A stretch of DNA of 64,000 nt from Aquisalinus luteolus (GTDB taxonomy: Bacteria; Pseudomonadota; Alphaproteobacteria; Caulobacterales; Parvularculaceae), in the NCBI RefSeq assembly GCF_009712425.2, contig NZ_VCJR02000001.1, forward strand, positions 1,182,001 to 1,246,000, read 5' to 3'. This document shows, one piece after another, positions 1 through 64,000 of this stretch. Both the position numbers and the translations under genes were made by a program. Under the pieces are notes generated by a model. The model saw nothing but the letters and a program-made list of their open reading frames with translations. It had not been told where the DNA came from and ran no database searches. The first letter of the stretch is position 1; the number at the start of each line of letters is the position of its first letter.

Positions 1-379
1 CGCGGGCGAGCAGGCGCGGGCCGGGGACCGGCGTGAACGGCACGGCTGAGAGCAGCTTGGGATAATACTTCCCGCCAGCGCGTTCATAGGCATCGGCCCA
101 GGCATAGTCGAAGACATATTCGCCCTGGCTGTGCCCCTTTACATAGAGCGGCATTGCGCCGATCAGCGCATCGCCTTCCTCCAGAAGCAGGTGAAAGGGC
201 TGCCAGCCGGTTTCCGGCCTGACCGAGCCAGAGGCCTCCAGCGCGTGCAGGAAGTCCCACGATACGAACGGGTGGTAGGGGCAATCAGCTGGATTGGCGA
301 GCGCATCCCATGCTTCCCGGTCGATCTCGTCGAGGGAGGAGATGGTGCGTGCCGCTAATGTCGATGAACCGTCTGCCAT
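1..379 (-). CDS. N-acyltransferase of the FemAB-like/GNAT superfamily (3' part missing)
   Basis: Reading the minus strand from an ATG at 379 gives an open frame of 126 codons that runs off the left edge, so only the N-terminal third or so is visible. The start of the protein (MADGSSTLAARTISSL...) leads into a segment with WDAL, YHPFVSWDFLHALE, GWQPFHLLL, GAMPLYVKGHSQGEYVFDYAWADAYER and YYPKLLSAVPFTPVPG. This pattern is that of the proteobacterial DUF482 / peptidogalycan-type N-acyltransferase family (PF04339), whose members carry a GNAT-like fold; the substrate is not established. It begins 39 bases downstream of the RidA gene on the same strand, so the two are probably co-transcribed. The family call rests on remembered motifs and a partial protein. 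Confidence 0.8.
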   Translation of the reverse strand, partial: MADGSSTLAARTISSLDEIDREAWDALANPADCPYHPFVSWDFLHALEASGSVRPETGWQPFHLLLEEGDALIGAMPLYVKGHSQGEYVFDYAWADAYERAGGKYYPKLLSAVPFTPVPGPRLLAR

Positions 380-418
380 GCCTATAAGATAGGAAGGCTC
401 TGGCGATCGTCACGCCCC

Positions 419-880
419 TCAAGGGGCGATCTCGAAAATCCCGTCGACTTCGACCGCCGCATCCAAGGGCAGGGACGGGGCCCCGACCGCAGCGCGGGAA
501 TGGCGCCCTGCATCACCCATCGCAAGCACCATCAGGTCGGATGCGCCATTGATCACTTTCGGGTGGTCGGTGAAGTCAGCCGTGCAATTGACGAACCCGC
601 CGAGGCGCACGCAGCGCCGGGCCTTTGATAGATCTCCGCCACAAGCGGCTTTTAACTGGGCCAGCAGGTTCAGGCCGCACAGCAGCGCTGCTGCCTTGCC
701 TTCATCGATGCCTAGGTCAGAGCCGACCTTGCCGGTGATCAGCCCCGACGGCGACATGGAAATCTGGCCGGAGATAATCACGAGATTGCCTGTTACGACC
801 CAAGGCACATAATTGGCGACAGGGGCGGCAGCCTCCGGCAGGGACAGTCCGTTTGCTTTCAGGGTTTCCTCGATGGTCAT
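419..880 (-). CDS. RidA family protein (YjgF/YER057c/UK114), enamine/imine deaminase-like
   Basis: A 153-residue protein of the RidA superfamily. Visible family features are GNLVIISGQISM near the N-terminus, GKVG, and a central CVRLGGFVNCTADFTDHPKVINGASDLM segment, ending in a VEVDGIFEIAP strand. Classical RidA hydrolyses reactive enamine/imine intermediates made by PLP enzymes; this longer subgroup (LDP..., about 150 residues) lacks an assigned substrate and I do not see the usual arginine-containing RSAV motif intact, only HSRAAVGAP, which does keep an arginine. Start chosen at 880 because GGAGAA lies 4-9 bases upstream; the frame stays open further but without a better site. It lies between a factor-independent terminator and the acyltransferase gene. 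Confidence 0.88.
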   Translation of the reverse strand: MTIEETLKANGLSLPEAAAPVANYVPWVVTGNLVIISGQISMSPSGLITGKVGSDLGIDEGKAAALLCGLNLLAQLKAACGGDLSKARRCVRLGGFVNCTADFTDHPKVINGASDLMVLAMGDAGRHSRAAVGAPSLPLDAAVEVDGIFEIAP

Positions 881-948
881 TGTATTCTCCCGTCTGACGA
901 TAACCCTTCTAAGCAAGTTTTCACCTGCAGTGGCAATGGTGGCAAATA

Positions 949-981
949 AAAAGGGCGGGCCGTTGCCGGCACCGCCCTTTT
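949..981 (-). terminator. Rho-independent terminator downstream of the TonB-dependent receptor
   Basis: Ten-base perfect stem AAAAGGGCGG / CCGCCCTTTT around a 13-base loop. On the minus strand the stem runs into TTTTTATTTG, a good U-tract, so it fits termination of transcripts leaving the receptor gene that ends at 1002 and separates it from the RidA unit. Confidence 0.8.
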
Positions 982-1001
982 ACTTTTCGCGATGTCGCAG
1001 A

Positions 1002-3983
1002 TTACCAGCGCGCACTGATACCGGCGAAGAACTCGCGGCCCTCGGTGTCGTTCAGCGACGATACGATGTTGCGTGAGCTGCCGGCGTCCAGCCCGGACGG
1101 GATCAATGGACCGATCTCGTCGAAGACGTTGTTGACGCCGCCATAGAGGCGCACGCGCGGTTCGTCGCGCAGGACGTAGCTGAGATAGAGGTTGTGGAAG
1201 GTCTGGCTGCCTGCCTTGAAATAGTCCGGCGCATCATCGGCCACATCGAGGTCATCGACGCCGCCACTGCGATAAAGCGCTGTCCACGTCGCCCGGAAAT
1301 CGCCAATGCTGTAGCCGAGCTTGGCCCGGTACTCGTCTTCCGGATTATCGATCTGGCCGAGCTGTTCCTCTTCCTCCGGCCCGTTCAGGCCCTGAAAGGT
1401 GAAGCTGTTCTCCAGATAATGGGTGTAGATGACATTGATATCGAACTCACCCGGGGCGAAACCGAATTCCCACTCATAGTCGATGGCGGCATCGATGCCC
1501 TCGGCGACCAGCTCGTTCAGGTTCTCGACCTGGTTGATGACTTCAGCAATTTCACCGCTGTTCCCGTTCCGCGTGATGACATTACAGAAACGGTTATCGG
1601 GGTAGTCCGCCGCTGTGTAGCACAGGTCGGCTGTGAGCTGTGTTTCGATTGACCCGATCGCGTCCTCGACCTTGATGTCATAATAGTCGACAATGACAGT
1701 CAGGTTCGGGATAGCGGATGGTGTCAAAACAAAACCGGCTGTGAAGGTGTCTGCCGTTTCCTCGGTAAGGTTGCTGTTGCCCTGGTTCGGCCCGCGCACG
1801 CTGCCATCACCCTCGAAAGGCTGGCCGGCATTGTCCGGGTTGGCGAAATAGGCCTGGATACCGGCTTCGGCCAGACAGTTCGCCGCGATCGTGGCGGTCG
1901 AGGCGTCACTGCCTGCCGGGGCGGTAATGCCCGTGCCATCGGCGTTGAGGCCGGAGCAGGGGTCGTCCAGCGAGTCGAAGTCACCGCGGGGTGGAGAGAA
2001 AAACTCCGTAAGGGTCGGCGCCCGTTGCGAGCGGGAATATTGCGCCCGGAAGCGGATATCGTCTGTCGGGAACCAGCTGCCGCCGACATTGTAGCTGACG
2101 ACTTCGCCAACGGTCGAGTAATCGGCGACACGCAGGGCGAGCTGTGCCGACAGCGTGTCGAGAACCGGAATGTCGATTTCACCGTAAACCTCGGTGACAT
2201 CAAAGCCCGCTTCGATATCCGGCACGGCCGTCGTGGTGGTCACGAGAAGCAGATCGCCGTCCTGGCCGGAGGTTTTTTGATCTTCTTCGCGATATTCGAA
2301 TCCGAAAGCGGTTTTGACCATACCGGCAGGCAGCTGGAACAGATCGCCGTTCATCGACCCGGCAAAGGTCTTCTGTGTACGCTCCTGCTCAAGGACGGCG
2401 GTATAACGGATGTAATCCGCTGCCGGTTCGGAGATGGAGTTGGTGCCGAAAATATCGAGCGGCACGCAGCCATCTGCGCGGGCACCGGCATCGGCGCACT
2501 GGAAGCCGCTACCTCCATCGCTTTCAACGTCGAGGGCGAAGTTGATATTGCGCAGGTTCAGTTCGTTCGGCGTCGTCTGGGTCTGTTCGAAGCGGCCATA
2601 GGTGCCATAAAGCGTCCATTCCCAATCTCCCCAGATATCGCCTTCAAAGCCGAACGCGGTTCTCAGCGTATTGCGCTCGTTGATCTTGTCATCCCAGCCT
2701 ATTTCGGTGAAGCGGCGGTCCCAGGCAACGGCGCCGACGCGGGTTTCCTGAACAGCCGGATGGATGAACGGGTGGGACGAGGCGATCTGGCGAAGCTCAT
2801 CGGTGATGACCCGGCCATCGGCATCGCGCATTGCCATCCCGTTAGCATCAAGCAAGGCAAAAGTGTCGCCATCTGTTGCGATTTCCGGTGCGTTCCGAGT
2901 CATCGTCTCAAGCTCTGTATAAAGACCATCGAAGAAGATGGAGATGTTTGGCGACAGCTCGAAATCTGTCTTCGCCGCGAGCGTGTAGATTTCGTATTCC
3001 GGTGACAGCGTGCGACCGATGCGGTCGTTGAAGCCATCAGGATATGTTTCCCATGCTTCAGCGGACGTGCGCCCGTCATTCGGCAGCAGGGACTGGTCGT
3101 TGAACCACACGCCGTCGACATTCCAGGCGTCGTCACTCTCGAACTTGCCGCCTGGCAGATAGGCGCTGCCTGTCGGGTTGATGCAGAACCTGCCGGAGTT
3201 GTCGCAACCGGGCAGGATCGTCTCATCGTTGAAGTTGCCTTCATCGCCGGGCTCTGACCAGTTCACGGCAAGAATGGAATCAGGGCGCGTCTCGTCAGCG
3301 AAAATCGCGCCTTCTTCCTCATAGGAGAAGCCGAGCAGGAAGTTGCCGCGACCGCCGGCGAAGTTGCGGCCCCAAGTCAGATCGATATTCGTCTCTTCCT
3401 CGCCGGAGGCTTCTGCCTCGCCATAGCGCATGTTGACTTCGAAGCCTTCCCAGTCATCCTTCAGGATCACGTTGACGACACCGGCAATCGCGTCGGAGCC
3501 ATAGATGGCCGATGCGCCGCCAGTGGTCACTTCGATGGAATCGATAAAGCCGGACGGGATGGTATCGAGGCTGACGCGTTCGCCATTCCCGGCGTTCGAA
3601 ACCGCGCGGCGCCCATCGATCAGCGTCAGTGTACGGTCGCCTCCGAGGCGGCGCAGATTCACGGTGCTGAGGCCCGGGTTCTGTACGCTAAGGCCGGTAT
3701 TTTCCGGGGACAAATCGTAGTTTACACCGGGAATCTGAGTGACGATCTCGCCGACATCGACCGAGCCTGTTTCCTGCACAGCCTGTGCATTCAGGACCTG
3801 TACCGGGATTGCCGCCGTGGCATTGGAACGGCGGATGCGGGAGCCGGTAATCGTTATCGTGTCGTCACTGGCGTTTTCTTCAGTGTTTGTCTCGGTTGAT
3901 TGTGCATAGGCGCCAGCGGTGCCAAACCCGGCCACGAGTGCGATTGCACACGTGCCCGCGCATAAGCGACGGATGAGTGTCAT
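1002..3983 (-). CDS. TonB-dependent outer-membrane receptor
   Basis: A 993-residue outer-membrane active transporter energised by TonB-ExbBD. Residues 1-28 are a Sec signal peptide ending AYAQ. A plug domain follows (about 45-180) with the typical run TITGSRIRRSN, GEIVTQIPGVN, NLRRLGGDRTLTLIDGRR and SGFIDSIEVTTGGASAIYGSDAIAGVVNVI. The rest is a long 22-stranded barrel with TAGFVLTPSAIPNLTVIVDYYDIKVEDAI and a C-terminal aromatic residue (ISARW), the expected BAM signal. This oar/iroN-like subgroup is abundant in Caulobacter-like and sphingomonad genomes and takes up unknown, often glycan or peptide, substrates. The start at 3983 has GGAG 8 bases upstream; a TTG four codons earlier would place that site inside the gene. 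No TonB, sigma-factor or hydrolase gene adjoins it, so the ligand cannot be inferred. Confidence 0.95.
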   Translation of the reverse strand: MTLIRRLCAGTCAIALVAGFGTAGAYAQSTETNTEENASDDTITITGSRIRRSNATAAIPVQVLNAQAVQETGSVDVGEIVTQIPGVNYDLSPENTGLSVQNPGLSTVNLRRLGGDRTLTLIDGRRAVSNAGNGERVSLDTIPSGFIDSIEVTTGGASAIYGSDAIAGVVNVILKDDWEGFEVNMRYGEAEASGEEETNIDLTWGRNFAGGRGNFLLGFSYEEEGAIFADETRPDSILAVNWSEPGDEGNFNDETILPGCDNSGRFCINPTGSAYLPGGKFESDDAWNVDGVWFNDQSLLPNDGRTSAEAWETYPDGFNDRIGRTLSPEYEIYTLAAKTDFELSPNISIFFDGLYTELETMTRNAPEIATDGDTFALLDANGMAMRDADGRVITDELRQIASSHPFIHPAVQETRVGAVAWDRRFTEIGWDDKINERNTLRTAFGFEGDIWGDWEWTLYGTYGRFEQTQTTPNELNLRNINFALDVESDGGSGFQCADAGARADGCVPLDIFGTNSISEPAADYIRYTAVLEQERTQKTFAGSMNGDLFQLPAGMVKTAFGFEYREEDQKTSGQDGDLLLVTTTTAVPDIEAGFDVTEVYGEIDIPVLDTLSAQLALRVADYSTVGEVVSYNVGGSWFPTDDIRFRAQYSRSQRAPTLTEFFSPPRGDFDSLDDPCSGLNADGTGITAPAGSDASTATIAANCLAEAGIQAYFANPDNAGQPFEGDGSVRGPNQGNSNLTEETADTFTAGFVLTPSAIPNLTVIVDYYDIKVEDAIGSIETQLTADLCYTAADYPDNRFCNVITRNGNSGEIAEVINQVENLNELVAEGIDAAIDYEWEFGFAPGEFDINVIYTHYLENSFTFQGLNGPEEEEQLGQIDNPEDEYRAKLGYSIGDFRATWTALYRSGGVDDLDVADDAPDYFKAGSQTFHNLYLSYVLRDEPRVRLYGGVNNVFDEIGPLIPSGLDAGSSRNIVSSLNDTEGREFFAGISARW

Positions 3984-4239
3984 CAGGATCTCCAAACTGA
4001 ATAATAAGAAGTGGGCAATCCTGGGTCGACAAGTGGTCCGCGCAATTTAGCCGGTGCCGCCGCTTTCTTGCTACTGCCCATAAAACGATGTGTCTAATCG
4101 TGGGGGCTGGCAATACGTTTTTCGATAGACGGTCGTCGGAGGCGGTCTATATGCTTGATTTTATTTGTGTTCAGGTATCAAAATGAAAAACGAATTTCAT
4201 CGTAGTGTGTCCAATCGGATACATACGCCAGGATGAAGA

Positions 4240-5598
4240 CTATTGCCTGTCTTTGTTGTTCCTGGGCGTGGTTGTGTCCAGTCCTCTCGCTGAGCCGATG
4301 ATGTCGTCGCCGAACTTCGCCCGCAATCGGTCGATGGCGCTTTCCTGCGCTTCCAGCTTGATGTGGTCGTCCATGAAGAAGAAGGACTGGCGCGCCTGTT
4401 CTGCAGCGACGAGGTCTGAAAAACCGATCCCTATCAGGCGATAGCTGTCGCGCGACTGGCCGCCCGGGATCTCCTCGCGCAGTAATGCCTTGCCAGCGGC
4501 GAACAGCTCCCGGGCGAGGTTGGTGTGATGGTCGAGTGTCGAGCGCCGTGTCATGCTGCGGAATTGTGCGGTCTTCAGCTTCAGCGTCACGACGCGGCCG
4601 GCAAAGCCCTTCTCCTTCATCCGGCGCGAGACTTTCTCGCACAGCTTCCAGAGGATATCCTCCAGCGGGGCATAGTCGCGCAGGTCGTCGTTGAAGGTCG
4701 TCTCCGCGGAAACGGACTTGGTCTCCCGCTCCGGGTTCACGGGCCTCGAGTCCTCGCCCTGCGAAAGGCGCGCGAGGCGCAAGCCATGCTCGCCATACCG
4801 CTTGACGAGGTCGCGCGGGTCGGCCCGCTGCAGGTCGCCGATGGTGTTGAACCCGTCGCGGGCCAGCTTGCCCGAAAAACTGGCGCCTACGCCCCAGATG
4901 AAGCTGATCGGCTTCTCCGCCAGGAAGGTGAGGGTCTCTTCCCGTCCGATCACGGCAAAGCCGCGTGGCTTGTCGAGGTCGGAGGCAGACTTGGCGAGAA
5001 ACTTGTTGTGCGACAGGCCGATGGAAACCGAGATGCCGACCGTCTCCTCGATTCGCTTGGCGAGGCGGGCGAGGGTTACTGCGGGCGGGGCGTGGTGCAG
5101 CTTTTCCGTGCCGGACAGATCCATGAACGCCTCGTCGATCGAGATCGCCTGGACGAGGGGGGTGAGTGCTTCCATTTCAGCCCTGATCTGGCGGGAGGCT
5201 TCGGTATATTTCTCGTAATTGCCTTTGATCACGACCGCCTGCGGGCAGGCTTTCAGCGCCTTGAACATCGGCATCGCGGAGTGGACACCGTAGATGCGGG
5301 CGATGTAGCAGGCGGTGGAGACGACCCCGCGCTTGCCGCCGCCGACAATCACTGGCTTGTCGGCCAGCTCCGGGTTGTCACGCTTTTCCACGGCGGCGAA
5401 GAAGGCATCGCAGTCCAGATGGGCAATGGAAAGGCTGTAGATCTCTTCATGGCGCAACAGGCGCATGCCGCCGCAGGCGGGGCAACGCCGCGTTGCCGCA
5501 TCGGGCTGCGGCGTGAAGCAATCCCGGCAGAACCCTGCCGATCCGGAGTGACGGCCATCCCAGTGGGCTGTCTTTAATTCTGTCGCTTGCGAAGCCAT
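4240..5598 (-). CDS. dinB: DNA polymerase IV (Y-family translesion polymerase) with N-terminal zinc ribbon
   Basis: A 452-residue Y-family polymerase. The palm carries HLDCDAFF (Asp62) and SIDEAFMDLSG (Asp155-Glu156), the metal-binding carboxylates; STACYIARIYGVHSAMP and GVSVSIGLSHNKFLAKSASDLDKP are the fingers and palm signatures; a little-finger domain fills about 300-400. It copies past damaged bases and is error-prone on undamaged DNA. Unlike the E. coli enzyme (about 350 residues) it has a 45-residue N-terminal extension with four cysteines, C24-x2-C27 and C39-x2-C42, which looks like a zinc ribbon, and a roughly 25-residue polar C-terminal tail with no clear QL(S/D)LF clamp-binding motif. 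It is transcribed away from divK; the shared intergenic region is about 150 bases. Confidence 0.95.
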   Translation of the reverse strand: MASQATELKTAHWDGRHSGSAGFCRDCFTPQPDAATRRCPACGGMRLLRHEEIYSLSIAHLDCDAFFAAVEKRDNPELADKPVIVGGGKRGVVSTACYIARIYGVHSAMPMFKALKACPQAVVIKGNYEKYTEASRQIRAEMEALTPLVQAISIDEAFMDLSGTEKLHHAPPAVTLARLAKRIEETVGISVSIGLSHNKFLAKSASDLDKPRGFAVIGREETLTFLAEKPISFIWGVGASFSGKLARDGFNTIGDLQRADPRDLVKRYGEHGLRLARLSQGEDSRPVNPERETKSVSAETTFNDDLRDYAPLEDILWKLCEKVSRRMKEKGFAGRVVTLKLKTAQFRSMTRRSTLDHHTNLARELFAAGKALLREEIPGGQSRDSYRLIGIGFSDLVAAEQARQSFFFMDDHIKLEAQESAIDRLRAKFGDDIIGSARGLDTTTPRNNKDRQ

Positions 5599-5722
5599 AT
5601 CCGGTTAAACATTGGTTAATTGGGTGTGGTCGCCAGGACTCAAGTCTGGCACGGAAATCCGATTTAAACGCTCGATTAAGCATTATGGCCCATAAGCATG
5701 GCAACTGTCAGGGGCTATGCAG

Positions 5723-5735
5723 CCGAATCATTCGG
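5723..5735. promoter_or_regulatory. 13-base palindrome with a GANTC methylation-type site upstream of divK
   Basis: The sequence CCGAATCATTCGG is a perfect 6-1-6 palindrome in the leader of divK and contains GAATC, which fits the GANTC recognition sequence of the cell-cycle methylase CcrM known in this class. A second GANTC (GACTC) lies at 5637-5641 in the same dinB/divK intergenic region. A regulatory role is inferred only; the right arm also touches the GGAAAG ribosome-binding site of divK. Confidence 0.35.
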
Positions 5736-5745
5736 AAAGTGCGTC

Positions 5746-6144
5746 ATGGTAAGCATGGAGAATTTCGACCTGTCGAACATGCCAAAAACCATTCTCATCG
5801 TTGAGGATAACGAGCTCAATATGAAGCTCTTCAACGATCTGTTGGAGGCCAACGGCTATGACATTGTTCAAAGCCAGAACGGCCACGACGCGCTGGAGCT
5901 TGCCCGCGAGCACCGTCCCGACCTGATTCTCATGGATATTCAGTTGCCTGAGCGTTCCGGTCTTGAAGTGACCCGCGACATCAAGGCAGACCCCGAGCTT
6001 GCCAATATTCCGGTCATTGCCGTCACCGCCTTCGCCATGAAGAGTGACGAGCAGCGCATCCGCGATGGCGGGTGTGAAGATTATTTAGCAAAACCGATAT
6101 CAGTTCCCGTTTTTATTGAGAAAATAAAAAGATATCTGGATTAG
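5746..6144 (+). CDS. divK: Single-domain response regulator DivK
   Basis: A stand-alone receiver domain that, in Caulobacter, is phosphorylated by DivJ, dephosphorylated by PleC and acts through DivL/CckA to control CtrA and the cell cycle. From the methionine at 5779 the sequence is nearly colinear with Caulobacter Div[24 protein letters not shown] with the acidic pair, [17 protein letters not shown] with the phospho-acceptor Asp53, [10 protein letters not shown] and the YLAKPISV lysine. The start is ambiguous: ATG 5746 has GGAAAG at good distance and adds 11 residues, whereas ATG 5779 matches the usual protein length of about 121. The gene is followed 36 bases later by pleD, the usual arrangement. 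Confidence 0.95.
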
Positions 6145-6180
6145 GCTCTTCCGTAACAAGCGGAAGGATGTGGTGGTCCC

Positions 6181-7554
6181 ATGACTGCAAGAGTACTCGT
6201 TGTAGATGATCTCGAGCCTAACGTGAAGCTTCTCGAAGCGAAGCTGCGCGCGGAATATTTCGAGGTGTACACAGCCTTATCAGGCGCCGAGGCGATCGAG
6301 ATCGCCCATAAGGAACAGCCGGATATCATCCTGCTTGACGTCATGATGCCTGTTATGGATGGCTTCGAAGCCTGCCGCAGGCTCAAGGCCGATCATGAGA
6401 CATGCCATATTCCAGTCGTTATGGTCACCGCACTCGATCAGCAGGCTGACCGTGTTGCCGGCCTCGAGGCTGGCGCTGACGATTTCCTGACCAAGCCGGT
6501 CGAGGATGTCGCGCTTTTCGCGCGCGTGCGTTCGTTGACCCGACTGAAGATGATGACCGACGAGCTGCGCCTGTCCCACGCGACCGGCGCCGAACTCGGT
6601 ATCCTGACCAACGCCAAGCTGGCCGAGTTCGACAATCTCGATAGCCGGGTAATGATCATCGACGACACGGGCGATGTTGACGAGAGCCTCGTCGCACCGC
6701 TGCCGGACAATTGCCGCCGCGAAATTTACTCCGACGTCAAGGAAGCACTGAACATCCTTCGCACCGAGAAAGTCGATCTGGTTATCGTCAATCTCAATCT
6801 TGAAGGTTACGATTCGCTGCGTTTCTGCTCTGCCGTCCGCACGCTGAATGAAACGCGCCTTACGCCGCTGCTCGCGCTTGTCCGCCAGGGCGATACGCGC
6901 AAACTGGTCAGGGCACTCGACCTCGGCGTGAACGACTATATCACGCGGCCCGTCGATTCCGGCGAGATTACCGCACGCATACGCACCCAGCTGCGCCGCA
7001 AGCATTATATCGACCAGCTGCGCGAGTCCTTCCAGGTGGGCCTGGAGCTTGCCGTGACAGACCAGCTGACCGGGCTCTATAACCGCCGCTATCTCGCCAA
7101 TCACATGAGCACCATGTTCGATGTCGGCGGACAGGCGAAGATGCCAGCCTCCGTGCTGATCATCGATGTGGATCACTTCAAGCCGATCAACGACACCTAT
7201 GGCCATGATATTGGCGATGTGGTGCTGCAGGGCCTGGCCAAGCGTCTCACCGGCTCGATTCGGGGCATGGACATTGCCTGCCGCTATGGCGGTGAGGAAT
7301 TCGTGCTGCTGATGCCGAAAACCGATGCCGCAACCGTTTCCATCGTGGCGGAGCGCATTCGCGAAGAGATCGAGGCAGAACCTTTCGATCTTGGCAGTGA
7401 TCGCAATAAGTCAATCCCAATAACCGTCAGCATCGGCGCTGCGACGTCCCATGAGGGCGATACCCCTCAGGCGATTCTGAAGCGTGCTGACGAGGCGCTC
7501 TACCGCGCCAAGGAACAGGGCCGCAATCGCGTTGTTTATGATACGGCAGCCTGA
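6181..7554 (+). CDS. pleD: Diguanylate cyclase response regulator PleD
   Basis: A 457-residue REC-REC-GGDEF protein that makes cyclic di-GMP from two GTP and drives the motile-to-sessile transition in Caulobacter. REC1 has VLVVDDLEPN and IILLDVMMPVMDG with its phospho-acceptor aspartate; REC2 (about 155-275) is degenerate, keeping MIIDDTGD but having VIVNLNLEG where an aspartate acceptor is expected, as in known PleD. The cyclase domain has DQLTGLYNRRYL, IIDVDHFKPINDTYGH, and an active-site GGEEF at residues 370-374. R361-G-M-D364, five residues upstream, is an intact RxxD product-inhibition site. It shares a transcription unit with divK and ends at a strong terminator. Confidence 0.97.
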   Translation: MTARVLVVDDLEPNVKLLEAKLRAEYFEVYTALSGAEAIEIAHKEQPDIILLDVMMPVMDGFEACRRLKADHETCHIPVVMVTALDQQADRVAGLEAGADDFLTKPVEDVALFARVRSLTRLKMMTDELRLSHATGAELGILTNAKLAEFDNLDSRVMIIDDTGDVDESLVAPLPDNCRREIYSDVKEALNILRTEKVDLVIVNLNLEGYDSLRFCSAVRTLNETRLTPLLALVRQGDTRKLVRALDLGVNDYITRPVDSGEITARIRTQLRRKHYIDQLRESFQVGLELAVTDQLTGLYNRRYLANHMSTMFDVGGQAKMPASVLIIDVDHFKPINDTYGHDIGDVVLQGLAKRLTGSIRGMDIACRYGGEEFVLLMPKTDAATVSIVAERIREEIEAEPFDLGSDRNKSIPITVSIGAATSHEGDTPQAILKRADEALYRAKEQGRNRVVYDTAA

Positions 7555-7582
7555 TCAGATTTCGTGAAACGCCCACAAAAGA

Positions 7583-7611
7583 AAAAAGCCGCCCGGAAGA
7601 GGCGGCTTTTT
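7583..7611. terminator. Bidirectional rho-independent terminator between pleD and rpmG
   Basis: Eleven-base perfect stem AAAAAGCCGCC / GGCGGCTTTTT with a 7-base loop. A-tract and T-tract flank both sides, so it can end transcription from pleD on the plus strand and from rpmG on the minus strand. Confidence 0.9.
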
Positions 7612-7647
7612 CGATTCTGGTAGCCAGAAAAACAGGTCAGGCGGATC

Positions 7648-7815
7648 TTACTTGATCTTGCCTTCCTTGAACTCGACATGCTTCTTCGCAATCGGGTCGT
7701 ATTTCTTCTTGACCATTTTCTCGGTCATGTTGCGGGTGTTTTTCTTCGTGACGTAGAAATACCCGGTGTCAGCCGTGCTGTTCAGCCGGATCTTGATGGT
7801 TGTCGGTTTGGCCAT
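7648..7815 (-). CDS. rpmG: 50S ribosomal protein L33
   Basis: A 55-residue basic protein beginning [20 protein letters not shown], with [19 protein letters not shown] and a [12 protein letters not shown] end: the full length and pattern of L33, a protein near the E site of the large subunit. It is the type without the zinc-binding CxxC pairs, so it is the zinc-independent form. AAGGAG lies 8-13 bases before the ATG. It faces pleD tail-to-tail across the terminator; the DUF983 gene starts upstream on the same strand about 100 bases away. Confidence 0.97.
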
Positions 7816-7915
7816 CGTAAAACTCCTTGAAACGCGTTAGCGCGAAGCGCGGAAAATACCGGCCTTCGACCTAAAGTCAAGGCATTTCCGGCAAGAAAGA
7901 CGCCCAGCCTGTAGT

Positions 7916-8368
7916 CTAGCGGGAGGGCTCCTCGGCCCGCAGGCTGTCCTCTATGTCTTCATCGGGATGATCCGAGAAGCCATGCATGCGATTGGCCCAC
8001 TGGATGCCGATCAGGGCACCCTTCGTCACCGGCAAGAGCCACCAGATAGCCAGCCCGAGGAGCGTCAGCGAAACGAGCAATTGCAGACCGACAGGCGGAT
8101 GGAAATGGCGTTTCCATTCCAGCATCAACGGGATAATGGCGTGCCCGGCGATGAGCATGGTGAAATAGGGCGGGCCGTCATCGGCTTCGTGACCGGACAG
8201 GACCAGGCCACATTCTTCGCACTGGTCCTTGATCTTGGTATAACCCTTGAAGATGTGGCCTTTGCCGCATTGCGGGCAGCGTTTCTTCATGCCGCGCCAC
8301 ATTGCGCTGCGTACGCTGCGTTTGCCGTCATCGTGGCCGCCATATACGAGGGGTGTATTATTGCTCAT
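7916..8368 (-). CDS. DUF983 family membrane protein with a zinc-ribbon-like motif
   Basis: A 150-residue protein of the DUF983 family (PF06170). It opens with a cytoplasmic segment holding two CxxC pairs, C31-x2-C34 and C50-x2-C53, of the form RCPQCGKGHIFKGY...CEECG, followed by an acidic GHEADDGPPYF stretch and two hydrophobic segments (about 69-83 and 95-112). The tail is acidic. The function of the family is unknown; members are common next to cytochrome oxidase or L33 genes in alphaproteobacteria. No strong ribosome-binding site precedes the ATG at 8368, but no other start keeps the conserved N-terminus. Confidence 0.88.
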   Translation of the reverse strand: MSNNTPLVYGGHDDGKRSVRSAMWRGMKKRCPQCGKGHIFKGYTKIKDQCEECGLVLSGHEADDGPPYFTMLIAGHAIIPLMLEWKRHFHPPVGLQLLVSLTLLGLAIWWLLPVTKGALIGIQWANRMHGFSDHPDEDIEDSLRAEEPSR

Positions 8369-8421
8369 CGCGCGAACATGCGCCTGGCCATGTCACGACG
8401 CAAGGGCGGGGCGTCAATCTG

Positions 8422-9069
8422 TCATTTCGAGAAGCTGTAGGTGGCGCAGACATTGTCTTCCGGCGCCTCGGGGCCAGGCGGTGTGTCGCCTGTCAGCAGC
8501 GCGATGGACACGGAAACCGAGCTGTCTTTTAGGCCACGGTCCGAGCCGACACCAACCCATTGGGGAGGTTCACTGCACAGGGGCTGGGCCTCTTCTGACG
8601 TCGTCATGCCCACAACTTCGCGGATCTCGATCTCGGCCACTTCGGGGGTGAACAGCAGGCTCGCCCAGCTGTCGCCGCTAACATTATAAGCCTCTGTCGC
8701 CGGCACCATCTCTGTCAGGCGCGTCGTCATCGTCTGGCCCTTGCCAAAATTGATCAGGTCGGAATCGAAGCTGATATCGCCGGTGATGCCCATGGCTGTG
8801 GTAGAAACGGCAGTATAGCTGCCTTGCGTCATGGCCCCAGCCGCCTGCAGGGAACGGACAGGGGTTGGCGAAGACGGGCCAACGGCATCTTCCTGTTCAG
8901 TCGGGGCTGGCTCGCTTTCTTCCCGAGCCTCTCCGTCGCTGTCATCGTCAGCCGAGAAGAGCTCGCTTTTCTCCTCTTCGACAATGATGTCATCGGGTTC
9001 TTCATCGCCGCCAAAACAGGCCGACAGGCACAAGACAGCGGCAAAAAGCAGGACTGGCAGTTTTCTCAT
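8422..9069 (-). CDS. Putative lipoprotein of unknown function
   Basis: A 215-residue protein with a lipoprotein signal peptide: MRKLPVLLFAAVLCLSAC, lipobox LSAC, predicted lipidated cysteine at residue 18. After it come about 50 very acidic, low-complexity residues (DDEE, EEEKS, DDDSDGE), a likely flexible linker, and then a compact domain of about 150 residues with two cysteines (CSEPP and CATYSFSK end) that may form a disulphide. I recognise no family. GAGG sits 8 bases before the ATG at 9069; the frame extends further upstream but would bury the signal peptide. It lies 90 bases downstream of rnr on the same strand. Confidence 0.75.
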   Translation of the reverse strand: MRKLPVLLFAAVLCLSACFGGDEEPDDIIVEEEKSELFSADDDSDGEAREESEPAPTEQEDAVGPSSPTPVRSLQAAGAMTQGSYTAVSTTAMGITGDISFDSDLINFGKGQTMTTRLTEMVPATEAYNVSGDSWASLLFTPEVAEIEIREVVGMTTSEEAQPLCSEPPQWVGVGSDRGLKDSSVSVSIALLTGDTPPGPEAPEDNVCATYSFSK

Positions 9070-9159
9070 GGCGTTAACCTCGTTTCCCTGCACCATTAGA
9101 GCCCCGAACAGCCCCGGCTGTCCATGGTTCACATGCATCGGTGGGAGGAGGGCAAAGGC

Positions 9160-11574
9160 CTAGCGTTTTCGGGGTTTCTGACCAGGTCTTTTGCCCGGTT
9201 TCTGGCCTGCGCCTTTCCGGGCAGGACCTTTCCGCCCCTTGCGGGGTTCGCCCGCCTCGTCGGCGCGTGGCTTCTGGCTCGGGCCACGGGCGCCGGGCGC
9301 GGTACCCGGCTTGCGGCGGGATCGCTTGCGCGAGGAGGGGCCAGCACCGGGCTTTCCTGAATCCCGGCGTTCACCTTTGCGCCCGCCGCCCTTGCGGGAT
9401 GATTTCGGCGGTTTCTCGCCCTTCATCGGGTCGGAGATCATCTTGAACAACAGCCCGCCCTGCAGTGGCGTGACCTCGGTCAGCTGGACGGTCACACCCT
9501 GTCCGAGGCGATAGATGCCGCCGGTCGATTCGCCGATCAGGATGTTCAGGTCAGGCTCGTGGCGGAAATATTCGCCGTCGAGGGTGCGCATGGGCACAAA
9601 CCCGTCCGCACCCGTCTCATCGAGAGTGACGAAGATGCCGGCGCGGGTGACCCCATTGATATGGGCGCGGAATTCAGCGCCGACCCGGTCGGCGAGCCAG
9701 GCGGCCATGAACCGGTCTGTCGCCTCGCGCTCTGCCGCCATGGACTGGCGCTCAAGCACGGAAATATCTTCGGCAATCGCGTCCAGTTCCTTGGCTTCAC
9801 GGTCTGTCTGCGCACCCTTGCCAAGATTGAAGGAGGCGACGAGGGCGCGGTGGACAGTCAGGTCGGCATAGCGCCGGATGGGGGAAGTGAAGTGCGCATA
9901 GCGCTGCAGGTTCAGCCCGAAATGGCCGATATTGTCCGTATCGTAAATCGCCTGAGCCTGCGAGCGCAACACGACCTGGCTGATCATCCGTGCCTCGTCC
10001 CGCTCGGCGGAATCCTGCAGGATCTTGTTCAGCGCGGACGGTTTCAGGTTCTGGCCCTTGGGCAGGTTGTAATCCATGCTGTCGAGGAACGTCCGTACAC
10101 CCTCAAGCTTTTCCGGGTCCGGCTGGTCGTGGATGCGATAGATGACCGGCAGCTTGGTCTCCTCCAGCGCCTCGGCGGCGGAGACGTTGGCCTGGATCAT
10201 GAATTCCTCGATCAGGCGATGGGCATCGAAGCGCTCGCGCAGCTTCACGCCTTCGACATGGCCGTTGTCGTCGAAGACGATCTTGCGTTCCGGCAGGTCG
10301 AGATCGAGCGGCGCACGCTTGTCGCGCGCGGTTTTCACTGCGGCGTAGGCAGCCCAGAGCGGCTTCAGCACGCTCTCATAGACCGGCATGGCGTGTTCGT
10401 TGATCGCGCCATCGATCGCGTCCTGCGCCTCGTTATAGGAGAGCCCGGCATGGGAGCGGATCATGGCGCGATAGAAGCGGTGGCCGATCTTGCGGCCATC
10501 GGCGGCAAAGCGCATGTCGGCACACAGGGCAGGGCGGTCCAGTCCTTCCTTTAGTGAACAGAGGTCGTTGGACAGCTTCTCCGGCAGCATCGGCACGACA
10601 TAGTCGGGCAGGTAGGTGGAGTTGCCGCGTTTCCTCGCCTCGCGATCCAGTTCCGAACCGGGAGTGACGAACCACGACACGTCGGCGATGGCGACGATGA
10701 CGCGCCAGCCATCCTTGTTCTTCGGATCGGGGTCCCGTTCGGCGAAGCAGGCATCGTCATGGTCGCGGGCATCTGCCGGGTCGATGGTGATGAAGGGCAG
10801 GTTGCGCAAATCCTCGCGCCCGCCTTCGAGGTCCGGCAGCGACATCTCGTTGGCTTCCTTGTTCACCTCTGGCGGGAAGTCGACGCGGATATCGTGATTG
10901 GCGATGGCGATGAGGGAGTAGGACGACTGGTCTTCGATCTGGCCGACGACCTCGCGCACGCGGGCCTTGTTCGGGCCATAGCCGCGCGAGCGTTTCTGCT
11001 CGGCCCAGACGAGATCACCGTCAGCGGCGCCGCCTTCATCGCCTCGCTCGACGATCAGGTCGCGGCGGATGCGGCGGTTAACCGGCTGGATCACACCGCC
11101 AACCTTGCGCGGGCGAAAGACGCCGAGCACGCGCTCTGCCGCCTGGCCGATCTGCTTGATCGGCTTGGCGATATAGCTGCCATCGTTCTGGCGGGCCAGG
11201 CGGCCAAGGAAGCGGTCGCCGACACCGAGCGCAGGACGGGTTTTCCCGGCGGAGCTGGACGGCAGGATGATGGTCGGCGGGGCGTAGTCCTCTTTCCATT
11301 CCGGCGGAAAGCATTGCAGGTCGCCTTCATCGTCTGCGGTATGAATATCGAGCACGGCAACAGGCGGCAGGTCGGCCTTGACGCTGGTGCGCTTGCCCGA
11401 CAGGTCGATCAGTCCGTCACCGGACATTTCTTTCAGGGTTTGGCGCAGCCAGGCGCGATCATCGCCCTTGATATTGAAGGCGCGCGCGATCTCGCGCCGG
11501 GTCACCTTGCCGGAATTGTTCTGAGCTTCTTCGATGAAGTCGCGTATCTGCTTCTTCGAGGGTAATCGAGCCAC
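9160..11574 (-). CDS. rnr: Ribonuclease R (3'-5' exoribonuclease)
   Basis: An 804-residue RNase II-family enzyme that degrades structured RNA processively. Domains in order: an N-terminal winged-helix (about 1-60), cold-shock-like RNA-binding domains (about 65-240), the RNB catalytic domain with the acidic cluster TIDPADARDHDDACFAER, YLPDYVVPMLPEKLSNDLCSL and LQRYAHFTSPIRRYADL, an S1 domain (about 645-725), and a basic tail. The tail, about 80 residues rich in Lys, Arg, Gly and Pro, is longer than in E. coli. The start is GTG (11574) with GGAAAG 7 bases upstream. topA lies 38 bases upstream on the same strand, so both are probably one operon. Confidence 0.97.
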   Translation of the reverse strand: MARLPSKKQIRDFIEEAQNNSGKVTRREIARAFNIKGDDRAWLRQTLKEMSGDGLIDLSGKRTSVKADLPPVAVLDIHTADDEGDLQCFPPEWKEDYAPPTIILPSSSAGKTRPALGVGDRFLGRLARQNDGSYIAKPIKQIGQAAERVLGVFRPRKVGGVIQPVNRRIRRDLIVERGDEGGAADGDLVWAEQKRSRGYGPNKARVREVVGQIEDQSSYSLIAIANHDIRVDFPPEVNKEANEMSLPDLEGGREDLRNLPFITIDPADARDHDDACFAERDPDPKNKDGWRVIVAIADVSWFVTPGSELDREARKRGNSTYLPDYVVPMLPEKLSNDLCSLKEGLDRPALCADMRFAADGRKIGHRFYRAMIRSHAGLSYNEAQDAIDGAINEHAMPVYESVLKPLWAAYAAVKTARDKRAPLDLDLPERKIVFDDNGHVEGVKLRERFDAHRLIEEFMIQANVSAAEALEETKLPVIYRIHDQPDPEKLEGVRTFLDSMDYNLPKGQNLKPSALNKILQDSAERDEARMISQVVLRSQAQAIYDTDNIGHFGLNLQRYAHFTSPIRRYADLTVHRALVASFNLGKGAQTDREAKELDAIAEDISVLERQSMAAEREATDRFMAAWLADRVGAEFRAHINGVTRAGIFVTLDETGADGFVPMRTLDGEYFRHEPDLNILIGESTGGIYRLGQGVTVQLTEVTPLQGGLLFKMISDPMKGEKPPKSSRKGGGRKGERRDSGKPGAGPSSRKRSRRKPGTAPGARGPSQKPRADEAGEPRKGRKGPARKGAGQKPGKRPGQKPRKR

Positions 11575-11612
11575 TGGGTTCTTTCCAGGCGCCGGAGTGG
11601 CACCTCATCGGG

Positions 11613-14249
11613 TTACGTAGATTTCTTGGTAGCTTTCTTCGTAGCCTTCTTGGTGGACTTCTTGGCCGCCTTCTTCGTGCTCTTCTTTGCAGTCTTCTTG
11701 GCGGCTTTTTTCTTGGTCGCCTTTTTCTTCTTGCCGCCCTTGGCTTCGCGCTCGGCGATCAGGGTTACAGCCTCTTCCAGCGTGATCTTCTGCGGGTCCA
11801 TGCCTTTGGGGATGGTCGCGTTGATCTTCTGGTGCTTCACGTAAGGGCCGTAGCGACCGTCGAACACATTGACCGGGTCTTCGGTTTCCGGGTGGGCGCC
11901 AAGTTCGCGCAGAGGCTTGGCCGTCTGGCCGCGACCGCGGGGATTGGCTTTCTTTTCGGCGATCAGCGTGACGGCGCGGTTTAGACCGATCTCGAACACT
12001 TCATCCGCGCTCGGGAGGTTCGCATAGGTCTTGCCGTGCTTGATATAAGGGCCGTAGCGGCCGATGGCGGCTTCAATCATCTCGCCATCTTCCGGGTGCG
12101 GACCGACTTCGCGCGGCAGGGAGAGCAGCATCATCGCCTTGTCGAAATCGATATCGGCGATCTCCCAGCCCTTGGGGATGGACGCGCGCTTGGGCTTTTC
12201 CTTCAGTTCCTTGTTTTCCTCGCCGAGCTGCACATAGGGCCCGAACCGGCCCGTGCGCAGGGAAACCTCGAGCGACGTGTTCGGATCGACGCCCAGCACC
12301 TTGCCTTCGGCGAGTTCGGGATCGTCAGCCTCTGACTTCGCCAGCTGGCGAGTGTAGTTGCAGTCCGGATAATTCGAGCAGCCGATGAACGCGCCGAACC
12401 GGCCGATTTTCAGCGACAGCTCGCCCTCGTTACAGGTCGGGCACAGCCGCGCCGGCTTGCCATCTTCGCGCGGTGGGAAGATGTGGGGGCCGAGCGCCTC
12501 GTTCAGCGCGTCGAGGACGTGGGTGATGCGCAGGTCCGACAGGCTCTCGACAGTCGCGTTGAACTCGCGCCAGAAGTCACGCAGGAACTGCTTCCAGTCG
12601 GCCTTGCCGTCGGAAATCTCGTCGAGGGTCTCCTCGAGGTTTGCCGTGAAATCATATTCGACATAGCGCTCGAAGAAATTCTCCAGGAACGCCGTGACGA
12701 TGCGGCCCTTGTCGTCCGGGATGAACCGGTTCTTGTCCATGGTCACGTAGGTGCGGTCCTGCAGCACCGAGATGATCGACGCATAGGTCGACGGGCGGCC
12801 GATGCCCAATTCTTCCAGCCGTTTGACGAGCGAGGCTTCGGTGAAGCGGGGCGGGGGCTGGGTGAAGTGCTGCTCGGTCTTGGCGTCCTGCACGTCGGCG
12901 CCTGCACCTGCCTCGACTTTCGGCAGCCGGCTTTCGCCATCTTCCTCGCTGTCGCTATCGTCGCGGGTCTCGGTGTAGAGCTTGAGGAAGCCGTCGAACA
13001 CGACGACGGACCCGGTGGCGCGCAGCCCTGTCTTGTCATCGGACGACACGATCTCGATCGTCGTCTGTTCGAGGCGGGCCGCTTCCATCTGCGAGGCGAT
13101 GGCACGTTTCCAGATCAGGTCATACAGGCGGTATTCGTCCGTATCGAGATTCTTCAGCCCGCGCGGGTGACGGGTGAAGCTGGTCGGGCGGATACATTCG
13201 TGCGCTTCCTGGGCGTTCTTGGCCTTGGATTTGTACATCCTCGGGCTGTCGGGCAAATATTCCTCGCCGAACGTGCCTTTTACCGCGGCGCGGGCGTCCT
13301 GCACGGCTTCCGGCGCCATGTCGATGCCGTCGGTCCGCATATAGGTGATAAGACCGACCGTCTCGCCGCCGATGGAAATGCCTTCATAGAGGCGCTGTGC
13401 CGTCCGCATGGTGCGCGAGGCGTTGAAGCCGAGCTTGCGGGACGCTTCCTGCTGCAGAGTCGAGGTCGTGAACGGCGCATAGGGATTACGGCGCACCGGC
13501 TTTGACTGCACATCGGCAATGCGGAACGTGCCTTCGTCAACCGCTGCCTTGGCGCGGGCGGCGTCGTCGGCATTGCCCAGCGAGAACTTGGTCAGCTTTT
13601 CGCCATCAAGCGTCACGAGGCGGGCGGTGAAGGGCGACGACCCACCGGAGGTGACCTGCGCTTCCAGCGACCAGTATTCCTCGGCGACGAATTTTTCGAT
13701 CTCCAGCTCACGCTCGCAGATCAGCCGCAGGGCGACGGACTGGACGCGGCCAGCAGAGCGCGAGCCCGGCAACTTGCGCCATAGTACCGGCGACAGGGTG
13801 AAGCCGACGAGATAATCGAGGGCCCGGCGGGCGAGATAGGCATCGACCAGCGCCTGATCGACATCGCGCGGGTTCGCCATCGCCTCCGCGACAGCCTTCT
13901 TCGTGATGGCATTAAAGGCGACGCGGCGAACGGGTTTGTCTTTGATGGCCTTGCGGGCATGCAGCACTTCCATCAGGTGCCAGGAAATCGCTTCGCCCTC
14001 GCGGTCGGGGTCGGTCGCGAGAATCAGGCCGTCGGAATTTTTCACCGCATCGACGATTTCGCTGACGCGCTTTTTCGACTTCGCGTCCATGTCCCAGATC
14101 ATCGCGAAATCCTGCTCCGGATCGACGGAGCCATCCTTGGAAGGCAGGTCGCGAATATGACCGTAGGAGGCGAGCACCTTGTAGTCATTGCCGAGATATT
14201 TGTTGATGGTTTTGGCCTTTGATGGCGACTCGACGATGACGACTTGCAT
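11613..14249 (-). CDS. topA: DNA topoisomerase I (type IA)
   Basis: An 878-residue enzyme that relaxes negative supercoils. The TOPRIM domain starts at once (MQVVIVESPSKAKTI) and has the DPDREGEAI metal site; the catalytic tyrosine is in GLITYMRTDG; a four-cysteine zinc finger follows (CPTCNEG ... IGCSNYPDC) and then several degenerate topo-C repeats (GRFGPYV, GRYGPYIKHG, GRYGPYVKHQ). The last 40 residues are a histone-H1-like Lys/Ala/Thr/Ser tail of KKAT/KKST units. Start placed at 14249 because the conserved N-terminus begins there; the frame is open to 14378 but that extension is not family-like. Confidence 0.97.
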   Translation of the reverse strand: MQVVIVESPSKAKTINKYLGNDYKVLASYGHIRDLPSKDGSVDPEQDFAMIWDMDAKSKKRVSEIVDAVKNSDGLILATDPDREGEAISWHLMEVLHARKAIKDKPVRRVAFNAITKKAVAEAMANPRDVDQALVDAYLARRALDYLVGFTLSPVLWRKLPGSRSAGRVQSVALRLICERELEIEKFVAEEYWSLEAQVTSGGSSPFTARLVTLDGEKLTKFSLGNADDAARAKAAVDEGTFRIADVQSKPVRRNPYAPFTTSTLQQEASRKLGFNASRTMRTAQRLYEGISIGGETVGLITYMRTDGIDMAPEAVQDARAAVKGTFGEEYLPDSPRMYKSKAKNAQEAHECIRPTSFTRHPRGLKNLDTDEYRLYDLIWKRAIASQMEAARLEQTTIEIVSSDDKTGLRATGSVVVFDGFLKLYTETRDDSDSEEDGESRLPKVEAGAGADVQDAKTEQHFTQPPPRFTEASLVKRLEELGIGRPSTYASIISVLQDRTYVTMDKNRFIPDDKGRIVTAFLENFFERYVEYDFTANLEETLDEISDGKADWKQFLRDFWREFNATVESLSDLRITHVLDALNEALGPHIFPPREDGKPARLCPTCNEGELSLKIGRFGAFIGCSNYPDCNYTRQLAKSEADDPELAEGKVLGVDPNTSLEVSLRTGRFGPYVQLGEENKELKEKPKRASIPKGWEIADIDFDKAMMLLSLPREVGPHPEDGEMIEAAIGRYGPYIKHGKTYANLPSADEVFEIGLNRAVTLIAEKKANPRGRGQTAKPLRELGAHPETEDPVNVFDGRYGPYVKHQKINATIPKGMDPQKITLEEAVTLIAEREAKGGKKKKATKKKAAKKTAKKSTKKAAKKSTKKATKKATKKST

Positions 14250-14458
14250 TCGATCTTTTTTCCCTGTCCGCCCCATCTGCCGTTCCCGGCAGGCGTGTGG
14301 CGGCGCGATAAATAAGTGTACAGGCAGCGGTTCGCGAAAGTGGTCGGGCGCGGGCTTCCTGTCAACACGCAATCTCAAAGCCGCAACTTATGGTAAATAA
14401 ATATTGATGGAATCGCGCAAGGAGTGCATACCGGGGGACGCGTAAGGGGAGCACTTCT

Positions 14459-14668
14459 ATGAGTCGATCGGGGAATGGCAGGGGCAAGGTCCCCCTCGAT
14501 AAGTACTTTATCCAGTCCGCTTCTGATGAAGAGATTCTCGGCTATATGCACGATATGTCAGAGGAGTTAGCCAGTATGTGTGAAATGAGGGGATATGATG
14601 ATCTGAAGCCCGTATTTCTGCAGGCGCGTCAGTCAATATCCCGCACTATCAAGCGACATGGTAACTAA
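14459..14668 (+). CDS. Small protein of unknown function, first of a related pair
   Basis: A 69-residue protein with GGGGAG 7 bases before its ATG. The N-terminal 20 residues are basic and probably flexible; the rest is predicted helical (SDEEILGYMHDMSEELASM ... LKPVFLQARQSISRTIKRHG). It aligns without gaps to the product of the gene starting at 14767 over about 40 residues, sharing the S...YM.D.....L..M......L.......A...R pattern. I recall similar two-helix small proteins of unknown role scattered in alphaproteobacteria. It is divergent from topA. GANTC sites lie at 14410-14414 and just after the start codon (14461-14465). Confidence 0.75.
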   Translation: MSRSGNGRGKVPLDKYFIQSASDEEILGYMHDMSEELASMCEMRGYDDLKPVFLQARQSISRTIKRHGN

Positions 14669-14766
14669 AATCCATAACTTTAAGTTGTTAACGGTCCCAG
14701 TAACACAACTGTAACATTTTGTTTACTTGGTGGTCGCAGGCTGTTTCGGGCAGAAGGAGGGAAACT

Positions 14767-14982
14767 ATGAGTGAATATCAAGTTCAAGATCATGACGAAG
14801 CCTTTCTTCGTCAGATCAGTGAAGCAGACCTCATCAGTTACATGAGTGATGCCACTCGAGCGCTAAAACAGATGTCGAGTTCAAAAAATCTGTCTGCGCT
14901 TTCGGAGGTGTACGGCCTGGCTCTCAGCCTGATGGAGCGCCATAATGGTTTTGGCGCTAATTCGCATCGCATGACAGGCTAA
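14767..14982 (+). CDS. Small protein of unknown function, second of a related pair
   Basis: A 71-residue acidic-to-neutral protein with a near-perfect ribosome-binding site (AGAAGGAGG) 7 bases before the ATG at 14767, so it is very probably translated. It shares the SEADLISYMSDATRALKQM-type helix with the product of the upstream gene, indicating an old tandem duplication. Its last 26 bases overlap the end of dprA on the other strand. The 98-base gap between the pair is A+T rich and contains the palindrome AACTTTAAGTT, so it may have its own promoter. Function unknown. Confidence 0.78.
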   Translation: MSEYQVQDHDEAFLRQISEADLISYMSDATRALKQMSSSKNLSALSEVYGLALSLMERHNGFGANSHRMTG

Positions 14983-16072
14983 ACCGCCCACCGGTGTGCT
15001 CCTCGGCCTCGCCCGACAGGACGAGGTCGAGCAGGGCATCGGCAACAATGGCAGGCGCGGCGGTCGCTTCCCGCAAAATGATATCCCGGTGCACAGGGGT
15101 GTAGCTGAGAAGGCTCACGATTTCTCGCCGCGCATTGGCGACGGCATCGGCATCGATGGCCATTGCGTCTGCATGGTCGAACAGATCGCCGGCCGGCTCC
15201 CTCAGGACATTCGTTGCTCCCTGCAGGCTGTCGATGACATCCTGAGCATTCTCTATCAGCATCGCGCCGTCCCTGATCAACCTGTTGGTGCCCTGGCATC
15301 GCGGATCGAGCGGCGAACCGGGCACGGAGAAGACATCACGTCCTTGTTCCGCCGCATAACGCGCCGTGATCAGCGTGCCTGACTTAACCGCGGCTTCTAC
15401 GACGATCACCCCTAGCGACAGACCAGAGATGATCCGGTTGCGGCGGGGAAAATCCTTGCCTGTAGGCTTGAACCCTATCGGCCGCTCCGACACAACTGCG
15501 CCGCGCCTCGCGATTTCTTCTGTCAGGTCGCGGTGTTCAGGGGGATAAATCACATCGATACCGCCTGCCACCGCGGCAATGGTGCCCGATGAGAGAGAGG
15601 CGGCGTGGGCGGCGCCATCAATGCCTCTGGCCAGACCGGAGACGACGACGAGACCGGCGGTCCCAAGGTCACGGGCCAGGTCGCTTGCCATGCGTCGCCC
15701 AACGGCGGAGGCATTCCTTGCGCCGACAATGGCGATTGCATTTCTCTGGAAAAGGCCGGGATCACCGGCAACGCACAGCACAGGCGGAGCATCGCTGATG
15801 GCGCGCAGGGCACGCGGATAGGATGGCTCGCTGGACGCGATCAGATGCACACCGAGCCGGTCCGCCGCTTCAAGTTCCGCCTCGACCTGATCGGGAGAAC
15901 ACAGCTTCAGACTCTTGCGGGTGTTTGCGATATCAGGAATACGTTCGAGAGCATCGCCCGCAGAGCCAAAGCGCTTGATCAGCTGGTGAAAGGTCACGGG
16001 GCCGATCTGCTCGGATCGTATCAGGCGCAGCCAGTCGCGCCTTTCCCGTTCAGACAGCTCGTGCAGATCCAT
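14957..16072 (-). CDS. dprA: DNA-processing protein DprA (Smf)
   Basis: A 371-residue protein that loads RecA on incoming single-stranded DNA in natural transformation. An N-terminal SAM/helix-hairpin region (about 1-70) precedes the Rossmann-like DprA core with IAIVGARNASAVGRRMA, VVVSGLARGIDGAAH, GTIAAVAGGIDVIYPPEH, GFKPTGKDFPRRNRIISGLS and AVKSGTLITARYAAEQGRDVFSVPG; the C-terminal 60 residues are the winged-helix DprA domain. ATG 16072 is preceded by AGGGGA; the longer frame to 16105 adds an unlike segment. No other competence genes are in the window. Its 3' end overlaps a small gene on the plus strand by 26 bases. Confidence 0.96.
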   Translation of the reverse strand: MDLHELSERERRDWLRLIRSEQIGPVTFHQLIKRFGSAGDALERIPDIANTRKSLKLCSPDQVEAELEAADRLGVHLIASSEPSYPRALRAISDAPPVLCVAGDPGLFQRNAIAIVGARNASAVGRRMASDLARDLGTAGLVVVSGLARGIDGAAHAASLSSGTIAAVAGGIDVIYPPEHRDLTEEIARRGAVVSERPIGFKPTGKDFPRRNRIISGLSLGVIVVEAAVKSGTLITARYAAEQGRDVFSVPGSPLDPRCQGTNRLIRDGAMLIENAQDVIDSLQGATNVLREPAGDLFDHADAMAIDADAVANARREIVSLLSYTPVHRDIILREATAAPAIVADALLDLVLSGEAEEHTGGRFSLSCDAN

Positions 16073-16147
16073 GCGGTGTGTTCCCCTTTGTCCACAACCT
16101 CGCATGTGTTCCCGTTATGTTCAACCCGGTTTTGCCGGGTGAAAGGA

Positions 16148-16741
16148 TTATTTCTTGCCGCCGATCCTGGGCTCCGTCCCTGCCATCAGGCGCTCGATAT
16201 TGGCGCGATGGCGGATGAAAATAAGCACTGTCATGAACAGGGCAGCGATTGCGGTAATCGCCTCGCCGAAGCCGACATAGAACACCAGCGGCGACACGGC
16301 AGCGGCAACCAGCGCCGACAGGGACGAGATGCGGCTGATGAAAGCGGTCACAAGCCAGATGGCGCAGGCGATCAGCCCGGCAAAGAAATTGAGTGCCAGC
16401 AGGGTGCCGAGAAATGTTGCGACACCCTTGCCACCCTTGAATTTCAGCCAGACCGGAAAGCAATGCCCGAGAAAGGCTGCAGCACCGGCGAGAGCCATCG
16501 GGGCCTCCGCCCAGCCGGTGATCAGCCCGATGATAATGACCGCGATCGCACCCTTGCCGGAGTCGAGCAGCAGTGTTGCCAGCGCCAGGTCCTTGCGGCC
16601 CGTACGCAGCACGTTCGTCGCACCGATATTGCCGGAGCCGATCGCACGGATATCGCCGAGGCCGGCTAGCTTCGTGATGACAAGGCCAAAGGGTATGGAG
16701 CCGAGCAGATAGCCGAGGACGAGGGCGAGAACGAGCATCAT
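16148..16741 (-). CDS. plsY: Glycerol-3-phosphate acyltransferase PlsY
   Basis: A 197-residue inner-membrane protein that transfers acyl from acyl-phosphate to glycerol-3-phosphate, the first step of phospholipid synthesis. Five hydrophobic segments are visible, and the three conserved loops are present: [20 protein letters not shown] and [12 protein letters not shown], plus a fourth IFIRHRANI. Its ATG overlaps the stop of the dehydrogenase gene (ATGA, 16738-16741), indicating translational coupling. plsY next to dprA and pyrB is a common alphaproteobacterial order. Confidence 0.97.
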
Positions 16742-17784
16742 GATTTAGCCTTTACGACGCCGGCGGCAACGAGGCTCTCCGCAGCGGCGAGGGTTGCTTC
16801 CTCAGCGCTCCGCGGCGACCAGTTCAGTACACGGCGTATCTGCATGTTGTTGATCTTCCGTTCGATGCCGAGGTCCGGCAACAGCGCCTTCAGGTCCGGA
16901 CGGAACAGGGCGAATAGCCGCACGGCGAAGTCCGGCAGGACGGTGGTCGGTACCTTGATACCATGGGCGACCATCGGTTCTTTAATCATGTCCGAGATAT
17001 CCTTGAACCAGAGCTCATCGACGGCACAGCAGAACCGCTTGCCCGCCGCTTCCGGCTCGGTCATCGCCGCGACATGGGCGGCAGCGACATCGCGCACATC
17101 GACGACGGGGAAGGACAGGCGGGGCAGGGCCGGCATTTGCCCGCTCATCATCTGCACCAGCGGCTCCATGGAGGTCGACGTGTCCGGCGTCGTGATCGGG
17201 CCGAGCACGAGACCGGGGTTGATGACGGCCAGTTCCATGCCGCGATTGCGGGGTGTGCTGATGAAATCCCACGCCGCCTTTTCTGCCAGTGTTTTCGATT
17301 TCGCATAGGCGCTGATGCCGTCGCCCGACAGGTTCGACCAGTCGTGTTCGTCGAACGGGCGCTCGCGGCCGTTATGGCCATACATGACGGCGACGAGAGA
17401 CGAGGTCAGGACAGTGCGTCTCACACCGGCGCGGGCGGCAGCTTGCAGTGCTCGCAGGGCGCCATCGACCGCCGGGCGGATGATCTCGTTCTCGTCCTTC
17501 GGCTGCGCGAGCGGGAAGGGCGAGGCGACATGCAGCAGGTAAGTGCAGCCTGCCATCGCTTCTTCCCAGCCATCATCCTTCAACAGGTCGACATAGGCGA
17601 AGGAAAGCTTCTCGCCACCGCTGGGCAGCATGGCGCTTATGGCATCGCGCACTTCCTGTTCGCGGTTCGGGCTGCGCAGCGTGCCCCGCACGTCATACCC
17701 CGCTTCAAGCAACTGCACGATACAGTGCTGCGCGATGAAACCTGATGCGCCCGTTACAAGCACGGTGTCGGACATTGAAGTCAC
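16738..17784 (-). CDS. Extended short-chain dehydrogenase (dihydroflavonol-4-reductase-like aldehyde reductase)
   Basis: A 348-residue NAD(P)-dependent extended SDR. The nucleotide-binding motif [11 protein letters not shown] is at the N-terminus, the catalytic Tyr and Lys are in [16 protein letters not shown], and [12 protein letters not shown] supplies the catalytic serine. The pattern [32 protein letters not shown] is that of the plant dihydroflavonol reductase / yeast methylglyoxal reductase (Gre2) group; the bacterial substrate is not known. It overlaps pyrB upstream and plsY downstream by 4 bases each (ATGA), so the three form one translationally coupled unit, though no pathway link is evident. 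Confidence 0.88.
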
Positions 17785-18773
17785 TCCTGTTCGGTCAAAA
17801 GCGCGTCGAGCACGGCCATGCGGGTCGTCACGCCATGGGCGACCTGGTCGAGGATCAGTGAGCGTGACCGGTCGTCTGCGAGAGCCCCTGAAATCTCGAT
17901 CCCCCGGTTCATCGGGCCCGGATGCATGACCTTTGCGGTGAGTGCGGCGAAGCCCAGCGTCTCGTGGGTCAGGCCGAAGGTTGCATGGTACTCTTCGTTA
18001 GTCATGCCATAGCCGCTTTCCATGCGTTCCATCTGCATGCGGAGGGCCATGACGAAATCGCAACCGGCAAGGCCTTCCTTCAGTGAGGTATAGCGCTCGA
18101 CATGGCTGTACTGGTTCGCGGCAGGGTGCAGCTGCTCCGGGCCAACAAAGCGCACCTCTGCACCCAGGCGGGGCAGCAACTCGGCGTTCGACCCGGCGAC
18201 GCGCGAATGGCGAACGTCGCCGCAAATTGCGACGGTGATACCCTTCAGCCCTTCCTCGGGCGTGCGGCCAAGGCTTTCCAGCATTGTCGCTGCGTCGAGA
18301 AGCGCCTGCGTCGGATGGCTGCGCGTGCCTTCGCCGGCATTGATGACGGCGCAGGGAATGTTCGCCTTGCCCAGCGCCGAGGAGACAAACTCCGCCGTGT
18401 CGTGCTCCTTGTTGCGCACGACCATCGCATCCGCGCCCATCGCCGCAAGGGTCTGGGTCGTGTCCTGCAACTCCTCGCCCTTGTGGACGGAGGAGGCGGC
18501 GACCGGCACGACGATGATGTCAGCGCCCAGCTTCTTGCCCGCCAGTTCGAAGGAGCAGTTCGTACGAGTCGAGTTTTCGAAGAACAGGTTCACCTGTGTG
18601 CGGCCCTTCAGGCGCAGCGGGATATCGAGATCGTCACGCACCAGCGCCCGGTAATATTGGGCAAGCTTCAGCAGGAAAATCAGGTCTCCATCCGACAGGG
18701 CATTGATGCCGGTCAGATGCATCCGGGACAGGCCGCCATCGGGCGGTGTCGGGCGTTCAGGATAAAGGCTCAT
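17781..18773 (-). CDS. pyrB: Aspartate carbamoyltransferase, catalytic subunit
   Basis: A 330-residue enzyme that joins carbamoyl phosphate to aspartate in pyrimidine synthesis. The carbamoyl-phosphate loop FFENSTRT is present, with SSVHKGEELQDT, GEGTRSHPTQALLDA and the aspartate-site MHPGPMNRGIEI. The start at 18773 gives the usual length and has a CGGGG site 5 bases upstream; the frame is open to 18881, which would overlap the preceding DUF547 gene by 35 bases. The regulatory subunit PyrI and dihydroorotase PyrC are not adjacent, so it is probably the stand-alone or PyrC-associated type. Confidence 0.95.
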   Translation of the reverse strand: MSLYPERPTPPDGGLSRMHLTGINALSDGDLIFLLKLAQYYRALVRDDLDIPLRLKGRTQVNLFFENSTRTNCSFELAGKKLGADIIVVPVAASSVHKGEELQDTTQTLAAMGADAMVVRNKEHDTAEFVSSALGKANIPCAVINAGEGTRSHPTQALLDAATMLESLGRTPEEGLKGITVAICGDVRHSRVAGSNAELLPRLGAEVRFVGPEQLHPAANQYSHVERYTSLKEGLAGCDFVMALRMQMERMESGYGMTNEEYHATFGLTHETLGFAALTAKVMHPGPMNRGIEISGALADDRSRSLILDQVAHGVTTRMAVLDALLTEQE

Positions 18774-18846
18774 CAAGCCCCGGATATAGGCGTGATCGAC
18801 GGGCGCTGGCAAGCGCGATCCTGCGCCCGCCAGCGATCGGTTTTCC

Positions 18847-19983
18847 TCAGTCGATCTCAGGTGCGACCTCGTCGATGTCACCGTCGATGATCGTCACCGT
18901 GCCACGCGGGCGGCCCTCGAACAGGCGGCGGCGGTTGGCGGTTTCGATCTTGTTCTCGAACTCTTTCAGCAGGCGTGTGACCGTCTGCGGCACATCGATA
19001 TTGATATCCTCCTGACCGCTCAGGGCATCGACGACATAATAGCTCGAGCCGCCTTCGACACCGCCGGCAAGGTCAGCGATGTCATACTCATAGACGCCCT
19101 TGCGCAGGGGGCGGTCGTTTTCGAGAATTTCGGTGACATCGGCGGTGGCATAGCGGGCAAGGTGCGCCTTCACGTCGGCATCGAAGTCCGGGAAGTACCA
19201 CGGCGCAGCCTCGTAATAGATCTGCGAAATATCAATCGTGTTGGTCCGCTCGCTCACACCGCGCAGGGAGTTGACGAATTCCGTCGCATTGGACCGCAGG
19301 TTCCGGGTGATATTCGAAGAGCCATAGGCCTCGCGGTGGATACTTGGCCCGCCGATATTGCCGCGGAAGAAGCCGTAGATGACCAGCGGATCGTCCCAGT
19401 GGGGATAGACGATGCGTTCGCGAATATCGCGCAGCGACAGCGGCACGCCCTGGATGGTGACCAGCTTGGCGTCATCCAGGGGCACGCCCGGATCGCCGAA
19501 GAGGAGGCGGTGGGGCTGCTTTATCGGATAGTTGACGGCGATCGTCTCGATCATCAGCGCGTTGTGCAGGTTCAGCCAGTAGGCCAGCTGCTCGTTGCGG
19601 CTGAGTGTCGTGATGTCGATCTCGTTGCCGATGTCTTCCAGCGCGATGCGGTACTCGACGATCAGCGCCTTGTACTCGTCAGTGAAAAGCGAAAAGACGA
19701 CACGGTTGCCCTCCAGGCGATAGGGGGAGTTATGGCCCGGCGTCAGATTGGAGCCAGTCTTTGGCGGCGGCGAGCCTGCCCGGGTGCGCAGGGACTGCCC
19801 GAAGGAGAAGACCATGCCGGACAGCAGCTCGTCCCAGACTTCGTAATCGAGGCGCGTATTGACCGAAGGAGCCGGTGCGAATTGTGTCAGCGCCGGTTCG
19901 CGTTCGGCGCGCGTCGCAGTTTCGGTTGTCGCGCAGGCAGCGACAGCCAGCAACGACAGGATGATGAAGAGACGAGTGATCAT
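18847..19983 (-). CDS. DUF547 domain lipoprotein
   Basis: A 378-residue predicted lipoprotein: the signal peptide MITRLFIILSLLAVAAC gives a lipidated cysteine at residue 17. The body holds the DUF547 domain (about 105-260) with EQLAYWLNLHNALMI, a long acidic linker, and YGFFRGNIGGPSI. DUF547 proteins are widespread in bacteria and plants; the Asn-Leu-His-Asn motif has led to suggestions of a papain-like or transglutaminase-like fold, but no activity is established. GTGGGG lies 4 bases before the ATG; an earlier in-frame start at 20001 would precede the signal peptide by six residues. Confidence 0.85.
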   Translation of the reverse strand: MITRLFIILSLLAVAACATTETATRAEREPALTQFAPAPSVNTRLDYEVWDELLSGMVFSFGQSLRTRAGSPPPKTGSNLTPGHNSPYRLEGNRVVFSLFTDEYKALIVEYRIALEDIGNEIDITTLSRNEQLAYWLNLHNALMIETIAVNYPIKQPHRLLFGDPGVPLDDAKLVTIQGVPLSLRDIRERIVYPHWDDPLVIYGFFRGNIGGPSIHREAYGSSNITRNLRSNATEFVNSLRGVSERTNTIDISQIYYEAAPWYFPDFDADVKAHLARYATADVTEILENDRPLRKGVYEYDIADLAGGVEGGSSYYVVDALSGQEDINIDVPQTVTRLLKEFENKIETANRRRLFEGRPRGTVTIIDGDIDEVAPEID

Positions 19984-20063
19984 GATGCCCCACACAGACA
20001 ATTACTACTGGGCCTTACCCTAGCAGCACTGGCAGATTCTGCCACAGGAATTGTGTGGTTTCG

Positions 20064-20525
20064 CTAGCGCGATTTCATTCGGTCTAAGGCGCCTTGAAGG
20101 ATATAGGTCGCGGCCATCTCGTCGATCGTCTCGGCGCGGCGGGCGCGGCTGGTGTCCAGCGCGATCATTTCCCGTTCAGCGGCAGCGGTGGACAGGCGCT
20201 CGTCCCAGAAGGCGACCGGCAAGTCGGACAGGCGCGCAAGATTGCGGGCAAAGGCGCGGGTCGCCTGGGCGCGGGGTCCTTCGGTCCCGTCCATGTTGAT
20301 CGGCAGGCCCAGGATGATGCCGGTGACACGGCGCTCTGTGGCCAGCGCGAGCATCGCCTCGGCGTCCTGCGTGAACTTCTTGCGCCGGATCGTGGTGACC
20401 GGCGTTGCCAGGCTTCTTTCCGGGTTTGACACGGCGATGCCGATTGTCTTTGTTCCGAGATCGAGCCCGAAGACGGGCCCTGACGGCGGAAAGGCTGAGA
20501 GCTGGTCGATGAAATTTCCTGACAT
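20064..20525 (-). CDS. ruvX: Putative pre-16S rRNA nuclease / Holliday junction resolvase-like RuvX
   Basis: A 153-residue YqgF-family RNase H-fold protein; in E. coli it is essential and trims the 5' end of 16S rRNA. Visible motifs: FGLDLGTKTIGIAVS with the first catalytic aspartate, ILGLPINMDGTEGPRA, FWDERLSTAAAE with the glutamate, and the C-terminal IDEMAATYILQGALD aspartate. AGGA precedes the ATG at 20525 by 6 bases; the frame extends to 20597 but the extension would lie wholly inside the divergent gene. Its start codon shares the tetranucleotide CATG at 20523-20526 with the start of the plus-strand peptidase-like gene. Confidence 0.94.
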   Translation of the reverse strand: MSGNFIDQLSAFPPSGPVFGLDLGTKTIGIAVSNPERSLATPVTTIRRKKFTQDAEAMLALATERRVTGIILGLPINMDGTEGPRAQATRAFARNLARLSDLPVAFWDERLSTAAAEREMIALDTSRARRAETIDEMAATYILQGALDRMKSR

Positions 20526-21801
20526 GAGCGTCCTATCGGGCAAAAACCCCGGCGCGGCAACCCTGGCGGTGGGCGCGGGGGTACTGGCTTTGTTCATTCT
20601 GGCGCTGGTGCTGGTCCTGCGTCCTGCGCCTCAGACGAGCCAGAGCTATCACGTGCAGCTTTATCCGTTCCTGACGGATGCGGGGGTGGAAATTGGCTAT
20701 CGTCCGCAAGAGCCAGTGGAGAGCCTGACTATCGGTCTGTCACCGGATTATCTCTCCGCGCTGACGATCACCATGAATGGCGAGATCGTCAGCATGGCGG
20801 GCGAGGGTAACGGCATCGGCTTTGAGGGCAGTGAGCCGTTCGACCTTGTCAGCGTCGTTCTTGACCGCTCGCTTGAGACACCGGCCAAGGCCTATCCGCT
20901 GGTGCAATACGGCACCGAGGCGGCGGTCATCAATATCGCGCCGTTCCAGCCGGTCGCGGTCAATGGTGATCGTGTCTCCGGGCAGTCGGCGGGGCCGCGT
21001 TTCCAGTGGGTCGGCCAGCCGCTGATCTGGGAGGGCGAGAACATCGTCATGCTCTACGAGGGTGCAATGCCGCAGGCTGTGCAGGGCATGATCGGTAATT
21101 CCATCGCCGTGCTGAATGATTACTACAAGGGTGTGCTGGGTGGGGAGTTGTCGACCCGGCCTGAACTCTACATGCTCTACGATGCCGGACGGCCCGGACA
21201 GATATCCATTGAGGGCGACAGTGTGCGCGGGCAGGCGTTGATCCGCTTCATCGGCGGTGGCCTCGGCGAGGTCGGGCAGGAAGCCCAGCGCCGGGTGCTG
21301 GAGAATATCGCCCACGAGATGGCCCATCTCTGGCAGCTGGAACGCCAAGGTGTAGGCACTGCGCCGGACTGGCTCCATGAGGGCGGCGCCCAGGCGATCG
21401 GGTTGGAGAGCCTGTTCATCACCGAGAAATATTCAGATGCCGATTATTCGGCGATGCTCGGCCGGGCCCAGCGAAATTGCGCCAATGCGCTTTCCGGCGG
21501 TCCGCTCGACAAGGCGGCCGCGCGCGGCGACCACGAGGCGAGCTATGCCTGCGGCGTCATGACGTGGACGGCGTTGTCGGCCCAGCGCGAGGGCGCGACA
21601 GTGGTCTCTACGTGGAAGGCTTTTGCCGATTTTGCTGCTGAGCGCCGCGACGGTCAGAGTGCCGAGGCGTTCTACGACTTTGCCGCCGACTGGTCCGGCA
21701 GCGAGCCTTTCACCCGGTCGCTGCGCCAGTTCGTCACCGCCGACTGGTCCGGTGCCAATGGCCGCCTGATCGTCGATGGCCTGTTCGAGGGCTCTCTATA
21801 G
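20524..21801 (+). CDS. Membrane-anchored HExxH (gluzincin-like, peptidase MA-type) protein
   Basis: A 425-residue protein with one N-terminal membrane anchor (about residues 9-33, ALFILALVLVLRP) and a large domain predicted to lie in the periplasm. Residues 264-268 are HEMAH, and WLHEGGAQAI follows with Glu286, 18 residues after the second histidine; HExxH...E is the zinc-binding pattern of gluzincins and of the peptidase MA-like family. The upstream part (strands, about 40-200) resembles no domain I know. Start at ATG 20524 is the only one near the anchor apart from ATG 20509, which adds five residues; neither has a strong ribosome-binding site. It lies just ahead of gatC. Peptidase activity is inferred from the motif alone. 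Confidence 0.75.
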   Translation: MSVLSGKNPGAATLAVGAGVLALFILALVLVLRPAPQTSQSYHVQLYPFLTDAGVEIGYRPQEPVESLTIGLSPDYLSALTITMNGEIVSMAGEGNGIGFEGSEPFDLVSVVLDRSLETPAKAYPLVQYGTEAAVINIAPFQPVAVNGDRVSGQSAGPRFQWVGQPLIWEGENIVMLYEGAMPQAVQGMIGNSIAVLNDYYKGVLGGELSTRPELYMLYDAGRPGQISIEGDSVRGQALIRFIGGGLGEVGQEAQRRVLENIAHEMAHLWQLERQGVGTAPDWLHEGGAQAIGLESLFITEKYSDADYSAMLGRAQRNCANALSGGPLDKAAARGDHEASYACGVMTWTALSAQREGATVVSTWKAFADFAAERRDGQSAEAFYDFAADWSGSEPFTRSLRQFVTADWSGANGRLIVDGLFEGSL

Positions 21802-21905
21802 CTCGCCCATTAGAGGTTCTGGGCCCAGCAACGCCCTTGCCCTTGCGGGGCGGGCTTGCTAACCGGTGACGATATTCTTTCACGACAAGCATTCAGGGAA
21901 ACCCC

Positions 21906-22205
21906 ATGTCCATCGACAAGGAAACCGTCCGCAAGGTCGCCAAGCTGGCCCGCATCGCCGAGCCGGAGGAACGCCTCGAACCGCTCGCAAAGGAACTCTC
22001 CGGCATTCTCGACTGGATCGAGATGCTTAACGAGGTCGATGTCGAGGGCGTAGAGGCGATGGCCTCCACGGTAGAGACACAGTTGCCGATGCGCGAGGAT
22101 GTGCTGACCCACGACTATACCGGCGGCGGCAAGCCGGAGGATATCGTCGCCAATGCGCCGAAGACGGAAGATCACTTCTTCGTCGTGCCGAAGGTGGTGG
22201 AGTGA
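21906..22205 (+). CDS. gatC: Asp/Glu-tRNA amidotransferase subunit C
   Basis: A 99-residue subunit that wraps around GatA and stabilises the GatCAB complex, which converts Glu-tRNA(Gln) or Asp-tRNA(Asn) to the amidated forms. Pattern: IDKETVRKVAKLARIA, KELSGILDWIEMLNEVDVEGVE, MREDVLTHDY and the end FFVVPKVVE are characteristic. AGGGAAACCCC precedes the ATG. Its stop TGA overlaps the GTG start of the next gene (GTGA, 22202-22205). Confidence 0.96.
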   Translation: MSIDKETVRKVAKLARIAEPEERLEPLAKELSGILDWIEMLNEVDVEGVEAMASTVETQLPMREDVLTHDYTGGGKPEDIVANAPKTEDHFFVVPKVVE

Positions 22206-22603
22206 GTGAGAGCCATTCTGTCTCATTAGCTGTCGGGCAGGTCTGGTCAGTGAAGGGCTTGCCGGAGGAGGCGGATATGCTGATTGGGCGCATAGAAGAA
22301 TTCAGAGGGGAAACAGTCGTTTCCATAAAGATCAGAAATCTGCCGGTTCAGAAGGACCGACACACGAAGCTTAAGGATGATTGCCAAACCGAGGATATCT
22401 TTCATACGCCATTCCTTCAGTCCGCTGTACTTTCAAGCGTAGACAGATTGAAAGGCACCCATCAGCAGCCTGATGAAGAATTTGAAAAGGGCTATGCTGT
22501 TTGGAAGGATTACACGGATGACGGCGGTGGTGATCCGATAAGTGAAACGATTGCTGAAAGCATACAGACCAGTTTTGATATCATAAGAAGTTGCACGACA
22601 TGA
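22202..22603 (+). CDS. Protein of unknown function nested between gatC and gatA
   Basis: A 133-residue soluble protein with a GTG start overlapping the gatC stop by 4 bases and a TGA stop overlapping the gatA start by 4 bases (ATGA, 22600-22603), so translation of all three is probably coupled. Its base composition is visibly A+T-richer than its neighbours. Sequence features: [46 protein letters not shown] and a C-terminal [12 protein letters not shown] recall a widespread uncharacterised bacterial family with the pattern VW...R(I/V)...HMPF...L..SV...GY..W, and this may be a member. No catalytic residues can be named. Confidence 0.7.
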
Positions 22604-24114
22604 CTGATTATACCGAACTCTCCCTTGCCGACCTGCGCGACGGCCTGAAGAAAAAAGACTTTACTTCCGCCGAGGTAACCGACGCCTATATCGCCCGGAT
22701 CGAGGGTGCGGCGGCGCTGAATGCCTTCATCACCCCGACGCCGGATATCGCCCGCGATAAGGCGACTGAATCCGACGCCAGGCTCGCCAAGGGCGAGGGC
22801 GGGGCGCTGGAAGGCGTGCCGCTGGGCATCAAGGACCTGTTCTGTACTCGCGACACGCTGACGACGGCGGCGAGCCACATCCTCGACGGCTTCCACCCGA
22901 AATATGAATCGACTGTGACGACCAACCTGTTCGCCGACGGCGCAGTGATGCTGGGTAAGCTGAACCTCGACGAATTCGCCATGGGTTCGTCCAACGAGAC
23001 GTCCTATTACGGCGATGTCGTCAACCCGTGGCGCCGCACTGGCGATAACGCCACCCGCATCGAGGCGGGCAAAGTCGTTGGCGGGCTGACGCCGGGCGGC
23101 TCGTCCGGTGGGTCTTCGTCTGCCGTTGCCGCGCGGCTCTGTGCTGGCGCGACCGCGACGGACACCGGCGGTTCGATTCGTCAGCCTGCGGCCTTTACCG
23201 GCACGGTCGGCCTGAAGCCGACCTATGGCCGCGTCTCGCGCTGGGGCGTCGTCGCGTTTGCGTCGTCGCTCGACCAGGCAGGGCCGATCACCCGCACGGT
23301 GCGCGACAGCGCCATCATGCTGAAGTCCATGGCCGGGCACGATCCGAAAGATTCCACCTGCATCGACCGTCCGGTACCGGACTATGAGGCGGTACTGGGC
23401 CAGGGCGTGAAGGGCCTAAAGATCGGCGTGCCCAAGGAATATCGCATCGACGGTATGCCGGAGGAGATCGAGAAACTCTGGCAGCAGGGCATCGACTGGA
23501 TGAGGGATGCTGGCGCGGAGATCGTCGACATCTCCCTGCCAATGACGAAATATGCGCTGCCGGTCTACTACATCGTCGCCCCGGCGGAGGCGTCCTCGAA
23601 CCTTGCCCGTTATGACGGCGTGAAATATGGCCTGCGCGTCGCCGACGACAAGGACAACATCACCGCCCTGTACGAGAAGACCCGCGCCGCCGGTTTCGGG
23701 GACGAGGTCAAGCGCCGCATCCTGATCGGCACATACGTTCTTTCGGCGGGCTACTACGACGCCTATTACATCCGTGCACAGAAGGTGCGCAAGAAGATCT
23801 TCGACGAGTTCCAGGAAGCCTACAAGCAGGTCGACCTGATCCTGACCCCGTCGACGCCGTCTGCCGCCTTCGGTCTCGGCGAGAAGAAAAATGCCGACCC
23901 GGTCGAGATGTATCTCAACGACATCTTCACCGTCACGGCGAACCTTGCCGGCCTCCCAGGTATCTCGGTGCCTGCCGGTCTCGACGGCCAGGGCCTGCCC
24001 CTCGGCCTGCAGCTGATCGGCCGTCCGTTCGACGAGGAGACGTTGCTGAAAGGTGCGGACGCGCTGGAGCAGTCCGCCGGATTCACGGCCAAGCCGGACG
24101 AGTGGTGGGTTTAG
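22600..24114 (+). CDS. gatA: Asp/Glu-tRNA amidotransferase subunit A (amidase)
   Basis: A 504-residue amidase-signature enzyme that releases ammonia from glutamine for tRNA-bound Glu/Asp amidation. The Ser-cisSer-Lys triad is Lys78 (LGIKDLF), Ser168 (GGSSGGSSS) and Ser192 ([10 protein letters not shown]). [18 protein letters not shown] and [14 protein letters not shown] near the end are typical. Compared with shorter GatA, about 14 residues are inserted between the lysine and the serines ([16 protein letters not shown] region), as in other alphaproteobacteria. The ATG overlaps the preceding stop; a TTG three codons upstream is a less likely start. Confidence 0.97.
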
Positions 24115-24119
24115 GCTAT

Positions 24120-24773
24120 ATGCCAAGTCTCGCAGTAGATGGTTATGAGAAACTGTCTGCTGTTATAGACACTATCCAGATTACAGAACTGATCAGCCAG
24201 CTGTCCTTCGAGGCAGCTGGCTGTCGTGTGTTTGAGCCGCAAGAAAAATTACGCGAAACTGTGTTCGGTCCGATGCTCTCCTTGGTGGCCGAGCGGTCCA
24301 CTCAGGACATACGACCGGTACGGATTATCCTGTTTGACAAGAAGCCGGGTCGAAACTGGACATTGGGCTGGCATCAGGACCGGACCATCGCTGTGCGTGA
24401 GAGGCATGAGTTGCCGGAGTTTCAGGTGTGGAGCACAAAAGGTGGTGTGCCGCATGTCGAGCCCCCCTTCCGGTTCATGGAAGATATGCTAACGATGCGG
24501 TTGCATCTGGACGATGTAGATAAGACGAATGGAGCCTTGGAAGTCATTTCCGGATCACATTGTCTTGGCCGCCTTTCAGACGCGGAGACTGCCAGTGCTG
24601 CTGCTGCGGGAAAGGCAGTCGCCATCGAACAGTCAGCCGGGGATGCGGTCATACTGGCTACGCCTATAGTGCATCGCTCTCTAGCCTCGACATCCGAGCG
24701 CCGACGCCGCGTAATCCATGTCGATCTTTCCCCAAAAGACTTGCCGCCACCACTGGAGTGGGCGTTGAGCTAA
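24120..24773 (+). CDS. Phytanoyl-CoA dioxygenase (PhyH)-like Fe(II)/2-oxoglutarate oxygenase
   Basis: A 217-residue protein. The iron-binding facial triad of the PhyH group is recognisable: GWHQD (His85, Asp87) and TPIVHRSL (His185), with a following arginine run (SERRRRVIHVDL) where the 2-oxoglutarate-binding Arg is expected. LHLDDVDKTNGALEVISGSH is the typical central motif. PhyH proteins hydroxylate varied small molecules; the substrate here is unknown. It starts 5 bases after the gatA stop with a weak ribosome-binding site, and its A+T-richer composition suggests later acquisition. A palindromic repeat element follows. Confidence 0.82.
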   Translation: MPSLAVDGYEKLSAVIDTIQITELISQLSFEAAGCRVFEPQEKLRETVFGPMLSLVAERSTQDIRPVRIILFDKKPGRNWTLGWHQDRTIAVRERHELPEFQVWSTKGGVPHVEPPFRFMEDMLTMRLHLDDVDKTNGALEVISGSHCLGRLSDAETASAAAAGKAVAIEQSAGDAVILATPIVHRSLASTSERRRRVIHVDLSPKDLPPPLEWALS

Positions 24774-24800
24774 AGTTTCTGTTGGCTCAAACTCTCAACC

Positions 24801-24932
24801 TGTCATCCCGGCCAAGCGCAGCGCGAGCCGGGACCCATCTCCGGCGAGCTGTTTGGAAAATGGACGCTCTGTAGGCACTCATTAAAACAAAGCTTGGTCA
24901 CGGGGTGATGTTTGAGCAGTCCCGGGATGACA
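24801..24932. repeat. Palindromic intergenic repeat element (about 132 bp) with 11-bp terminal inverted repeats
   Basis: The ends TGTCATCCCGG (24801-24811) and CCGGGATGACA (24922-24932) are perfect inverted repeats. The left end also forms a nested hairpin, TCCCGGC ... GCCGGGA (24805-24833). TGTCATCCCGG-type palindromes are a familiar dispersed repeat in alphaproteobacterial genomes. No open reading frame lies inside, so it is non-autonomous if mobile. Only one copy is in the window. It occupies most of the 216-base gap between the PhyH-like gene and the small membrane protein gene; I see nothing else there. Confidence 0.6.
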
Positions 24933-24989
24933 AGAGTGGCGAGTTCAGGGTTAAATGCTCAGGGCAGGCAAATAAGAGGGAGAGACATC

Positions 24990-25193
24990 ATGAACCGGAC
25001 GCTGAAAATACTCATCGGCATACTGGTCATCGCCGTGATCGCCTATCTCGGCGCTGACTTCTTTCTCGACAGCCGCGCGCGGGCAGGGGCGGAGGAGTTC
25101 TGTTACCCCGATGGTGTTCTGACGGTAGATACCAGCGGCTTCGGCGCGGAGGTAATCTGCCAGATGCCGATGCCCGAATCTTTTGAGGAATAA
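24990..25193 (+). CDS. Small single-pass membrane protein of unknown function
   Basis: A 67-residue protein starting at ATG 24990 with GAGGGAGAG upstream. Residues 4-26 form one hydrophobic segment (LKILIGILVIAVIAYLGADFF); the remaining 40 residues hold two cysteines (EEFCYPDG, EVICQMP) that could form a disulphide in the periplasm. The family is not recognised. The frame is open back to 24912 but that part runs into the repeat element. No other gene is tightly linked. Confidence 0.65.
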   Translation: MNRTLKILIGILVIAVIAYLGADFFLDSRARAGAEEFCYPDGVLTVDTSGFGAEVICQMPMPESFEE

Positions 25194-25306
25194 ACTTATT
25201 TTATATCCTATACGCCCCATCCTGTAGTAGTTTCCCGCATCGAACCCTGCATCGTTAGCAGTTTCACGACGTCAGGGGCTAGTAGCTTATCGGTGGGGGT
25301 CCCTGT

Positions 25307-25951
25307 ATGAAGAAGCATGCCTTTATCTTTACCGGCTTCAGCAAGAAAGTGTTGAGCCACAATGCTGAAAAGGTCGTAGCCCTGCTGAAGGAGCACGGCT
25401 TTACGGTCGACGTGTTTTCAGGGTCTCGGCTGAATATGCTCGTCAACAGCAGCCTGGAATTTCCCGAGGAGGGGAGCCTTCGCAAGCATGTAGAGGCTGA
25501 AACCGGCCGCAACGATTACACTATTGCCATCGGAGCATCAGGTGGCGGATATGGCGGATTGATGCACAGTATCTATGCTGGCGCGTCATGCTTCATCGGG
25601 TTTTCGTCCTTTACCAATGTGAGCCTTGCCAGCAGGGAGATCGATCCGCGCGGTGCGCAGATACTTGGGGTGATGGATGAGGTGATCCTTGACGACAGCC
25701 GGCGTGATCTGGGTGTCCATATGGACGAACAGAAGCCGAAACTGAACGTTCACTTGTATTATCCAAAGGGCGAGCCGAGCGACACATACCAGGCGGAAAA
25801 CCTGAAACGGTTCGAGAATGTAAAGCTGCATCCTCAGGACTCCTCAAAGCATAACATGACGGATATTTCGTTCGATGTTATCCCGGCGATCCTGTCCATT
25901 CTTCAGGCTGAAGGGGTGGCAGAGGAAAGAAAATTGGTGCCGTCCGAATAA
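25307..25951 (+). CDS. Alpha/beta-hydrolase-like protein of unknown function
   Basis: A 214-residue protein with no signal peptide. An early strand HAFIFTGFS and a central nucleophile-elbow-like motif, [12 protein letters not shown] with Ser78, suggest an alpha/beta-hydrolase fold of the type seen in small esterases or in Asp2-like/glycan-acetylation proteins. [18 protein letters not shown] and [29 protein letters not shown] could hold the acid; a C-terminal [10 protein letters not shown] histidine may complete a triad. These assignments are inference. The start has a G-rich stretch (GTGGGGGTCC) upstream. A strong terminator follows. Confidence 0.6.
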
Positions 25952-25961
25952 GCCTTAAAAA

Positions 25962-25989
25962 AAAGCCCGGCAGGTTACCGCCGGGCTTT
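25962..25989. terminator. Bidirectional rho-independent terminator
   Basis: Stem AAAGCCCGG(C) / (G)CCGGGCTTT with an 8-base loop, preceded by an A-run and followed by T-rich sequence. It separates the hydrolase-like gene on the plus strand from mdh on the minus strand and can serve both. Confidence 0.85.
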
Positions 25990-26013
25990 GTCATCTTACT
26001 CTGTAAACAGAGC

Positions 26014-26997
26014 TTATTTCGCGAACAGGCCTTCGACGGCGGCGCGTTCTTCGCGAAGCTCTTTCTCTGTCGCGTCCATGCGGGCGCGGGAGAAGTCGTT
26101 GATCTTGAGGCCCTGGACGATCTCGTATTTGCCACCCTTGCAGGTCACCGGATAGCCATAGATGACGCCCGGCTCAATGCCGTAGGAGCCGTCTGACGGG
26201 ATGCCCATGGAGATCCATTCGCCATCCGTCGTGCCCAGCGCCCAGGAGCGCATGTGGTCGATTGCGGCGGAGGCAGCGGAGGCCGCAGACGACGCGCCGC
26301 GGGCCTTGATGATCGCGGCGCCGCGCTGCTGGACTTCCGGAATGTACGTGTTTTCGTACCAGTCCTGATCGACCTGATCGAGGGCCGGCTTGCCGTTGAC
26401 CGTCGCCTGGTGCAGGTCCGGATACTGGGTCGAGGAGTGGTTGCCCCAGATGGTGATACCCTTCACGTCGGTCGAATGGGCGCCGGTCTTCTCGGCCAGC
26501 TGGCTCATCGCGCGGTTGTGGTCGAGGCGGACCATGGCGGTGAAGCATTTCGGGTCCAGATCAGGCGCGTTCTGCTGGGCGATCAGCGCGTTGGTGTTGG
26601 CCGGGTTGCCGACGACCAGAACCTTGACGTCGCGGGAGGCATGATCGTTGATCGCCTTGCCCTGCGGGCCGAAAATGCCGCCATTGGCTTCCAGCAGGTC
26701 CTTGCGCTCCATGCCCTGCTTGCGAGGCATCGCGCCGACGAGCAGGGCGAAGTCAGCGTCCTTGAACGCGACATTCGGGTCGTCGGTAGCGACCGTGCCG
26801 GCGAGCAGCGGGAACGCGCAGTCGTTCAGCTCCATGATAACGCCTTCCAGCGCCGGTAAGGCCGGGGTGATTTCGAGCATCTGCAGGATGACCGGCTGGT
26901 CCTTGCCGAGCATGTCGCCCGAAGCGATGCGGAAAAGGAGCGCATAACCGATCTGGCCGGCTGCGCCGGTAACGGCGACGCGGACTGGTGCTTTCAT
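26014..26997 (-). CDS. mdh: Malate dehydrogenase (cytosolic-type)
   Basis: A 327-residue NAD-dependent enzyme of the citric acid cycle, oxidising malate to oxaloacetate. [25 protein letters not shown] is the Rossmann start; [17 protein letters not shown] carries the substrate arginines, [12 protein letters not shown] and [14 protein letters not shown] follow, and the catalytic histidine is in [13 protein letters not shown]. This is the MDH type 2 group (Thermus, Burkholderia, animal cytosol) and not the lactate-dehydrogenase-like MDH (MARxKIALIGAG) that most alphaproteobacteria place beside sucCD. AGAGGAAA lies upstream of the ATG. It stands alone, divergent from the fusion oxidoreductase gene. 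Confidence 0.96.
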
Positions 26998-27140
26998 GAT
27001 GATTTCCTCTTATTGCGTTGCGGTAGAATTCCGTGCGCATGGCATAGGCCCAATGGGGCTGGTGATCAAGAAGGCCAATGTAGTGTGATTGCCGTGCCCT
27101 CCCGTCAAGGCTATCTAGAAAGACAAGCAGGAGAGATGAC

Positions 27141-28901
27141 ATGGCAGACACTGAAGGGTCCCCGGGCCAGCAGGACCCCACCGGCCAGAGCCCGACCGAC
27201 CCATACGCGCGACGGGAGCAGACATTTCCTGTCCTGACGTACGAGCAGATCGACCGCATCCGCCCCTATGGTTCTGTCGAGAAGGTGGAGAAGGGCGCTG
27301 CCTTGTTTACCCGCGGCGACCGCACGGTCGATTTCTTCGTCATGCTGTCAGGCGAGGTCGAGATTTTCGATGATCAGGGGCGGGGCGATGACCATGTCTT
27401 CACCCGCCATGGCCGCCATCAATTTACTGGCGAGCTTGACCTGTTCAATGACCGGAAGGTCCTGGTTTCCGGCCGCATGGGCGAGGATGGCGAGGTTCTG
27501 CGCCTGAACCGCGAGAAATTCCGCGAGATGATGACGGCGCTGCCGGACCTCGCCGAGATCATCATGCGGGCTTTCATCCTGCGCCATGTCGCGCTGATGG
27601 AGCATGAGCAGGGCGCGGTCATTGTCATCGGCAACAAGGGCGCGAGCCAGATGCTGCAGATCGAGCGTTTCCTGCGCCGCAATGGCTATCCGGTGAAGGT
27701 GCTGACGCTGGAGGAGAACGACGCCGAGACCGAACCGGTAATGCGGGGCCTGAACCTGTCGCCGCAATGCCTGCCGGTCGTCATCGGCAAGGGCGACTCC
27801 ATGATCCGTCACCCAAGCCTGCTGGAGCTTGGCCATTTCCTCGGCATCAGCCATGAGTTCAAGGACGACGAGATCTACGACACGGCGGTGATCGGCGGCG
27901 GGCCGTCCGGGCTGGCGGCGGCGGTCTATGCCGCCTCCGAGGGGCTGTCGACGCTGATCGTGGAGGATATGGCGCCGGGCGGGCAGGCGGGGACATCCTC
28001 CAAGATCGAGAACTATCTCGGCTTCCCCACCGGCATATCCGGTCAGGCGCTGGCGGGGCGGGCCTTCGTGCAGGCGCAGAAATTCGGCGCGGTCATGGCC
28101 GTGCCATACTGTGTGAAGGCGCTGCATTGCGACGATCATCCCTATACGATCGAAATGGAAAGCGGCGAAAGGGTGCAGGCCCGTACGGTAGTGATCGCGT
28201 CCGGCGCCAGCTATCGCTCCATGGATGTCGACAATCTGTCGGACTATGACGGCCAGAACGTGCATTACGCGGCAACGGCGCTGGAGGCGCGTCTGTGTAC
28301 GGACACCGAGGTCGTCGTCATCGGCGGCGGCAATTCCGCCGGGCAGGCGGCGGTCTATCTCGCCCAGCATTCGAAACATGTGCACATGCTGGTGCGCCGG
28401 GCAGACGTCGCCGACACGATGTCGGACTATCTCGTCGGGCGGATCAAGGCCTCTTCCGGCATCACGCTCTATGAGAATACGGAGCTTTGCCATATCGAGG
28501 GCGACGAGGCGTTACGACAAGCTGAGTGGAAGCATCGTAAAACGGGCGAGGTCACGACCCGGGATATCGGCCACATCTTCCTGATGATCGGCGCCGTGCC
28601 GAACACGGCGTGGGTGGAAGGCTGCCTCGCCCTCGACGAAAAAGGCTTCATCATCACCGGGCGCGATGCGGGCATTGCATGGGAGAAGATCAAGGGGGGC
28701 GAGGCGTGCGAACGCCAGCCCTTTACGTTCGAATCCTCACGGCCCGGCATCTTCGCCGTCGGCGATGTGCGCTCGCAATCGGTCAAGCGGGTCGCTTCGG
28801 CGGTGGGCGAGGGCTCTGTCTGCGTCTCCGATATTCACAAGGTGCTGGCGGAGCTGCGCACGAAGCGGGCTGAAGCCGAGCCGGAAAAAGAGACTGCATG
28901 A
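27141..28901 (+). CDS. Cyclic-nucleotide-binding / thioredoxin-reductase-like FAD oxidoreductase fusion
   Basis: A 586-residue, three-part protein. Residues about 30-140 are a cyclic-nucleotide-binding (CAP_ED) domain (GAALFTRGDRTVDFFVMLSGEVEIF, FTGELDLFN). Residues about 155-230 look like a thioredoxin-fold segment (VIVIGNKGASQMLQIERFLRRNGY) without a CxxC. Residues about 245-570 are a thioredoxin-reductase-type flavoprotein: FAD motif GGGPSG (252-257), GGQAGTSSKIENYLGFP, NAD(P) motif GGGNSAG (395-401), FAVGDVR. The redox CATC of true thioredoxin reductase is replaced by AATA at 377-380, so disulphide reduction by the usual route is not possible. Such fusions are known in actinobacteria and proteobacteria but their role is unclear. 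AGGAGAG precedes the ATG; the stop overlaps the methyltransferase start. Confidence 0.9.
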   Translation: MADTEGSPGQQDPTGQSPTDPYARREQTFPVLTYEQIDRIRPYGSVEKVEKGAALFTRGDRTVDFFVMLSGEVEIFDDQGRGDDHVFTRHGRHQFTGELDLFNDRKVLVSGRMGEDGEVLRLNREKFREMMTALPDLAEIIMRAFILRHVALMEHEQGAVIVIGNKGASQMLQIERFLRRNGYPVKVLTLEENDAETEPVMRGLNLSPQCLPVVIGKGDSMIRHPSLLELGHFLGISHEFKDDEIYDTAVIGGGPSGLAAAVYAASEGLSTLIVEDMAPGGQAGTSSKIENYLGFPTGISGQALAGRAFVQAQKFGAVMAVPYCVKALHCDDHPYTIEMESGERVQARTVVIASGASYRSMDVDNLSDYDGQNVHYAATALEARLCTDTEVVVIGGGNSAGQAAVYLAQHSKHVHMLVRRADVADTMSDYLVGRIKASSGITLYENTELCHIEGDEALRQAEWKHRKTGEVTTRDIGHIFLMIGAVPNTAWVEGCLALDEKGFIITGRDAGIAWEKIKGGEACERQPFTFESSRPGIFAVGDVRSQSVKRVASAVGEGSVCVSDIHKVLAELRTKRAEAEPEKETA

Positions 28902-29509
28902 GCGAAGCTGAATCGGAAGACCGCAAGCCCGTCGACTGGGAGGAGCGCTTCAAGGCAGACGATGCGCCATGGGAGCGGGGCGAGCTGCACCCGGCCTTCA
29001 CGATGTGGCTCGACGCCGGTCTGATTGCTTCTGGAAAATCCGTCTATGTGCCCGGCTGCGGGCGCTCGCTCGAGCCGCTGGCCTTTGCCAGTCTCGGGCT
29101 GGAGGTGAGCGCGGTTGATTATGCGTCGAGCGCCATCGTCTGGCAGTGGACGCAGTTCAAGGCGGCCGGGCTGACCGGCACCCTCGTCACCGGCGATGCA
29201 CTGGCCTTCCGCCCTGACAGCCCCGTTGATCTCTATTACGAGCAGACGTTTCTCTGCGCGATCCACCCGAGCAAGCGTGAAGAGTATGAGAAAGCTGCGT
29301 TCGAGCAGATCGCCCCCGGCGGCCATCTGCTCGCCCTGTTCATGCAGAAGGAAGAGCGCGGCGGCCCGCCCTATGGCTGCGACATGGATGAAATGAGGGC
29401 GCTGTTCGGGGAGGAGAGCTGGGCGTGGCCTGATGCAGAGCCGCAGGCTTTCCCGCACCCCAGCCTAGGCGGCAAGGCGGAACTGGCCGTGGCGCTGAAA
29501 AGGAAATAG
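28898..29509 (+). CDS. TPMT-family SAM-dependent methyltransferase
   Basis: A 203-residue methyltransferase of the thiopurine S-methyltransferase family (PF05724). DWEERFKADDAPWERGELHPAF at the start, the SAM-binding VYVPGCGRSLEPLAFASLGLEVSAVDYA, YYEQTFLCAIHPSKREEY and GGPPYGCDMDEM are family features; bacterial members also include halide, selenium or tellurium methylases, so the substrate is open. It overlaps the oxidoreductase fusion by 4 bases (ATGA), so the two are co-translated and may act on the same stress. Confidence 0.9.
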   Translation: MSEAESEDRKPVDWEERFKADDAPWERGELHPAFTMWLDAGLIASGKSVYVPGCGRSLEPLAFASLGLEVSAVDYASSAIVWQWTQFKAAGLTGTLVTGDALAFRPDSPVDLYYEQTFLCAIHPSKREEYEKAAFEQIAPGGHLLALFMQKEERGGPPYGCDMDEMRALFGEESWAWPDAEPQAFPHPSLGGKAELAVALKRK

Positions 29510-29563
29510 TGCCTGCAGATCATTAGAGTTTGAGAGAGGGCTTTTTTACATTAGGCTTGGCGA

Positions 29564-30235
29564 ATGCGTATTCCGGCCTTGATTGCTCTATTTGCTTTTT
29601 TCACCTTTCCGATGGCTCATGCCGGAGATCATCTCGAGCCTGTGGGTTCTATCTATAACCCTAAGTGGCATGACGAGTACGGTAATCTCATCCGGCAGTC
29701 TCTTTCGCCAGCAATTTCTGATAGATATGTTTTTGCTACTGCGCTGGTTATCCCCTCATTCTCCGAGGAATTCGCCGTCAGCATAAAAATGTCCGGAGGC
29801 GACTATTCGATCGTCGGTGCCACACCGGAAAAGCAGATATGGATCGACTATCGTGAGGCGCTGGGGGAAAGAGAAGAATTGAATGAATCGCTGCCTGAGA
29901 TCCCGATCATAAGCTGTGAGGTGCCTCTCTCGCCGGATATGGGATCGCGTTTGCTGGATGTCTGGTTTGAAATGCTTCGCCGGACGAAGTATCCCTATGA
30001 CGACAAGCTTGAACCACCTCATGTAGGGCTTGATGGAACCAATTATCTATTCGCCATGAAAACCGGAAAAGGCATGGTCGGCACGACCCGTTCGCCTGAC
30101 GAGGCTACGAAACCGGGATATCTGGCAGAGATCGCACACAATCTCGCTGATTCCTGTTTTTCGGGCACCCAACCTTCGCTCAATATATTGGACCCGCTCG
30201 AAAAGCTGGAAGCGGCGTTGGCCTCGGACAATTAG
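29564..30235 (+). CDS. Secreted protein of unknown function
   Basis: A 223-residue protein with a clear Sec signal peptide (MRIPALIALFAFFTFPMAHA, cleavage after residue 20). The mature part has two cysteines (ISCEVPL, DSCFSGT) and no motif that I recognise; DVWFEMLRRTKYPYDDK and GTNYLFAMKTGKGMVG suggest a compact domain similar in feel to small periplasmic lipoprotein-like unknowns. It is A+T-richer than its neighbours and has a weak ribosome-binding site, both compatible with recent acquisition. It lies between the TPMT gene and gatB. Confidence 0.65.
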   Translation: MRIPALIALFAFFTFPMAHAGDHLEPVGSIYNPKWHDEYGNLIRQSLSPAISDRYVFATALVIPSFSEEFAVSIKMSGGDYSIVGATPEKQIWIDYREALGEREELNESLPEIPIISCEVPLSPDMGSRLLDVWFEMLRRTKYPYDDKLEPPHVGLDGTNYLFAMKTGKGMVGTTRSPDEATKPGYLAEIAHNLADSCFSGTQPSLNILDPLEKLEAALASDN

Positions 30236-30325
30236 CGCGGCCAATCCCGTTTCATGGCTTGAATCGCGTGCCGGTTCGGCTAGTTTGCGCGGATTGCAAT
30301 TACTCCTTCACCGAAACGAAATCGA

Positions 30326-31825
30326 ATGACTGCTCAACCACGTAAAGTCCTGCAAGGCGCAACCGGCGACTGGGAAGTCGTTGTCGGGCTGGAAGTCCAC
30401 GCCCAGGTGTCTTCCAATGCCAAGCTGTTCTCTGGCGCGTCGGCCGAATATGGCGCCGGGCCGAACGAGAATGTCTCGCTCGTCGATGCGGCGATGCCGG
30501 GCATGCTGCCGGTCATCAACCGCTATTGCGTGGAGCAGGCGATCAAGACCGGTCTGGGCCTGAACGCCAAGATCAACACCTGGTCGCGCTTTGACCGGAA
30601 GAACTATTTCTACCCGGACCTGCCGCAGGGCTATCAGATTTCCCAGTACAAGGACCCGATCGTCGGCGAAGGCGAGATCGAGGTCGAGCTGGACGACGGC
30701 GAAGTGATCAAGGTCGGGATCGAGCGCCTGCACCTGGAGCAGGACGCGGGCAAGTCGATCCACGATCTCGCGCCGAAAGAGTCTTATGTGGACCTGAACC
30801 GTTCCGGCGTCGCGCTGATGGAGATCGTCTCCAAGCCGCATATGCGTTCCGCGGAAGAGGGCTCGGCCTATTTCTCCAAGCTGCGCACCATCGTGCGCTA
30901 TCTCGGCACTTGCGACGGCAACATGGAGCAGGGCTCGATGCGGGCCGACGTGAACGTCTCCGTCTGCCGCGCCGGTGGCTATGAGAAGTTCCTGGAGACC
31001 GGCGATTTCAAGCATCTGGGTACACGGACGGAAACCAAGAACGTCAACTCGATCCGCTATGTGCGCCAGGTCATCGACTATGAAGCGCGTCGCCAGATCG
31101 AGGTGCTGGAGGCTGGTGGCCAGATCGACCAGGAAACGCGCCTGTTCAATGTCGCGACCGGCGAGACGCGGATCATGCGGACCAAGGAAGACGCGCATGA
31201 CTATCGCTATTTCCCGGACCCGGACCTGCTGCCGCTGGAATTTTCCGACGAGTGGGTCGAGGAAATCCGCGCGACGCTGCCTGAACTTCCCGACGAGAAG
31301 AAGCGCCGCTTCGTCGAGGAGTATGGCTTGCCGCTCTATGATGCCACGATCCTCGCCATGGATCGGGAGAAGGCTGATTTCTTCGAGGCGGTCGCCAAGG
31401 GCCGCGATGGCAAGATGGCGGCCAACTGGGTGATGGGCGATTTCTTCGGTGCCCTGAACAAGATGGACCGCGACATATCCGACTCGCCGGTTTCCGCCGA
31501 CCAGCTCGGCGGGCTGATCGACCTGATCGCCGACAAGACCATCTCCGGCAAGATCGCCAAGGATGTCTTCGCCATCATGCTGGAAGAGGGCGGTGACCCG
31601 GCAGAGATCGTCGAGAAGCGCGGCCTGAAACAGGTGACCGACACCGGCGCCATCGAGAAGGTCGTCGACGACATCATCGCCGCCAATCCGGATCAGGTCG
31701 CTCAGGTGAAGGAAAAGCCCAAGACCATGGGCTGGTTCGTTGGCCAGGTGATGAAGGCGACCGGCGGCAAGGCCAACCCGCAGGCGGTCAACGACATCCT
31801 GAAGGCCAAGCTGGGCGTCGAATAG
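30326..31825 (+). CDS. gatB: Asp/Glu-tRNA amidotransferase subunit B
   Basis: A 499-residue tRNA-binding and kinase subunit of Gat[25 protein letters not shown] is the start of the cradle domain; [75 protein letters not shown] and [20 protein letters not shown] are signature stretches; the C-terminal 150 residues are the YqeY-like tail domain. Its presence implies that Gln- and/or Asn-tRNA is made by transamidation. It is on the same strand as gatC/gatA but 6.2 kb away. Confidence 0.97.
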
Positions 31826-31826
31826 G

Positions 31827-33395
31827 ATGCTGGCGCGGGACGAGGGGGCAAAGCCCGCAAAAAGCCCGGAAAAGGGATTCCAGCCGTTTTCCCTGCCCGG
31901 TGTCCTCGTCCTCACCGCGCTTTATGGTCTCGTCCATTCGCTGATCCGTCTCATTGCCGGGTTCCAGTTGGCGATGGACGACCCGAAGGAAAACGTCTTC
32001 ACGCAGGAGCTGCGCTGGGGATACCTGCCGGACAATCCGCCCCTGTTCGAATGGTCGCTGACGCTGGTCCAGCAACTGACGGGGCCGGGGCTCGTCTCCT
32101 TCCTGATCGTCAAATACGGGCTGCTGGTCTTTTCGGCTGGCTTCCTGTTCCTTGCCGGGCGACGGCTGTTCGGCGGTGATGCGGCGGGCCAGCGCTGGGC
32201 GGCGATCACCGTTTTTTCCGCGTTGCTGCTCTACCAGATCGGCTGGAACTATCATCAGGCGTTCACCCATTCGCTGGTGGCCATTGCCGCGACCTGCTTT
32301 TCCTTCTGGGCACTGATCAGGCTGCTGCAGGAAAAGCGGTGGGCGGATTACCTCATCTTCGGGGCGTCGGTCGGGCTGGGCCTGATGGCGAAGTACAATT
32401 TTGCAGGCTTTCTCGTGGCCGTCGGCATCCCGATCCTGCTAGATCGCGACATGCGTAGGATCATGCTGCATTGGCGCATCGGTGCCTCTGTCGTCATTGC
32501 GATCCTTCTTCTGTTGCCCCACCTGATCTGGCTGAACGCTCACCGTGAATTGCTGGAGCTCTATGCCGGCTCGAAGCTGGGCCTCAATGGCAGTCATCTG
32601 GAACGGGTCGGCGAGGGACTGGGGAACGCGATCGGTGCCATCCTGTCCTTCTATGTGCCTTTTCTGCTCATCGTTGCGGTGATCGCCCGCAAGGCGTTCA
32701 CCCGCACAGCGATAGTCAGTGACCCGCTCTTGCAGCTTTGCAGGCGGTCCATTCTCGCCAGCATCGCTGTCATTCTTGCCGGGGTGTTGCTGCTTGGCGT
32801 TTCCAACGTCACCGAGCGCTATGTCGTGCCGTTCTTCCTGCCGGGCTTTTTCTGGATGATGGCGCGGGTCCGCGTTGCTGTTGCGGAAAAAGGCGATGGA
32901 ACATGGGTGAAAATGCTGATCGGGGCGGTCGCGGTGATGGCTGTGCTGCGCGTCGTCAATGTCGGCTGGGCAGGCCCGCCGGTCTGTGACGAGTGCTGGC
33001 GCTGGGTGCCCTATGATGCGCTGGAAAGTGCCATCGAGGAAGAAGGCTTCGAAAAGGACGGCATCTATATCGCCTATGAGGAGAATACGGCGGGCAATCT
33101 GCGCCGCCTGCTGCCGGACGCCCATGTGCGCTCCATCAACCTGCTTTTTTACAATCCGATCGATACACAACAGGGGCGCACCTGTTACTTCGTCTGGTCG
33201 GAGGAACTGCTCGGCCAGCCGGTGCAGGACCGGTTCAGGGCCATTTCCGAGGCGCCCGGCACACGCATCGTCGATGCGCCATGGAAGCATCCGATTCGCT
33301 CAAATGGTTGGCGTAGCACGCAATGGGGCATATCGCCGGTGCCTGAAACAGATCCGTTTTACGGTAATTTCTGTACGGACAAACCATGGCCGTGA
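31827..33395 (+). CDS. GT39-type (ArnT/PMT-like) membrane glycosyltransferase
   Basis: A 522-residue polytopic protein with about ten hydrophobic segments in residues 25-345 and a soluble C-terminal domain of about 150 residues. The first loop carries the acidic pattern MDDPKENVFTQELRWGYLPDNPPLFEW, which matches the catalytic first periplasmic loop of GT-C enzymes (DDxx...NPPLY) that use polyprenyl-phosphate sugars. LMAKYNFAGFLVAVGIP and VTERYVVPFFLPGFF are also family-like. The acceptor (lipid A, O-antigen or protein) is unknown. It begins one base after the gatB stop. Confidence 0.85.
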   Translation: MLARDEGAKPAKSPEKGFQPFSLPGVLVLTALYGLVHSLIRLIAGFQLAMDDPKENVFTQELRWGYLPDNPPLFEWSLTLVQQLTGPGLVSFLIVKYGLLVFSAGFLFLAGRRLFGGDAAGQRWAAITVFSALLLYQIGWNYHQAFTHSLVAIAATCFSFWALIRLLQEKRWADYLIFGASVGLGLMAKYNFAGFLVAVGIPILLDRDMRRIMLHWRIGASVVIAILLLLPHLIWLNAHRELLELYAGSKLGLNGSHLERVGEGLGNAIGAILSFYVPFLLIVAVIARKAFTRTAIVSDPLLQLCRRSILASIAVILAGVLLLGVSNVTERYVVPFFLPGFFWMMARVRVAVAEKGDGTWVKMLIGAVAVMAVLRVVNVGWAGPPVCDECWRWVPYDALESAIEEEGFEKDGIYIAYEENTAGNLRRLLPDAHVRSINLLFYNPIDTQQGRTCYFVWSEELLGQPVQDRFRAISEAPGTRIVDAPWKHPIRSNGWRSTQWGISPVPETDPFYGNFCTDKPWP

Positions 33396-33429
33396 GGGCG
33401 TCTCAATCCTTAACGGCTTCTAAAAACTC

Positions 33430-33459
33430 CGTAAACAAACCATAAATTTGCCGTTTACG
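33430..33459. promoter_or_regulatory. Inverted repeat CGTAAAC-16-GTTTACG upstream of the Sel1-like gene
   Basis: Perfect 7-base arms separated by an A+T-rich 16-base spacer in the 154-base gap between the glycosyltransferase gene and the next gene. There is no U-tract after it, so it looks more like a protein-binding site or RNA hairpin than a terminator. Role inferred only. Confidence 0.3.
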
Positions 33460-33549
33460 TGATCTTCACCCTGATCCTGACATAGTCGGCGTGGTTAACG
33501 GGCATTAGGCCTGTTCGACCACACTGTCTGGAAGAAGGAGAGGGGCAAA

Positions 33550-33831
33550 ATGTCCATCAGCATTACACCGAATACCCTGCAAGGGGCCGAAAAACTGCTC
33601 AGCGCCGACGACATGTATCGTCTGGGCCTGGAGGCATCCACACCGGGCGCCGAGGATTATGATATCGTCAAGGCGCATAAATGGTTCAACCTGTCCGCCA
33701 TGAAGGGCAATCCCGATGCGCGTTTCTATCGCAAGGAATTGCTGCTGGAGATGACCACTGACCAGGTCGCCGAAGCCCAGCGCATGGCGCGCGAATGGCT
33801 GTCCAACCGCCAGGGCGCTATGTCTCTCTAA
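33550..33831 (+). CDS. Small Sel1-repeat-like protein
   Basis: A 93-residue protein with an excellent ribosome-binding site (AAGGAGAGG) before the ATG. ADDMYRLGLEASTP ... DIVKAHKWFNLSAMKGNPDARFYRKEL follows the Sel1/TPR pattern of two short helices (A..LG.....G...D...A..W...AA..G...A), here a single repeat, followed by a charged helix (DQVAEAQRMAREWL). Similar single-repeat proteins are common in this class. It probably mediates protein contacts; no partner is evident. Confidence 0.78.
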   Translation: MSISITPNTLQGAEKLLSADDMYRLGLEASTPGAEDYDIVKAHKWFNLSAMKGNPDARFYRKELLLEMTTDQVAEAQRMAREWLSNRQGAMSL

Positions 33832-34002
33832 GGCCTGTTCTGCCCGAAAGGCAGATTAGGGCAAGCTTGCGGGGCAAAAGGCCGGTTTTGGGGCGGTCGT
33901 GCGCCATTAAATGCTATGAAAATATAAAAGGCTGGCACTTTATCTTCCCGGGCGAACAGGCTATAAGTCTGTTTTTCAAATGCGAACCGGAAGGTGAGGC
34001 CA

Positions 34003-34341
34003 GTGAAACTGATCACAGCAATTATCAAACCGCAAAAACTGGATGAAGTGCGCGACGCGCTTGGCAAGGTCGGCGTTCAGGGCATGACCGTCAGCGACGT
34101 AAAAGGCTATGGCCGCCAGAAGGGCCATGCCGAGGTTTATCGCGGCACGGAATACCAGGTGAATTTCATCCCCAAGCTGAAGCTGGAAATCGCCGTTGCT
34201 GCCGGCATTGCCGACCAGGTGGTCGAGGCGGTGGTCAAGGCGGCCGGGTCCGGCTCCATTGGCGACGGCAAGGTCTTTGTCGTCGATCTTGAAAAAGCTG
34301 TCCGCATCCGGACTGGCGAAGTCGACGAATCCGCTCTGTAA
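34003..34341 (+). CDS. glnB: Nitrogen regulatory protein P-II
   Basis: A 112-residue PII signal protein, the standard length when GTG 34003 is used as start (GGAAGGTGAGG lies upstream). MKLITAIIKPQKLDEVRDAL, the T-loop GRQKGHAEVYRGTEY with the uridylylation Tyr51, KLKLEIAV, and the B-loop GSGSIGDGKVFVVDLEKAVRIRTGE are intact. It senses ATP/ADP and 2-oxoglutarate and controls glutamine synthetase and nitrogen uptake. Neither glnA nor amtB adjoins it, so GlnB versus GlnK cannot be told from context. A terminator follows. Confidence 0.93.
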   Translation: MKLITAIIKPQKLDEVRDALGKVGVQGMTVSDVKGYGRQKGHAEVYRGTEYQVNFIPKLKLEIAVAAGIADQVVEAVVKAAGSGSIGDGKVFVVDLEKAVRIRTGEVDESAL

Positions 34342-34368
34342 AGAGCACCCTTTCAGACAGGGTTTTAC

Positions 34369-34402
34369 CAGCGCCGCCCGGGCAACCGGCGGCGCTGTTC
34401 TT
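34369..34402. terminator. Rho-independent terminator between glnB and an oxidoreductase gene
   Basis: Ten-base perfect stem CAGCGCCGCC / GGCGGCGCTG with a 9-base loop followed by TTCTTTTA. It terminates glnB on the plus strand; on the minus strand it lies just beyond the convergent gene but has a poorer U-tract. Confidence 0.8.
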
Positions 34403-35374
34403 TTATCGGTCCATGCCCGCAGCGGCGTAGATCGCATCGATCAGCGCCATGTTGGCGACCGCATCGGACGGGGGCAGGACCGGTTCGGCTTCCCCCTTCA
34501 CCAGGCGGATGAAATGGTCGAGCTGGTGGTCGTAGGTCGTATCGCCATCGACGGTTTCGACATCATCCTGACCGTGCACGCGCATTGTGACCTGGTGGCC
34601 CTTGTGCGGGTGCACGAAGTTTGCGTAATGCAGGATGCCTTTCTCGCCGGTCAGCTTCACGCTCGCCTCAAACTCGATATCCTCGCGCATGGAGGAATGA
34701 ATGTGCGCCGACACGCCGCCCGGGAAGGTGAGGTATGCCTCCATGCCCATATCCGCGCCCTTGCCATTGTCTTCGGCCACGGCACGTTCGACCGCCGGTT
34801 CGCCCCCGGCAATGGAGCGCAGGGCGTGGAGGCAGTAGCAGCCAAGGTCCATCAGCGAACCGCCGCCCAGTGCCGGATCATGACGCAGCTCGCCATCGCG
34901 GTTGGGGATGGTGACGGTGAAGACGCTCTCCATCTCGCGCAGCGTGCCGAGGCGGCCGTCGCGCACTATGTCCAGCACGCGCTCAAACGCCGGGTGGAAG
35001 CGATAGTGAAAGGCTTCGAGTAGCACTGTGCCGCTTGTCGAGGCCGCATCAGCCATTTCCTGCGCCTCTGCCGCGTTCATCGCAAACGGCTTCTCGCACA
35101 GCACATGCTTGCCGGCCTTCAGGGCACGGATGGTCAGGTCCTTGTGCCGGTTCGGGGGGAGGGCGTTGTAGACGATGTCGATATCGTCGGCCTCGACCAG
35201 CGCTTCATAGCTCGTTTCGCAGCGCTCGATCGCATGCTCGAGGATATAGGCCTCGCCACGCTCGACATCGCGGCAGCTGGCGGCAACGATTTTGCAGTCA
35301 TCACGCTTTGCGACCTGCGGGATGAGGGCTGTCGGGGCGATTCTCGACGCGCCCAGCAGTCCGATTCTCAGCAT
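34403..35374 (-). CDS. Gfo/Idh/MocA family NAD(P)-dependent oxidoreductase
   Basis: A 323-residue two-domain oxidoreductase. The Rossmann start is IGLLGASRIAPTALI and the catalytic-lysine motif is LCEKPFAMNAAEA; GGGSLMDLGCYCLHALRSIAG is the C-domain signature. The family acts on sugars and dihydrodiols; closest in style to trans-1,2-dihydrobenzene-1,2-diol dehydrogenase / glucose-fructose oxidoreductase-like members. No sugar-metabolism partner is adjacent. It lies downstream of the ABC-F gene on the same strand with a 23-base gap. Confidence 0.92.
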   Translation of the reverse strand: MLRIGLLGASRIAPTALIPQVAKRDDCKIVAASCRDVERGEAYILEHAIERCETSYEALVEADDIDIVYNALPPNRHKDLTIRALKAGKHVLCEKPFAMNAAEAQEMADAASTSGTVLLEAFHYRFHPAFERVLDIVRDGRLGTLREMESVFTVTIPNRDGELRHDPALGGGSLMDLGCYCLHALRSIAGGEPAVERAVAEDNGKGADMGMEAYLTFPGGVSAHIHSSMREDIEFEASVKLTGEKGILHYANFVHPHKGHQVTMRVHGQDDVETVDGDTTYDHQLDHFIRLVKGEAEPVLPPSDAVANMALIDAIYAAAGMDR

Positions 35375-35397
35375 TCCTGTCTCCTTGGCATTGGCGC

Positions 35398-37212
35398 TCA
35401 GCCCTCGAGGCTCTCGCGCATCATTTCCAGTTCCAGCCAGCGCTCTTCCTTCTCGGCGAGGCTCGCCTGCGCTGCCTCCAGCGCCTGCGTTGCTTGTCTG
35501 AATTTGTCCGGGTCCTTCATGAACAGGTCGGCATCGGCCAGCACTTTCTCATAGGCGGCAATGTCCTGTTCAAGCTTCTCCATTTCGCCGGGCAGCGTAT
35601 CGAGCGCGTATTGATCCTTGTAGGACAGTTTCGCCTTCTTCTGCGGCTGTGGCGGCGGAGAAGCCTTGTCCTGTTTCGGCTTGTCGGCAGGTTTTTCCGA
35701 TACTGATGCTTCGCGCACCGGCATCTCACGCTTCTGGCGCATCATGTCGGTATAGCCGCCGGGCCAGACACGCCACGTGCCGTCGCCTTCAGGGGCGATA
35801 GTCGCGGTCACCGTGCGATCGAGAAAATCCCGGTCGTGGGAGACGAGCAGCACAGTGCCTTCATAGGCGGCGATCATTTCCTGCAAAAGGTCGAGGGTTT
35901 CCAGGTCGAGATCGTTGGTCGGCTCGTCGAGCACCATCAGGTTGGAGGGCTGGGCGAGAGCAATCGCCAGCGCCAGTCGGCCGCGTTCGCCGCCGGACAG
36001 GGCAGATATTTGCGAGCGCGCCTGTTCCGGCTGGAACAGGAAGTCCTTCAGATAGCTCATCACGTGTTTCTGTTGGCCACCGACAGAGACCATGTCGCCG
36101 CGCCCGCCGGTCAGCGCATCCATCAGCCGCGTTTCCGGCTTCAGGCTGTCGCGTTTCTGGTCGAGAGTGATGACATCGAGATTGGTCCCGATACGGATCG
36201 ACCCGCTGTCGGGCGCCAGCTCGCCGATCAGCATTTTCAGCAGCGTCGTCTTGCCGGCACCGTTCGGGCCTGCGAGGCCGATACGATCGCCGCGCTGGAT
36301 GCGGATAGAGAAGTCCTTCACAATGTCGCGCCCGCCATAGGACTTGGCGAGGTGCTCGGCCTCGATCACCAGCTTGCCGGACTGGCCGCTTTCGCTGGCA
36401 GCGAGTTTCGGCCCGCCCTGGACTTTCACGATCTCGCGGCGCTGGGCACGCAGCTCGCCGAGTTCCTTCATGCGGCGCACATTACGCTTGCGCCTGGCGG
36501 TGACGCCATAGGTGACCCAGTGTTCCTCGCGCACGATCTTGCGGTCGAGCTTGTGCTGTTCCAGTTCTTCCTGTTCCAGAACCGTGTCGCGCCATTCCTC
36601 GAATGCGCCGAAACCCTGGTTCAGCTCGCGCGTCTGGCCGCGGTCGAGCCAGATCGTCCGTGAGGTGATGTTCTCCAGGAACCGGCGGTCGTGGCTGATC
36701 AGGACGACGGCGGAGCGGGTGGCTTTCAGTTCGGCTTCCAGCCAGTCTATGACCGGCAGGTCGAGATGGTTGGTCGGCTCGTCCATCAGCAGGATGTCAG
36801 GCTCAGGCGCCATGACGCGGGCGAGCGCGGCGCGTCTTGCCTCGCCGCCGGAAAGCTTTGCCGGGTCTTCCTCGCCGGTCAGGCCCAGTTCGGACAGCAG
36901 GTAATCGATGCGGTATTCCTCATCGCCCGGCGTCAGCCCGGCGGCGACATAGTCGCGGATCGTCGCATGGCCGGAAAAATCCGGCTCCTGTTCCAGATAG
37001 CGCACGGTCACGTCCGGCTTGATCATGCGTTCGCCGCTGTCTGCCTCGACAAGGCCAGCCGCGATCTTCAGCAGGGTCGATTTGCCCGAGCCGTTGCGCC
37101 CGACAAGGCATAGCCGGTCGCGCTCCTGCACGAACAGCTCGGCCCCCGTCAGCAGCGGGGTGCCGCCGAAGGTCAGGGCGATATCGCGAAGGGTGAGCAG
37201 GGGAGGCGTCAT
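35398..37212 (-). CDS. uup: ABC-F family ATPase, Uup-type
   Basis: A 604-residue protein with two ABC ATPase domains and no membrane segments. Domain 1: GRNGSGKST, LSGGEARRAALARVMAPEPDILLMDEPTNHLDL; domain 2: GPNGAGKTT, LSGGERGRLALAIALAQPSNLMVLDEPTNDLDL. The inter-domain linker (about 225-270, with KRNVRRMKELGELRAQRRE) and a C-terminal proline-rich plus coiled-coil tail (about 505-604) point to the Uup branch, which acts on ribosomes or branched DNA. ABC-F proteins are not exporters. Uup assignment is by domain layout; EttA lacks such a tail. Confidence 0.93.
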   Translation of the reverse strand: MTPPLLTLRDIALTFGGTPLLTGAELFVQERDRLCLVGRNGSGKSTLLKIAAGLVEADSGERMIKPDVTVRYLEQEPDFSGHATIRDYVAAGLTPGDEEYRIDYLLSELGLTGEEDPAKLSGGEARRAALARVMAPEPDILLMDEPTNHLDLPVIDWLEAELKATRSAVVLISHDRRFLENITSRTIWLDRGQTRELNQGFGAFEEWRDTVLEQEELEQHKLDRKIVREEHWVTYGVTARRKRNVRRMKELGELRAQRREIVKVQGGPKLAASESGQSGKLVIEAEHLAKSYGGRDIVKDFSIRIQRGDRIGLAGPNGAGKTTLLKMLIGELAPDSGSIRIGTNLDVITLDQKRDSLKPETRLMDALTGGRGDMVSVGGQQKHVMSYLKDFLFQPEQARSQISALSGGERGRLALAIALAQPSNLMVLDEPTNDLDLETLDLLQEMIAAYEGTVLLVSHDRDFLDRTVTATIAPEGDGTWRVWPGGYTDMMRQKREMPVREASVSEKPADKPKQDKASPPPQPQKKAKLSYKDQYALDTLPGEMEKLEQDIAAYEKVLADADLFMKDPDKFRQATQALEAAQASLAEKEERWLELEMMRESLEG

Positions 37213-37362
37213 GGTTTTGCCTGACTAGATAGAAAACGGCGGAGGTCCGGCCTTCTAGCGTGCGCGGTATGGCCCCGTCAAAGCCTTAGAAATGCCCATT
37301 TCGTGGTGTTTCATGAGCATCGAGGCGGCGCGTGGGTTGTAATGCCGCAAGGAGATTTGGCC

Positions 37363-37497
37363 ATGTTCAATGAGCATCACGACAAGATCGGTTCAGACGA
37401 TTATCACAAAGAGCCCTCGCTTGACCTCGTCGGGCTGGTGTTCATCGGTGTCCTCGTTGCGATCCCGCTGGGGCTGTACCTGATAGCGGCGTTCTGA
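37363..37497 (+). CDS. Small single-pass membrane protein of unknown function
   Basis: A 44-residue protein starting at ATG 37363 with AAGGAG 9 bases upstream. A His-rich, charged N-terminus (MFNEHHDKIGSDDYHKEPS) precedes one hydrophobic segment (LVGLVFIGVLVAIPLGLYLIAAF) that runs to the end. The frame is open back to 37303 but lacks a better site. It ends 6 bases before the end of cobS on the other strand, where an AGCTAG/CTAGCT inverted repeat lies. Function unknown. Confidence 0.6.
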   Translation: MFNEHHDKIGSDDYHKEPSLDLVGLVFIGVLVAIPLGLYLIAAF

Positions 37498-37503
37498 CGA
37501 AAG

Positions 37504-38496
37504 CTAGCTGATGCCTAGCTGGTGAGCCGCTTCCGGCAGGTCCTCGCCAAAGGCACGCTGATAGAATTCGGCCACCGTCGGTCGCTCCAGCTCATCGCAT
37601 TTGTTCAGGAACGTTACCCGGAATGCATAACCGATATTCTGGAAGATTTCAGCGTTCTGCGCCCAGGTGATGACCGTGCGCGGACTCATCACGGTCGAGA
37701 TGTCGCCATTGATGAAACCATTGCGCGTCATGTCGGCGACACGCACCATCGCGGAGATTTTCTCCCGGCCTTCCTTGCTGTCATAGCTCGGCAGCTTGGC
37801 GAGCACGATCGCCGCTTCCTCGTCATGTTCCAGATAGTTCAGCGTGGTGACGATCGACCAGCGGTCCATCTGGCCCTGGTTGATCTGCTGCGTACCGTGA
37901 TAGAGCCCGGTCGTGTCGCCGAGGCCGATCGTGTTGGTCGTCGCGAACAGGCGGAAATAGGGGTTCGGTGACAGGACGCGGTTCTGGTCGAGCAGGGTCA
38001 GGCGACCCTCGGCCTCCAGCACTCGCTGGATGACGAACATCACATCCGGGCGACCGGCATCATATTCATCGAAGACGAGCGCGACAGGGCGCTGGAACGC
38101 CCATGGCAGCAGCCCTTCGCGGAAGGCGGTGATCTGCTTGCCGTCCTCGACCACGATGGCGTCCTTGCCGATCAGGTCGATCCGGCTGACATGGCTGTCG
38201 AGGTTGATGCGGATACACGGCCAGTTCAGGCGCGCGGCGACCTGCTCGATATGGGTCGATTTGCCGGTGCCGTGATAACCCTGCACCATGACGCGGCGGT
38301 TATGGGCAAAGCCTGCGAGGATCGACAGCGTCGTTTCCGGGTCGAAGCGATAGGTCTCGTCGCGCGGGGGCACATATTCATTACCCTCGGAAAAGGCCGG
38401 CACAGTCATGTCCACCGGCACACCGAACATCTCCTTGGCGGAGACGGTGATGTCAGGGCTTTCAGCAAAACTGGCGTTGGTATCGATCGACGTCAT
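37504..38496 (-). CDS. cobS: CobS-like AAA+ ATPase (cobaltochelatase subunit)
   Basis: A 330-residue MoxR-type AAA+ protein matching the small subunit of aerobic cobaltochelatase. Walker A is GYHGTGKST, Walker [14 protein letters not shown], with [25 protein letters not shown] and a [25 protein letters not shown] end that are distinctive for CobS. In B12 synthesis it works with CobT and CobN. Here CobT is not adjacent and no other cobalamin gene is in the window; many alphaproteobacteria keep a CobST pair of uncertain role. The start at 38496 follows GAAGAGAG; the J-domain gene lies 94 bases upstream. Confidence 0.93.
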
Positions 38497-38590
38497 AAGG
38501 CTCTCTTCAACAATAATGCAGCGCAACATCACGCAAACCGGGCGCCTATGCAAGGTGCCGGTTCAGCGCAGTCAGGTGTCGATAGGGTAG

Positions 38591-39238
38591 TTAGACGAAA
38601 TTCGCCTTTTTCAAGATCTGGTGCGCCTTGATGACTTCCTGCAGCTGCTCTTCCGCGCCACGGTCGCCTGCGTTCGAATCCGGGTGGAAGCGCTTGACGA
38701 GTTCGGCATAGCGCTTGCGGATATCGGAAGCTGAAGAGTTTGGTTGCAGGTTCATCGTCTTGAAGGCGCTGATCTGCAGCTTGGTCAGGCGCCGTCCTTC
38801 GCGCATTACCGCCTCGCGGTCGATCTTCGCATCCGGGCTCTGGGCGAAGACACCGAGGGAATCGTTGATGACGGCTTCGTCACCGACGGAGGCGCGGGCA
38901 GCGGCAGCAGCGCGGGAGTTCTTGGACATCTCCCATGTCGGACGGTCACCATAGCGGGCCGCCTCGCGGATCTTCTGGGCTTCACTCTCGCTCTTGCCTT
39001 CGAAGAAATTCCAGTTCTTGTTATGCTCGCGGGCATGGACCGGGCAGAACCAGAAGAATTCATTGAGCTGGTCTGGCGATTTCGGTGCGCGCACTTCGGC
39101 CGGATTTTCGCACTCCGGATGGTCACAGGTGCGCACGTCCTGCTTGGCCCATGACTTGCGCGCAGTGCGCCCGCCCTTGGTCGGCTTGGCGCGGATATCG
39201 AAGCCCATACGGGGCTTGTATTCGTAACTCTTTGGCAT
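38591..39238 (-). CDS. J-domain (DnaJ-like) molecular co-chaperone
   Basis: A 215-residue protein with its J domain at the C-terminus: KTMNLQPNSSASDIRKRYAELVKRFHPDSNAGD, containing the HPD tripeptide that stimulates DnaK, then a helix IKAHQILKK. The N-terminal half has a Cys/His cluster (TCDHPECENPAEV ... FFWFCPVHAREHNKNW) that may bind zinc, and the lead MGFDIRAKPTKGGRTARK. This arrangement, beside cobS and bolA, is conserved in the class, so it may serve CobS assembly, but that is inference. It is divergent from bolA. Confidence 0.9.
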   Translation of the reverse strand: MPKSYEYKPRMGFDIRAKPTKGGRTARKSWAKQDVRTCDHPECENPAEVRAPKSPDQLNEFFWFCPVHAREHNKNWNFFEGKSESEAQKIREAARYGDRPTWEMSKNSRAAAAARASVGDEAVINDSLGVFAQSPDAKIDREAVMREGRRLTKLQISAFKTMNLQPNSSASDIRKRYAELVKRFHPDSNAGDRGAEEQLQEVIKAHQILKKANFV

Positions 39239-39337
39239 TGGCGGATTATGGGTGTTTTGCGGGCGATAAAACAGTCTTGACTTGCAGGGCAGTAAGTGGC
39301 TTTCTCAGCAGTTTTCTTTTGCCGGAAGGATAATGAT

Positions 39338-39601
39338 ATGAGCGTTGCAGAAACCCTGAAAACCAAGCTGGAAGCTGGGCTTTCGCCCACCGAGCTGGAG
39401 ATAGAAGACCAGTCATACCTCCACAAGGGGCATGCCGGTGCACCGGAGGGCGGCGAGAGCCATTTCCGCGTGCGAATCGTTGCCGCCGCCTTCGAGGGCA
39501 AGACCCGCCTGCAGCGTCACAAGATGGTGAATGAAATTCTCGCCGAAGAACTCGCCGGGCCGGTCCACGCGCTGACTATGGTGACGGACACACCGTCCTG
39601 A
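39338..39601 (+). CDS. bolA: BolA family protein
   Basis: An 87-residue protein with the class II KH-like BolA fold: MSVAETLKTKLEAGLSPTELEIEDQSYLHKGHAGAPEGGESHFRV is summarised by the HKGHAG and ESHFRVRIVAAAFEGKTRLQRHKMVNEIL motifs, with the conserved invariant histidine in LQRHK. BolA pairs with monothiol glutaredoxins to bind iron-sulphur clusters and signals iron status. GGAAGGA lies upstream of ATG 39338; the longer frame to 39296 is not family-like. No glutaredoxin gene adjoins it in the window. Confidence 0.93.
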   Translation: MSVAETLKTKLEAGLSPTELEIEDQSYLHKGHAGAPEGGESHFRVRIVAAAFEGKTRLQRHKMVNEILAEELAGPVHALTMVTDTPS

Positions 39602-39700
39602 GTGGTGCTGAATCTGAAATCGATTGTAGGCCACCCCAACTACCGTTGATCTGATAGCCGCTTCCTCGCTCTAATCATCGGAAACAAAGAGGAGGAAATC

Positions 39701-41059
39701 ATGTCGACATTGAACAGGCGCGCGCTGCTTGGCGCGGTCGCGGGAACCGCCGGGCTGACGGCTCTGGGACAGGGCTCAACGAGTGCACGGGCACAGACTG
39801 CTTCCGGCGGTGACTTGCTCGCGCCAACACCGCCAATGGGGTGGAACAGCTGGAACTCGTTTGCCACTACCATTACCGAGAAACAGGCGAAAGATGTCGC
39901 CAGGGTGATGGCAGACAAGCTGCTGCCCTATGGCTATGACGTCTTTACCGTCGACATCCAGTGGTATGAGCCGAACGCAACCGGCTATGCCTATCGCGAC
40001 CAGGCGGAACTCGCCATGGACGGGTACGGACGGTTGCAGCCCGCGCCTAATCGCTTCCCGTCAGCGCGGGGCGGGGCAGGTTTCAAGCCACTCGCCGATC
40101 ACATCCACGGCCTCGGCCTGAAGTTCGGTATCCACCTGATGCGCGGCATCCCGCGGATCGCCTATGACAAGGACCTGCCGGTTCTGGGTACGGAATATAC
40201 CGCCCGCGACATTGCCAATCCGCTGTCGATCTGCACCTGGAATGGCGACATGTATGGTGTCGATATGTCGAAGCCCGGTGCTCAGGCCTATTACAATTCG
40301 GTCTTCCAGATGTTCGCCGACTGGGGCGTCGACTATGTGAAGGTCGACGATATCAGCCGTCCTTACGAGGATCACTGGGATGAGGTCGAGGCGATCCGCT
40401 CGGCTATGGATGCGACCGGTCGCCCGATGGTGTTGAGCCTGTCGCCGGGCGAGACCAATATCGAATGGGGCGCCCACGCACAGAAATATGCGCAGCTTTG
40501 GCGCATCTCCGACGATTTCTGGGACGACTGGCAATTGCTGCATGACCAGTTCGAGCGCCTGCACAATTGGAACGGCTTCCGCCGCCCGGGGGCGTGGCCG
40601 GATGCCGACATGCTGCCGCTCGGCACGCTGGCGCTGGGCGACCGCAAGAGCCGGTTCACGCGCGATGAGCAACAGACGCTGATGACGCTGTGGGCCATCG
40701 CCCGTTCGCCACTGATCATGGGCGGCGATCTTCGCGACCTGGAAGATAACACGCTGCGCCTGCTGACCAATCGCGATGTCATCGCCGTCAACCAGCACTC
40801 CCACAACAACATGCAGCTGTGGAACAATGGTGATCAGATCGTCTGGCGGGCTGAATCGCCCGAGGGCGATATCTATGCCGCGTTGTTCAACCTGCACCAG
40901 TGGTCGAGGCCTATAGAGCAGCCGCTGAAGGCGCTGGGTGCGCCCGACACCGCGCGGGTGACGGAGCTTTGGTCCGGCAGGACATCCACCATAAGCGATT
41001 CCATTTCGCAGGAGCTGCGCAGTCACGCGAGTGCGCTTTACAAAATTTCAGCGGTCTGA
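39701..41059 (+). CDS. Tat-exported alpha-galactosidase, glycoside hydrolase family 27
   Basis: A 452-residue retaining glycosidase. A twin-arginine signal peptide (NRRALLGAVAGTAGLTA, cleavage near residue 31, ARAQ) marks export of a folded enzyme. The GH27/clan-D barrel starts TPPMGWNSWNSF; the nucleophile is Asp216 in DYVKVDD and the acid/base is Asp272 in RISDD (RxxxD); PDADMLPLG, WAIARSPLIMGGDLRDL and LLTNRDVIAVNQ follow. A C-terminal beta-domain has lost little. It probably removes terminal alpha-galactose from extracellular glycans. AGAGGAGG gives a strong ribosome-binding site. No transporter or receptor for sugars is alongside. Confidence 0.95.
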   Translation: MSTLNRRALLGAVAGTAGLTALGQGSTSARAQTASGGDLLAPTPPMGWNSWNSFATTITEKQAKDVARVMADKLLPYGYDVFTVDIQWYEPNATGYAYRDQAELAMDGYGRLQPAPNRFPSARGGAGFKPLADHIHGLGLKFGIHLMRGIPRIAYDKDLPVLGTEYTARDIANPLSICTWNGDMYGVDMSKPGAQAYYNSVFQMFADWGVDYVKVDDISRPYEDHWDEVEAIRSAMDATGRPMVLSLSPGETNIEWGAHAQKYAQLWRISDDFWDDWQLLHDQFERLHNWNGFRRPGAWPDADMLPLGTLALGDRKSRFTRDEQQTLMTLWAIARSPLIMGGDLRDLEDNTLRLLTNRDVIAVNQHSHNNMQLWNNGDQIVWRAESPEGDIYAALFNLHQWSRPIEQPLKALGAPDTARVTELWSGRTSTISDSISQELRSHASALYKISAV

Positions 41060-41073
41060 GGTTTTAGCTGAAA

Positions 41074-42378
41074 TCAGGAGCTTGTGTCGGCATTCGGGGC
41101 GGCATTGTCTGCTGCCCCGGCGTCCTGTGCCGCCTTCTCGCCACGGGCCCTCAGGTCTGCCTTCTGCATGGTGATCCAGAACGGGATCATGGCGAGGGCA
41201 AGCAGGATGGCGGCGGCAAGGAAAGGCGCACCGGCAAATTCGACCGGCGCACCACTGCCGGTGAAATATTCGAACAGGAGCGTCATCGTCAGCGGCGAGG
41301 TCATCATGGTGATCGACATGACCGAGGCGATGGCGCCCTGTAGTTCGCCCTGTGCGTTCGACGGGGTCGCCCGGCTCATCAGCCCCTGCATCGCCGGCAT
41401 CATGAAGCCGCCGAGCGCGCCGATGACGAGCCAGAGATAGACCCAGACACCCGTCGGCGCGAGCAGGGAGTAACCCACAAAAGACGCGATCATCGAGGCT
41501 GCGCCGATCAGCACCGCGCGTCGCTCGCCGATGATCGGGATCATTTTCCGCGTCAGTCCGCCTTGCACCACGGCAGCGAGGACGCCGACAAACATCAGCG
41601 ATGTGCCGACCTCGGCTGGTGACCAGCCATATTTCCATTCGGTGAAATAGGCCCAGATCGCGGGCAGGGAGTTGTGGGCGAACTGCATCACGAAATAGGT
41701 CACGAGCACGCCGATCACGATCGGGTATTTCGCGACCTGTATCAGGCTACCGAACGGGTTGGCGCGGGCCCAGGAGAAGGGCCGGCGGTTCTCTTCGGCC
41801 AAGGTCTCTGGCAGCACGAAAAAGCCGTATACGAAGTTGACGAAGATGATCGCGCTCGCCGCAAAGAAAGGCAGGCGCGTGCCCATCTCGCCGAGCCAGC
41901 CGCCAATGCCGGGCCCGATGATGAAGCCGAGACCGAAGGCGGCACCGAGCAGGCCGAAATTCGCCGCTCGTTTCTCCGGCGGCGAGATGTCGGCGATATA
42001 GGCATTGGCGGTCGCGAAGGTTGCCGCGAAAGCACCGGACAAGGCACGGCCCAGGAATAGCCACCAGTATGTCGGTGCCAACGCCATGAGCAGGAAGTCT
42101 ATCGAATAGCCAAGCAGGGAAAACAGGATCACCGGGCGGCGGCCGAACCTGTCAGACAGTCCGCCGAGGATTGGCGACATGAAGAACTGCATCACGGCAT
42201 AGACGAACAATAGCGCACCGCCATAGGGCGCCGCCTCCGACACCGACTTGCCGGTCAGCTCCGTCAGAAGTGTCGGCATCACCGGAATGATGATTCCGAG
42301 GCCTATGATGTCGAGCAGCACCGTGACGAAAAGGAAGGCCAGTGCATACCTGCCCGGCTTGCGGGAAAAGAGGGCCAT
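41074..42378 (-). CDS. MFS transporter, TetA-like (TCR/Tet family)
   Basis: A 434-residue inner-membrane protein with twelve hydrophobic segments. Motif [17 protein letters not shown], lies in the loop between segments 2 and 3; [17 protein letters not shown] at the start, [31 protein letters not shown] and [17 protein letters not shown] are typical of the tetracycline-efflux subfamily. Chromosomal relatives export varied drugs and many do not confer tetracycline resistance. An Ala/Asp-rich soluble tail ends the protein. It faces the GH27 gene across 14 bases. Confidence 0.9.
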
Positions 42379-42393
42379 GAAAAGGGGTGTGTC

Positions 42394-43662
42394 CTATTGC
42401 TCCAGCGGAGTGACCTTGAGCGCCGTGATCTGGTTGCGGCGGCGCTTCAGCACTTCGAAGCGAAACCCGTGGAAGGAAAAGATCTGGCCGACATCGGGGA
42501 TGCACTGGCCTTCATGGATGACGAGGCCGGCAATGGTCACGGCCTCTTCGTCGGGCAGGCGCCAGTCCATGGCGCGGTTGAGGTCGCGGATCGTGACGGA
42601 GCCATCGACATAGATCGAGCCATCTGCCTGCGGACGCACGCCCTGTAGCGGTTCGTCATATTCGTCCTCGATCTCGCCGACGATCTCCTCGAGGATATCT
42701 TCCAGCGTGACAAGGCCCATCAGCGCGCCATACTCATCGACGATCAGGGCAAAGTGCTGCTGGGTCAGCTTGAAGGCGTCGAGCTGTTCCTGCAGCGTCG
42801 TCGTTTCAGGCACGAAATAAGGCTCCATGGCCAGCGCCGCGATATCGATCTGGCTTGTGTCCATCTTCACGCTCCACAGGGCGCGCAGAAGGTCCTTGGC
42901 GTGCAGCACACCGACGATATTGTCCGGGTCGTCCTTCCACAGCGGAATGCGTGTATGGTTCGAACTCATCATGAAGCTGACGATCTCGTCGACCGGCTGA
43001 TCGACATCCAGCATCTCGATCTGCTTGCGGTGAAGCATGATCTCCTCGACCCGGATGTCGTCTAGCTCCAGCGCACCGCGGATGATGTCGCGCGCTTCCT
43101 TGTCGATCTGCCCTTCCTCGTGGTGCAGGTCGAGAGCGCCCTTGATCTCGTCACTGACCGAGAGTACATCCGCCTGCCGCGACACGTCGAGCCCGAACAG
43201 GCGCAGCGAGGAGCGCACGATCCACTGCACGATGGCGGTGACAGGTGCAAACAGGGTCACGACGAGGCGCATCGGCCGGGCGACCAGCATGGCGATGGCT
43301 TCCGGTCTCGCGATAGCTGCGGTCTTGGGCGTTACCTCGGCGAAGACCAGGACGAGGATGGTCATGACGATGGTCGCATAGACCTCGCCCGGGCCTTCCG
43401 GGAAGAGCGAGATGAACATGCTCGTTGCCAGTGCGGAGGCGAGAATGTTGACGAGGTTGTTACCGAGCAGGATCGCACCGATCAGCCGCTCGCGGTCACT
43501 GATCAGCTTGTTGACCGCGCCGGCGGCGCTCGAGCCCTGATCCTCCATTGACCGCATCCGCGCCCGCGAGGTTGCGGTCAGCGCCGTTTCCGAGCCGGAG
43601 AAGAAAGCCGACATCAGCAGCAGGCCAAAAATGATAAGGGAAGTTGGTAGTACCTGTTCCAT
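42394..43662 (-). CDS. CNNM/CorC (HlyC/TlyC) family membrane protein with CBS pair
   Basis: A 422-residue protein with an N-terminal DUF21/CNNM membrane domain (about 1-140; MSAFFSGSETALTATSRARM, GAILLGNNLVNILASALAT, VLVFAEVTPKTAA), two CBS domains (about 200-320; HRKQIEMLDVDQPVDEIVSFM, QQHFALIVDEYGALMGLVTLEDILEEIVGEIEDEYD) and a C-terminal transporter-associated CorC_HlyC domain (about 345-422). Such proteins are implicated in Mg2+/Co2+ efflux. The true start is ATG 43662, which overlaps the aroB stop by one base (TGATG); the longer frame upstream is antisense-like. Confidence 0.92.
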   Translation of the reverse strand: MEQVLPTSLIIFGLLLMSAFFSGSETALTATSRARMRSMEDQGSSAAGAVNKLISDRERLIGAILLGNNLVNILASALATSMFISLFPEGPGEVYATIVMTILVLVFAEVTPKTAAIARPEAIAMLVARPMRLVVTLFAPVTAIVQWIVRSSLRLFGLDVSRQADVLSVSDEIKGALDLHHEEGQIDKEARDIIRGALELDDIRVEEIMLHRKQIEMLDVDQPVDEIVSFMMSSNHTRIPLWKDDPDNIVGVLHAKDLLRALWSVKMDTSQIDIAALAMEPYFVPETTTLQEQLDAFKLTQQHFALIVDEYGALMGLVTLEDILEEIVGEIEDEYDEPLQGVRPQADGSIYVDGSVTIRDLNRAMDWRLPDEEAVTIAGLVIHEGQCIPDVGQIFSFHGFRFEVLKRRRNQITALKVTPLEQ

Positions 43663-44774
43663 CAGAAATAGCGCTCCAGAAAGCGTGTAACCTTGTCGGG
43701 CTCGACATCTTTGGCAATGAACGCATCGCCAAGGCGACGGGCGAGGATCAGTGTCAGCCTGCCATCCTCGACCTTCTTGTCCTGATACATGAGTTTGAGC
43801 AGTCCTTCCGGTCCAGCCTCTCGCACACCGGCGAGGGTGGTGATATCGGGCAGCATGCCGCAGGCGGTCAGGTGTGCTTCCAGTCTGCTGGCGTCCTGGC
43901 CGGGGCACAGGCCTTCCTCGGCCGAGAAACGAAACGCCATGGCCATGCCGATGGCAACGCCTTCGCCATGGAGAAGGGTGGACGAGTAACCGGTCGCCGC
44001 TTCCAGCGCATGGCCGAATGTGTGGCCCAGGTTCAGGAGCGCACGCACGCCACCTTCGGTCTCGTCTTCTTCGACGATACGCGCCTTGGCACTGACCGAA
44101 CGCGTCACCGCCTCGCGGCGCAAATCGTCGTCACCGGCGAGCAGGGCGGTGCCGTGCTCCTCCAGCCACTCGAAGAACTCGAAATCGCCGAGGGCGCCAT
44201 ATTTGACGATTTCGGCATAGCCTGCCTTCAACTCGCGCTCGGGCAGGGTATGCAACACATCGGTATCGGCCAGCACCAGCACCGGCTGGTGGAAGGCGCC
44301 GATGAGGTTCTTGCCGGCCTTTGCATTGATCGCCGTCTTTCCGCCTACGGATGAGTCGACCTGCGCCAGCAAGCTGGTCGGAATCTGGATGAAGCGGCAG
44401 CCACGGCGCAGGATCGAGGCGGCAAAGCCGGTGATGTCACCGATGACGCCGCCACCAAGCGCGATGATCGCGTCCTTGCGCTCGACGCCCAGCGCGAGCA
44501 GCTGCTCGGTCAGGCTTTCCAGCATCTCGAAGCGCTTGGTCGCTTCGCCGGCGGGCAGGGTGATCATCTCCGCCGCGATGCCGTCTTTCGCTAGGGCAGC
44601 CATCAGCGCCTGCCCATGCAGGGCGGCGACATGTTCATCGGTCACGATCACTGTCTTGCGGCGTTGCAATAGCGGCGCGATATGCTCGCCTGCATTGGCG
44701 ATCAGCCCTGTGCCGATAAGAATATCATAGGCGCGCCCGCCAAGGCCCACCCGTACTGTTCCTGCCTGTTGCAT
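43662..44774 (-). CDS. aroB: 3-dehydroquinate synthase
   Basis: A 370-residue NAD- and zinc-dependent enzyme converting DAHP to 3-dehydroquinate, the second step of the shikimate pathway. [47 protein letters not shown] is the NAD and substrate region, [12 protein letters not shown] carries a zinc glutamate, and [14 protein letters not shown] and [10 protein letters not shown] supply the zinc histidines. Start 44774 is 4 bases after the aroK stop. aroK-aroB-CNNM is a conserved alphaproteobacterial string and these three are tightly coupled. Confidence 0.97.
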
Positions 44775-44778
44775 AGTA

Positions 44779-45351
44779 TCAATCCTGTTGGCCCAGTTTT
44801 GCCAGCTCGTCCAGTATTCTGTCAGCGGTGACCTTGTGCGGGCCGTCCTTGCTGACAATGGCAAGGTCGGCTTCAGCATAATAGGGTTCGCGTTCGGTCA
44901 GAAGGCGGGACAGCGTTTCGCGCGGATCGCCATCTCTCAGGAGAGGGCGGGTGTCACGCTTGCCGGTGCGCTTGAGGATCACATCGATATCGGCCTGCAG
45001 CCAGATTGAGATGGCCGTCTCCTTGACCAGCTGCCGCGTCTTCTCGTCAACGAACGCACCACCCCCGGTCGCCAGCACGTGGCGCGGGCCTTTCAAAAGG
45101 CGGCGGATCACCCGGCGCTCGCCCTGGCGGAAGGAGGCCTCGCCCAGTTCTGAGAAGATATCGCTGACCGACATGTTCGCGGCTTTTTCGATCTCGTGAT
45201 CGGCGTCAAAAAAGGGGACATCCAGCATCTCGGCGAGCTTGCGTCCGATAGTTGTCTTGCCAACGCCCATCATGCCCACGAGGACGATGGTTTTTTGCGG
45301 AATCTCTCCATATTTCGGTGCGTTAGCGGCAGAATCTGACATAACCGGCAT
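44779..45351 (-). CDS. aroK: Shikimate kinase
   Basis: A 190-residue P-loop kinase that phosphorylates shikimate with [26 protein letters not shown] is the Walker A region, [20 protein letters not shown] and [13 protein letters not shown] bind shikimate, LATGGGAFV is the Walker B-like GGG motif, and RPLLRDGDP is the lid. Start uncertain: ATG 45351 has GGAT upstream, ATG 45342 is three codons further in; the frame continues to 45438 without family likeness. It is divergent from the small membrane protein gene. Confidence 0.95.
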
Positions 45352-45517
45352 GGCTTTATCCGAAACCGGCGCCCGTTGCCAGCCGTGATCGGGGCGCGAA
45401 GCCAAGTTTGCAGGATCATTGCGCCTTTTTCCTGTCACCTTGGCCTGTCACCCTCGTATGAAACAGGGCTAGGGTACCGACCTGTCAGGACGGCAATGGC
45501 GATCAGGAGATGAGACT

Positions 45518-45655
45518 TTGCGTTTCTTCATGTTTTTGTTTGTGCTGTTCATCATGACCTTGATAGTTCTGTATGTCATGGGCGCTAGCCGTACGCCCAA
45601 CACGAGAATGATTGAGCAGGAGATTGATCTCAATGCCCCGCAACCTGACCCGTAA
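45518..45655 (+). CDS. Tiny membrane protein overlapping the next gene
   Basis: A frame of 45 residues beginning at TTG 45518 (RFFMFLFVLFIMTLIVLYVMGASRT...) with AGGAG 10 bases upstream; ATG 45530 is a shorter alternative. One hydrophobic segment spans about residues 2-21; the tail TRMIEQEIDLNAPQPDP is polar. I recall small proteins ending with a similar T(R)xIEQE motif next to this locus in other alphaproteobacteria. Its 3' end overlaps the start of the next gene by 23 bases in another frame, a sign of coupled translation. Coding status is inferred from the site, the membrane segment and the conserved-looking tail. Confidence 0.5.
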   Translation: MRFFMFLFVLFIMTLIVLYVMGASRTPNTRMIEQEIDLNAPQPDP

Positions 45656-47360
45656 GGCGCTTCCGGCCTTCTTTCTTTCTGCCTTTGCAAGCGCTGCTGT
45701 CAGCGCTGCCGCAGCCCAGACCATCCAGGATATCGGGCCGGTGGCGGTCGAGACGGCCGAATTCGGCCAGAACACGTTCGATATCGGCTCTCTGACGCCG
45801 TCGACCGGGGCCCTGTCCTCAAGCCTTTGGCGGGGCACGCAAGCTGATGATGTCGCATTCCTGTTGCAGGCAGTGCCGACTGTTTACTCCAATCCGGCCG
45901 AACTGGACCTGCTGCGCCGTGTGCTCCTCTCCGCCGGTCCGGGACCCGAGGGGGCGACGACAGACCTGACGGTCATCAAGCTGCGCACACTCGCCGATGC
46001 CGGCTTCTATGAAGAGGCCGCCTCGCTGGCCGAGCTTTCCGGGGGCCTGTCGCGCCAGCCGAAACTGGCCCAGGCCGTCGCCTATGCCGACATGCTGAAT
46101 GGCGATCTCGCCACCGCCTGCCGCCGCGGCGCTAACCTGCAGACCGGTCGCAGTGAGCCGTTCTGGCTGAAGTTGCGCCTGCTTTGCTATGTCCAGAATG
46201 GCGAGACCGCCGCCGCAGACCTGTCGCTCGGTCTGTTGCGCGAGCAGGCAGCGCTCGATGGCAGCGAGGGTCAGCTGTTCACGGCGCTGATCACGGGCAG
46301 AACGCCGGACAGTTTCGCTGCACCGCAGACAGGTTTCGACTATGTCGCGGCCCGTCAGCTTGGCGCATCGTTCACGCCTGACCAGCTGGAAGGGGTGAGT
46401 GGCAATATCTTGCGCGCTGTCGCCAATGATCCGGCTGCCAGCCTCGACGCGCGCACCTATGCTATCCGCGAGGGGCTCTATTTGGGCATTCTGCGTCCGT
46501 CCGATGCCCGCAGCCTCGTCCAGTCGCTGCAATTGTCGCCGGAGCAGATCGCAACGGCCCGCGAAGCGCTTGAGACACGGCCTGAAGACCCGCTGACCCC
46601 GCTGCTCGTCTGGCGCGCCGCTGCGGAAATGACAGCGCCGGAATTCACCATAGATCGCACGGCGCTGATCGGCGATGCGCTGCAGTCAGCGCAAACGGCT
46701 GAAGAGTTTACCGTCCTCGCCAAGCTGTTCGCGCCGATGGCCGATGAGGTCGAGGTTGTGATCAACTATACGCCTTATGCCATGGAATACGCACTGACAG
46801 GCATCGTCGCCCGCAATGAAAGCCTGACGCGCAAATGGATCGGTGCCCTTACAACCGACCAGAGCAATCCCGATGGCGTTGATGAGGCCGGCATGCTGGC
46901 ATCGCTGCTCAACCTGCGTGACCCGTCCCTGGCGACACGCATTGCCGAGCAGAACGGCATCACTATCGAGCCGATGGAAACCGAGTGGTCGACGGACAGG
47001 GCGATTGCCGCCGAGCTGATCCCCGATCTCGTTCGCGTCAGCCTCAACAATGCTCGCGGCGAAGCGGAAGGCGCTGCCGCGCTGTCATGGCTCATCCTTG
47101 CACATACCAGCACGGGCAACGGGCCTCTGGGATCTATCCGGGAAACGCTCATGGTGGATGCTGAAGAAATCCTCAGCACGATAGATATCGAGGGCGAACT
47201 CGCTTTCGAGGCGAGCCTTGGTCAGGTGATCACAGCCATCGCCGATGCACGGCCGCTCGATGATTTTGGTCCGACTGTCGTCCCGGTGGAATCCAATGGC
47301 GCACCTGCGACCGGTCCCCAGTCGCGCATCACGCCGCGTGTCAAACCGGGCGATGAATAA
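45633..47360 (+). CDS. Secreted helical-repeat protein of unknown function
   Basis: A 575-residue protein with a Sec signal peptide (RKALPAFFLSAFASAAVSAAAAQ, cleavage near residue 29). The mature protein is predicted almost wholly helical, with repeated paired helices such as LTVIKLRTLADAGFYEEAASLAEL, QAVAYADMLNGDLATACRRGANL and LFTALITGRTPDSF, which resemble TPR/solenoid repeats. Two cysteines (ATACRRG, RLLCYVQ) are 30 residues apart. No enzyme motif is seen. It lies directly before the xer gene with an 8-base overlap; similar unknowns precede xerD in related bacteria, as I recall. AGGAG is upstream of ATG 45633. Confidence 0.75.
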   Translation: MPRNLTRKALPAFFLSAFASAAVSAAAAQTIQDIGPVAVETAEFGQNTFDIGSLTPSTGALSSSLWRGTQADDVAFLLQAVPTVYSNPAELDLLRRVLLSAGPGPEGATTDLTVIKLRTLADAGFYEEAASLAELSGGLSRQPKLAQAVAYADMLNGDLATACRRGANLQTGRSEPFWLKLRLLCYVQNGETAAADLSLGLLREQAALDGSEGQLFTALITGRTPDSFAAPQTGFDYVAARQLGASFTPDQLEGVSGNILRAVANDPAASLDARTYAIREGLYLGILRPSDARSLVQSLQLSPEQIATAREALETRPEDPLTPLLVWRAAAEMTAPEFTIDRTALIGDALQSAQTAEEFTVLAKLFAPMADEVEVVINYTPYAMEYALTGIVARNESLTRKWIGALTTDQSNPDGVDEAGMLASLLNLRDPSLATRIAEQNGITIEPMETEWSTDRAIAAELIPDLVRVSLNNARGEAEGAAALSWLILAHTSTGNGPLGSIRETLMVDAEEILSTIDIEGELAFEASLGQVITAIADARPLDDFGPTVVPVESNGAPATGPQSRITPRVKPGDE

Positions 47361-48333
47361 TACCTCCGATGCGGGCGATGGTGGAATCGGCACGGCCCGA
47401 AGCCTGGCCCACAAGGAAGCCTTTCTGGAAATGATGCTGGTCGAGCGTGGCGCCAGCCCTCGCACGATCCGCAATTACGGGCGCGACCTCGATCGCGTCG
47501 CAGCGTTTCTGAAACGGCGCAAGAAAACGCTCTCAACGGCGCATACGGACGATATTCGCTCCTATGTCGAGGGGCTGAAGGCCTCCGGCACCGCCGCGGC
47601 GACACAGGCGCTATGCGTTTCCGCCCTCAGGCAGTTCTATGCCTTCCTCTATGGCGAGAAGCTGCGTGCCGACAACCCGATGGAAACTGTCGACCGGCCA
47701 AAGACTGTCCGCCCCCTGCCGAAAGTGCTTAGCGGTGAGCAGGTCGACGCGCTGCTGCAGGCTGCCAGCGATGCGGTGGCAGCCGCTGAAGATGGTGTGG
47801 AACGGGCGAAAGCCCTGCGCCTCGTTGCCCTGCTTGAAATCCTCTACGCCACCGGCCTGCGGGTGTCGGAACTTGTCGGCCTACCGAAATCGGCGATCCG
47901 CGAGGGCCAGCCTTTTCTGTCTGTCATCGGCAAGGGCGACAAGGAGAGGCTGGTGCCGTTGTCCGACCCGGCCATGGCCGCTGCCCAGGCGTGGCTGCGT
48001 GAAGGCTGGCGTTTGACGCTGCCGGATGGGGAGGGGCCGTTCAAGCGTTGGCTGTTTCCTTCGCGCGGAAAGACCGGGCACCTGACAGCCGCCCGTTTCG
48101 CGCAACTGCTCAAGGACCTCGCCGTCGCCGCTGGCGTGCCGCCATCCGGTGTATCGCCTCACGTACTGCGTCATGCGTTTGCCACCCATCTGCTGGAAGG
48201 GGGCGCCGACCTCAGGGCTGTCCAGCAGATGCTGGGCCATGCCGATATCACGACGACGCAGATCTATACCCATGTGCAGCAGGAGCGCCTTAGAAAGCTG
48301 GTCCTGGAGAAGCACCCCCTGGCGAAAAAATGA
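47353..48333 (+). CDS. xerD: Tyrosine site-specific recombinase XerD/XerC
   Basis: A 326-residue tyrosine recombinase that resolves chromosome dimers at dif. The N-terminal SAM-like core-binding domain (MMLVERGASPRTIRNYGRDLDRVAAFL) and the catalytic domain are complete. Catalytic residues: Arg170 (ATGLRVSEL), Lys194 (GKGDKER), His270 and Arg273 (HVLRHAF), His296 (LGHADITTT) and nucleophile Tyr305 (QIYTHV). Position divergent from aroK is the classical place of xerD in alphaproteobacteria, which is why this symbol is preferred; XerC cannot be fully excluded from sequence alone. Confidence 0.93.
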   Translation: MNNTSDAGDGGIGTARSLAHKEAFLEMMLVERGASPRTIRNYGRDLDRVAAFLKRRKKTLSTAHTDDIRSYVEGLKASGTAAATQALCVSALRQFYAFLYGEKLRADNPMETVDRPKTVRPLPKVLSGEQVDALLQAASDAVAAAEDGVERAKALRLVALLEILYATGLRVSELVGLPKSAIREGQPFLSVIGKGDKERLVPLSDPAMAAAQAWLREGWRLTLPDGEGPFKRWLFPSRGKTGHLTAARFAQLLKDLAVAAGVPPSGVSPHVLRHAFATHLLEGGADLRAVQQMLGHADITTTQIYTHVQQERLRKLVLEKHPLAKK

Positions 48334-48440
48334 TCCGGACTGCTTCCGGTGTTCCGGACCAGCCATATTTCTGCCGTGGCAGCACAAGATGATAATGGCA
48401 TTGATCACCAAGCCGCCAACACAGGGATATTTCAGGAAAA

Positions 48441-49328
48441 ATGATGTCAGCACTCTTCTGGGCCGGCTTGATCGCCGCCATGGGCAATTCCGAACCAGCA
48501 ACTGTTGCGGTCGATGAGACTTCAGGACAGAGCTGGGTGCAGGCCTGCGAGGACTGGGACGAGTGGGACAAGCCCGGCCCGCCTTTCAGGGTCTTCGGCA
48601 ATACCTTTTACGTGGGAACTTGTGGTATCGGCGCAATCCTGATCGCTGGCGATGAAGGTCATGTGCTGATCGATGGCGGAACGGAAGCGGGGGCAGAACT
48701 GATCTCTGCGAATATTGAGGCGCTGGGCTTCGACATCTCAGACATCGAAATCCTGCTCTACAGCCATGAGCATTTCGACCATGTGGCGGGGATTGCTGCC
48801 CTGCAGGCAGGCAGCGGCGCTCGGCTGCTGGCGTCACCCGCCGCCGCAACGGTTTTTGAAACGGGGGAGGATGCGGCAACAGATCCCCAATATGGTATGC
48901 ATGAGCCGTTTCCCGCCGCCAGCGTCGATGGCATCGTAGAAGATGGCGACGTGATCGAGCTTGGAGGGATTGCCATCACCGCTGTCTCGACACCCGGCCA
49001 TACAGCAGGGGCGATGAGCTGGCAGTGGCAGAGCTGCGAGGGCGAGGCCTGCCAGACGATCGTCTACGCCGACAGCATGTCGCCGGTCAGTGCCGACGAC
49101 TACCGCTTTTCAGATCATCCGGCCTATCTGGCTGCCTATCGCGAGGCGATCGAGAAAGTCAGGGCGCTGGAGTGCACCTTGCTGCTGACGCCGCACCCGA
49201 CGGCCAGCAGCATGCGGGAGCGCTTACTGGCAGGGAACCTCGCCGATCCTGCCGCCTGCCGCGGCTATGCCGATGCCATAGAGCAGCGCCTGAACAGGCG
49301 CCTCACCGACGAACAAGGCGGAAACTGA
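48441..49328 (+). CDS. Subclass B3-like metallo-beta-lactamase
   Basis: A 295-residue metallo-hydrolase. All ligands of a B3 di-zinc site can be placed: H109-E-H111-F-D113-H114, His187 (STPGHTAG) and His252 (LLTPHPT). The N-terminal W..PGPPFRVFGNTFYVGTCGIGAILI and GHVLIDGG stretches are those of B3 enzymes (L1, GOB, AIM type) and not of glyoxalase II or RNase Z. The second residue of the HxHxDH motif is Glu. A short hydrophobic N-terminus (MMSALFWAGLIAAMG) is a possible but weak signal peptide. AGGAAAA precedes the ATG. Beta-lactam hydrolysis is likely but untested; quorum-lactone or other hydrolase activity is possible. Confidence 0.85.
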   Translation: MMSALFWAGLIAAMGNSEPATVAVDETSGQSWVQACEDWDEWDKPGPPFRVFGNTFYVGTCGIGAILIAGDEGHVLIDGGTEAGAELISANIEALGFDISDIEILLYSHEHFDHVAGIAALQAGSGARLLASPAAATVFETGEDAATDPQYGMHEPFPAASVDGIVEDGDVIELGGIAITAVSTPGHTAGAMSWQWQSCEGEACQTIVYADSMSPVSADDYRFSDHPAYLAAYREAIEKVRALECTLLLTPHPTASSMRERLLAGNLADPAACRGYADAIEQRLNRRLTDEQGGN

Positions 49329-49484
49329 TCGCCTCCGATCCGCCGAATGGCTTGATTTGTATTGATATTTCCTCCTGTGCCGGGCGGTCGAAACTTGGCA
49401 TTCCCGTCGCATTGGCTTACCTAAGTAGTGAACAGGCGGGCATCTTAGGCCCATCGTAACGAAACCCCTCTAAACCCCGCGGGT

Positions 49485-50462
49485 ATGAGTATGCGCACTT
49501 ATCTGGATTTTGAAAAACCGATCGCCGAACTGGAAAGCCGTATTGAAGACCTGCGCGGCATGGAGAAAAGCGCGGACGTCAATGTGAATGACGAGATCTC
49601 GCGGCTCGAGGTCAAGGCGCAGAAACTGCTTTCTGACACCTATTCCAACCTGACGCGGTGGCAGAAGACCTCCGTCGCTCGCCACGCCCAGCGCCCGCAT
49701 TTCTGCGACTATATCGAGGGGCTGACCGAGGATTTCACGCCGCTTGCCGGCGACCGGTCATTCGGTGAGGATGAGGCGATTGTCGGCGGCCCGGCCCGTT
49801 TTCGGGGGCGTTCCGTGATGTTTATCGGCCATGAGAAGGGGCGCGATACCGAGAGCCGGCTGAAGCACAACTTTGGCTCCGCACGCCCCGAAGGCTATCG
49901 CAAGGCGATCCGCCTGATGGAAATGGCAGAGCGCTTTCACATGCCGGTCGTCAGCCTTGTCGACACGGCGGGCGCCTATCCCGGCCTTGGCGCGGAAGAG
50001 CGCGGCCAGGCAGAGGCCATCGCTACCTGCACCGAGAAATGCCTTGGGCTTGGCTCGCCGTTGATTTCCGTCATTGTGGGCGAGGGCGGCTCCGGCGGGG
50101 CCGTGGCCATTGCCGCCGGCAACCGCGTCATGATGCTGGAACATTCGATCTATTCGGTGATTTCGCCGGAAGGCTGCGCCTCGATCCTTTGGCGCGATGC
50201 CCAGGCACGGGGCGACAACAAGGCGCCGGATGCCGCAGAAGCGATGAAAATCGCCGCCTCCGATTTGCTGGAACTCGGTGTTATCGACCAGATCATTTCC
50301 GAACCGCTGGGCGGTGCCCATCGTGATGTGAAGGCGACCATCGAGCGCCTCGGCGATGCGGTGGAGCATGCAATCCATGATCTGGAAGACCTGTCGCCGG
50401 AAGAGCTGCGCAAGCAGCGCCGTGAGAAATTCCTCAATATCGGTCGTGTCGGTCTCGCTTAG
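49485..50462 (+). CDS. accA: Acetyl-CoA carboxylase carboxyltransferase subunit alpha
   Basis: A 325-residue subunit that, with AccD, transfers CO2 from biotin to acetyl-CoA, the committed step of fatty-acid synthesis. [123 protein letters not shown] are characteristic. There is no strong ribosome-binding site before ATG 49485; ATG 49491 is an alternative. The next genes on the strand are the fab genes, although 275 bases separate them; that gap shows no gene. Confidence 0.96.
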
Positions 50463-50737
50463 CCCCAACTAACAGGTTCAGGTTAGACAAGCCTGCCTTG
50501 TCGGGCGTTCTTCAGGTAATCTGTCAGGAAATTCTCCGCTGACGAGGCCTGATGGCCTTTTGAGCGCAGGTTTTCGTGCCGGTACCGATCACTGAAAAAC
50601 ACATTGAAACAGTCACTTGGCTTTCGCTGTTGCGGCGGTGCGCGCGCTTCGCATCATCATGTGATAAAGGCTGACATTGCCTCGGCGCTTGCACCTTCAG
50701 CCGGGCAGTCCTAAGACCCATGAGGAAGGAATCGATT

Positions 50738-51673
50738 ATGGCAAAGGCATTCATTTTCCCCGGACAGGGGTCCCAGTCGGTTGGTATGGGCAAGGATCTT
50801 GCTGACAGCTTTTCGGTCGCAAAGCATGTGTTCGAGGAAGTTGATGAGGCCCTTGGCCAGAAACTCTCCCGGATCATGTGGGAAGGTCCCGCCGACGAGT
50901 TGACGCTCACCGCCAATACCCAGCCCGCCCTGATGGCCCATTCCATTGCCGTGTTCCGGGTGCTGCAGAGCGAAGCGGACCTCGAGATCGAGGATGCCGC
51001 CTGCGTTGCCGGGCACTCCCTTGGTGAATATTCTGCCCTGTGCGCTGCTGACGCGCTCAGCCTTGCCGATACAGCGCGCCTCCTGCGAATCCGGGGCGAG
51101 GCGATGCAAGCTGCCGTACCGGTTGGCGAAGGCGCCATGGCCGCTGTCTTGGGCTTGAGCCTTGACGATGTAGAGGGCGTACTCGCCGGGCTGGCGTCAG
51201 ACGGTGTCTGCGAAATCGCCAACGACAACGCACCGGGCCAGGTCGTCATTTCCGGTCAAAAGCCTGCAGTCGAGGCCGCTGCCGACGCATTGAAGGCGAA
51301 AGGGGCCAAGCGCGTCCTGCCGCTACCTGTCTCCGCGCCATTTCATTCCACGTTGATGGCTCCCGCCGCCGAGCGTATGGCAGAGGCTCTCCAGAATGCT
51401 GACATCAAGGCGCCGGCCATCCCCGTCATCGCCAATGTCACGACCGAGCCGACTGTCGATGCGGACGCCATCCGCGAGCTACTGGTCAAACAGGTTACGG
51501 GCCGCGTACGCTGGACCGAGAGCGTTACCCGCATGCGCAGCGAGGGCGTCGACCAGTTTATCGAGATCGGCACTGGCAAGGTGCTGGCGGGTCTCGTCAA
51601 GCGAATCGCCAGCGACGCGGACGCTATTTCCATCGGCGGACCGGACGATATCGAGAAATACAAGTCACTTTAA
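50738..51673 (+). CDS. fabD: Malonyl-CoA:ACP transacylase
   Basis: A 311-residue enzyme that loads malonate on ACP. AFIFPGQGSQSVGMGKDLAD is the family start, the catalytic serine is Ser94 in AGHSLGEYSAL, with RGEAMQAAVP (Arg) and LPVSAPFHSTLM supplying the catalytic histidine. Start ATG 50738 follows AGGAAGGA; the preceding ATG at 50720 is less likely. First gene of the fabD-fabG-acpP-fabF cluster; the 275-base region before it is A+T-poor and probably holds the promoter, although no clear boxes can be named. Confidence 0.97.
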   Translation: MAKAFIFPGQGSQSVGMGKDLADSFSVAKHVFEEVDEALGQKLSRIMWEGPADELTLTANTQPALMAHSIAVFRVLQSEADLEIEDAACVAGHSLGEYSALCAADALSLADTARLLRIRGEAMQAAVPVGEGAMAAVLGLSLDDVEGVLAGLASDGVCEIANDNAPGQVVISGQKPAVEAAADALKAKGAKRVLPLPVSAPFHSTLMAPAAERMAEALQNADIKAPAIPVIANVTTEPTVDADAIRELLVKQVTGRVRWTESVTRMRSEGVDQFIEIGTGKVLAGLVKRIASDADAISIGGPDDIEKYKSL

Positions 51674-51695
51674 GAGCTTGAGGAAGGCGCTATAA

Positions 51696-52433
51696 ATGTT
51701 TGATCTGACTGGAAAAACAGCTCTGGTTACAGGTGCTACGGGAGGCATTGGTGGCTCCATTGCCAAGGCGCTTCACGCTCAAGGCGCGACCATCGCCATC
51801 TCCGGCACGCGAGCCGAAAAGCTTGAAGGACTGGAAAAGGAGCTTGGTGAGCGTGTGCATGTGCTGCCTTGCAACCTTTCTGACCTTGAAGCCGTCGATG
51901 CGTTGCCGGGACAGGCGAGCGAGGCGATGGGCTCGCTCGATATCATGGTGTCGAACGCTGGTGTCACCCGCGACCAGCTGTTCATGCGCATGAAGGAAGA
52001 GGAGTGGGACGATGTCCTGCGCATCAACCTGACGGCTTATCACCGCTTGGCCAAGGCCTGCCTGCGCGGTATGGCCAAGAAGCGATTCGGCCGAATCATC
52101 GGCATCACCTCGGTCGTTGGCGTCATGGGCAATGCCGGCCAGGCCAATTACGCTGCCTCCAAGGCGGGCATGATCGGCATGTCGAAATCGCTGGCACAGG
52201 AGATGGCGACCCGCGGGATCACCGTGAACTGCGTCGCCCCGGGCTTTATCGCCACCGCGATGACCGATGCGCTGAATGACCAGCAAAAAGAAGCCATTTA
52301 CGGCAAGATTCCAGCCGGCAAGATGGGCTCACCAGAGGATATTGCTTCCGCCGTCGTCTATCTGTCGTCGGAGGAAGCAGGCTACGTTACCGGCCAGACC
52401 ATTCACGTTAATGGCGGTATGGTAATGATCTAG
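51696..52433 (+). CDS. fabG: 3-oxoacyl-ACP reductase
   Basis: A 245-residue NADPH-dependent SDR reducing 3-oxoacyl-ACP. TALVTGATGGIGGSIAKAL binds the cofactor, SNAGVTRD follows, and the catalytic pair is Tyr152 and Lys156 in GQANYAASKAG, with ITVNCVAPGFIATAMTD and YVTGQTIHVNGGMVMI at the end. TGAGGAAGG lies upstream. The gene follows fabD by 22 bases in the usual order. Confidence 0.97.
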   Translation: MFDLTGKTALVTGATGGIGGSIAKALHAQGATIAISGTRAEKLEGLEKELGERVHVLPCNLSDLEAVDALPGQASEAMGSLDIMVSNAGVTRDQLFMRMKEEEWDDVLRINLTAYHRLAKACLRGMAKKRFGRIIGITSVVGVMGNAGQANYAASKAGMIGMSKSLAQEMATRGITVNCVAPGFIATAMTDALNDQQKEAIYGKIPAGKMGSPEDIASAVVYLSSEEAGYVTGQTIHVNGGMVMI

Positions 52434-52573
52434 TGCATTTTGTTTCGGTTGCTTTCGAAAACAATTTGCCCTATCGCGCAATTGTCGGTTACGAACTGCA
52501 GGAACAGTCCGGGCGTTAATAGAATAAACCGCTGGGTGTCCGGCAGTGTGATACTCAAAAGAAGGAGCAAAGA

Positions 52574-52810
52574 ATGTCCGATATCGCTGAACGCGTTAAG
52601 AAGATCACCGTTGAACACCTTGATGTCGACGCTGCAAAGGTCGAGCCCAAGGCGAGCTTCATCGACGATCTGGGCGCAGACAGCCTCGATATTGTCGAGC
52701 TGGTCATGGCGTTTGAAGAAGAATTCGATATTGAAATTCCGGACGATGCCGCCGAAACGATCCAGACCGTCGGCGACGCCATTGCTTATATTGAAAAGAA
52801 CAACGCTTAA
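52574..52810 (+). CDS. acpP: Acyl carrier protein
   Basis: A 78-residue acidic protein that carries growing acyl chains on a 4'-phosphopantetheine arm attached to Ser37 ([10 protein letters not shown]). Length, [10 protein letters not shown] and [23 protein letters not shown] are canonical. AGAAGGAGC lies upstream. The 140-base gap after fabG suggests a separate strong promoter, as is usual for acpP. A terminator-like hairpin follows. Confidence 0.98.
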
Positions 52811-52836
52811 GGTCGCCACCGACCGATGAGAGTTCG

Positions 52837-52887
52837 AAAGCCATCATGACCTCCCGCCACAGGGACATTCATGGTGGCTTTTTCTTT
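52837..52887 (+). terminator. Terminator-like hairpin after acpP
   Basis: Twelve-base stem AAAGCCATCATG / CATGGTGGCTTT (one G-U pair) with a 21-base loop, followed by TTCTTT. Placed between acpP and fabF, it may end or attenuate transcription so that acpP is made in excess over fabF. Confidence 0.65.
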
Positions 52888-52959
52888 GCGGGCGCACCGG
52901 TTTAAGGTGACGCAGCCGCGCCGGTCCTGTTTATTGGCCGGAAACAAGCCGGAGGATTT

Positions 52960-54261
52960 ATGCTGAGACGTGTCGTGGTCACTGGTCTGGGGCTGGTTAC
53001 CCCGCTGGGTTCAGGGGTAAAAGGCAAGGGCATCGATGGTGTCTGGCAGCGGATCCTCAATGGCGAGGCCGGTGCCAACCGGATCGAGAAATTCGACGTC
53101 TCCGACCTGCCGTGCAAGATCGCAGCGGAAATCCCGCAGGCCAATGGCAATGGCGGCGGTGAAGCCGATGCCGGCGAGTTGACTTTCAACCCCGATGACT
53201 GGGTCGACGCGAAGGAGCGCCGTCGAATCGACGATTTCATCGTCTATGGTCTCGCGGCGACCGACATGGCGCTGGAAGATGCAGGGATCGAGCTGAAGAC
53301 CGATGCCGAGAAGGAACGCGCCGGTGCCATGATCGGCTCGGGTATCGGGGGGCTCAACCTGATCGAGAGCACCACGATTGCGTTGCATGAGAAAGGCCCG
53401 CGCCGTGTCTCCCCGTTCTTTATTCCGGGCAGCCTGATCAACCTCGTCTCCGGCCAGGTCTCCATCCGCCATGGGCTCAAAGGTCCGAATCATTCTGTCG
53501 TCACGGCCTGCGCCACGGGCGTGCACGCCATTGGCGATGCGGCCCGGCTGATCCAGTTCGGCGATGCTGACATCATGGTCGCGGGCGGTGCCGAAGCGCC
53601 GGTCTGCCGCCTCGGCATTGCCGGGTTCACCGCCTGCAAGGCGCTGACGACCGGTTTCAACGACACGCCCAAGAAAGCCTCGCGCCCCTATGATCGCGAC
53701 CGCGACGGCTTCCTGATGGGCGAGGGCTCAGGCATTGTCATTCTCGAAGAGTACGAGCATGCAAAGGCACGCGGCGCCAAGATCTATGGCGAGATCGTCG
53801 GCTACGGCCTGTCCGGCGATGCCTATCACATCACCGCGCCAGCGGAGAATGGCGACGGCGGTTACCGCGCCATGAAGATGGCGCTGGAGCGGGCCGGCAT
53901 GACCACGTCTGATATCGATTACGTCAACGCCCATGGCACCTCGACACCAAAAGGCGATGAGATCGAGCTGCGCGCCGTCGAGCGCCTGTTCGCCGATGAT
54001 GCCGATGGCCTCGTCATGTCCTCGACCAAATCCGCCACGGGCCACCTGCTTGGTGCGGCCGGTGCGATCGAGGCGATCTTCTCGATCCTCGCCATGCGCG
54101 ACAATGTCGCCCCGCCGACGATCAACCTGGACAATCCGTCTGTCGATACGCCGATCAACCTTGCCGCCAATGCCAAGGTCGAGAAGGAAATCAATGCCGT
54201 CCTGTCAAACTCCTTTGGCTTTGGCGGTACGAACGCATCTGTTATCTTCCGCAGGGTGTGA
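52960..54261 (+). CDS. fabF: 3-oxoacyl-ACP synthase II
   Basis: A 433-residue condensing enzyme for chain elongation. The Cys-His-His triad is Cys184 (VTACATGVHA), His325 (NAHGTSTPKGD) and His362 (SATGHLLGAAG); VVVTGLGLVTPLG starts the protein and SNSFGFGGTNAS ends it. It is about 20 residues longer than E. coli FabF because of an insert near residues 55-75 (NGNGGGEADAG). Its stop overlaps the GTG start of mltG by 4 bases (GTGA). Confidence 0.97.
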   Translation: MLRRVVVTGLGLVTPLGSGVKGKGIDGVWQRILNGEAGANRIEKFDVSDLPCKIAAEIPQANGNGGGEADAGELTFNPDDWVDAKERRRIDDFIVYGLAATDMALEDAGIELKTDAEKERAGAMIGSGIGGLNLIESTTIALHEKGPRRVSPFFIPGSLINLVSGQVSIRHGLKGPNHSVVTACATGVHAIGDAARLIQFGDADIMVAGGAEAPVCRLGIAGFTACKALTTGFNDTPKKASRPYDRDRDGFLMGEGSGIVILEEYEHAKARGAKIYGEIVGYGLSGDAYHITAPAENGDGGYRAMKMALERAGMTTSDIDYVNAHGTSTPKGDEIELRAVERLFADDADGLVMSSTKSATGHLLGAAGAIEAIFSILAMRDNVAPPTINLDNPSVDTPINLAANAKVEKEINAVLSNSFGFGGTNASVIFRRV

Positions 54262-55334
54262 GTCGTTTAACGCGGGGGCAACGCGCCAGGGACATGACCG
54301 GAAAACCGAATTCAGTGAAACGCCGACAGGCCCAGCGGGGCGGGGCCATCGGCGCGGCCATCCGCACCATATTCATCCTGGCGCTGATCGCGATCGCGGC
54401 TATCGCGGCCTTGGCCTATTACATCCAGAAGGAAATTTCCTCTGACGGGCCGCTTGCCGACGATAGCGTCATCTGGGTCAAGCCGGGCATGGGCGTGACG
54501 GACATCGCAGCGATGCTGGTCGAGGAAGGCGCTATCAAGCGCGAGGAGTACTTCCTTATAGCCACTAAGGTGCGTTCGGCCGATACGCGCCTGCGCGCCG
54601 GTGAGTTCGAGATCCCCGCGGGCGCGAGCGTGCTCGACATCGTCGACACTATCGTCTCCGGCAAGATTTACATGCACCTGATCACCTTTCCGGAAGGTCT
54701 GACAACCAACATGATCATGGCACTGATCAACGGCAATGATGTGCTGGAGGGCGAGGTCACCCTGGCGCCCGCCGAGGGCGACCTGTTGCCGGAAACCTAT
54801 GCCTTTCCTCGCGGCGACACGCGCGACGAACTCATCCAGCGGATGATGGATGCCCATGACGAAGTGCTCGATCTCCTCTGGGAGACGAGGGCAGAAGACC
54901 TGCCCTTCGAGACCAAGGAAGAAGCGGTGATCCTTGCCTCAATCGTCGAGAAGGAAACCGCCGTAGCGGCAGAGCGCCCGTTGGTCGCGTCCGTTTTCGT
55001 CAACCGCCTGAGGCGCGGCATGCGGCTGGAATCCGACCCGACCATCATCTATGGCCTGACCGGCGGTGAACCGCTTGGCCGTGGTATCCGCCAGTCGGAA
55101 CTGCGTGGCGAGACACCCTACAACACCTATGTCATTCGCGGCTTGCCGCCGACGCCGATTGCCAATCCGGGCCGAGCGTCTATCGCTGCGGTGCTGAACC
55201 CGGCTGACACGGATTATATCTTTTTCGTTGCCGATGGGACGGGCGGGCACGCCTTTGCCTCGACCCTCGCCGAACACAATGCCAATGTCGCGAAATGGCG
55301 GCGGATCGAGCGGGAACGCGCCAATGCCCAATAA
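54258..55334 (+). CDS. mltG: Endolytic murein transglycosylase MltG
   Basis: A 358-residue inner-membrane enzyme that cleaves nascent peptidoglycan glycan strands. A basic cytoplasmic lead (about 1-30), one membrane segment (FILALIAIAAIAALAYYI), a LysM-like part and the YceG catalytic domain are present; the catalytic glutamate is Glu231 in LASIVEKETAV, followed by RLRRGMRLESDPTIIYGL and NTYVIRGLPPTPIANPGRASI. GTG 54258 overlaps the fabF stop; ATG 54294 is an alternative start. mltG after fabF is a conserved alphaproteobacterial order. Confidence 0.94.
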   Translation: MSRLTRGQRARDMTGKPNSVKRRQAQRGGAIGAAIRTIFILALIAIAAIAALAYYIQKEISSDGPLADDSVIWVKPGMGVTDIAAMLVEEGAIKREEYFLIATKVRSADTRLRAGEFEIPAGASVLDIVDTIVSGKIYMHLITFPEGLTTNMIMALINGNDVLEGEVTLAPAEGDLLPETYAFPRGDTRDELIQRMMDAHDEVLDLLWETRAEDLPFETKEEAVILASIVEKETAVAAERPLVASVFVNRLRRGMRLESDPTIIYGLTGGEPLGRGIRQSELRGETPYNTYVIRGLPPTPIANPGRASIAAVLNPADTDYIFFVADGTGGHAFASTLAEHNANVAKWRRIERERANAQ

Positions 55335-56229
55335 GAACAGCCTGAACAGCATGACCGGCTTTGCCCGTGTCGATGGCGCGCACCAGCAGGGTGAGCAGTC
55401 CTGGCGCTGGGTGTGGGAATGCCGCAGCCTCAATAATCGCGGTCTCGACGTGAAGCTGCGCTTGCCATCCATGCTGGATTTCCTCGAGGCTGACTTGCGG
55501 GCGCTGGTGCCGACACTGATCAACCGTGGCTCGGTCATGCTGAACCTTCAGTTGCAGTCCGACCAGCCGGAGGCGCGCCCTCGCCTGGACGAGGATGCCC
55601 TCGCTGCAATTATCGAAGCGGCGGAAAAGGTCAGCAATCTGACCGATTGCGCACCGCCAACTGCCGATGGCTTGCTGGCGCTGAAAGGCGTGCTCGTCAC
55701 CGAGGAAAAGACTCTCGGCGACGATGACGCTGCCGCCCTTGGCGTCGAGATCACGACGAGCTTCCAGGCGGCACTGGAAGCGCTGGTCGCGGCGCGGGGC
55801 GAAGAAGGCGCCCGGCTCGCCGAAGTGCTCGACGGCCATGTCGGCACGATTGAAACGCTGACCGCGCAGGCCGCAGACATTGCAGGCCAGAGCACCGAGA
55901 CGATCCGCCAGCGTCTGAAAGACCAGCTGAAGGATTTGCAGGCGGACAATTTGCCTGAGGAGCGGCTGGCGCAGGAAATCGCCCTGCTGGCCGTCAAGGC
56001 CGATGTGCGCGAGGAACTGGATCGATTGAAGTCTCATATCACGTCGGCTCGCCAGCTCATGAGCCAGGGTGGGCCGATCGGGCGCAAGTTCGATTTCCTC
56101 GTGCAAGAGTTCAACCGCGAGGCCAACACGCTGTGTTCCAAGGCCCAGACCATCGAGCTGAAACAGGTCGGCCTCGAACTGAAAACCGTCATCGACCAGA
56201 TGCGCGAACAGATCCAGAATGTCGAGTAA
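55324..56229 (+). CDS. yicC: YicC family endoribonuclease
   Basis: A 301-residue protein. LNSMTGFARVDG near the start, WVWECRSLNNRGLDVKLRLP, LRALVPTLINRGSVMLNLQL in the N-terminal domain, and a C-terminal DUF1732 part with DVREELDRLKSHI and GRKFDFLVQEFNREANTLCSKAQ are typical of YicC/YloC, recently shown to be RNA endonucleases. Start ATG 55324 overlaps mltG by 11 bases; ATG 55351 is a second candidate. yicC directly before gmk is nearly universal in the phylum. Confidence 0.94.
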   Translation: MPNKNSLNSMTGFARVDGAHQQGEQSWRWVWECRSLNNRGLDVKLRLPSMLDFLEADLRALVPTLINRGSVMLNLQLQSDQPEARPRLDEDALAAIIEAAEKVSNLTDCAPPTADGLLALKGVLVTEEKTLGDDDAAALGVEITTSFQAALEALVAARGEEGARLAEVLDGHVGTIETLTAQAADIAGQSTETIRQRLKDQLKDLQADNLPEERLAQEIALLAVKADVREELDRLKSHITSARQLMSQGGPIGRKFDFLVQEFNREANTLCSKAQTIELKQVGLELKTVIDQMREQIQNVE

Positions 56230-56880
56230 ATGAAAAGTCCTGCCGTCAATCGCATCCCCCGCCGGGGGCTCATGTTCGTCGTTTCCAGCCCGTCAGGGGC
56301 CGGCAAGACGACGCTGTGCAACCGGCTGCTGCAGGCAGATCCGGACTTGTCGCTGTCGGTTTCGGCAACGACACGCAAGCCACGACCGGGCGAGACTGAC
56401 GGTGTCGACTATCATTTCATCGACGAGGACAAATTCCTCAGCATGCGCAAGGATGGCGCGTTCCTGGAATCAGCCAAGGTATTCGACAACTACTACGGCA
56501 CGCCGAAGGCGCAAGTCGAGGAGGCGTTATCCTCCGGCAAGGATGTGCTGTTCGACATCGACTGGCAGGGCGCCCAGCAGCTCGGCGAGATCGCTCGTGA
56601 CGATCTCGTCAAGGTGTTCATCCTGCCGCCATCGCGTGACGAGCTTGAGCGGCGCCTGCACAAGCGCGCGCAGGACTCCGCCGAGGTCGTTGCCGCACGG
56701 ATGGCCAAGGCCGACAGCGAAATCTCTCACTGGGCGGAATATGATTATGTCGTGCTGAACTACGAGCTCGATGAATCCGAGGCCCTTCTGCAGTCGATCC
56801 TTGTCGCAGAGCGATTGAAACGCACCCGCCAGATCGGACTGGGCGCCAAGGTCAAGGCAATTATCGAGGGTGAGGACTAG
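56230..56880 (+). CDS. gmk: Guanylate kinase
   Basis: A 216-residue enzyme converting GMP to GDP with ATP. The P-loop SPSGAGKTTLCNRLL, SVSATTRKPRPGETDGVDYHFI for GMP binding, FLESAKVFDNYYGTPKAQVEEAL and LFDIDWQGAQQL are standard. The ATG follows the yicC stop with no intervening base. It converges on rsmA with 12 bases between the stops. Confidence 0.97.
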   Translation: MKSPAVNRIPRRGLMFVVSSPSGAGKTTLCNRLLQADPDLSLSVSATTRKPRPGETDGVDYHFIDEDKFLSMRKDGAFLESAKVFDNYYGTPKAQVEEALSSGKDVLFDIDWQGAQQLGEIARDDLVKVFILPPSRDELERRLHKRAQDSAEVVAARMAKADSEISHWAEYDYVVLNYELDESEALLQSILVAERLKRTRQIGLGAKVKAIIEGED

Positions 56881-56892
56881 GGTCCGGCCGTC

Positions 56893-57735
56893 TCAGACCA
56901 GTTCGCAGAGCTTCACGTAACCTCTGACCGGCACGTCCTCCGCTCGACGCGTTGACGGAATACCCGCTTCCTCCAGCTTCGCCTCGACGTCACTGCCAAA
57001 GATCGCCTTCAGCGATGAGCGCAGCATCTTGCGGCGCTGGGAAAATGCGGCAGCGGTGATCTTTTCCAGCACCAGCGGATCGACTGAAATGTCCGGGTTC
57101 GGCGTAAAGTTGAGGACGATCGAATCGATCTTCGGCGGCGGGGTGAAGGCGCGGGCGGGCAGCACGAAACCCTTTTCCGGTTTCGACATCGCCTGCGAGA
57201 TGACCGACAGTCGGCCATAGGTCTTCGACCCCGGCTGTGCGAGGATGCGGTCGCCGACTTCCTTCTGGAACATCAGCGTCATCGACGTCCACCAGCGGGG
57301 GCTCGCCTTCAGCCATTTGATCAACAACTCGGTGGAGATATTATAGGGCAGGTTTGAGGCGAGGCGCACCGTGCCGCGCACGCCGTTCAGCGCGAGCAGG
57401 GCCGGCTCGTCGGCGGCCAGCGCATCATCCTCTATCAACAGCAGCTTGCCGGCATAATGGGGTTTCAATTCTTCCAGCGCGCCGATGCAGCGCCGGTCGC
57501 GCTCTATGGCGATCATGTCGGCGCCGGTTTCGAGCAGCGCCCGTGTCAGTCCACCGGGTCCGGGACCGATCTCGACAACCGTCTCGCTTTGAGAGAGACC
57601 GCTAAGCCTGGCGATCTTTCGGGTGATGTTCAGATCGAGCAGGAAGTGCTGGCCAAGCGCCTTTTTCGCGCCAAGCTCGTGCTGTTCGATGACGTCACGC
57701 AAGGGCGGCAGGGCCGAACCCGGATACTCGCTCAC
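56893..57735 (-). CDS. rsmA: 16S rRNA dimethyladenosine transferase
   Basis: A 280-residue SAM-dependent enzyme (KsgA) that dimethylates A1518 and A1519 of 16S rRNA late in small-subunit assembly. KKALGQHFLLDLNITRKIA, VVEIGPGPGGLTRALLE for SAM, and NLPYNISTELLIKWL with the catalytic NLPY motif are present; FTPPPKIDSIVLNF and FSQRRKMLRSSLK are in the C-terminal part. Start overlaps the pdxA stop by 4 bases (ATGA). Confidence 0.97.
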   Translation of the reverse strand: MSEYPGSALPPLRDVIEQHELGAKKALGQHFLLDLNITRKIARLSGLSQSETVVEIGPGPGGLTRALLETGADMIAIERDRRCIGALEELKPHYAGKLLLIEDDALAADEPALLALNGVRGTVRLASNLPYNISTELLIKWLKASPRWWTSMTLMFQKEVGDRILAQPGSKTYGRLSVISQAMSKPEKGFVLPARAFTPPPKIDSIVLNFTPNPDISVDPLVLEKITAAAFSQRRKMLRSSLKAIFGSDVEAKLEEAGIPSTRRAEDVPVRGYVKLCELV

Positions 57736-58844
57736 GAGGTACCTCCGCCGTCAGGCCTACTGGTCAATGCGGCATCATAGGCCTGCCGCCGGGCAGCCAT
57801 CAGGTTCGCCATGCGGATCGAGGCGATCAGGCTGTCGGGCCGGGCAATGTTTCGCCCGGCGATGTCGAGGCCGGTGCCATGGTCCGGCGACGTACGGATG
57901 ATCGGTAGTCCGAGTGTGATGTTGGACGCCGAGTGAAATGCGATCGTCTTTACCGGGATCAGGCCTTGATCGTGATACATGGTGATCGCGGCGTGATACT
58001 GGGCCCGCGCTTCCTCGTGGAACATCGTGTCTGCAGGCAGGGGGCCGAAGGCGTCTACGCCATGCTGGCGCAGCCAGGCAATGGCCGGGGCGATGACATG
58101 ATCGTCTTCCAGCCCGAGCGCGCCGCCTTCGCCCGCATGGGGGTTCAGCCCGCTGACGGCAAGTCGTGGCTTTGACACGCCGAAATCACGCACCAGCGAC
58201 TGCGCCACGACAATGGCGACATCGGCGATGCGCTGCGTCGTCAGCTCCTCGGGTACTTTCGCCAAAGGTGTGTGCACCGTAATAGGTGCCACACGCAGCG
58301 TATCACCAGCCAGCAGCATGACCGGACCGCGTACGAGACCCTGGCCTGGCAGGGCGACATCCTTTGTCAGCTCGCCAAGATATTCCGTATGCCCTGGAAA
58401 GGAAAAGCCGCTGTCGATCAGGGTCTTCTTCTGTATCGGGTTGGTGACAAGGCCTGCCACCTTACCCTCCAGTGCCAGTTCCACCGCCTGCCTTATCGAC
58501 GTGATCACCGCCTGCGCCGTGGACGTGTCGGGCTTGCCGAAGACAGTGGCTGTGTCTGCGGGCAGGGGCTCCATGTCCAGTGGCAGGACCGGCAGGGTTT
58601 TCCTGAAGGCGTCGTCGGCCTCAGCCGGGTCACCGATCGTGGATATGCGGATTGGCGAGCCAAGCTGGCGCAACGCCTTTGCCACGCGGACCGGATCGTC
58701 GACCAGGAAGAAATGGTGCGATCCGGGTGTGTAGCTGGTGGCGAAGTGGTGCCATGCCTTCAGCGTGATTTCGAGGCCAATGCCTGCCGGCTCGCCCATG
58801 GTAAGGGCGAGGGGTAGGGGCTTGCCTGCCGTGTCTTTTTCCAA
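57732..58844 (-). CDS. pdxA: 4-hydroxythreonine-4-phosphate dehydrogenase
   Basis: A 370-residue zinc- and NAD-dependent enzyme of pyridoxal phosphate synthesis. LALTMGEPAGIGLEI at the start, VTNPIQKKTLIDSGFSFPGHTEYLGEL, NPHAGEGGALGLED, GPLPADTMFHEEARAQYHAAITMYHDQGLIPVK and RTSPDHGTGLDIAG are family signatures including the metal histidines. The start must be TTG 58844: an in-frame stop lies five codons upstream, and the next ATG falls inside the conserved MGEPAGIG. GAAGG is 10 or so bases before the TTG. It follows surA with a 26-base gap. Confidence 0.94.
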   Translation of the reverse strand: MEKDTAGKPLPLALTMGEPAGIGLEITLKAWHHFATSYTPGSHHFFLVDDPVRVAKALRQLGSPIRISTIGDPAEADDAFRKTLPVLPLDMEPLPADTATVFGKPDTSTAQAVITSIRQAVELALEGKVAGLVTNPIQKKTLIDSGFSFPGHTEYLGELTKDVALPGQGLVRGPVMLLAGDTLRVAPITVHTPLAKVPEELTTQRIADVAIVVAQSLVRDFGVSKPRLAVSGLNPHAGEGGALGLEDDHVIAPAIAWLRQHGVDAFGPLPADTMFHEEARAQYHAAITMYHDQGLIPVKTIAFHSASNITLGLPIIRTSPDHGTGLDIAGRNIARPDSLIASIRMANLMAARRQAYDAALTSRPDGGGTS

Positions 58845-58870
58845 AAGTATGCGCCTTCAACCGTTTGGCC

Positions 58871-60226
58871 TTAGCCGTTCTGGTTCTGGGCCCCCTCATT
58901 GCCGAGCAGGATCTGCACAGACGAATCCCGTTCGACATCGCGAAGATAGCGCCTGCCGATCAGCTCGAGTTCCTGTGCGAACAGTCGGTCTTCGATCTGG
59001 GCACGGGACGGCAGGCCGAGACCGTCATCCTTGGCACACAGCATGATGGCGTGCCAGGAATCGCCAGAGCGGATCGGCTCTGTCACTTCATTGCGGTCCA
59101 GCTGTTCTACCGGTGCCCGGAAGGGTTCCTGCATCCGGCTGGCCGGGATCATCGGCAACAGTTCAAAATCGATGCCCTTGCCCAGATCCATGCTGAGCGC
59201 ATCGCCGGCACAGATATTGGTCTGGGGAAGTTTGGCGGAGACCTCAGCCACTTCCTCGCGGCTCATACTGGCCGGGGCGCTGACATAGCCAACTTCGTAG
59301 GATTTCACGCCCTGCTGTGCCGCTTCGCGGGTTTCGCGCACGGCGAGGATGCGGACCGTGCCATCAAGGGCGATGGGGCGAGAGACATTGCCTGCATCCA
59401 TCTGGCGCACCACATTGCCCAGCTCCGGTTCCATCTCGCCGGCCCTCAGCCAGCCGAGATCGCCGCCATTGGCAGCAGAGGAGCAGACCGAAAACTGGCG
59501 GGCCATCGCCTCGAACGGCGTTCCCTGCTGCATCTGCTGGATGATTTGCATACCGGCCTGTTCGATCTGGGCCGTTGTGAAATTCTCGCGCACCGGCAGG
59601 CAGATTTCGGAAACGAGATATTGCTCGTCCTGGCTTTCCTCGCGAAGACGGGTCATGACGGCGTCGATTTCAGAATCGGAAATGCGTACGCGGCTTGAAT
59701 ACCGCCCGGCAACCAGCTGCTGCCATACCAGCCGGGTGCGGATCTGACGGCGCAGCGTGTCGATGGAGATGCCGACCGCGTTCAGCTCCTGCTCAAGTTG
59801 CTGGACGGAATTGCCGGAGTTCGCGGCGATGGCAGCCAGTTCCTGCTCGACTTCACCCGGATCAACATCGAAATCGATGGACTCGGCCTCTGCCAGTTTC
59901 AGTTGTTCCTCGATAAGGTCCTGCAGCGCCTTGGCCTGAACCTGAGCCATTGCCGATTCGGGAATGCGGCCGCCTGATGTCAGCGCGATCAGCTGGATGC
60001 GCTGGCGCAGGTCGAAGGTCGAAATGACATTGTCGTTAACAACGGCAGCCACTGATTCCAGCGCCTGGATCTGCGGTTGCTGCTGGGCTTGTTGGCTCTC
60101 GTTCTGTGCCATGGCAGGCAGCGACAGGCCCGCGCACATCAGTGCCAGCGCACTCGCCGCACCGCTGAACAGACCGGATTTCTTCAACTGCGAACTCTTG
60201 ATCATGAAACAAACAGACCCTTTCAT
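58871..60226 (-). CDS. surA: Periplasmic chaperone / peptidyl-prolyl isomerase SurA
   Basis: A 451-residue periplasmic chaperone for outer-membrane proteins. A signal peptide ends near residue 41 (LSLPAMAQ); the N-terminal SurA domain follows (VAAVVNDNVISTFDLRQRIQLIALTSG, ALQDLIEEQLKLAEA), then one parvulin domain (ARQFSVCSSAANGGDLGWLRAGEMEPELGNVVRQMDAG) and a second degenerate one. ATG 60226 has AAGGG 6 bases before it; ATG 60205 is an alternative. Placed between lptD and pdxA as in many proteobacteria. LptD is a known SurA client. Confidence 0.94.
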   Translation of the reverse strand: MKGSVCFMIKSSQLKKSGLFSGAASALALMCAGLSLPAMAQNESQQAQQQPQIQALESVAAVVNDNVISTFDLRQRIQLIALTSGGRIPESAMAQVQAKALQDLIEEQLKLAEAESIDFDVDPGEVEQELAAIAANSGNSVQQLEQELNAVGISIDTLRRQIRTRLVWQQLVAGRYSSRVRISDSEIDAVMTRLREESQDEQYLVSEICLPVRENFTTAQIEQAGMQIIQQMQQGTPFEAMARQFSVCSSAANGGDLGWLRAGEMEPELGNVVRQMDAGNVSRPIALDGTVRILAVRETREAAQQGVKSYEVGYVSAPASMSREEVAEVSAKLPQTNICAGDALSMDLGKGIDFELLPMIPASRMQEPFRAPVEQLDRNEVTEPIRSGDSWHAIMLCAKDDGLGLPSRAQIEDRLFAQELELIGRRYLRDVERDSSVQILLGNEGAQNQNG

Positions 60227-60358
60227 CTCCCGCCCTTTTGGCTCGAGACGATAACGTTATATCGGCATTTCACAAGCTAAATTGCCGTATGCTTCGTGTA
60301 AACATGCCTTCTGACATCATCGCTGTTAACCAAGGCATCAATATGGCCTGATCGTGGA

Positions 60359-62710
60359 TCAGTTGCTGATGCCGAGCAGTTCAACCTTGATCGAGATCGA
60401 TTTGTCGAAGTCGAATCCGAGATCCCGACGCGGATCGTTGCGATAGGCCAGGATAATGCGTGTGCACTCGTCCGAATAGATAAGGGCCAGCTGTTCCCTG
60501 GTGTTCTCATCGGCCGTGATATCGCGGATCGCGCTCGCCGATACTGCCCATTGATCCGTAACATTGTAGGTCAGGGCTGCGTTCACGAACTCTTCTTCCT
60601 GGTTCAGGCCGGTAAGGTCAGGTTGCTGCACCTTCAGATAGCTCGCCGAGCCGCTGAAACGCCAATAGGCACCGCTCAACTGAGTTTCGGCGCGGCGAAC
60701 CGTGCCGTCATCCTTGTCGAGACGGAACGAGTTATCCAGGTTGATGTAGTTTTTCCACGATACCCCGAAGGAGCCGACGATATCGGACTGGGTGTCGCCG
60801 AGGCCCGTCTGCAGCCCGTAAGCCGAATAGACCGAGCTTTCCTCGCTACGGAATTGCTGGCCGATTTCCCCGTTGACGGACAGGCCATTATTGAAAACGG
60901 CGGCAGCAGACAGGCCGATATTGGCGCGTTGGCCGTCTTCCCAGATATCATAGCCGGCCGACTTGTTCTCGGTGAACAGCGTTGTCGTATCGAACTCGTA
61001 ATACTGGCTGTCCTCGTTGAGGATTTCATCGATATAGTCAGCCTCCGGGCTGGCGATCAGCTGGACCCGCGGCTCGATGATATAAGTTGCATTGCTTGTC
61101 TGCTTGGCGAGCGGGTAGGACCACTCGACGCCAGCTGTCGGCAGGAATCGCCCGACGGTCGTGCCATCCTCGTCCTCGGGGATCGGAAATGTATCGATGC
61201 ACTGCTGATAGGCGGCAAGACTCAGATTGGTCATGTTGCAGACTTCATTGCCCGCTTCCAGGTCCTGATAATTGTGGATATCGCCCCGCAACTCGCCAAA
61301 GACCCTGAACAGGTGACCGTTTGACGTGGTAAAGCGGCGCTCCCAATCTGCCGACACATTGGTCATGTAGGAATCGAGGCCGTTCTCGCGGTAAAGCGAC
61401 AGGAACTGGCCACTCAGGGTCGTTTGCCCGCCGATCCCCGGCGTATCGAAAACACCGTCATACCGGATACGAGGCAGGCCCTGGGCTGCATATGAGTTAT
61501 CCTCGTTGTTGCGCAGGGACTGGAAAGCCAGCCCCTCAACGGCAAACAGGGAGGTATCCGTACGTCGCTGCAGCTTGAACTCGCTGTTCAGGCGGTCGGG
61601 CCTAAAAAGCTCGGCATCCTTTGCCAGCTCGCCGCGCCTGCTGATATCATAGGTCCGTAAATAGCGTTTGTCCGAGACATAGCTGGCATCATAGCTGGCA
61701 CGCCAGTTTTCGGCATAATTCTGATAGCCCTTGCCGAAGAAGTGGAAACGGGTGCCCGGTGTGTTGCCGGATGCGCGCCCGGAGATGAAATACTCGCTGT
61801 CCTCGTTCGCGTTGATGATGCCGGCCTGCATCGTCGTGCCGCCGCGCCAGTTATTGATGCGGTATTCGCCCTGCAGAAGGACACCCTGATCCTCCATGAA
61901 TTTCGGCGAGAAGGTGAAGTCCTGATAATCAGATATCGCCCAATAATATGGAATCTCCAGATAGGCACCCTGCGTGGTCGTGGAGCCGAAGGATGGGGCC
62001 AGCAGGCCGCTCTGGCGTTTGACCGACGGATCGGGGATCTGCATGTAGGGCGTATACAGAATGGGTACGCCTTTGACCTCGAAAAAGGCATTGCGGAAGC
62101 GGATGACCTGCTCTTCCTTATCCTGAACGACCTTCAGCGCCTTTACCTGCCATGACGGGGTCTTGGGTGATCCGTCTTCCTTACAGACATCGCAGCCGGT
62201 GTAGACGGCACGATTGAGGATGTTGCGCTGGTCGCCTTCCTTGACCAGCGTCGCACTGGCAAGCCGCGAATCATCTTCCAGCAGCGCGGAGAAGTTATTC
62301 ACCACGCCATCGGCCATGTCGCCGGTCAGCACGAGATCATCGGCAAAATAGGTCTGGCCGTCCGCCTCGGTGATGGCGACGTTGCCAATGGCCGTGACGA
62401 TATCCGTCGCCGGGTCATAGACGATACGATCAGAGGTGATGAAGCGCTCGCCGTAATAGGCCTTTACGTTACCCTCGGCGATGACGGGGCTGTCCGTGCT
62501 CTGGCGCGTGACGATGTCCGCCTCGAACACGACACGTTCCTCTTCCCCGGAGGGGGCAAGCTGGGCATGGGAAACCGCCGTGATGGCCATGCCACCAGCC
62601 AGTCCCGCCAGTAACGCTTTACGTGAAATCTGCAACAGTGATCCCCCTCTGCGCCCTTTCACAAGGCCTGTAGAAAAAGCCATACTCTTAGCCCCAAACT
62701 TATAATGCAT
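60359..62710 (-). CDS. lptD: LPS-assembly protein LptD
   Basis: A 783-residue outer-membrane barrel that inserts lipopolysaccharide into the outer leaflet with LptE. A signal sequence ends near residue 49 (VSHAQ). An OstA/LptA-like jellyroll (about 60-190: VIAEGNVKAYYGERFITSDRIVYDPATDIVTAIGNVAI) precedes the barrel (LPRIRYDGVF, FLPTAGVEWSYPLA). Cysteine pairs (TGCDVCKEDG, EVCNMT, YQQCID, DECTRI) could form the disulphides needed for function. The start could also be ATG 62683. It is 30 bases downstream of lptG, in the same operon. Confidence 0.95.
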   Translation of the reverse strand: MHYKFGAKSMAFSTGLVKGRRGGSLLQISRKALLAGLAGGMAITAVSHAQLAPSGEEERVVFEADIVTRQSTDSPVIAEGNVKAYYGERFITSDRIVYDPATDIVTAIGNVAITEADGQTYFADDLVLTGDMADGVVNNFSALLEDDSRLASATLVKEGDQRNILNRAVYTGCDVCKEDGSPKTPSWQVKALKVVQDKEEQVIRFRNAFFEVKGVPILYTPYMQIPDPSVKRQSGLLAPSFGSTTTQGAYLEIPYYWAISDYQDFTFSPKFMEDQGVLLQGEYRINNWRGGTTMQAGIINANEDSEYFISGRASGNTPGTRFHFFGKGYQNYAENWRASYDASYVSDKRYLRTYDISRRGELAKDAELFRPDRLNSEFKLQRRTDTSLFAVEGLAFQSLRNNEDNSYAAQGLPRIRYDGVFDTPGIGGQTTLSGQFLSLYRENGLDSYMTNVSADWERRFTTSNGHLFRVFGELRGDIHNYQDLEAGNEVCNMTNLSLAAYQQCIDTFPIPEDEDGTTVGRFLPTAGVEWSYPLAKQTSNATYIIEPRVQLIASPEADYIDEILNEDSQYYEFDTTTLFTENKSAGYDIWEDGQRANIGLSAAAVFNNGLSVNGEIGQQFRSEESSVYSAYGLQTGLGDTQSDIVGSFGVSWKNYINLDNSFRLDKDDGTVRRAETQLSGAYWRFSGSASYLKVQQPDLTGLNQEEEFVNAALTYNVTDQWAVSASAIRDITADENTREQLALIYSDECTRIILAYRNDPRRDLGFDFDKSISIKVELLGISN

Positions 62711-62740
62711 CGCAGCAACAGTCCAATTTATTACGCGGTA

Positions 62741-63835
62741 TCAGCCGTCTTCCGTGTTGAACAGGAAAGTCAGCGCCAGCAGCCCTGCTATGAAAACGGG
62801 TGCCCAGGCGGCGAGAACAACCGGAACCAGCCGCGCTTCGGCTGTAGCATTGGAAATCTCGGCGGAGATGAATAGCAGGAAGCCCGCCGCAATGCCCCAC
62901 AGAACGAGCCTGACCGTGCCTCCGGAGCGAACCGGCTTCATGGAAAAAGACGCGGCGATGAGCACCATCGCCAGCAGCTTTATCGGCAGCGCCAGCAGGT
63001 CATGATAGCGCAATTCGTATTTCACCGTCGGCAGGCCGGCATCGCGGGCGAGCTCGATAAACCGCGGCAGCGCCCAGATGGACATGGTCTCGGGCTTGGC
63101 GATGTCTTCTCGCAGGTCGTCGATCGAGAACTGCGATTCGACGATCTGGGTCTCGCGCACCTGCCGGTCCTGCCCCTCGAGGGTGCGCAGGCGCGCATCG
63201 TTCAGAACGTAACGCTTGTCCTGGATTTCGGCTGTTTCTGCATCCCAGCGCTCAAGGAAGACCCCCTCGAGGGTCTGCTTCCACAGAACGACATCGCGCA
63301 GCAAATTGTTGTCTGCATCATAGCTGGACGCATGCAGGATCAGCGTCTGGTCATCATTGCGCTGGCGCAACCAGATGCCGCCATTCAGTTCACGGATCAG
63401 GTTCGCGCTCTTGCCGCGAATCTCGTTCTTGATCGTTTCTGCCTGGCTGGACATGCGCGATGCAGCAGGGTCGGCAAAGGTCAGCACGGCGATGCCGGTC
63501 ACGATCGCCAGGATCGCCGATGGCAGGATAATGCCCCAGATGGAAAGGCCTGCGGAGCGCATCACCGCGACTTCAGAGCGCTTGTTGAGCTGGTAGAAAG
63601 CCCACATCGATCCGAACAGGAAAATGAAGGGCATGGTCGTCAGCACCAGTTTCGGCGCACGCAACAGGGTCAGCTGGGCGGCAAAGCCGATGCCGGCATT
63701 CTGGATTCTCTCGACCTCACGCAGGCTCTCGATCATGTCTATCAGGATGGTCATGGAGGCGAGGATGATCAGCAGGCCGAGAACACCGGTCAGCGTGCGC
63801 AGGCTGAGATAGCGGTAGAGCGTAAATCTGGGCAT
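62741..63835 (-). CDS. lptG: LPS export ABC transporter permease LptG
   Basis: A 364-residue inner-membrane permease of the LptB2FG extractor. Three N-terminal membrane segments (TLTGVLGLLIILASMTILIDMIESL; LTTMPFIFLFGSMWAFYQLNKRSEVAVMRSAGLS), a periplasmic beta-jellyroll (about 125-265) and three C-terminal segments are visible; the EVAVMRSAGLS coupling helix contacts LptB. The ATG overlaps the lptF stop by one base (TGATG). Confidence 0.95.
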   Translation of the reverse strand: MPRFTLYRYLSLRTLTGVLGLLIILASMTILIDMIESLREVERIQNAGIGFAAQLTLLRAPKLVLTTMPFIFLFGSMWAFYQLNKRSEVAVMRSAGLSIWGIILPSAILAIVTGIAVLTFADPAASRMSSQAETIKNEIRGKSANLIRELNGGIWLRQRNDDQTLILHASSYDADNNLLRDVVLWKQTLEGVFLERWDAETAEIQDKRYVLNDARLRTLEGQDRQVRETQIVESQFSIDDLREDIAKPETMSIWALPRFIELARDAGLPTVKYELRYHDLLALPIKLLAMVLIAASFSMKPVRSGGTVRLVLWGIAAGFLLFISAEISNATAEARLVPVVLAAWAPVFIAGLLALTFLFNTEDG

Positions 63836-64000
63836 CAGTTCGCTCTCCTCAGGTAGATCCTGTTGGTCAGGTTGCGCTTCGAGGTGCGCAGACCGAAACG
63901 GGGCAGGCCGACAAGAATCGCCAGGCAGATGATGCTGCCGCCGATCGGCAGCACATATTGTACGATATTCATGACCGGTGCGCTTGCGGCCGCGTTCTCG
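63835..64000 (-). CDS. lptF: LPS export ABC transporter permease LptF (C-terminal end only)
   Basis: The minus strand from the right edge to a TGA at 63835 encodes the last 54 or so residues of a protein ending with a membrane segment (VLPIGGSIICLAILVGLPRFGL) and a basic tail (RTSKRNLTNRIYLRRAN). Position directly before lptG with a one-base overlap, and the terminal membrane helix, fit LptF. The start and most of the gene lie outside the window. Confidence 0.85.
   Translation of the reverse strand, partial: ENAAASAPVMNIVQYVLPIGGSIICLAILVGLPRFGLRTSKRNLTNRIYLRRAN

Follow-up and report, generated by a model that had tools for sequence, protein, structure and literature searches.

A thioredoxin-reductase-like flavoprotein family with a fused cyclic-nucleotide-binding-type domain and no CxxC at either redox site

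What does a protein with the fold of a thioredoxin reductase (TrxR) do once the cysteine pair of that enzyme is gone? The question is raised by a 586-residue protein encoded in a 64,000-nucleotide stretch of the Aquisalinus luteolus genome (contig NZ_VCJR02000001.1, positions 1,182,001 to 1,246,000; hereafter the window). The open reading frame begins with ATG, is immediately preceded by the ribosome-binding site AGGAGAG, and encodes a cyclic-nucleotide-binding (CNB) domain, a redoxin-like domain and a FAD/NAD(P) flavoprotein core (Table 1). The gene is under purifying selection, with a dN/dS of 0.117 (NG86) against its same-genus orthologue L003. The same genome also encodes an ordinary TrxR with an intact CATC (G000:C1:829274-830197), and several relatives of the 586-residue protein (H49, H51, H147, H155, H158 and H163) bear the database name 'cyclic nucleotide-binding domain-containing thioredoxin-disulfide reductase'.

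Table 1. Positions in the window of the flavoprotein gene, its parts and the overlapping downstream gene
Feature	Position	Strand	Basis and remarks
Whole gene	27141..28901	+	586 aa, CNB + mycoredoxin-like + TrxR-like flavoprotein; open reading frame, Pfam, AlphaFold2 mean pLDDT 89.0
CNB (CAP-like) domain, residues 30-156	27228..27608	+	Pfam; structural Z 15.4, 124 aligned; residue 107 (phosphate-Arg position by profile alignments) is Val
Glutaredoxin/mycoredoxin-type domain, residues 158-240	27612..27860	+	AlphaFold2 topology; 2lqo E 2.7e-5; CxxC site now ASQM (168-171)
TrxR-like FAD/NAD(P) core, residues 245-572	27873..28856	+	Pfam; 5mh4 Z 36.1, rmsd 1.8, 302 aligned
AATA, residues 377-380, replacing CATC	28269..28280	+	Alignment with TrxRs and family
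Glu382, column of the TrxR Asp after CATC	28284..28286	+	Glu 135, Asp 1 of 136
Cys386, near-invariant lone cysteine	28296..28298	+	Cys 132/136; Tyr in 11/11 TrxRs
TPMT-like methyltransferase gene, 4-bp overlap	28898..29509	+	PF05724; lineage-specific neighbour, 2/123 loci

The outer two domains are assigned by Pfam, with cNMP_binding at residues 47-131 (53.8 bits, cut-off 27.5) and Pyr_redox_2 at residues 246-558 (111.7 bits, cut-off 26.1). An AlphaFold2 model built on an alignment of 78 sequences reached a pTM of 0.87, and its front domain superposes on Vfr/CAP with an rmsd of 2.5. The three-part build proposed in a preliminary description of this locus, made from the sequence, therefore stands, except that the segment it called a thioredoxin fold is of glutaredoxin/mycoredoxin type. 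In the model the order of strands and helices in this middle domain is that of glutaredoxin, and the proline preceding its third strand (Pro212) is kept in 78/78 sequences. The best PDB match of the family profile is mycoredoxin-1, and a mycoredoxin model was matched by 50 of 76 members at E<=1 (best 1e-6), although the middle domain of the 586-residue protein searched alone matched no family model. Since a structural fold search with the N-terminal half returned CNB structures, the fold of the middle domain is assigned from topology and profiles, and its absence from the structures listed carries no weight.

Public genomes of bacteria and archaea contain at least 590 places that code for a relative. 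The members compared here number 136 with the 586-residue protein included, although identical proteins may recur between the sets: 43 were drawn from relatives and from a sample across the phylum (46 full-length places, of which these 43 had a locus given), 77 from named public genomes (the best 80 of the at least 590 places, three incomplete proteins having been dropped on alignment) and 16 from plasmids, added for breadth and drawn from 18 regions of which L152 and L174 were left out. One further alignment (A4) held 76 of the 78 rows. The 586-residue protein has all three traits that define the family, namely a CNB domain with a redoxin-like domain and a TrxR-like core, the lack of CxxC, and Glu/Asp382 with Arg419.

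In a single alignment the CATC column reads A-A-T-A in the 586-residue protein and CATC in 11/11 ordinary TrxRs, as the preliminary description had stated. Its statement that the thioredoxin-like part has no CxxC is likewise borne out, and the loss extends throughout the group: none of the 136 proteins has CxxC at either the CATC site or the mycoredoxin site, where a cysteine at position 168 is found in 5/78. The 586-residue protein has no CxxC anywhere despite its eight cysteines; four members (L056, L083, L006 and that of D. aquaticus) have one at other positions. A displaced redox pair common to all members was considered and rejected, because the candidate columns are patchy and two members have a single cysteine. 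Columns 216/233 hold two cysteines in 35 of 78 sequences, one in 10 and none in 33, the 586-residue protein having cysteine at neither; for columns 330/495 the corresponding numbers are 65, 7 and 6. Each pair tends to co-vary and may represent a lineage-specific disulphide, although kinship may account for the pattern. The L133 protein has a lone cysteine in 548 residues and the D. aetherius protein a lone cysteine at a position other than 386, which excludes an intramolecular dithiol for those two.

What the family has kept is an acid at position 382 and Arg419, each in 136/136, which suggests that chemistry has been retained. The retention of Cys386 suggests a role for this thiol in most members. 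Cys386 was invariant in 78/78 and 43/43, but in the plasmid set (17 rows) it is missing from four proteins, two of Deinococcus and one each of Streptomyces and Paraburkholderia. Since these four, D. aetherius included, lack it, Cys386 is not essential in every member.

The preliminary description had also suggested that the protein may be nucleotide-gated. The CNB fold stands, but gating by a cyclic nucleotide is doubtful on the residues at the expected phosphate site. Gap-free profile alignments to the CNB domains of cGMP-dependent protein kinase place the phosphate-binding arginine on residue 107, which is arginine in 0/78 and 0/43 sequences and in one row of the plasmid set, though Arg105, two residues earlier, is present in 55/78 and single-sequence alignments disagree on where the arginine falls. 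Structural alignment lays residues 33-156 of the model onto residues 7-131 of CAP, and the phosphate arginine of CAP, Arg82, falls near residues 107-108. Elsewhere in the genome a 790-residue open frame has a weak, partial match to the adenylate/guanylate cyclase family PF00211 (G000:C1:1693717-1693998; 22.9 bits, cut-off 21.9).

By predicted domain content, the front end is swappable among relatives, being a CNB domain, a receiver or absent. Among the 16 plasmid members, 10 of which were covered by Pfam, a receiver forms the front end in four (Nostoc edaphicum, Caballeronia sp. NK8, D. aetherius and S. fungicidicus) and no input domain is present in three (R. qingshengii, Cupriavidus sp. P-10 and P. 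dioscoreae); in Streptomyces sp. NBC_01176 the CNB domain is matched below the Pfam cut-off (24.3 against 27.5). In three of the four receiver forms, all but that of Nostoc, a gene coding for a CNB domain with HATPase_c follows directly with a 4-bp overlap; no HisKA domain was reported in these kinase-like proteins. We read this arrangement as one output core that may take its input from a CNB domain either fused to it or placed in a kinase that signals through a receiver. Response-regulator genes also lie around CNB-form flavoprotein genes in Methylobacterium sp. NMS14P (L167) and Paroceanicella profunda (L146), the former with a hybrid histidine kinase gene nearby as well.

Comparison with known systems places the core close to low-Mr thioredoxin reductases, which share its fold and its FAD and NAD(P) motifs, whereas the 586-residue protein lacks CATC, has two extra N-terminal domains and scores 209.2 bits against TIGR01292, the low-Mr TrxR model, below the cut-off of 343.45. 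Of the HRRxxxR motif described for low-Mr TrxRs in the accessible part of PMC8564101, only Arg419 is invariant in the family, which would fit the use of NADH besides NADPH. AhpF resembles the protein in having a redoxin-fold part ahead of a TrxR-like core (448-475 columns in Foldseek alignments), but has a cysteine pair in both parts according to the available text of PMC8945050, where this family has neither. The TrxR-like ferredoxin/flavodoxin NADP+ reductases (FNRs) are alike in having a TrxR fold without CxxC (PMC10294844 and PMC8564101, both in excerpt). However, the 586-residue protein is much nearer to TrxRs (3.6e-41, where the best of the FNRs gives 1e-15) and has a fused signal domain. 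Its alignment to FNR2 (8c16) stops at residue 321 of that structure, before residue 326, leaving the C-terminal FAD-stacking part of FNRs outside the aligned region. The middle domain resembles mycoredoxin-1 and glutaredoxin by profile, but has lost their CxxC, its ASQM being neither CxxC nor CxxS. The response regulators that join a receiver to a thioredoxin reductase, termed 'Mycobacterium-like' in the portion of PMC5847659 consulted, combine a signal domain with a TrxR-like part as the receiver forms here do, whereas the 586-residue protein carries a CNB domain.

The TrxR structures compared include flavin-reducing (FR) and flavin-oxidising (FO) forms. The model of the 586-residue protein fits FR forms (5mh4, for which the rmsd was 1.8, and the complex 1f6m, 2.1) better than FO forms (5mjk 6.9, 7aaw 6.3 and 5w4c 4.9), a preference drawn from one prediction without cofactor or an ordinary-TrxR control and with form labels taken partly from PMC8564101 as excerpted. 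For an enzyme lacking a dithiol, the flavin-oxidising state is superfluous.

An assayed relative is ATII-TrxR, which has 552 residues with a CNB domain and a TrxR core and shares 87% identity with a protein of Cupriavidus metallidurans. According to the accessible portion of PMC6544261, it reduces thioredoxin (Km 1.03 uM, kcat 28.4/s) and DTNB (5.63/s) with NADPH or NADH as donor, has an optimum at 65 C and is active in 4 M NaCl; its authors marked the redox centres Cys206-Cys223 and Cys376-Cys467 on a predicted model. It is alike to the 586-residue protein in joining a CNB domain to a FAD/NAD(P) core. The relative in C. metallidurans CH34 has cysteine spacings of 17 and 170, and by this spacing Cys206, Cys223 and Cys376 of ATII-TrxR would fall on columns 216, 233 and 386, although the CH34 gene is perhaps another one and Cys467 is unmatched; the columns that would correspond to Cys206 and Cys223 are not cysteine in the 586-residue protein. 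Should the assay be correct, either Cys386 may take part in reducing disulphides or some of the members use other cysteines. Thioredoxin reduction, which the preliminary description had named as evidence against its reading, has thus been reported in the available text of PMC6544261, for another protein of the same architecture. The conclusion that the protein cannot be a standard disulphide reductase accordingly holds as regards the absent dithiol centre, but is too strong on activity, and disulphide reduction by the 586-residue protein is not declared impossible here.

The gene neighbourhood was a further source of evidence. The TPMT-like gene, described earlier as co-translated, overlaps the flavoprotein gene by ATGA (28898-28901), and its product matches Pfam TPMT at 85.9 bits (cut-off 26), although against the true thiopurine methyltransferase model it scores 43.7 bits, below the cut-off of 223.2. 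As a conserved partner it was rejected: the neighbour was found at this locus and that of the same-genus orthologue among the 123 loci, in a tblastn search with the locus's own protein, which remote TPMT homologues could escape. Two other nearby open frames, 25307-25951 (214 aa) and 29564-30235 (223 aa), matched no Pfam or NCBIfam family at E<=0.001. The consensus of a general-stress EcfG-type promoter was found in 0/124 upstream regions, against a mean of 2.46 in shuffles and 2 on the reverse strand.

A small gene for a zinc finger of UBP type (zf-UBP) is the recurrent neighbour. It was found at at least 31 of the 123 loci and within 500 bp at at least 29, these counts being lower bounds since the flanks at many loci extend no further than 1.5 kb; of the 29 close genes, 24 are on the same strand, and the gene may lie before or after the flavoprotein gene. 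By record titles, the linked loci belong to alpha-, beta- and gammaproteobacteria, Bdellovibrionaceae, myxobacteria and acidobacteria, and also include actinobacterial plasmids. An apparent zf-UBP fusion in L111 was discarded, as the zf-UBP sequence lies in another frame of an over-extended open frame and is hence a neighbour.

In the phylum sample, zf-UBP is rare, occurring in 10 of 299 genomes, every one of which belongs to the 29 that have a full-length flavoprotein (E<1e-100), and nine of the ten pairs are no more than 460 bp apart. The co-occurrence has a p of 1.5e-11 by genome, a value that treats related genomes as independent while 6 of the 10 zf-UBP genomes are of one genus, and of 3.0e-6 by genus; the 29 flavoprotein genomes and the 14 genera were counted by eye. 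In the class sample, zf-UBP was found in 9 of 385 genomes, A. luteolus included, and the eight further genomes all have the flavoprotein, seven with the pair within about 1.3 kb and one (G500) with zf-UBP on another contig. The flavoprotein is thus present in 18/18 of the zf-UBP genomes found. The reverse does not hold, as zf-UBP is missing from 19 of the 29 genomes that have the flavoprotein. In A. luteolus the zf-UBP gene lies about 100 kb from the flavoprotein gene, and so outside the reach of the preliminary description, and the link in this genome rests on the family. A functional link to zf-UBP is probable with good confidence at the level of the family, and stands at about even chances in this organism. 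The zf-UBP domain is otherwise known for binding ubiquitin tails.

Individual loci show further company. On a Rhodococcus sp. PD04 plasmid (L148), grpE, a J-domain gene, cbpM, clpB, trxA, zf-UBP and the flavoprotein gene lie on one strand as a heat-shock cluster. In Streptomyces fungicidicus (L173:3548-7031), the receiver-flavoprotein, CNB-HATPase_c and zf-UBP genes follow one another with successive 4-bp overlaps, and in Paraburkholderia dioscoreae (L172:5618-8452) a gene for a Clp-type ATPase points towards those of the core-only flavoprotein and zf-UBP. A second context for zf-UBP is under annotated cation:proton antiporters on two Deinococcus plasmids (H106 and H112).

We tentatively favour the explanation that the protein, a flavoprotein of TrxR fold, uses NAD(P)H under the control of a signal and needs no dithiol for its reaction. 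Taken separately, a dithiol-independent core is highly probable and a role as regulated effector rather likely. NAD(P)H would reduce FAD in the FR arrangement, Glu382 may aid proton transfer, and electrons would pass from the flavin directly to a docked partner, perhaps helped by Cys386 where it is present. The cysteine-less mycoredoxin-like domain would serve as an adaptor and the N-terminal domain as a switch, with the zf-UBP protein as the first candidate partner. Against this explanation as a whole stand the near-universal Cys386, the 19 flavoprotein genomes that lack zf-UBP, the separation of the two genes in A. luteolus and G500, and the reported reduction of thioredoxin and DTNB by ATII-TrxR (PMC6544261, in the part available). 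That activity leads to an alternative in which the family are genuine thioredoxin or disulphide reductases acting through cysteines outside the usual motifs, Cys386 being the main one. The near-universal presence of Cys386, the columns onto which Cys206, Cys223 and Cys376 of the active relative would fall, and the trxA gene adjoining zf-UBP and the flavoprotein gene in Rhodococcus sp. PD04 are all in its favour. However, neither redox site holds CxxC in any member, columns 216/233 are not cysteine in the 586-residue protein and are both or neither cysteine in similar numbers of relatives, the L133 protein has one cysteine in all and four members lack Cys386. Moreover, the redox centres of ATII-TrxR come from a predicted model, with no mutants in the accessible text of PMC6544261, and the A. 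luteolus genome already has an ordinary TrxR with CATC. We consider this alternative unlikely, if a serious one.

A further alternative is an NAD(P)H oxidase gated by the N-terminal domain, as the preliminary description suggested, or a likewise gated reductase of small molecules such as quinone, peroxide or flavin. It would agree with a core that has no cysteine pair yet keeps the acid and the NAD(P)/FAD motifs, and with the other acceptors reduced by CxxC-less TrxR-like FNRs in the excerpts of PMC10294844 and PMC8564101, but it leaves the retained mycoredoxin-like domain and the zf-UBP linkage unexplained, and we regard it as distinctly unlikely. A sensor without turnover, in which the input domain acts together with the state of FAD/NAD(P)H to set a conformation that a partner, for example the zf-UBP protein, reads, would account for the loss of both redox sites, the swapping of signal-type input domains and, as far as a prediction can suggest, the single arrangement of the model. 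The acid at 382 and Arg419, kept throughout, nevertheless suggest chemistry, and turnover is reported for ATII-TrxR (PMC6544261, as excerpted), which makes a pure sensor improbable to a marked degree. Beyond the preferred signal-gated flavoprotein, a wider reading can be sketched in which the family would be a widespread cysteine-independent redox signalling output, its core driven by a CNB domain (one-component) or by a CNB-bearing kinase and a receiver (two-component) and passing electrons or a conformation to the zf-UBP protein in a stress and protein-quality response; this is speculative and rather unlikely to hold in full.

The architecture is already known to annotation pipelines, an assay exists for one relative, and FNRs of TrxR fold without CxxC are described in the available parts of PMC10294844 and PMC8564101. 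What appears new is the combination of three features in a TrxR-like protein fused to a signal domain, namely that both redox pairs are lost across the family, that the input is swappable and that the gene is linked to zf-UBP; one open-access library returned no paper on the input swap or the missing cysteines, which does not imply absence from print. If the chemistry is dithiol-free, the thioredoxin-disulphide reductase names on some relatives mislead, and the TrxR fold has been turned to another use, a case besides FNRs. Two questions become testable through the swapped inputs and the linkage to zf-UBP, namely the role of bacterial zf-UBP proteins and the signal gating of a pyridine-nucleotide flavoenzyme. 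Among viral contigs, single-protein patterns gave 11 matches with no relative among them. Relatives extend to the archaea, with close ones in three records (Nitrososphaerales and Candidatus Nitrosocosmicus; L064, L076 and L079) showing 47-50% identity over the core.
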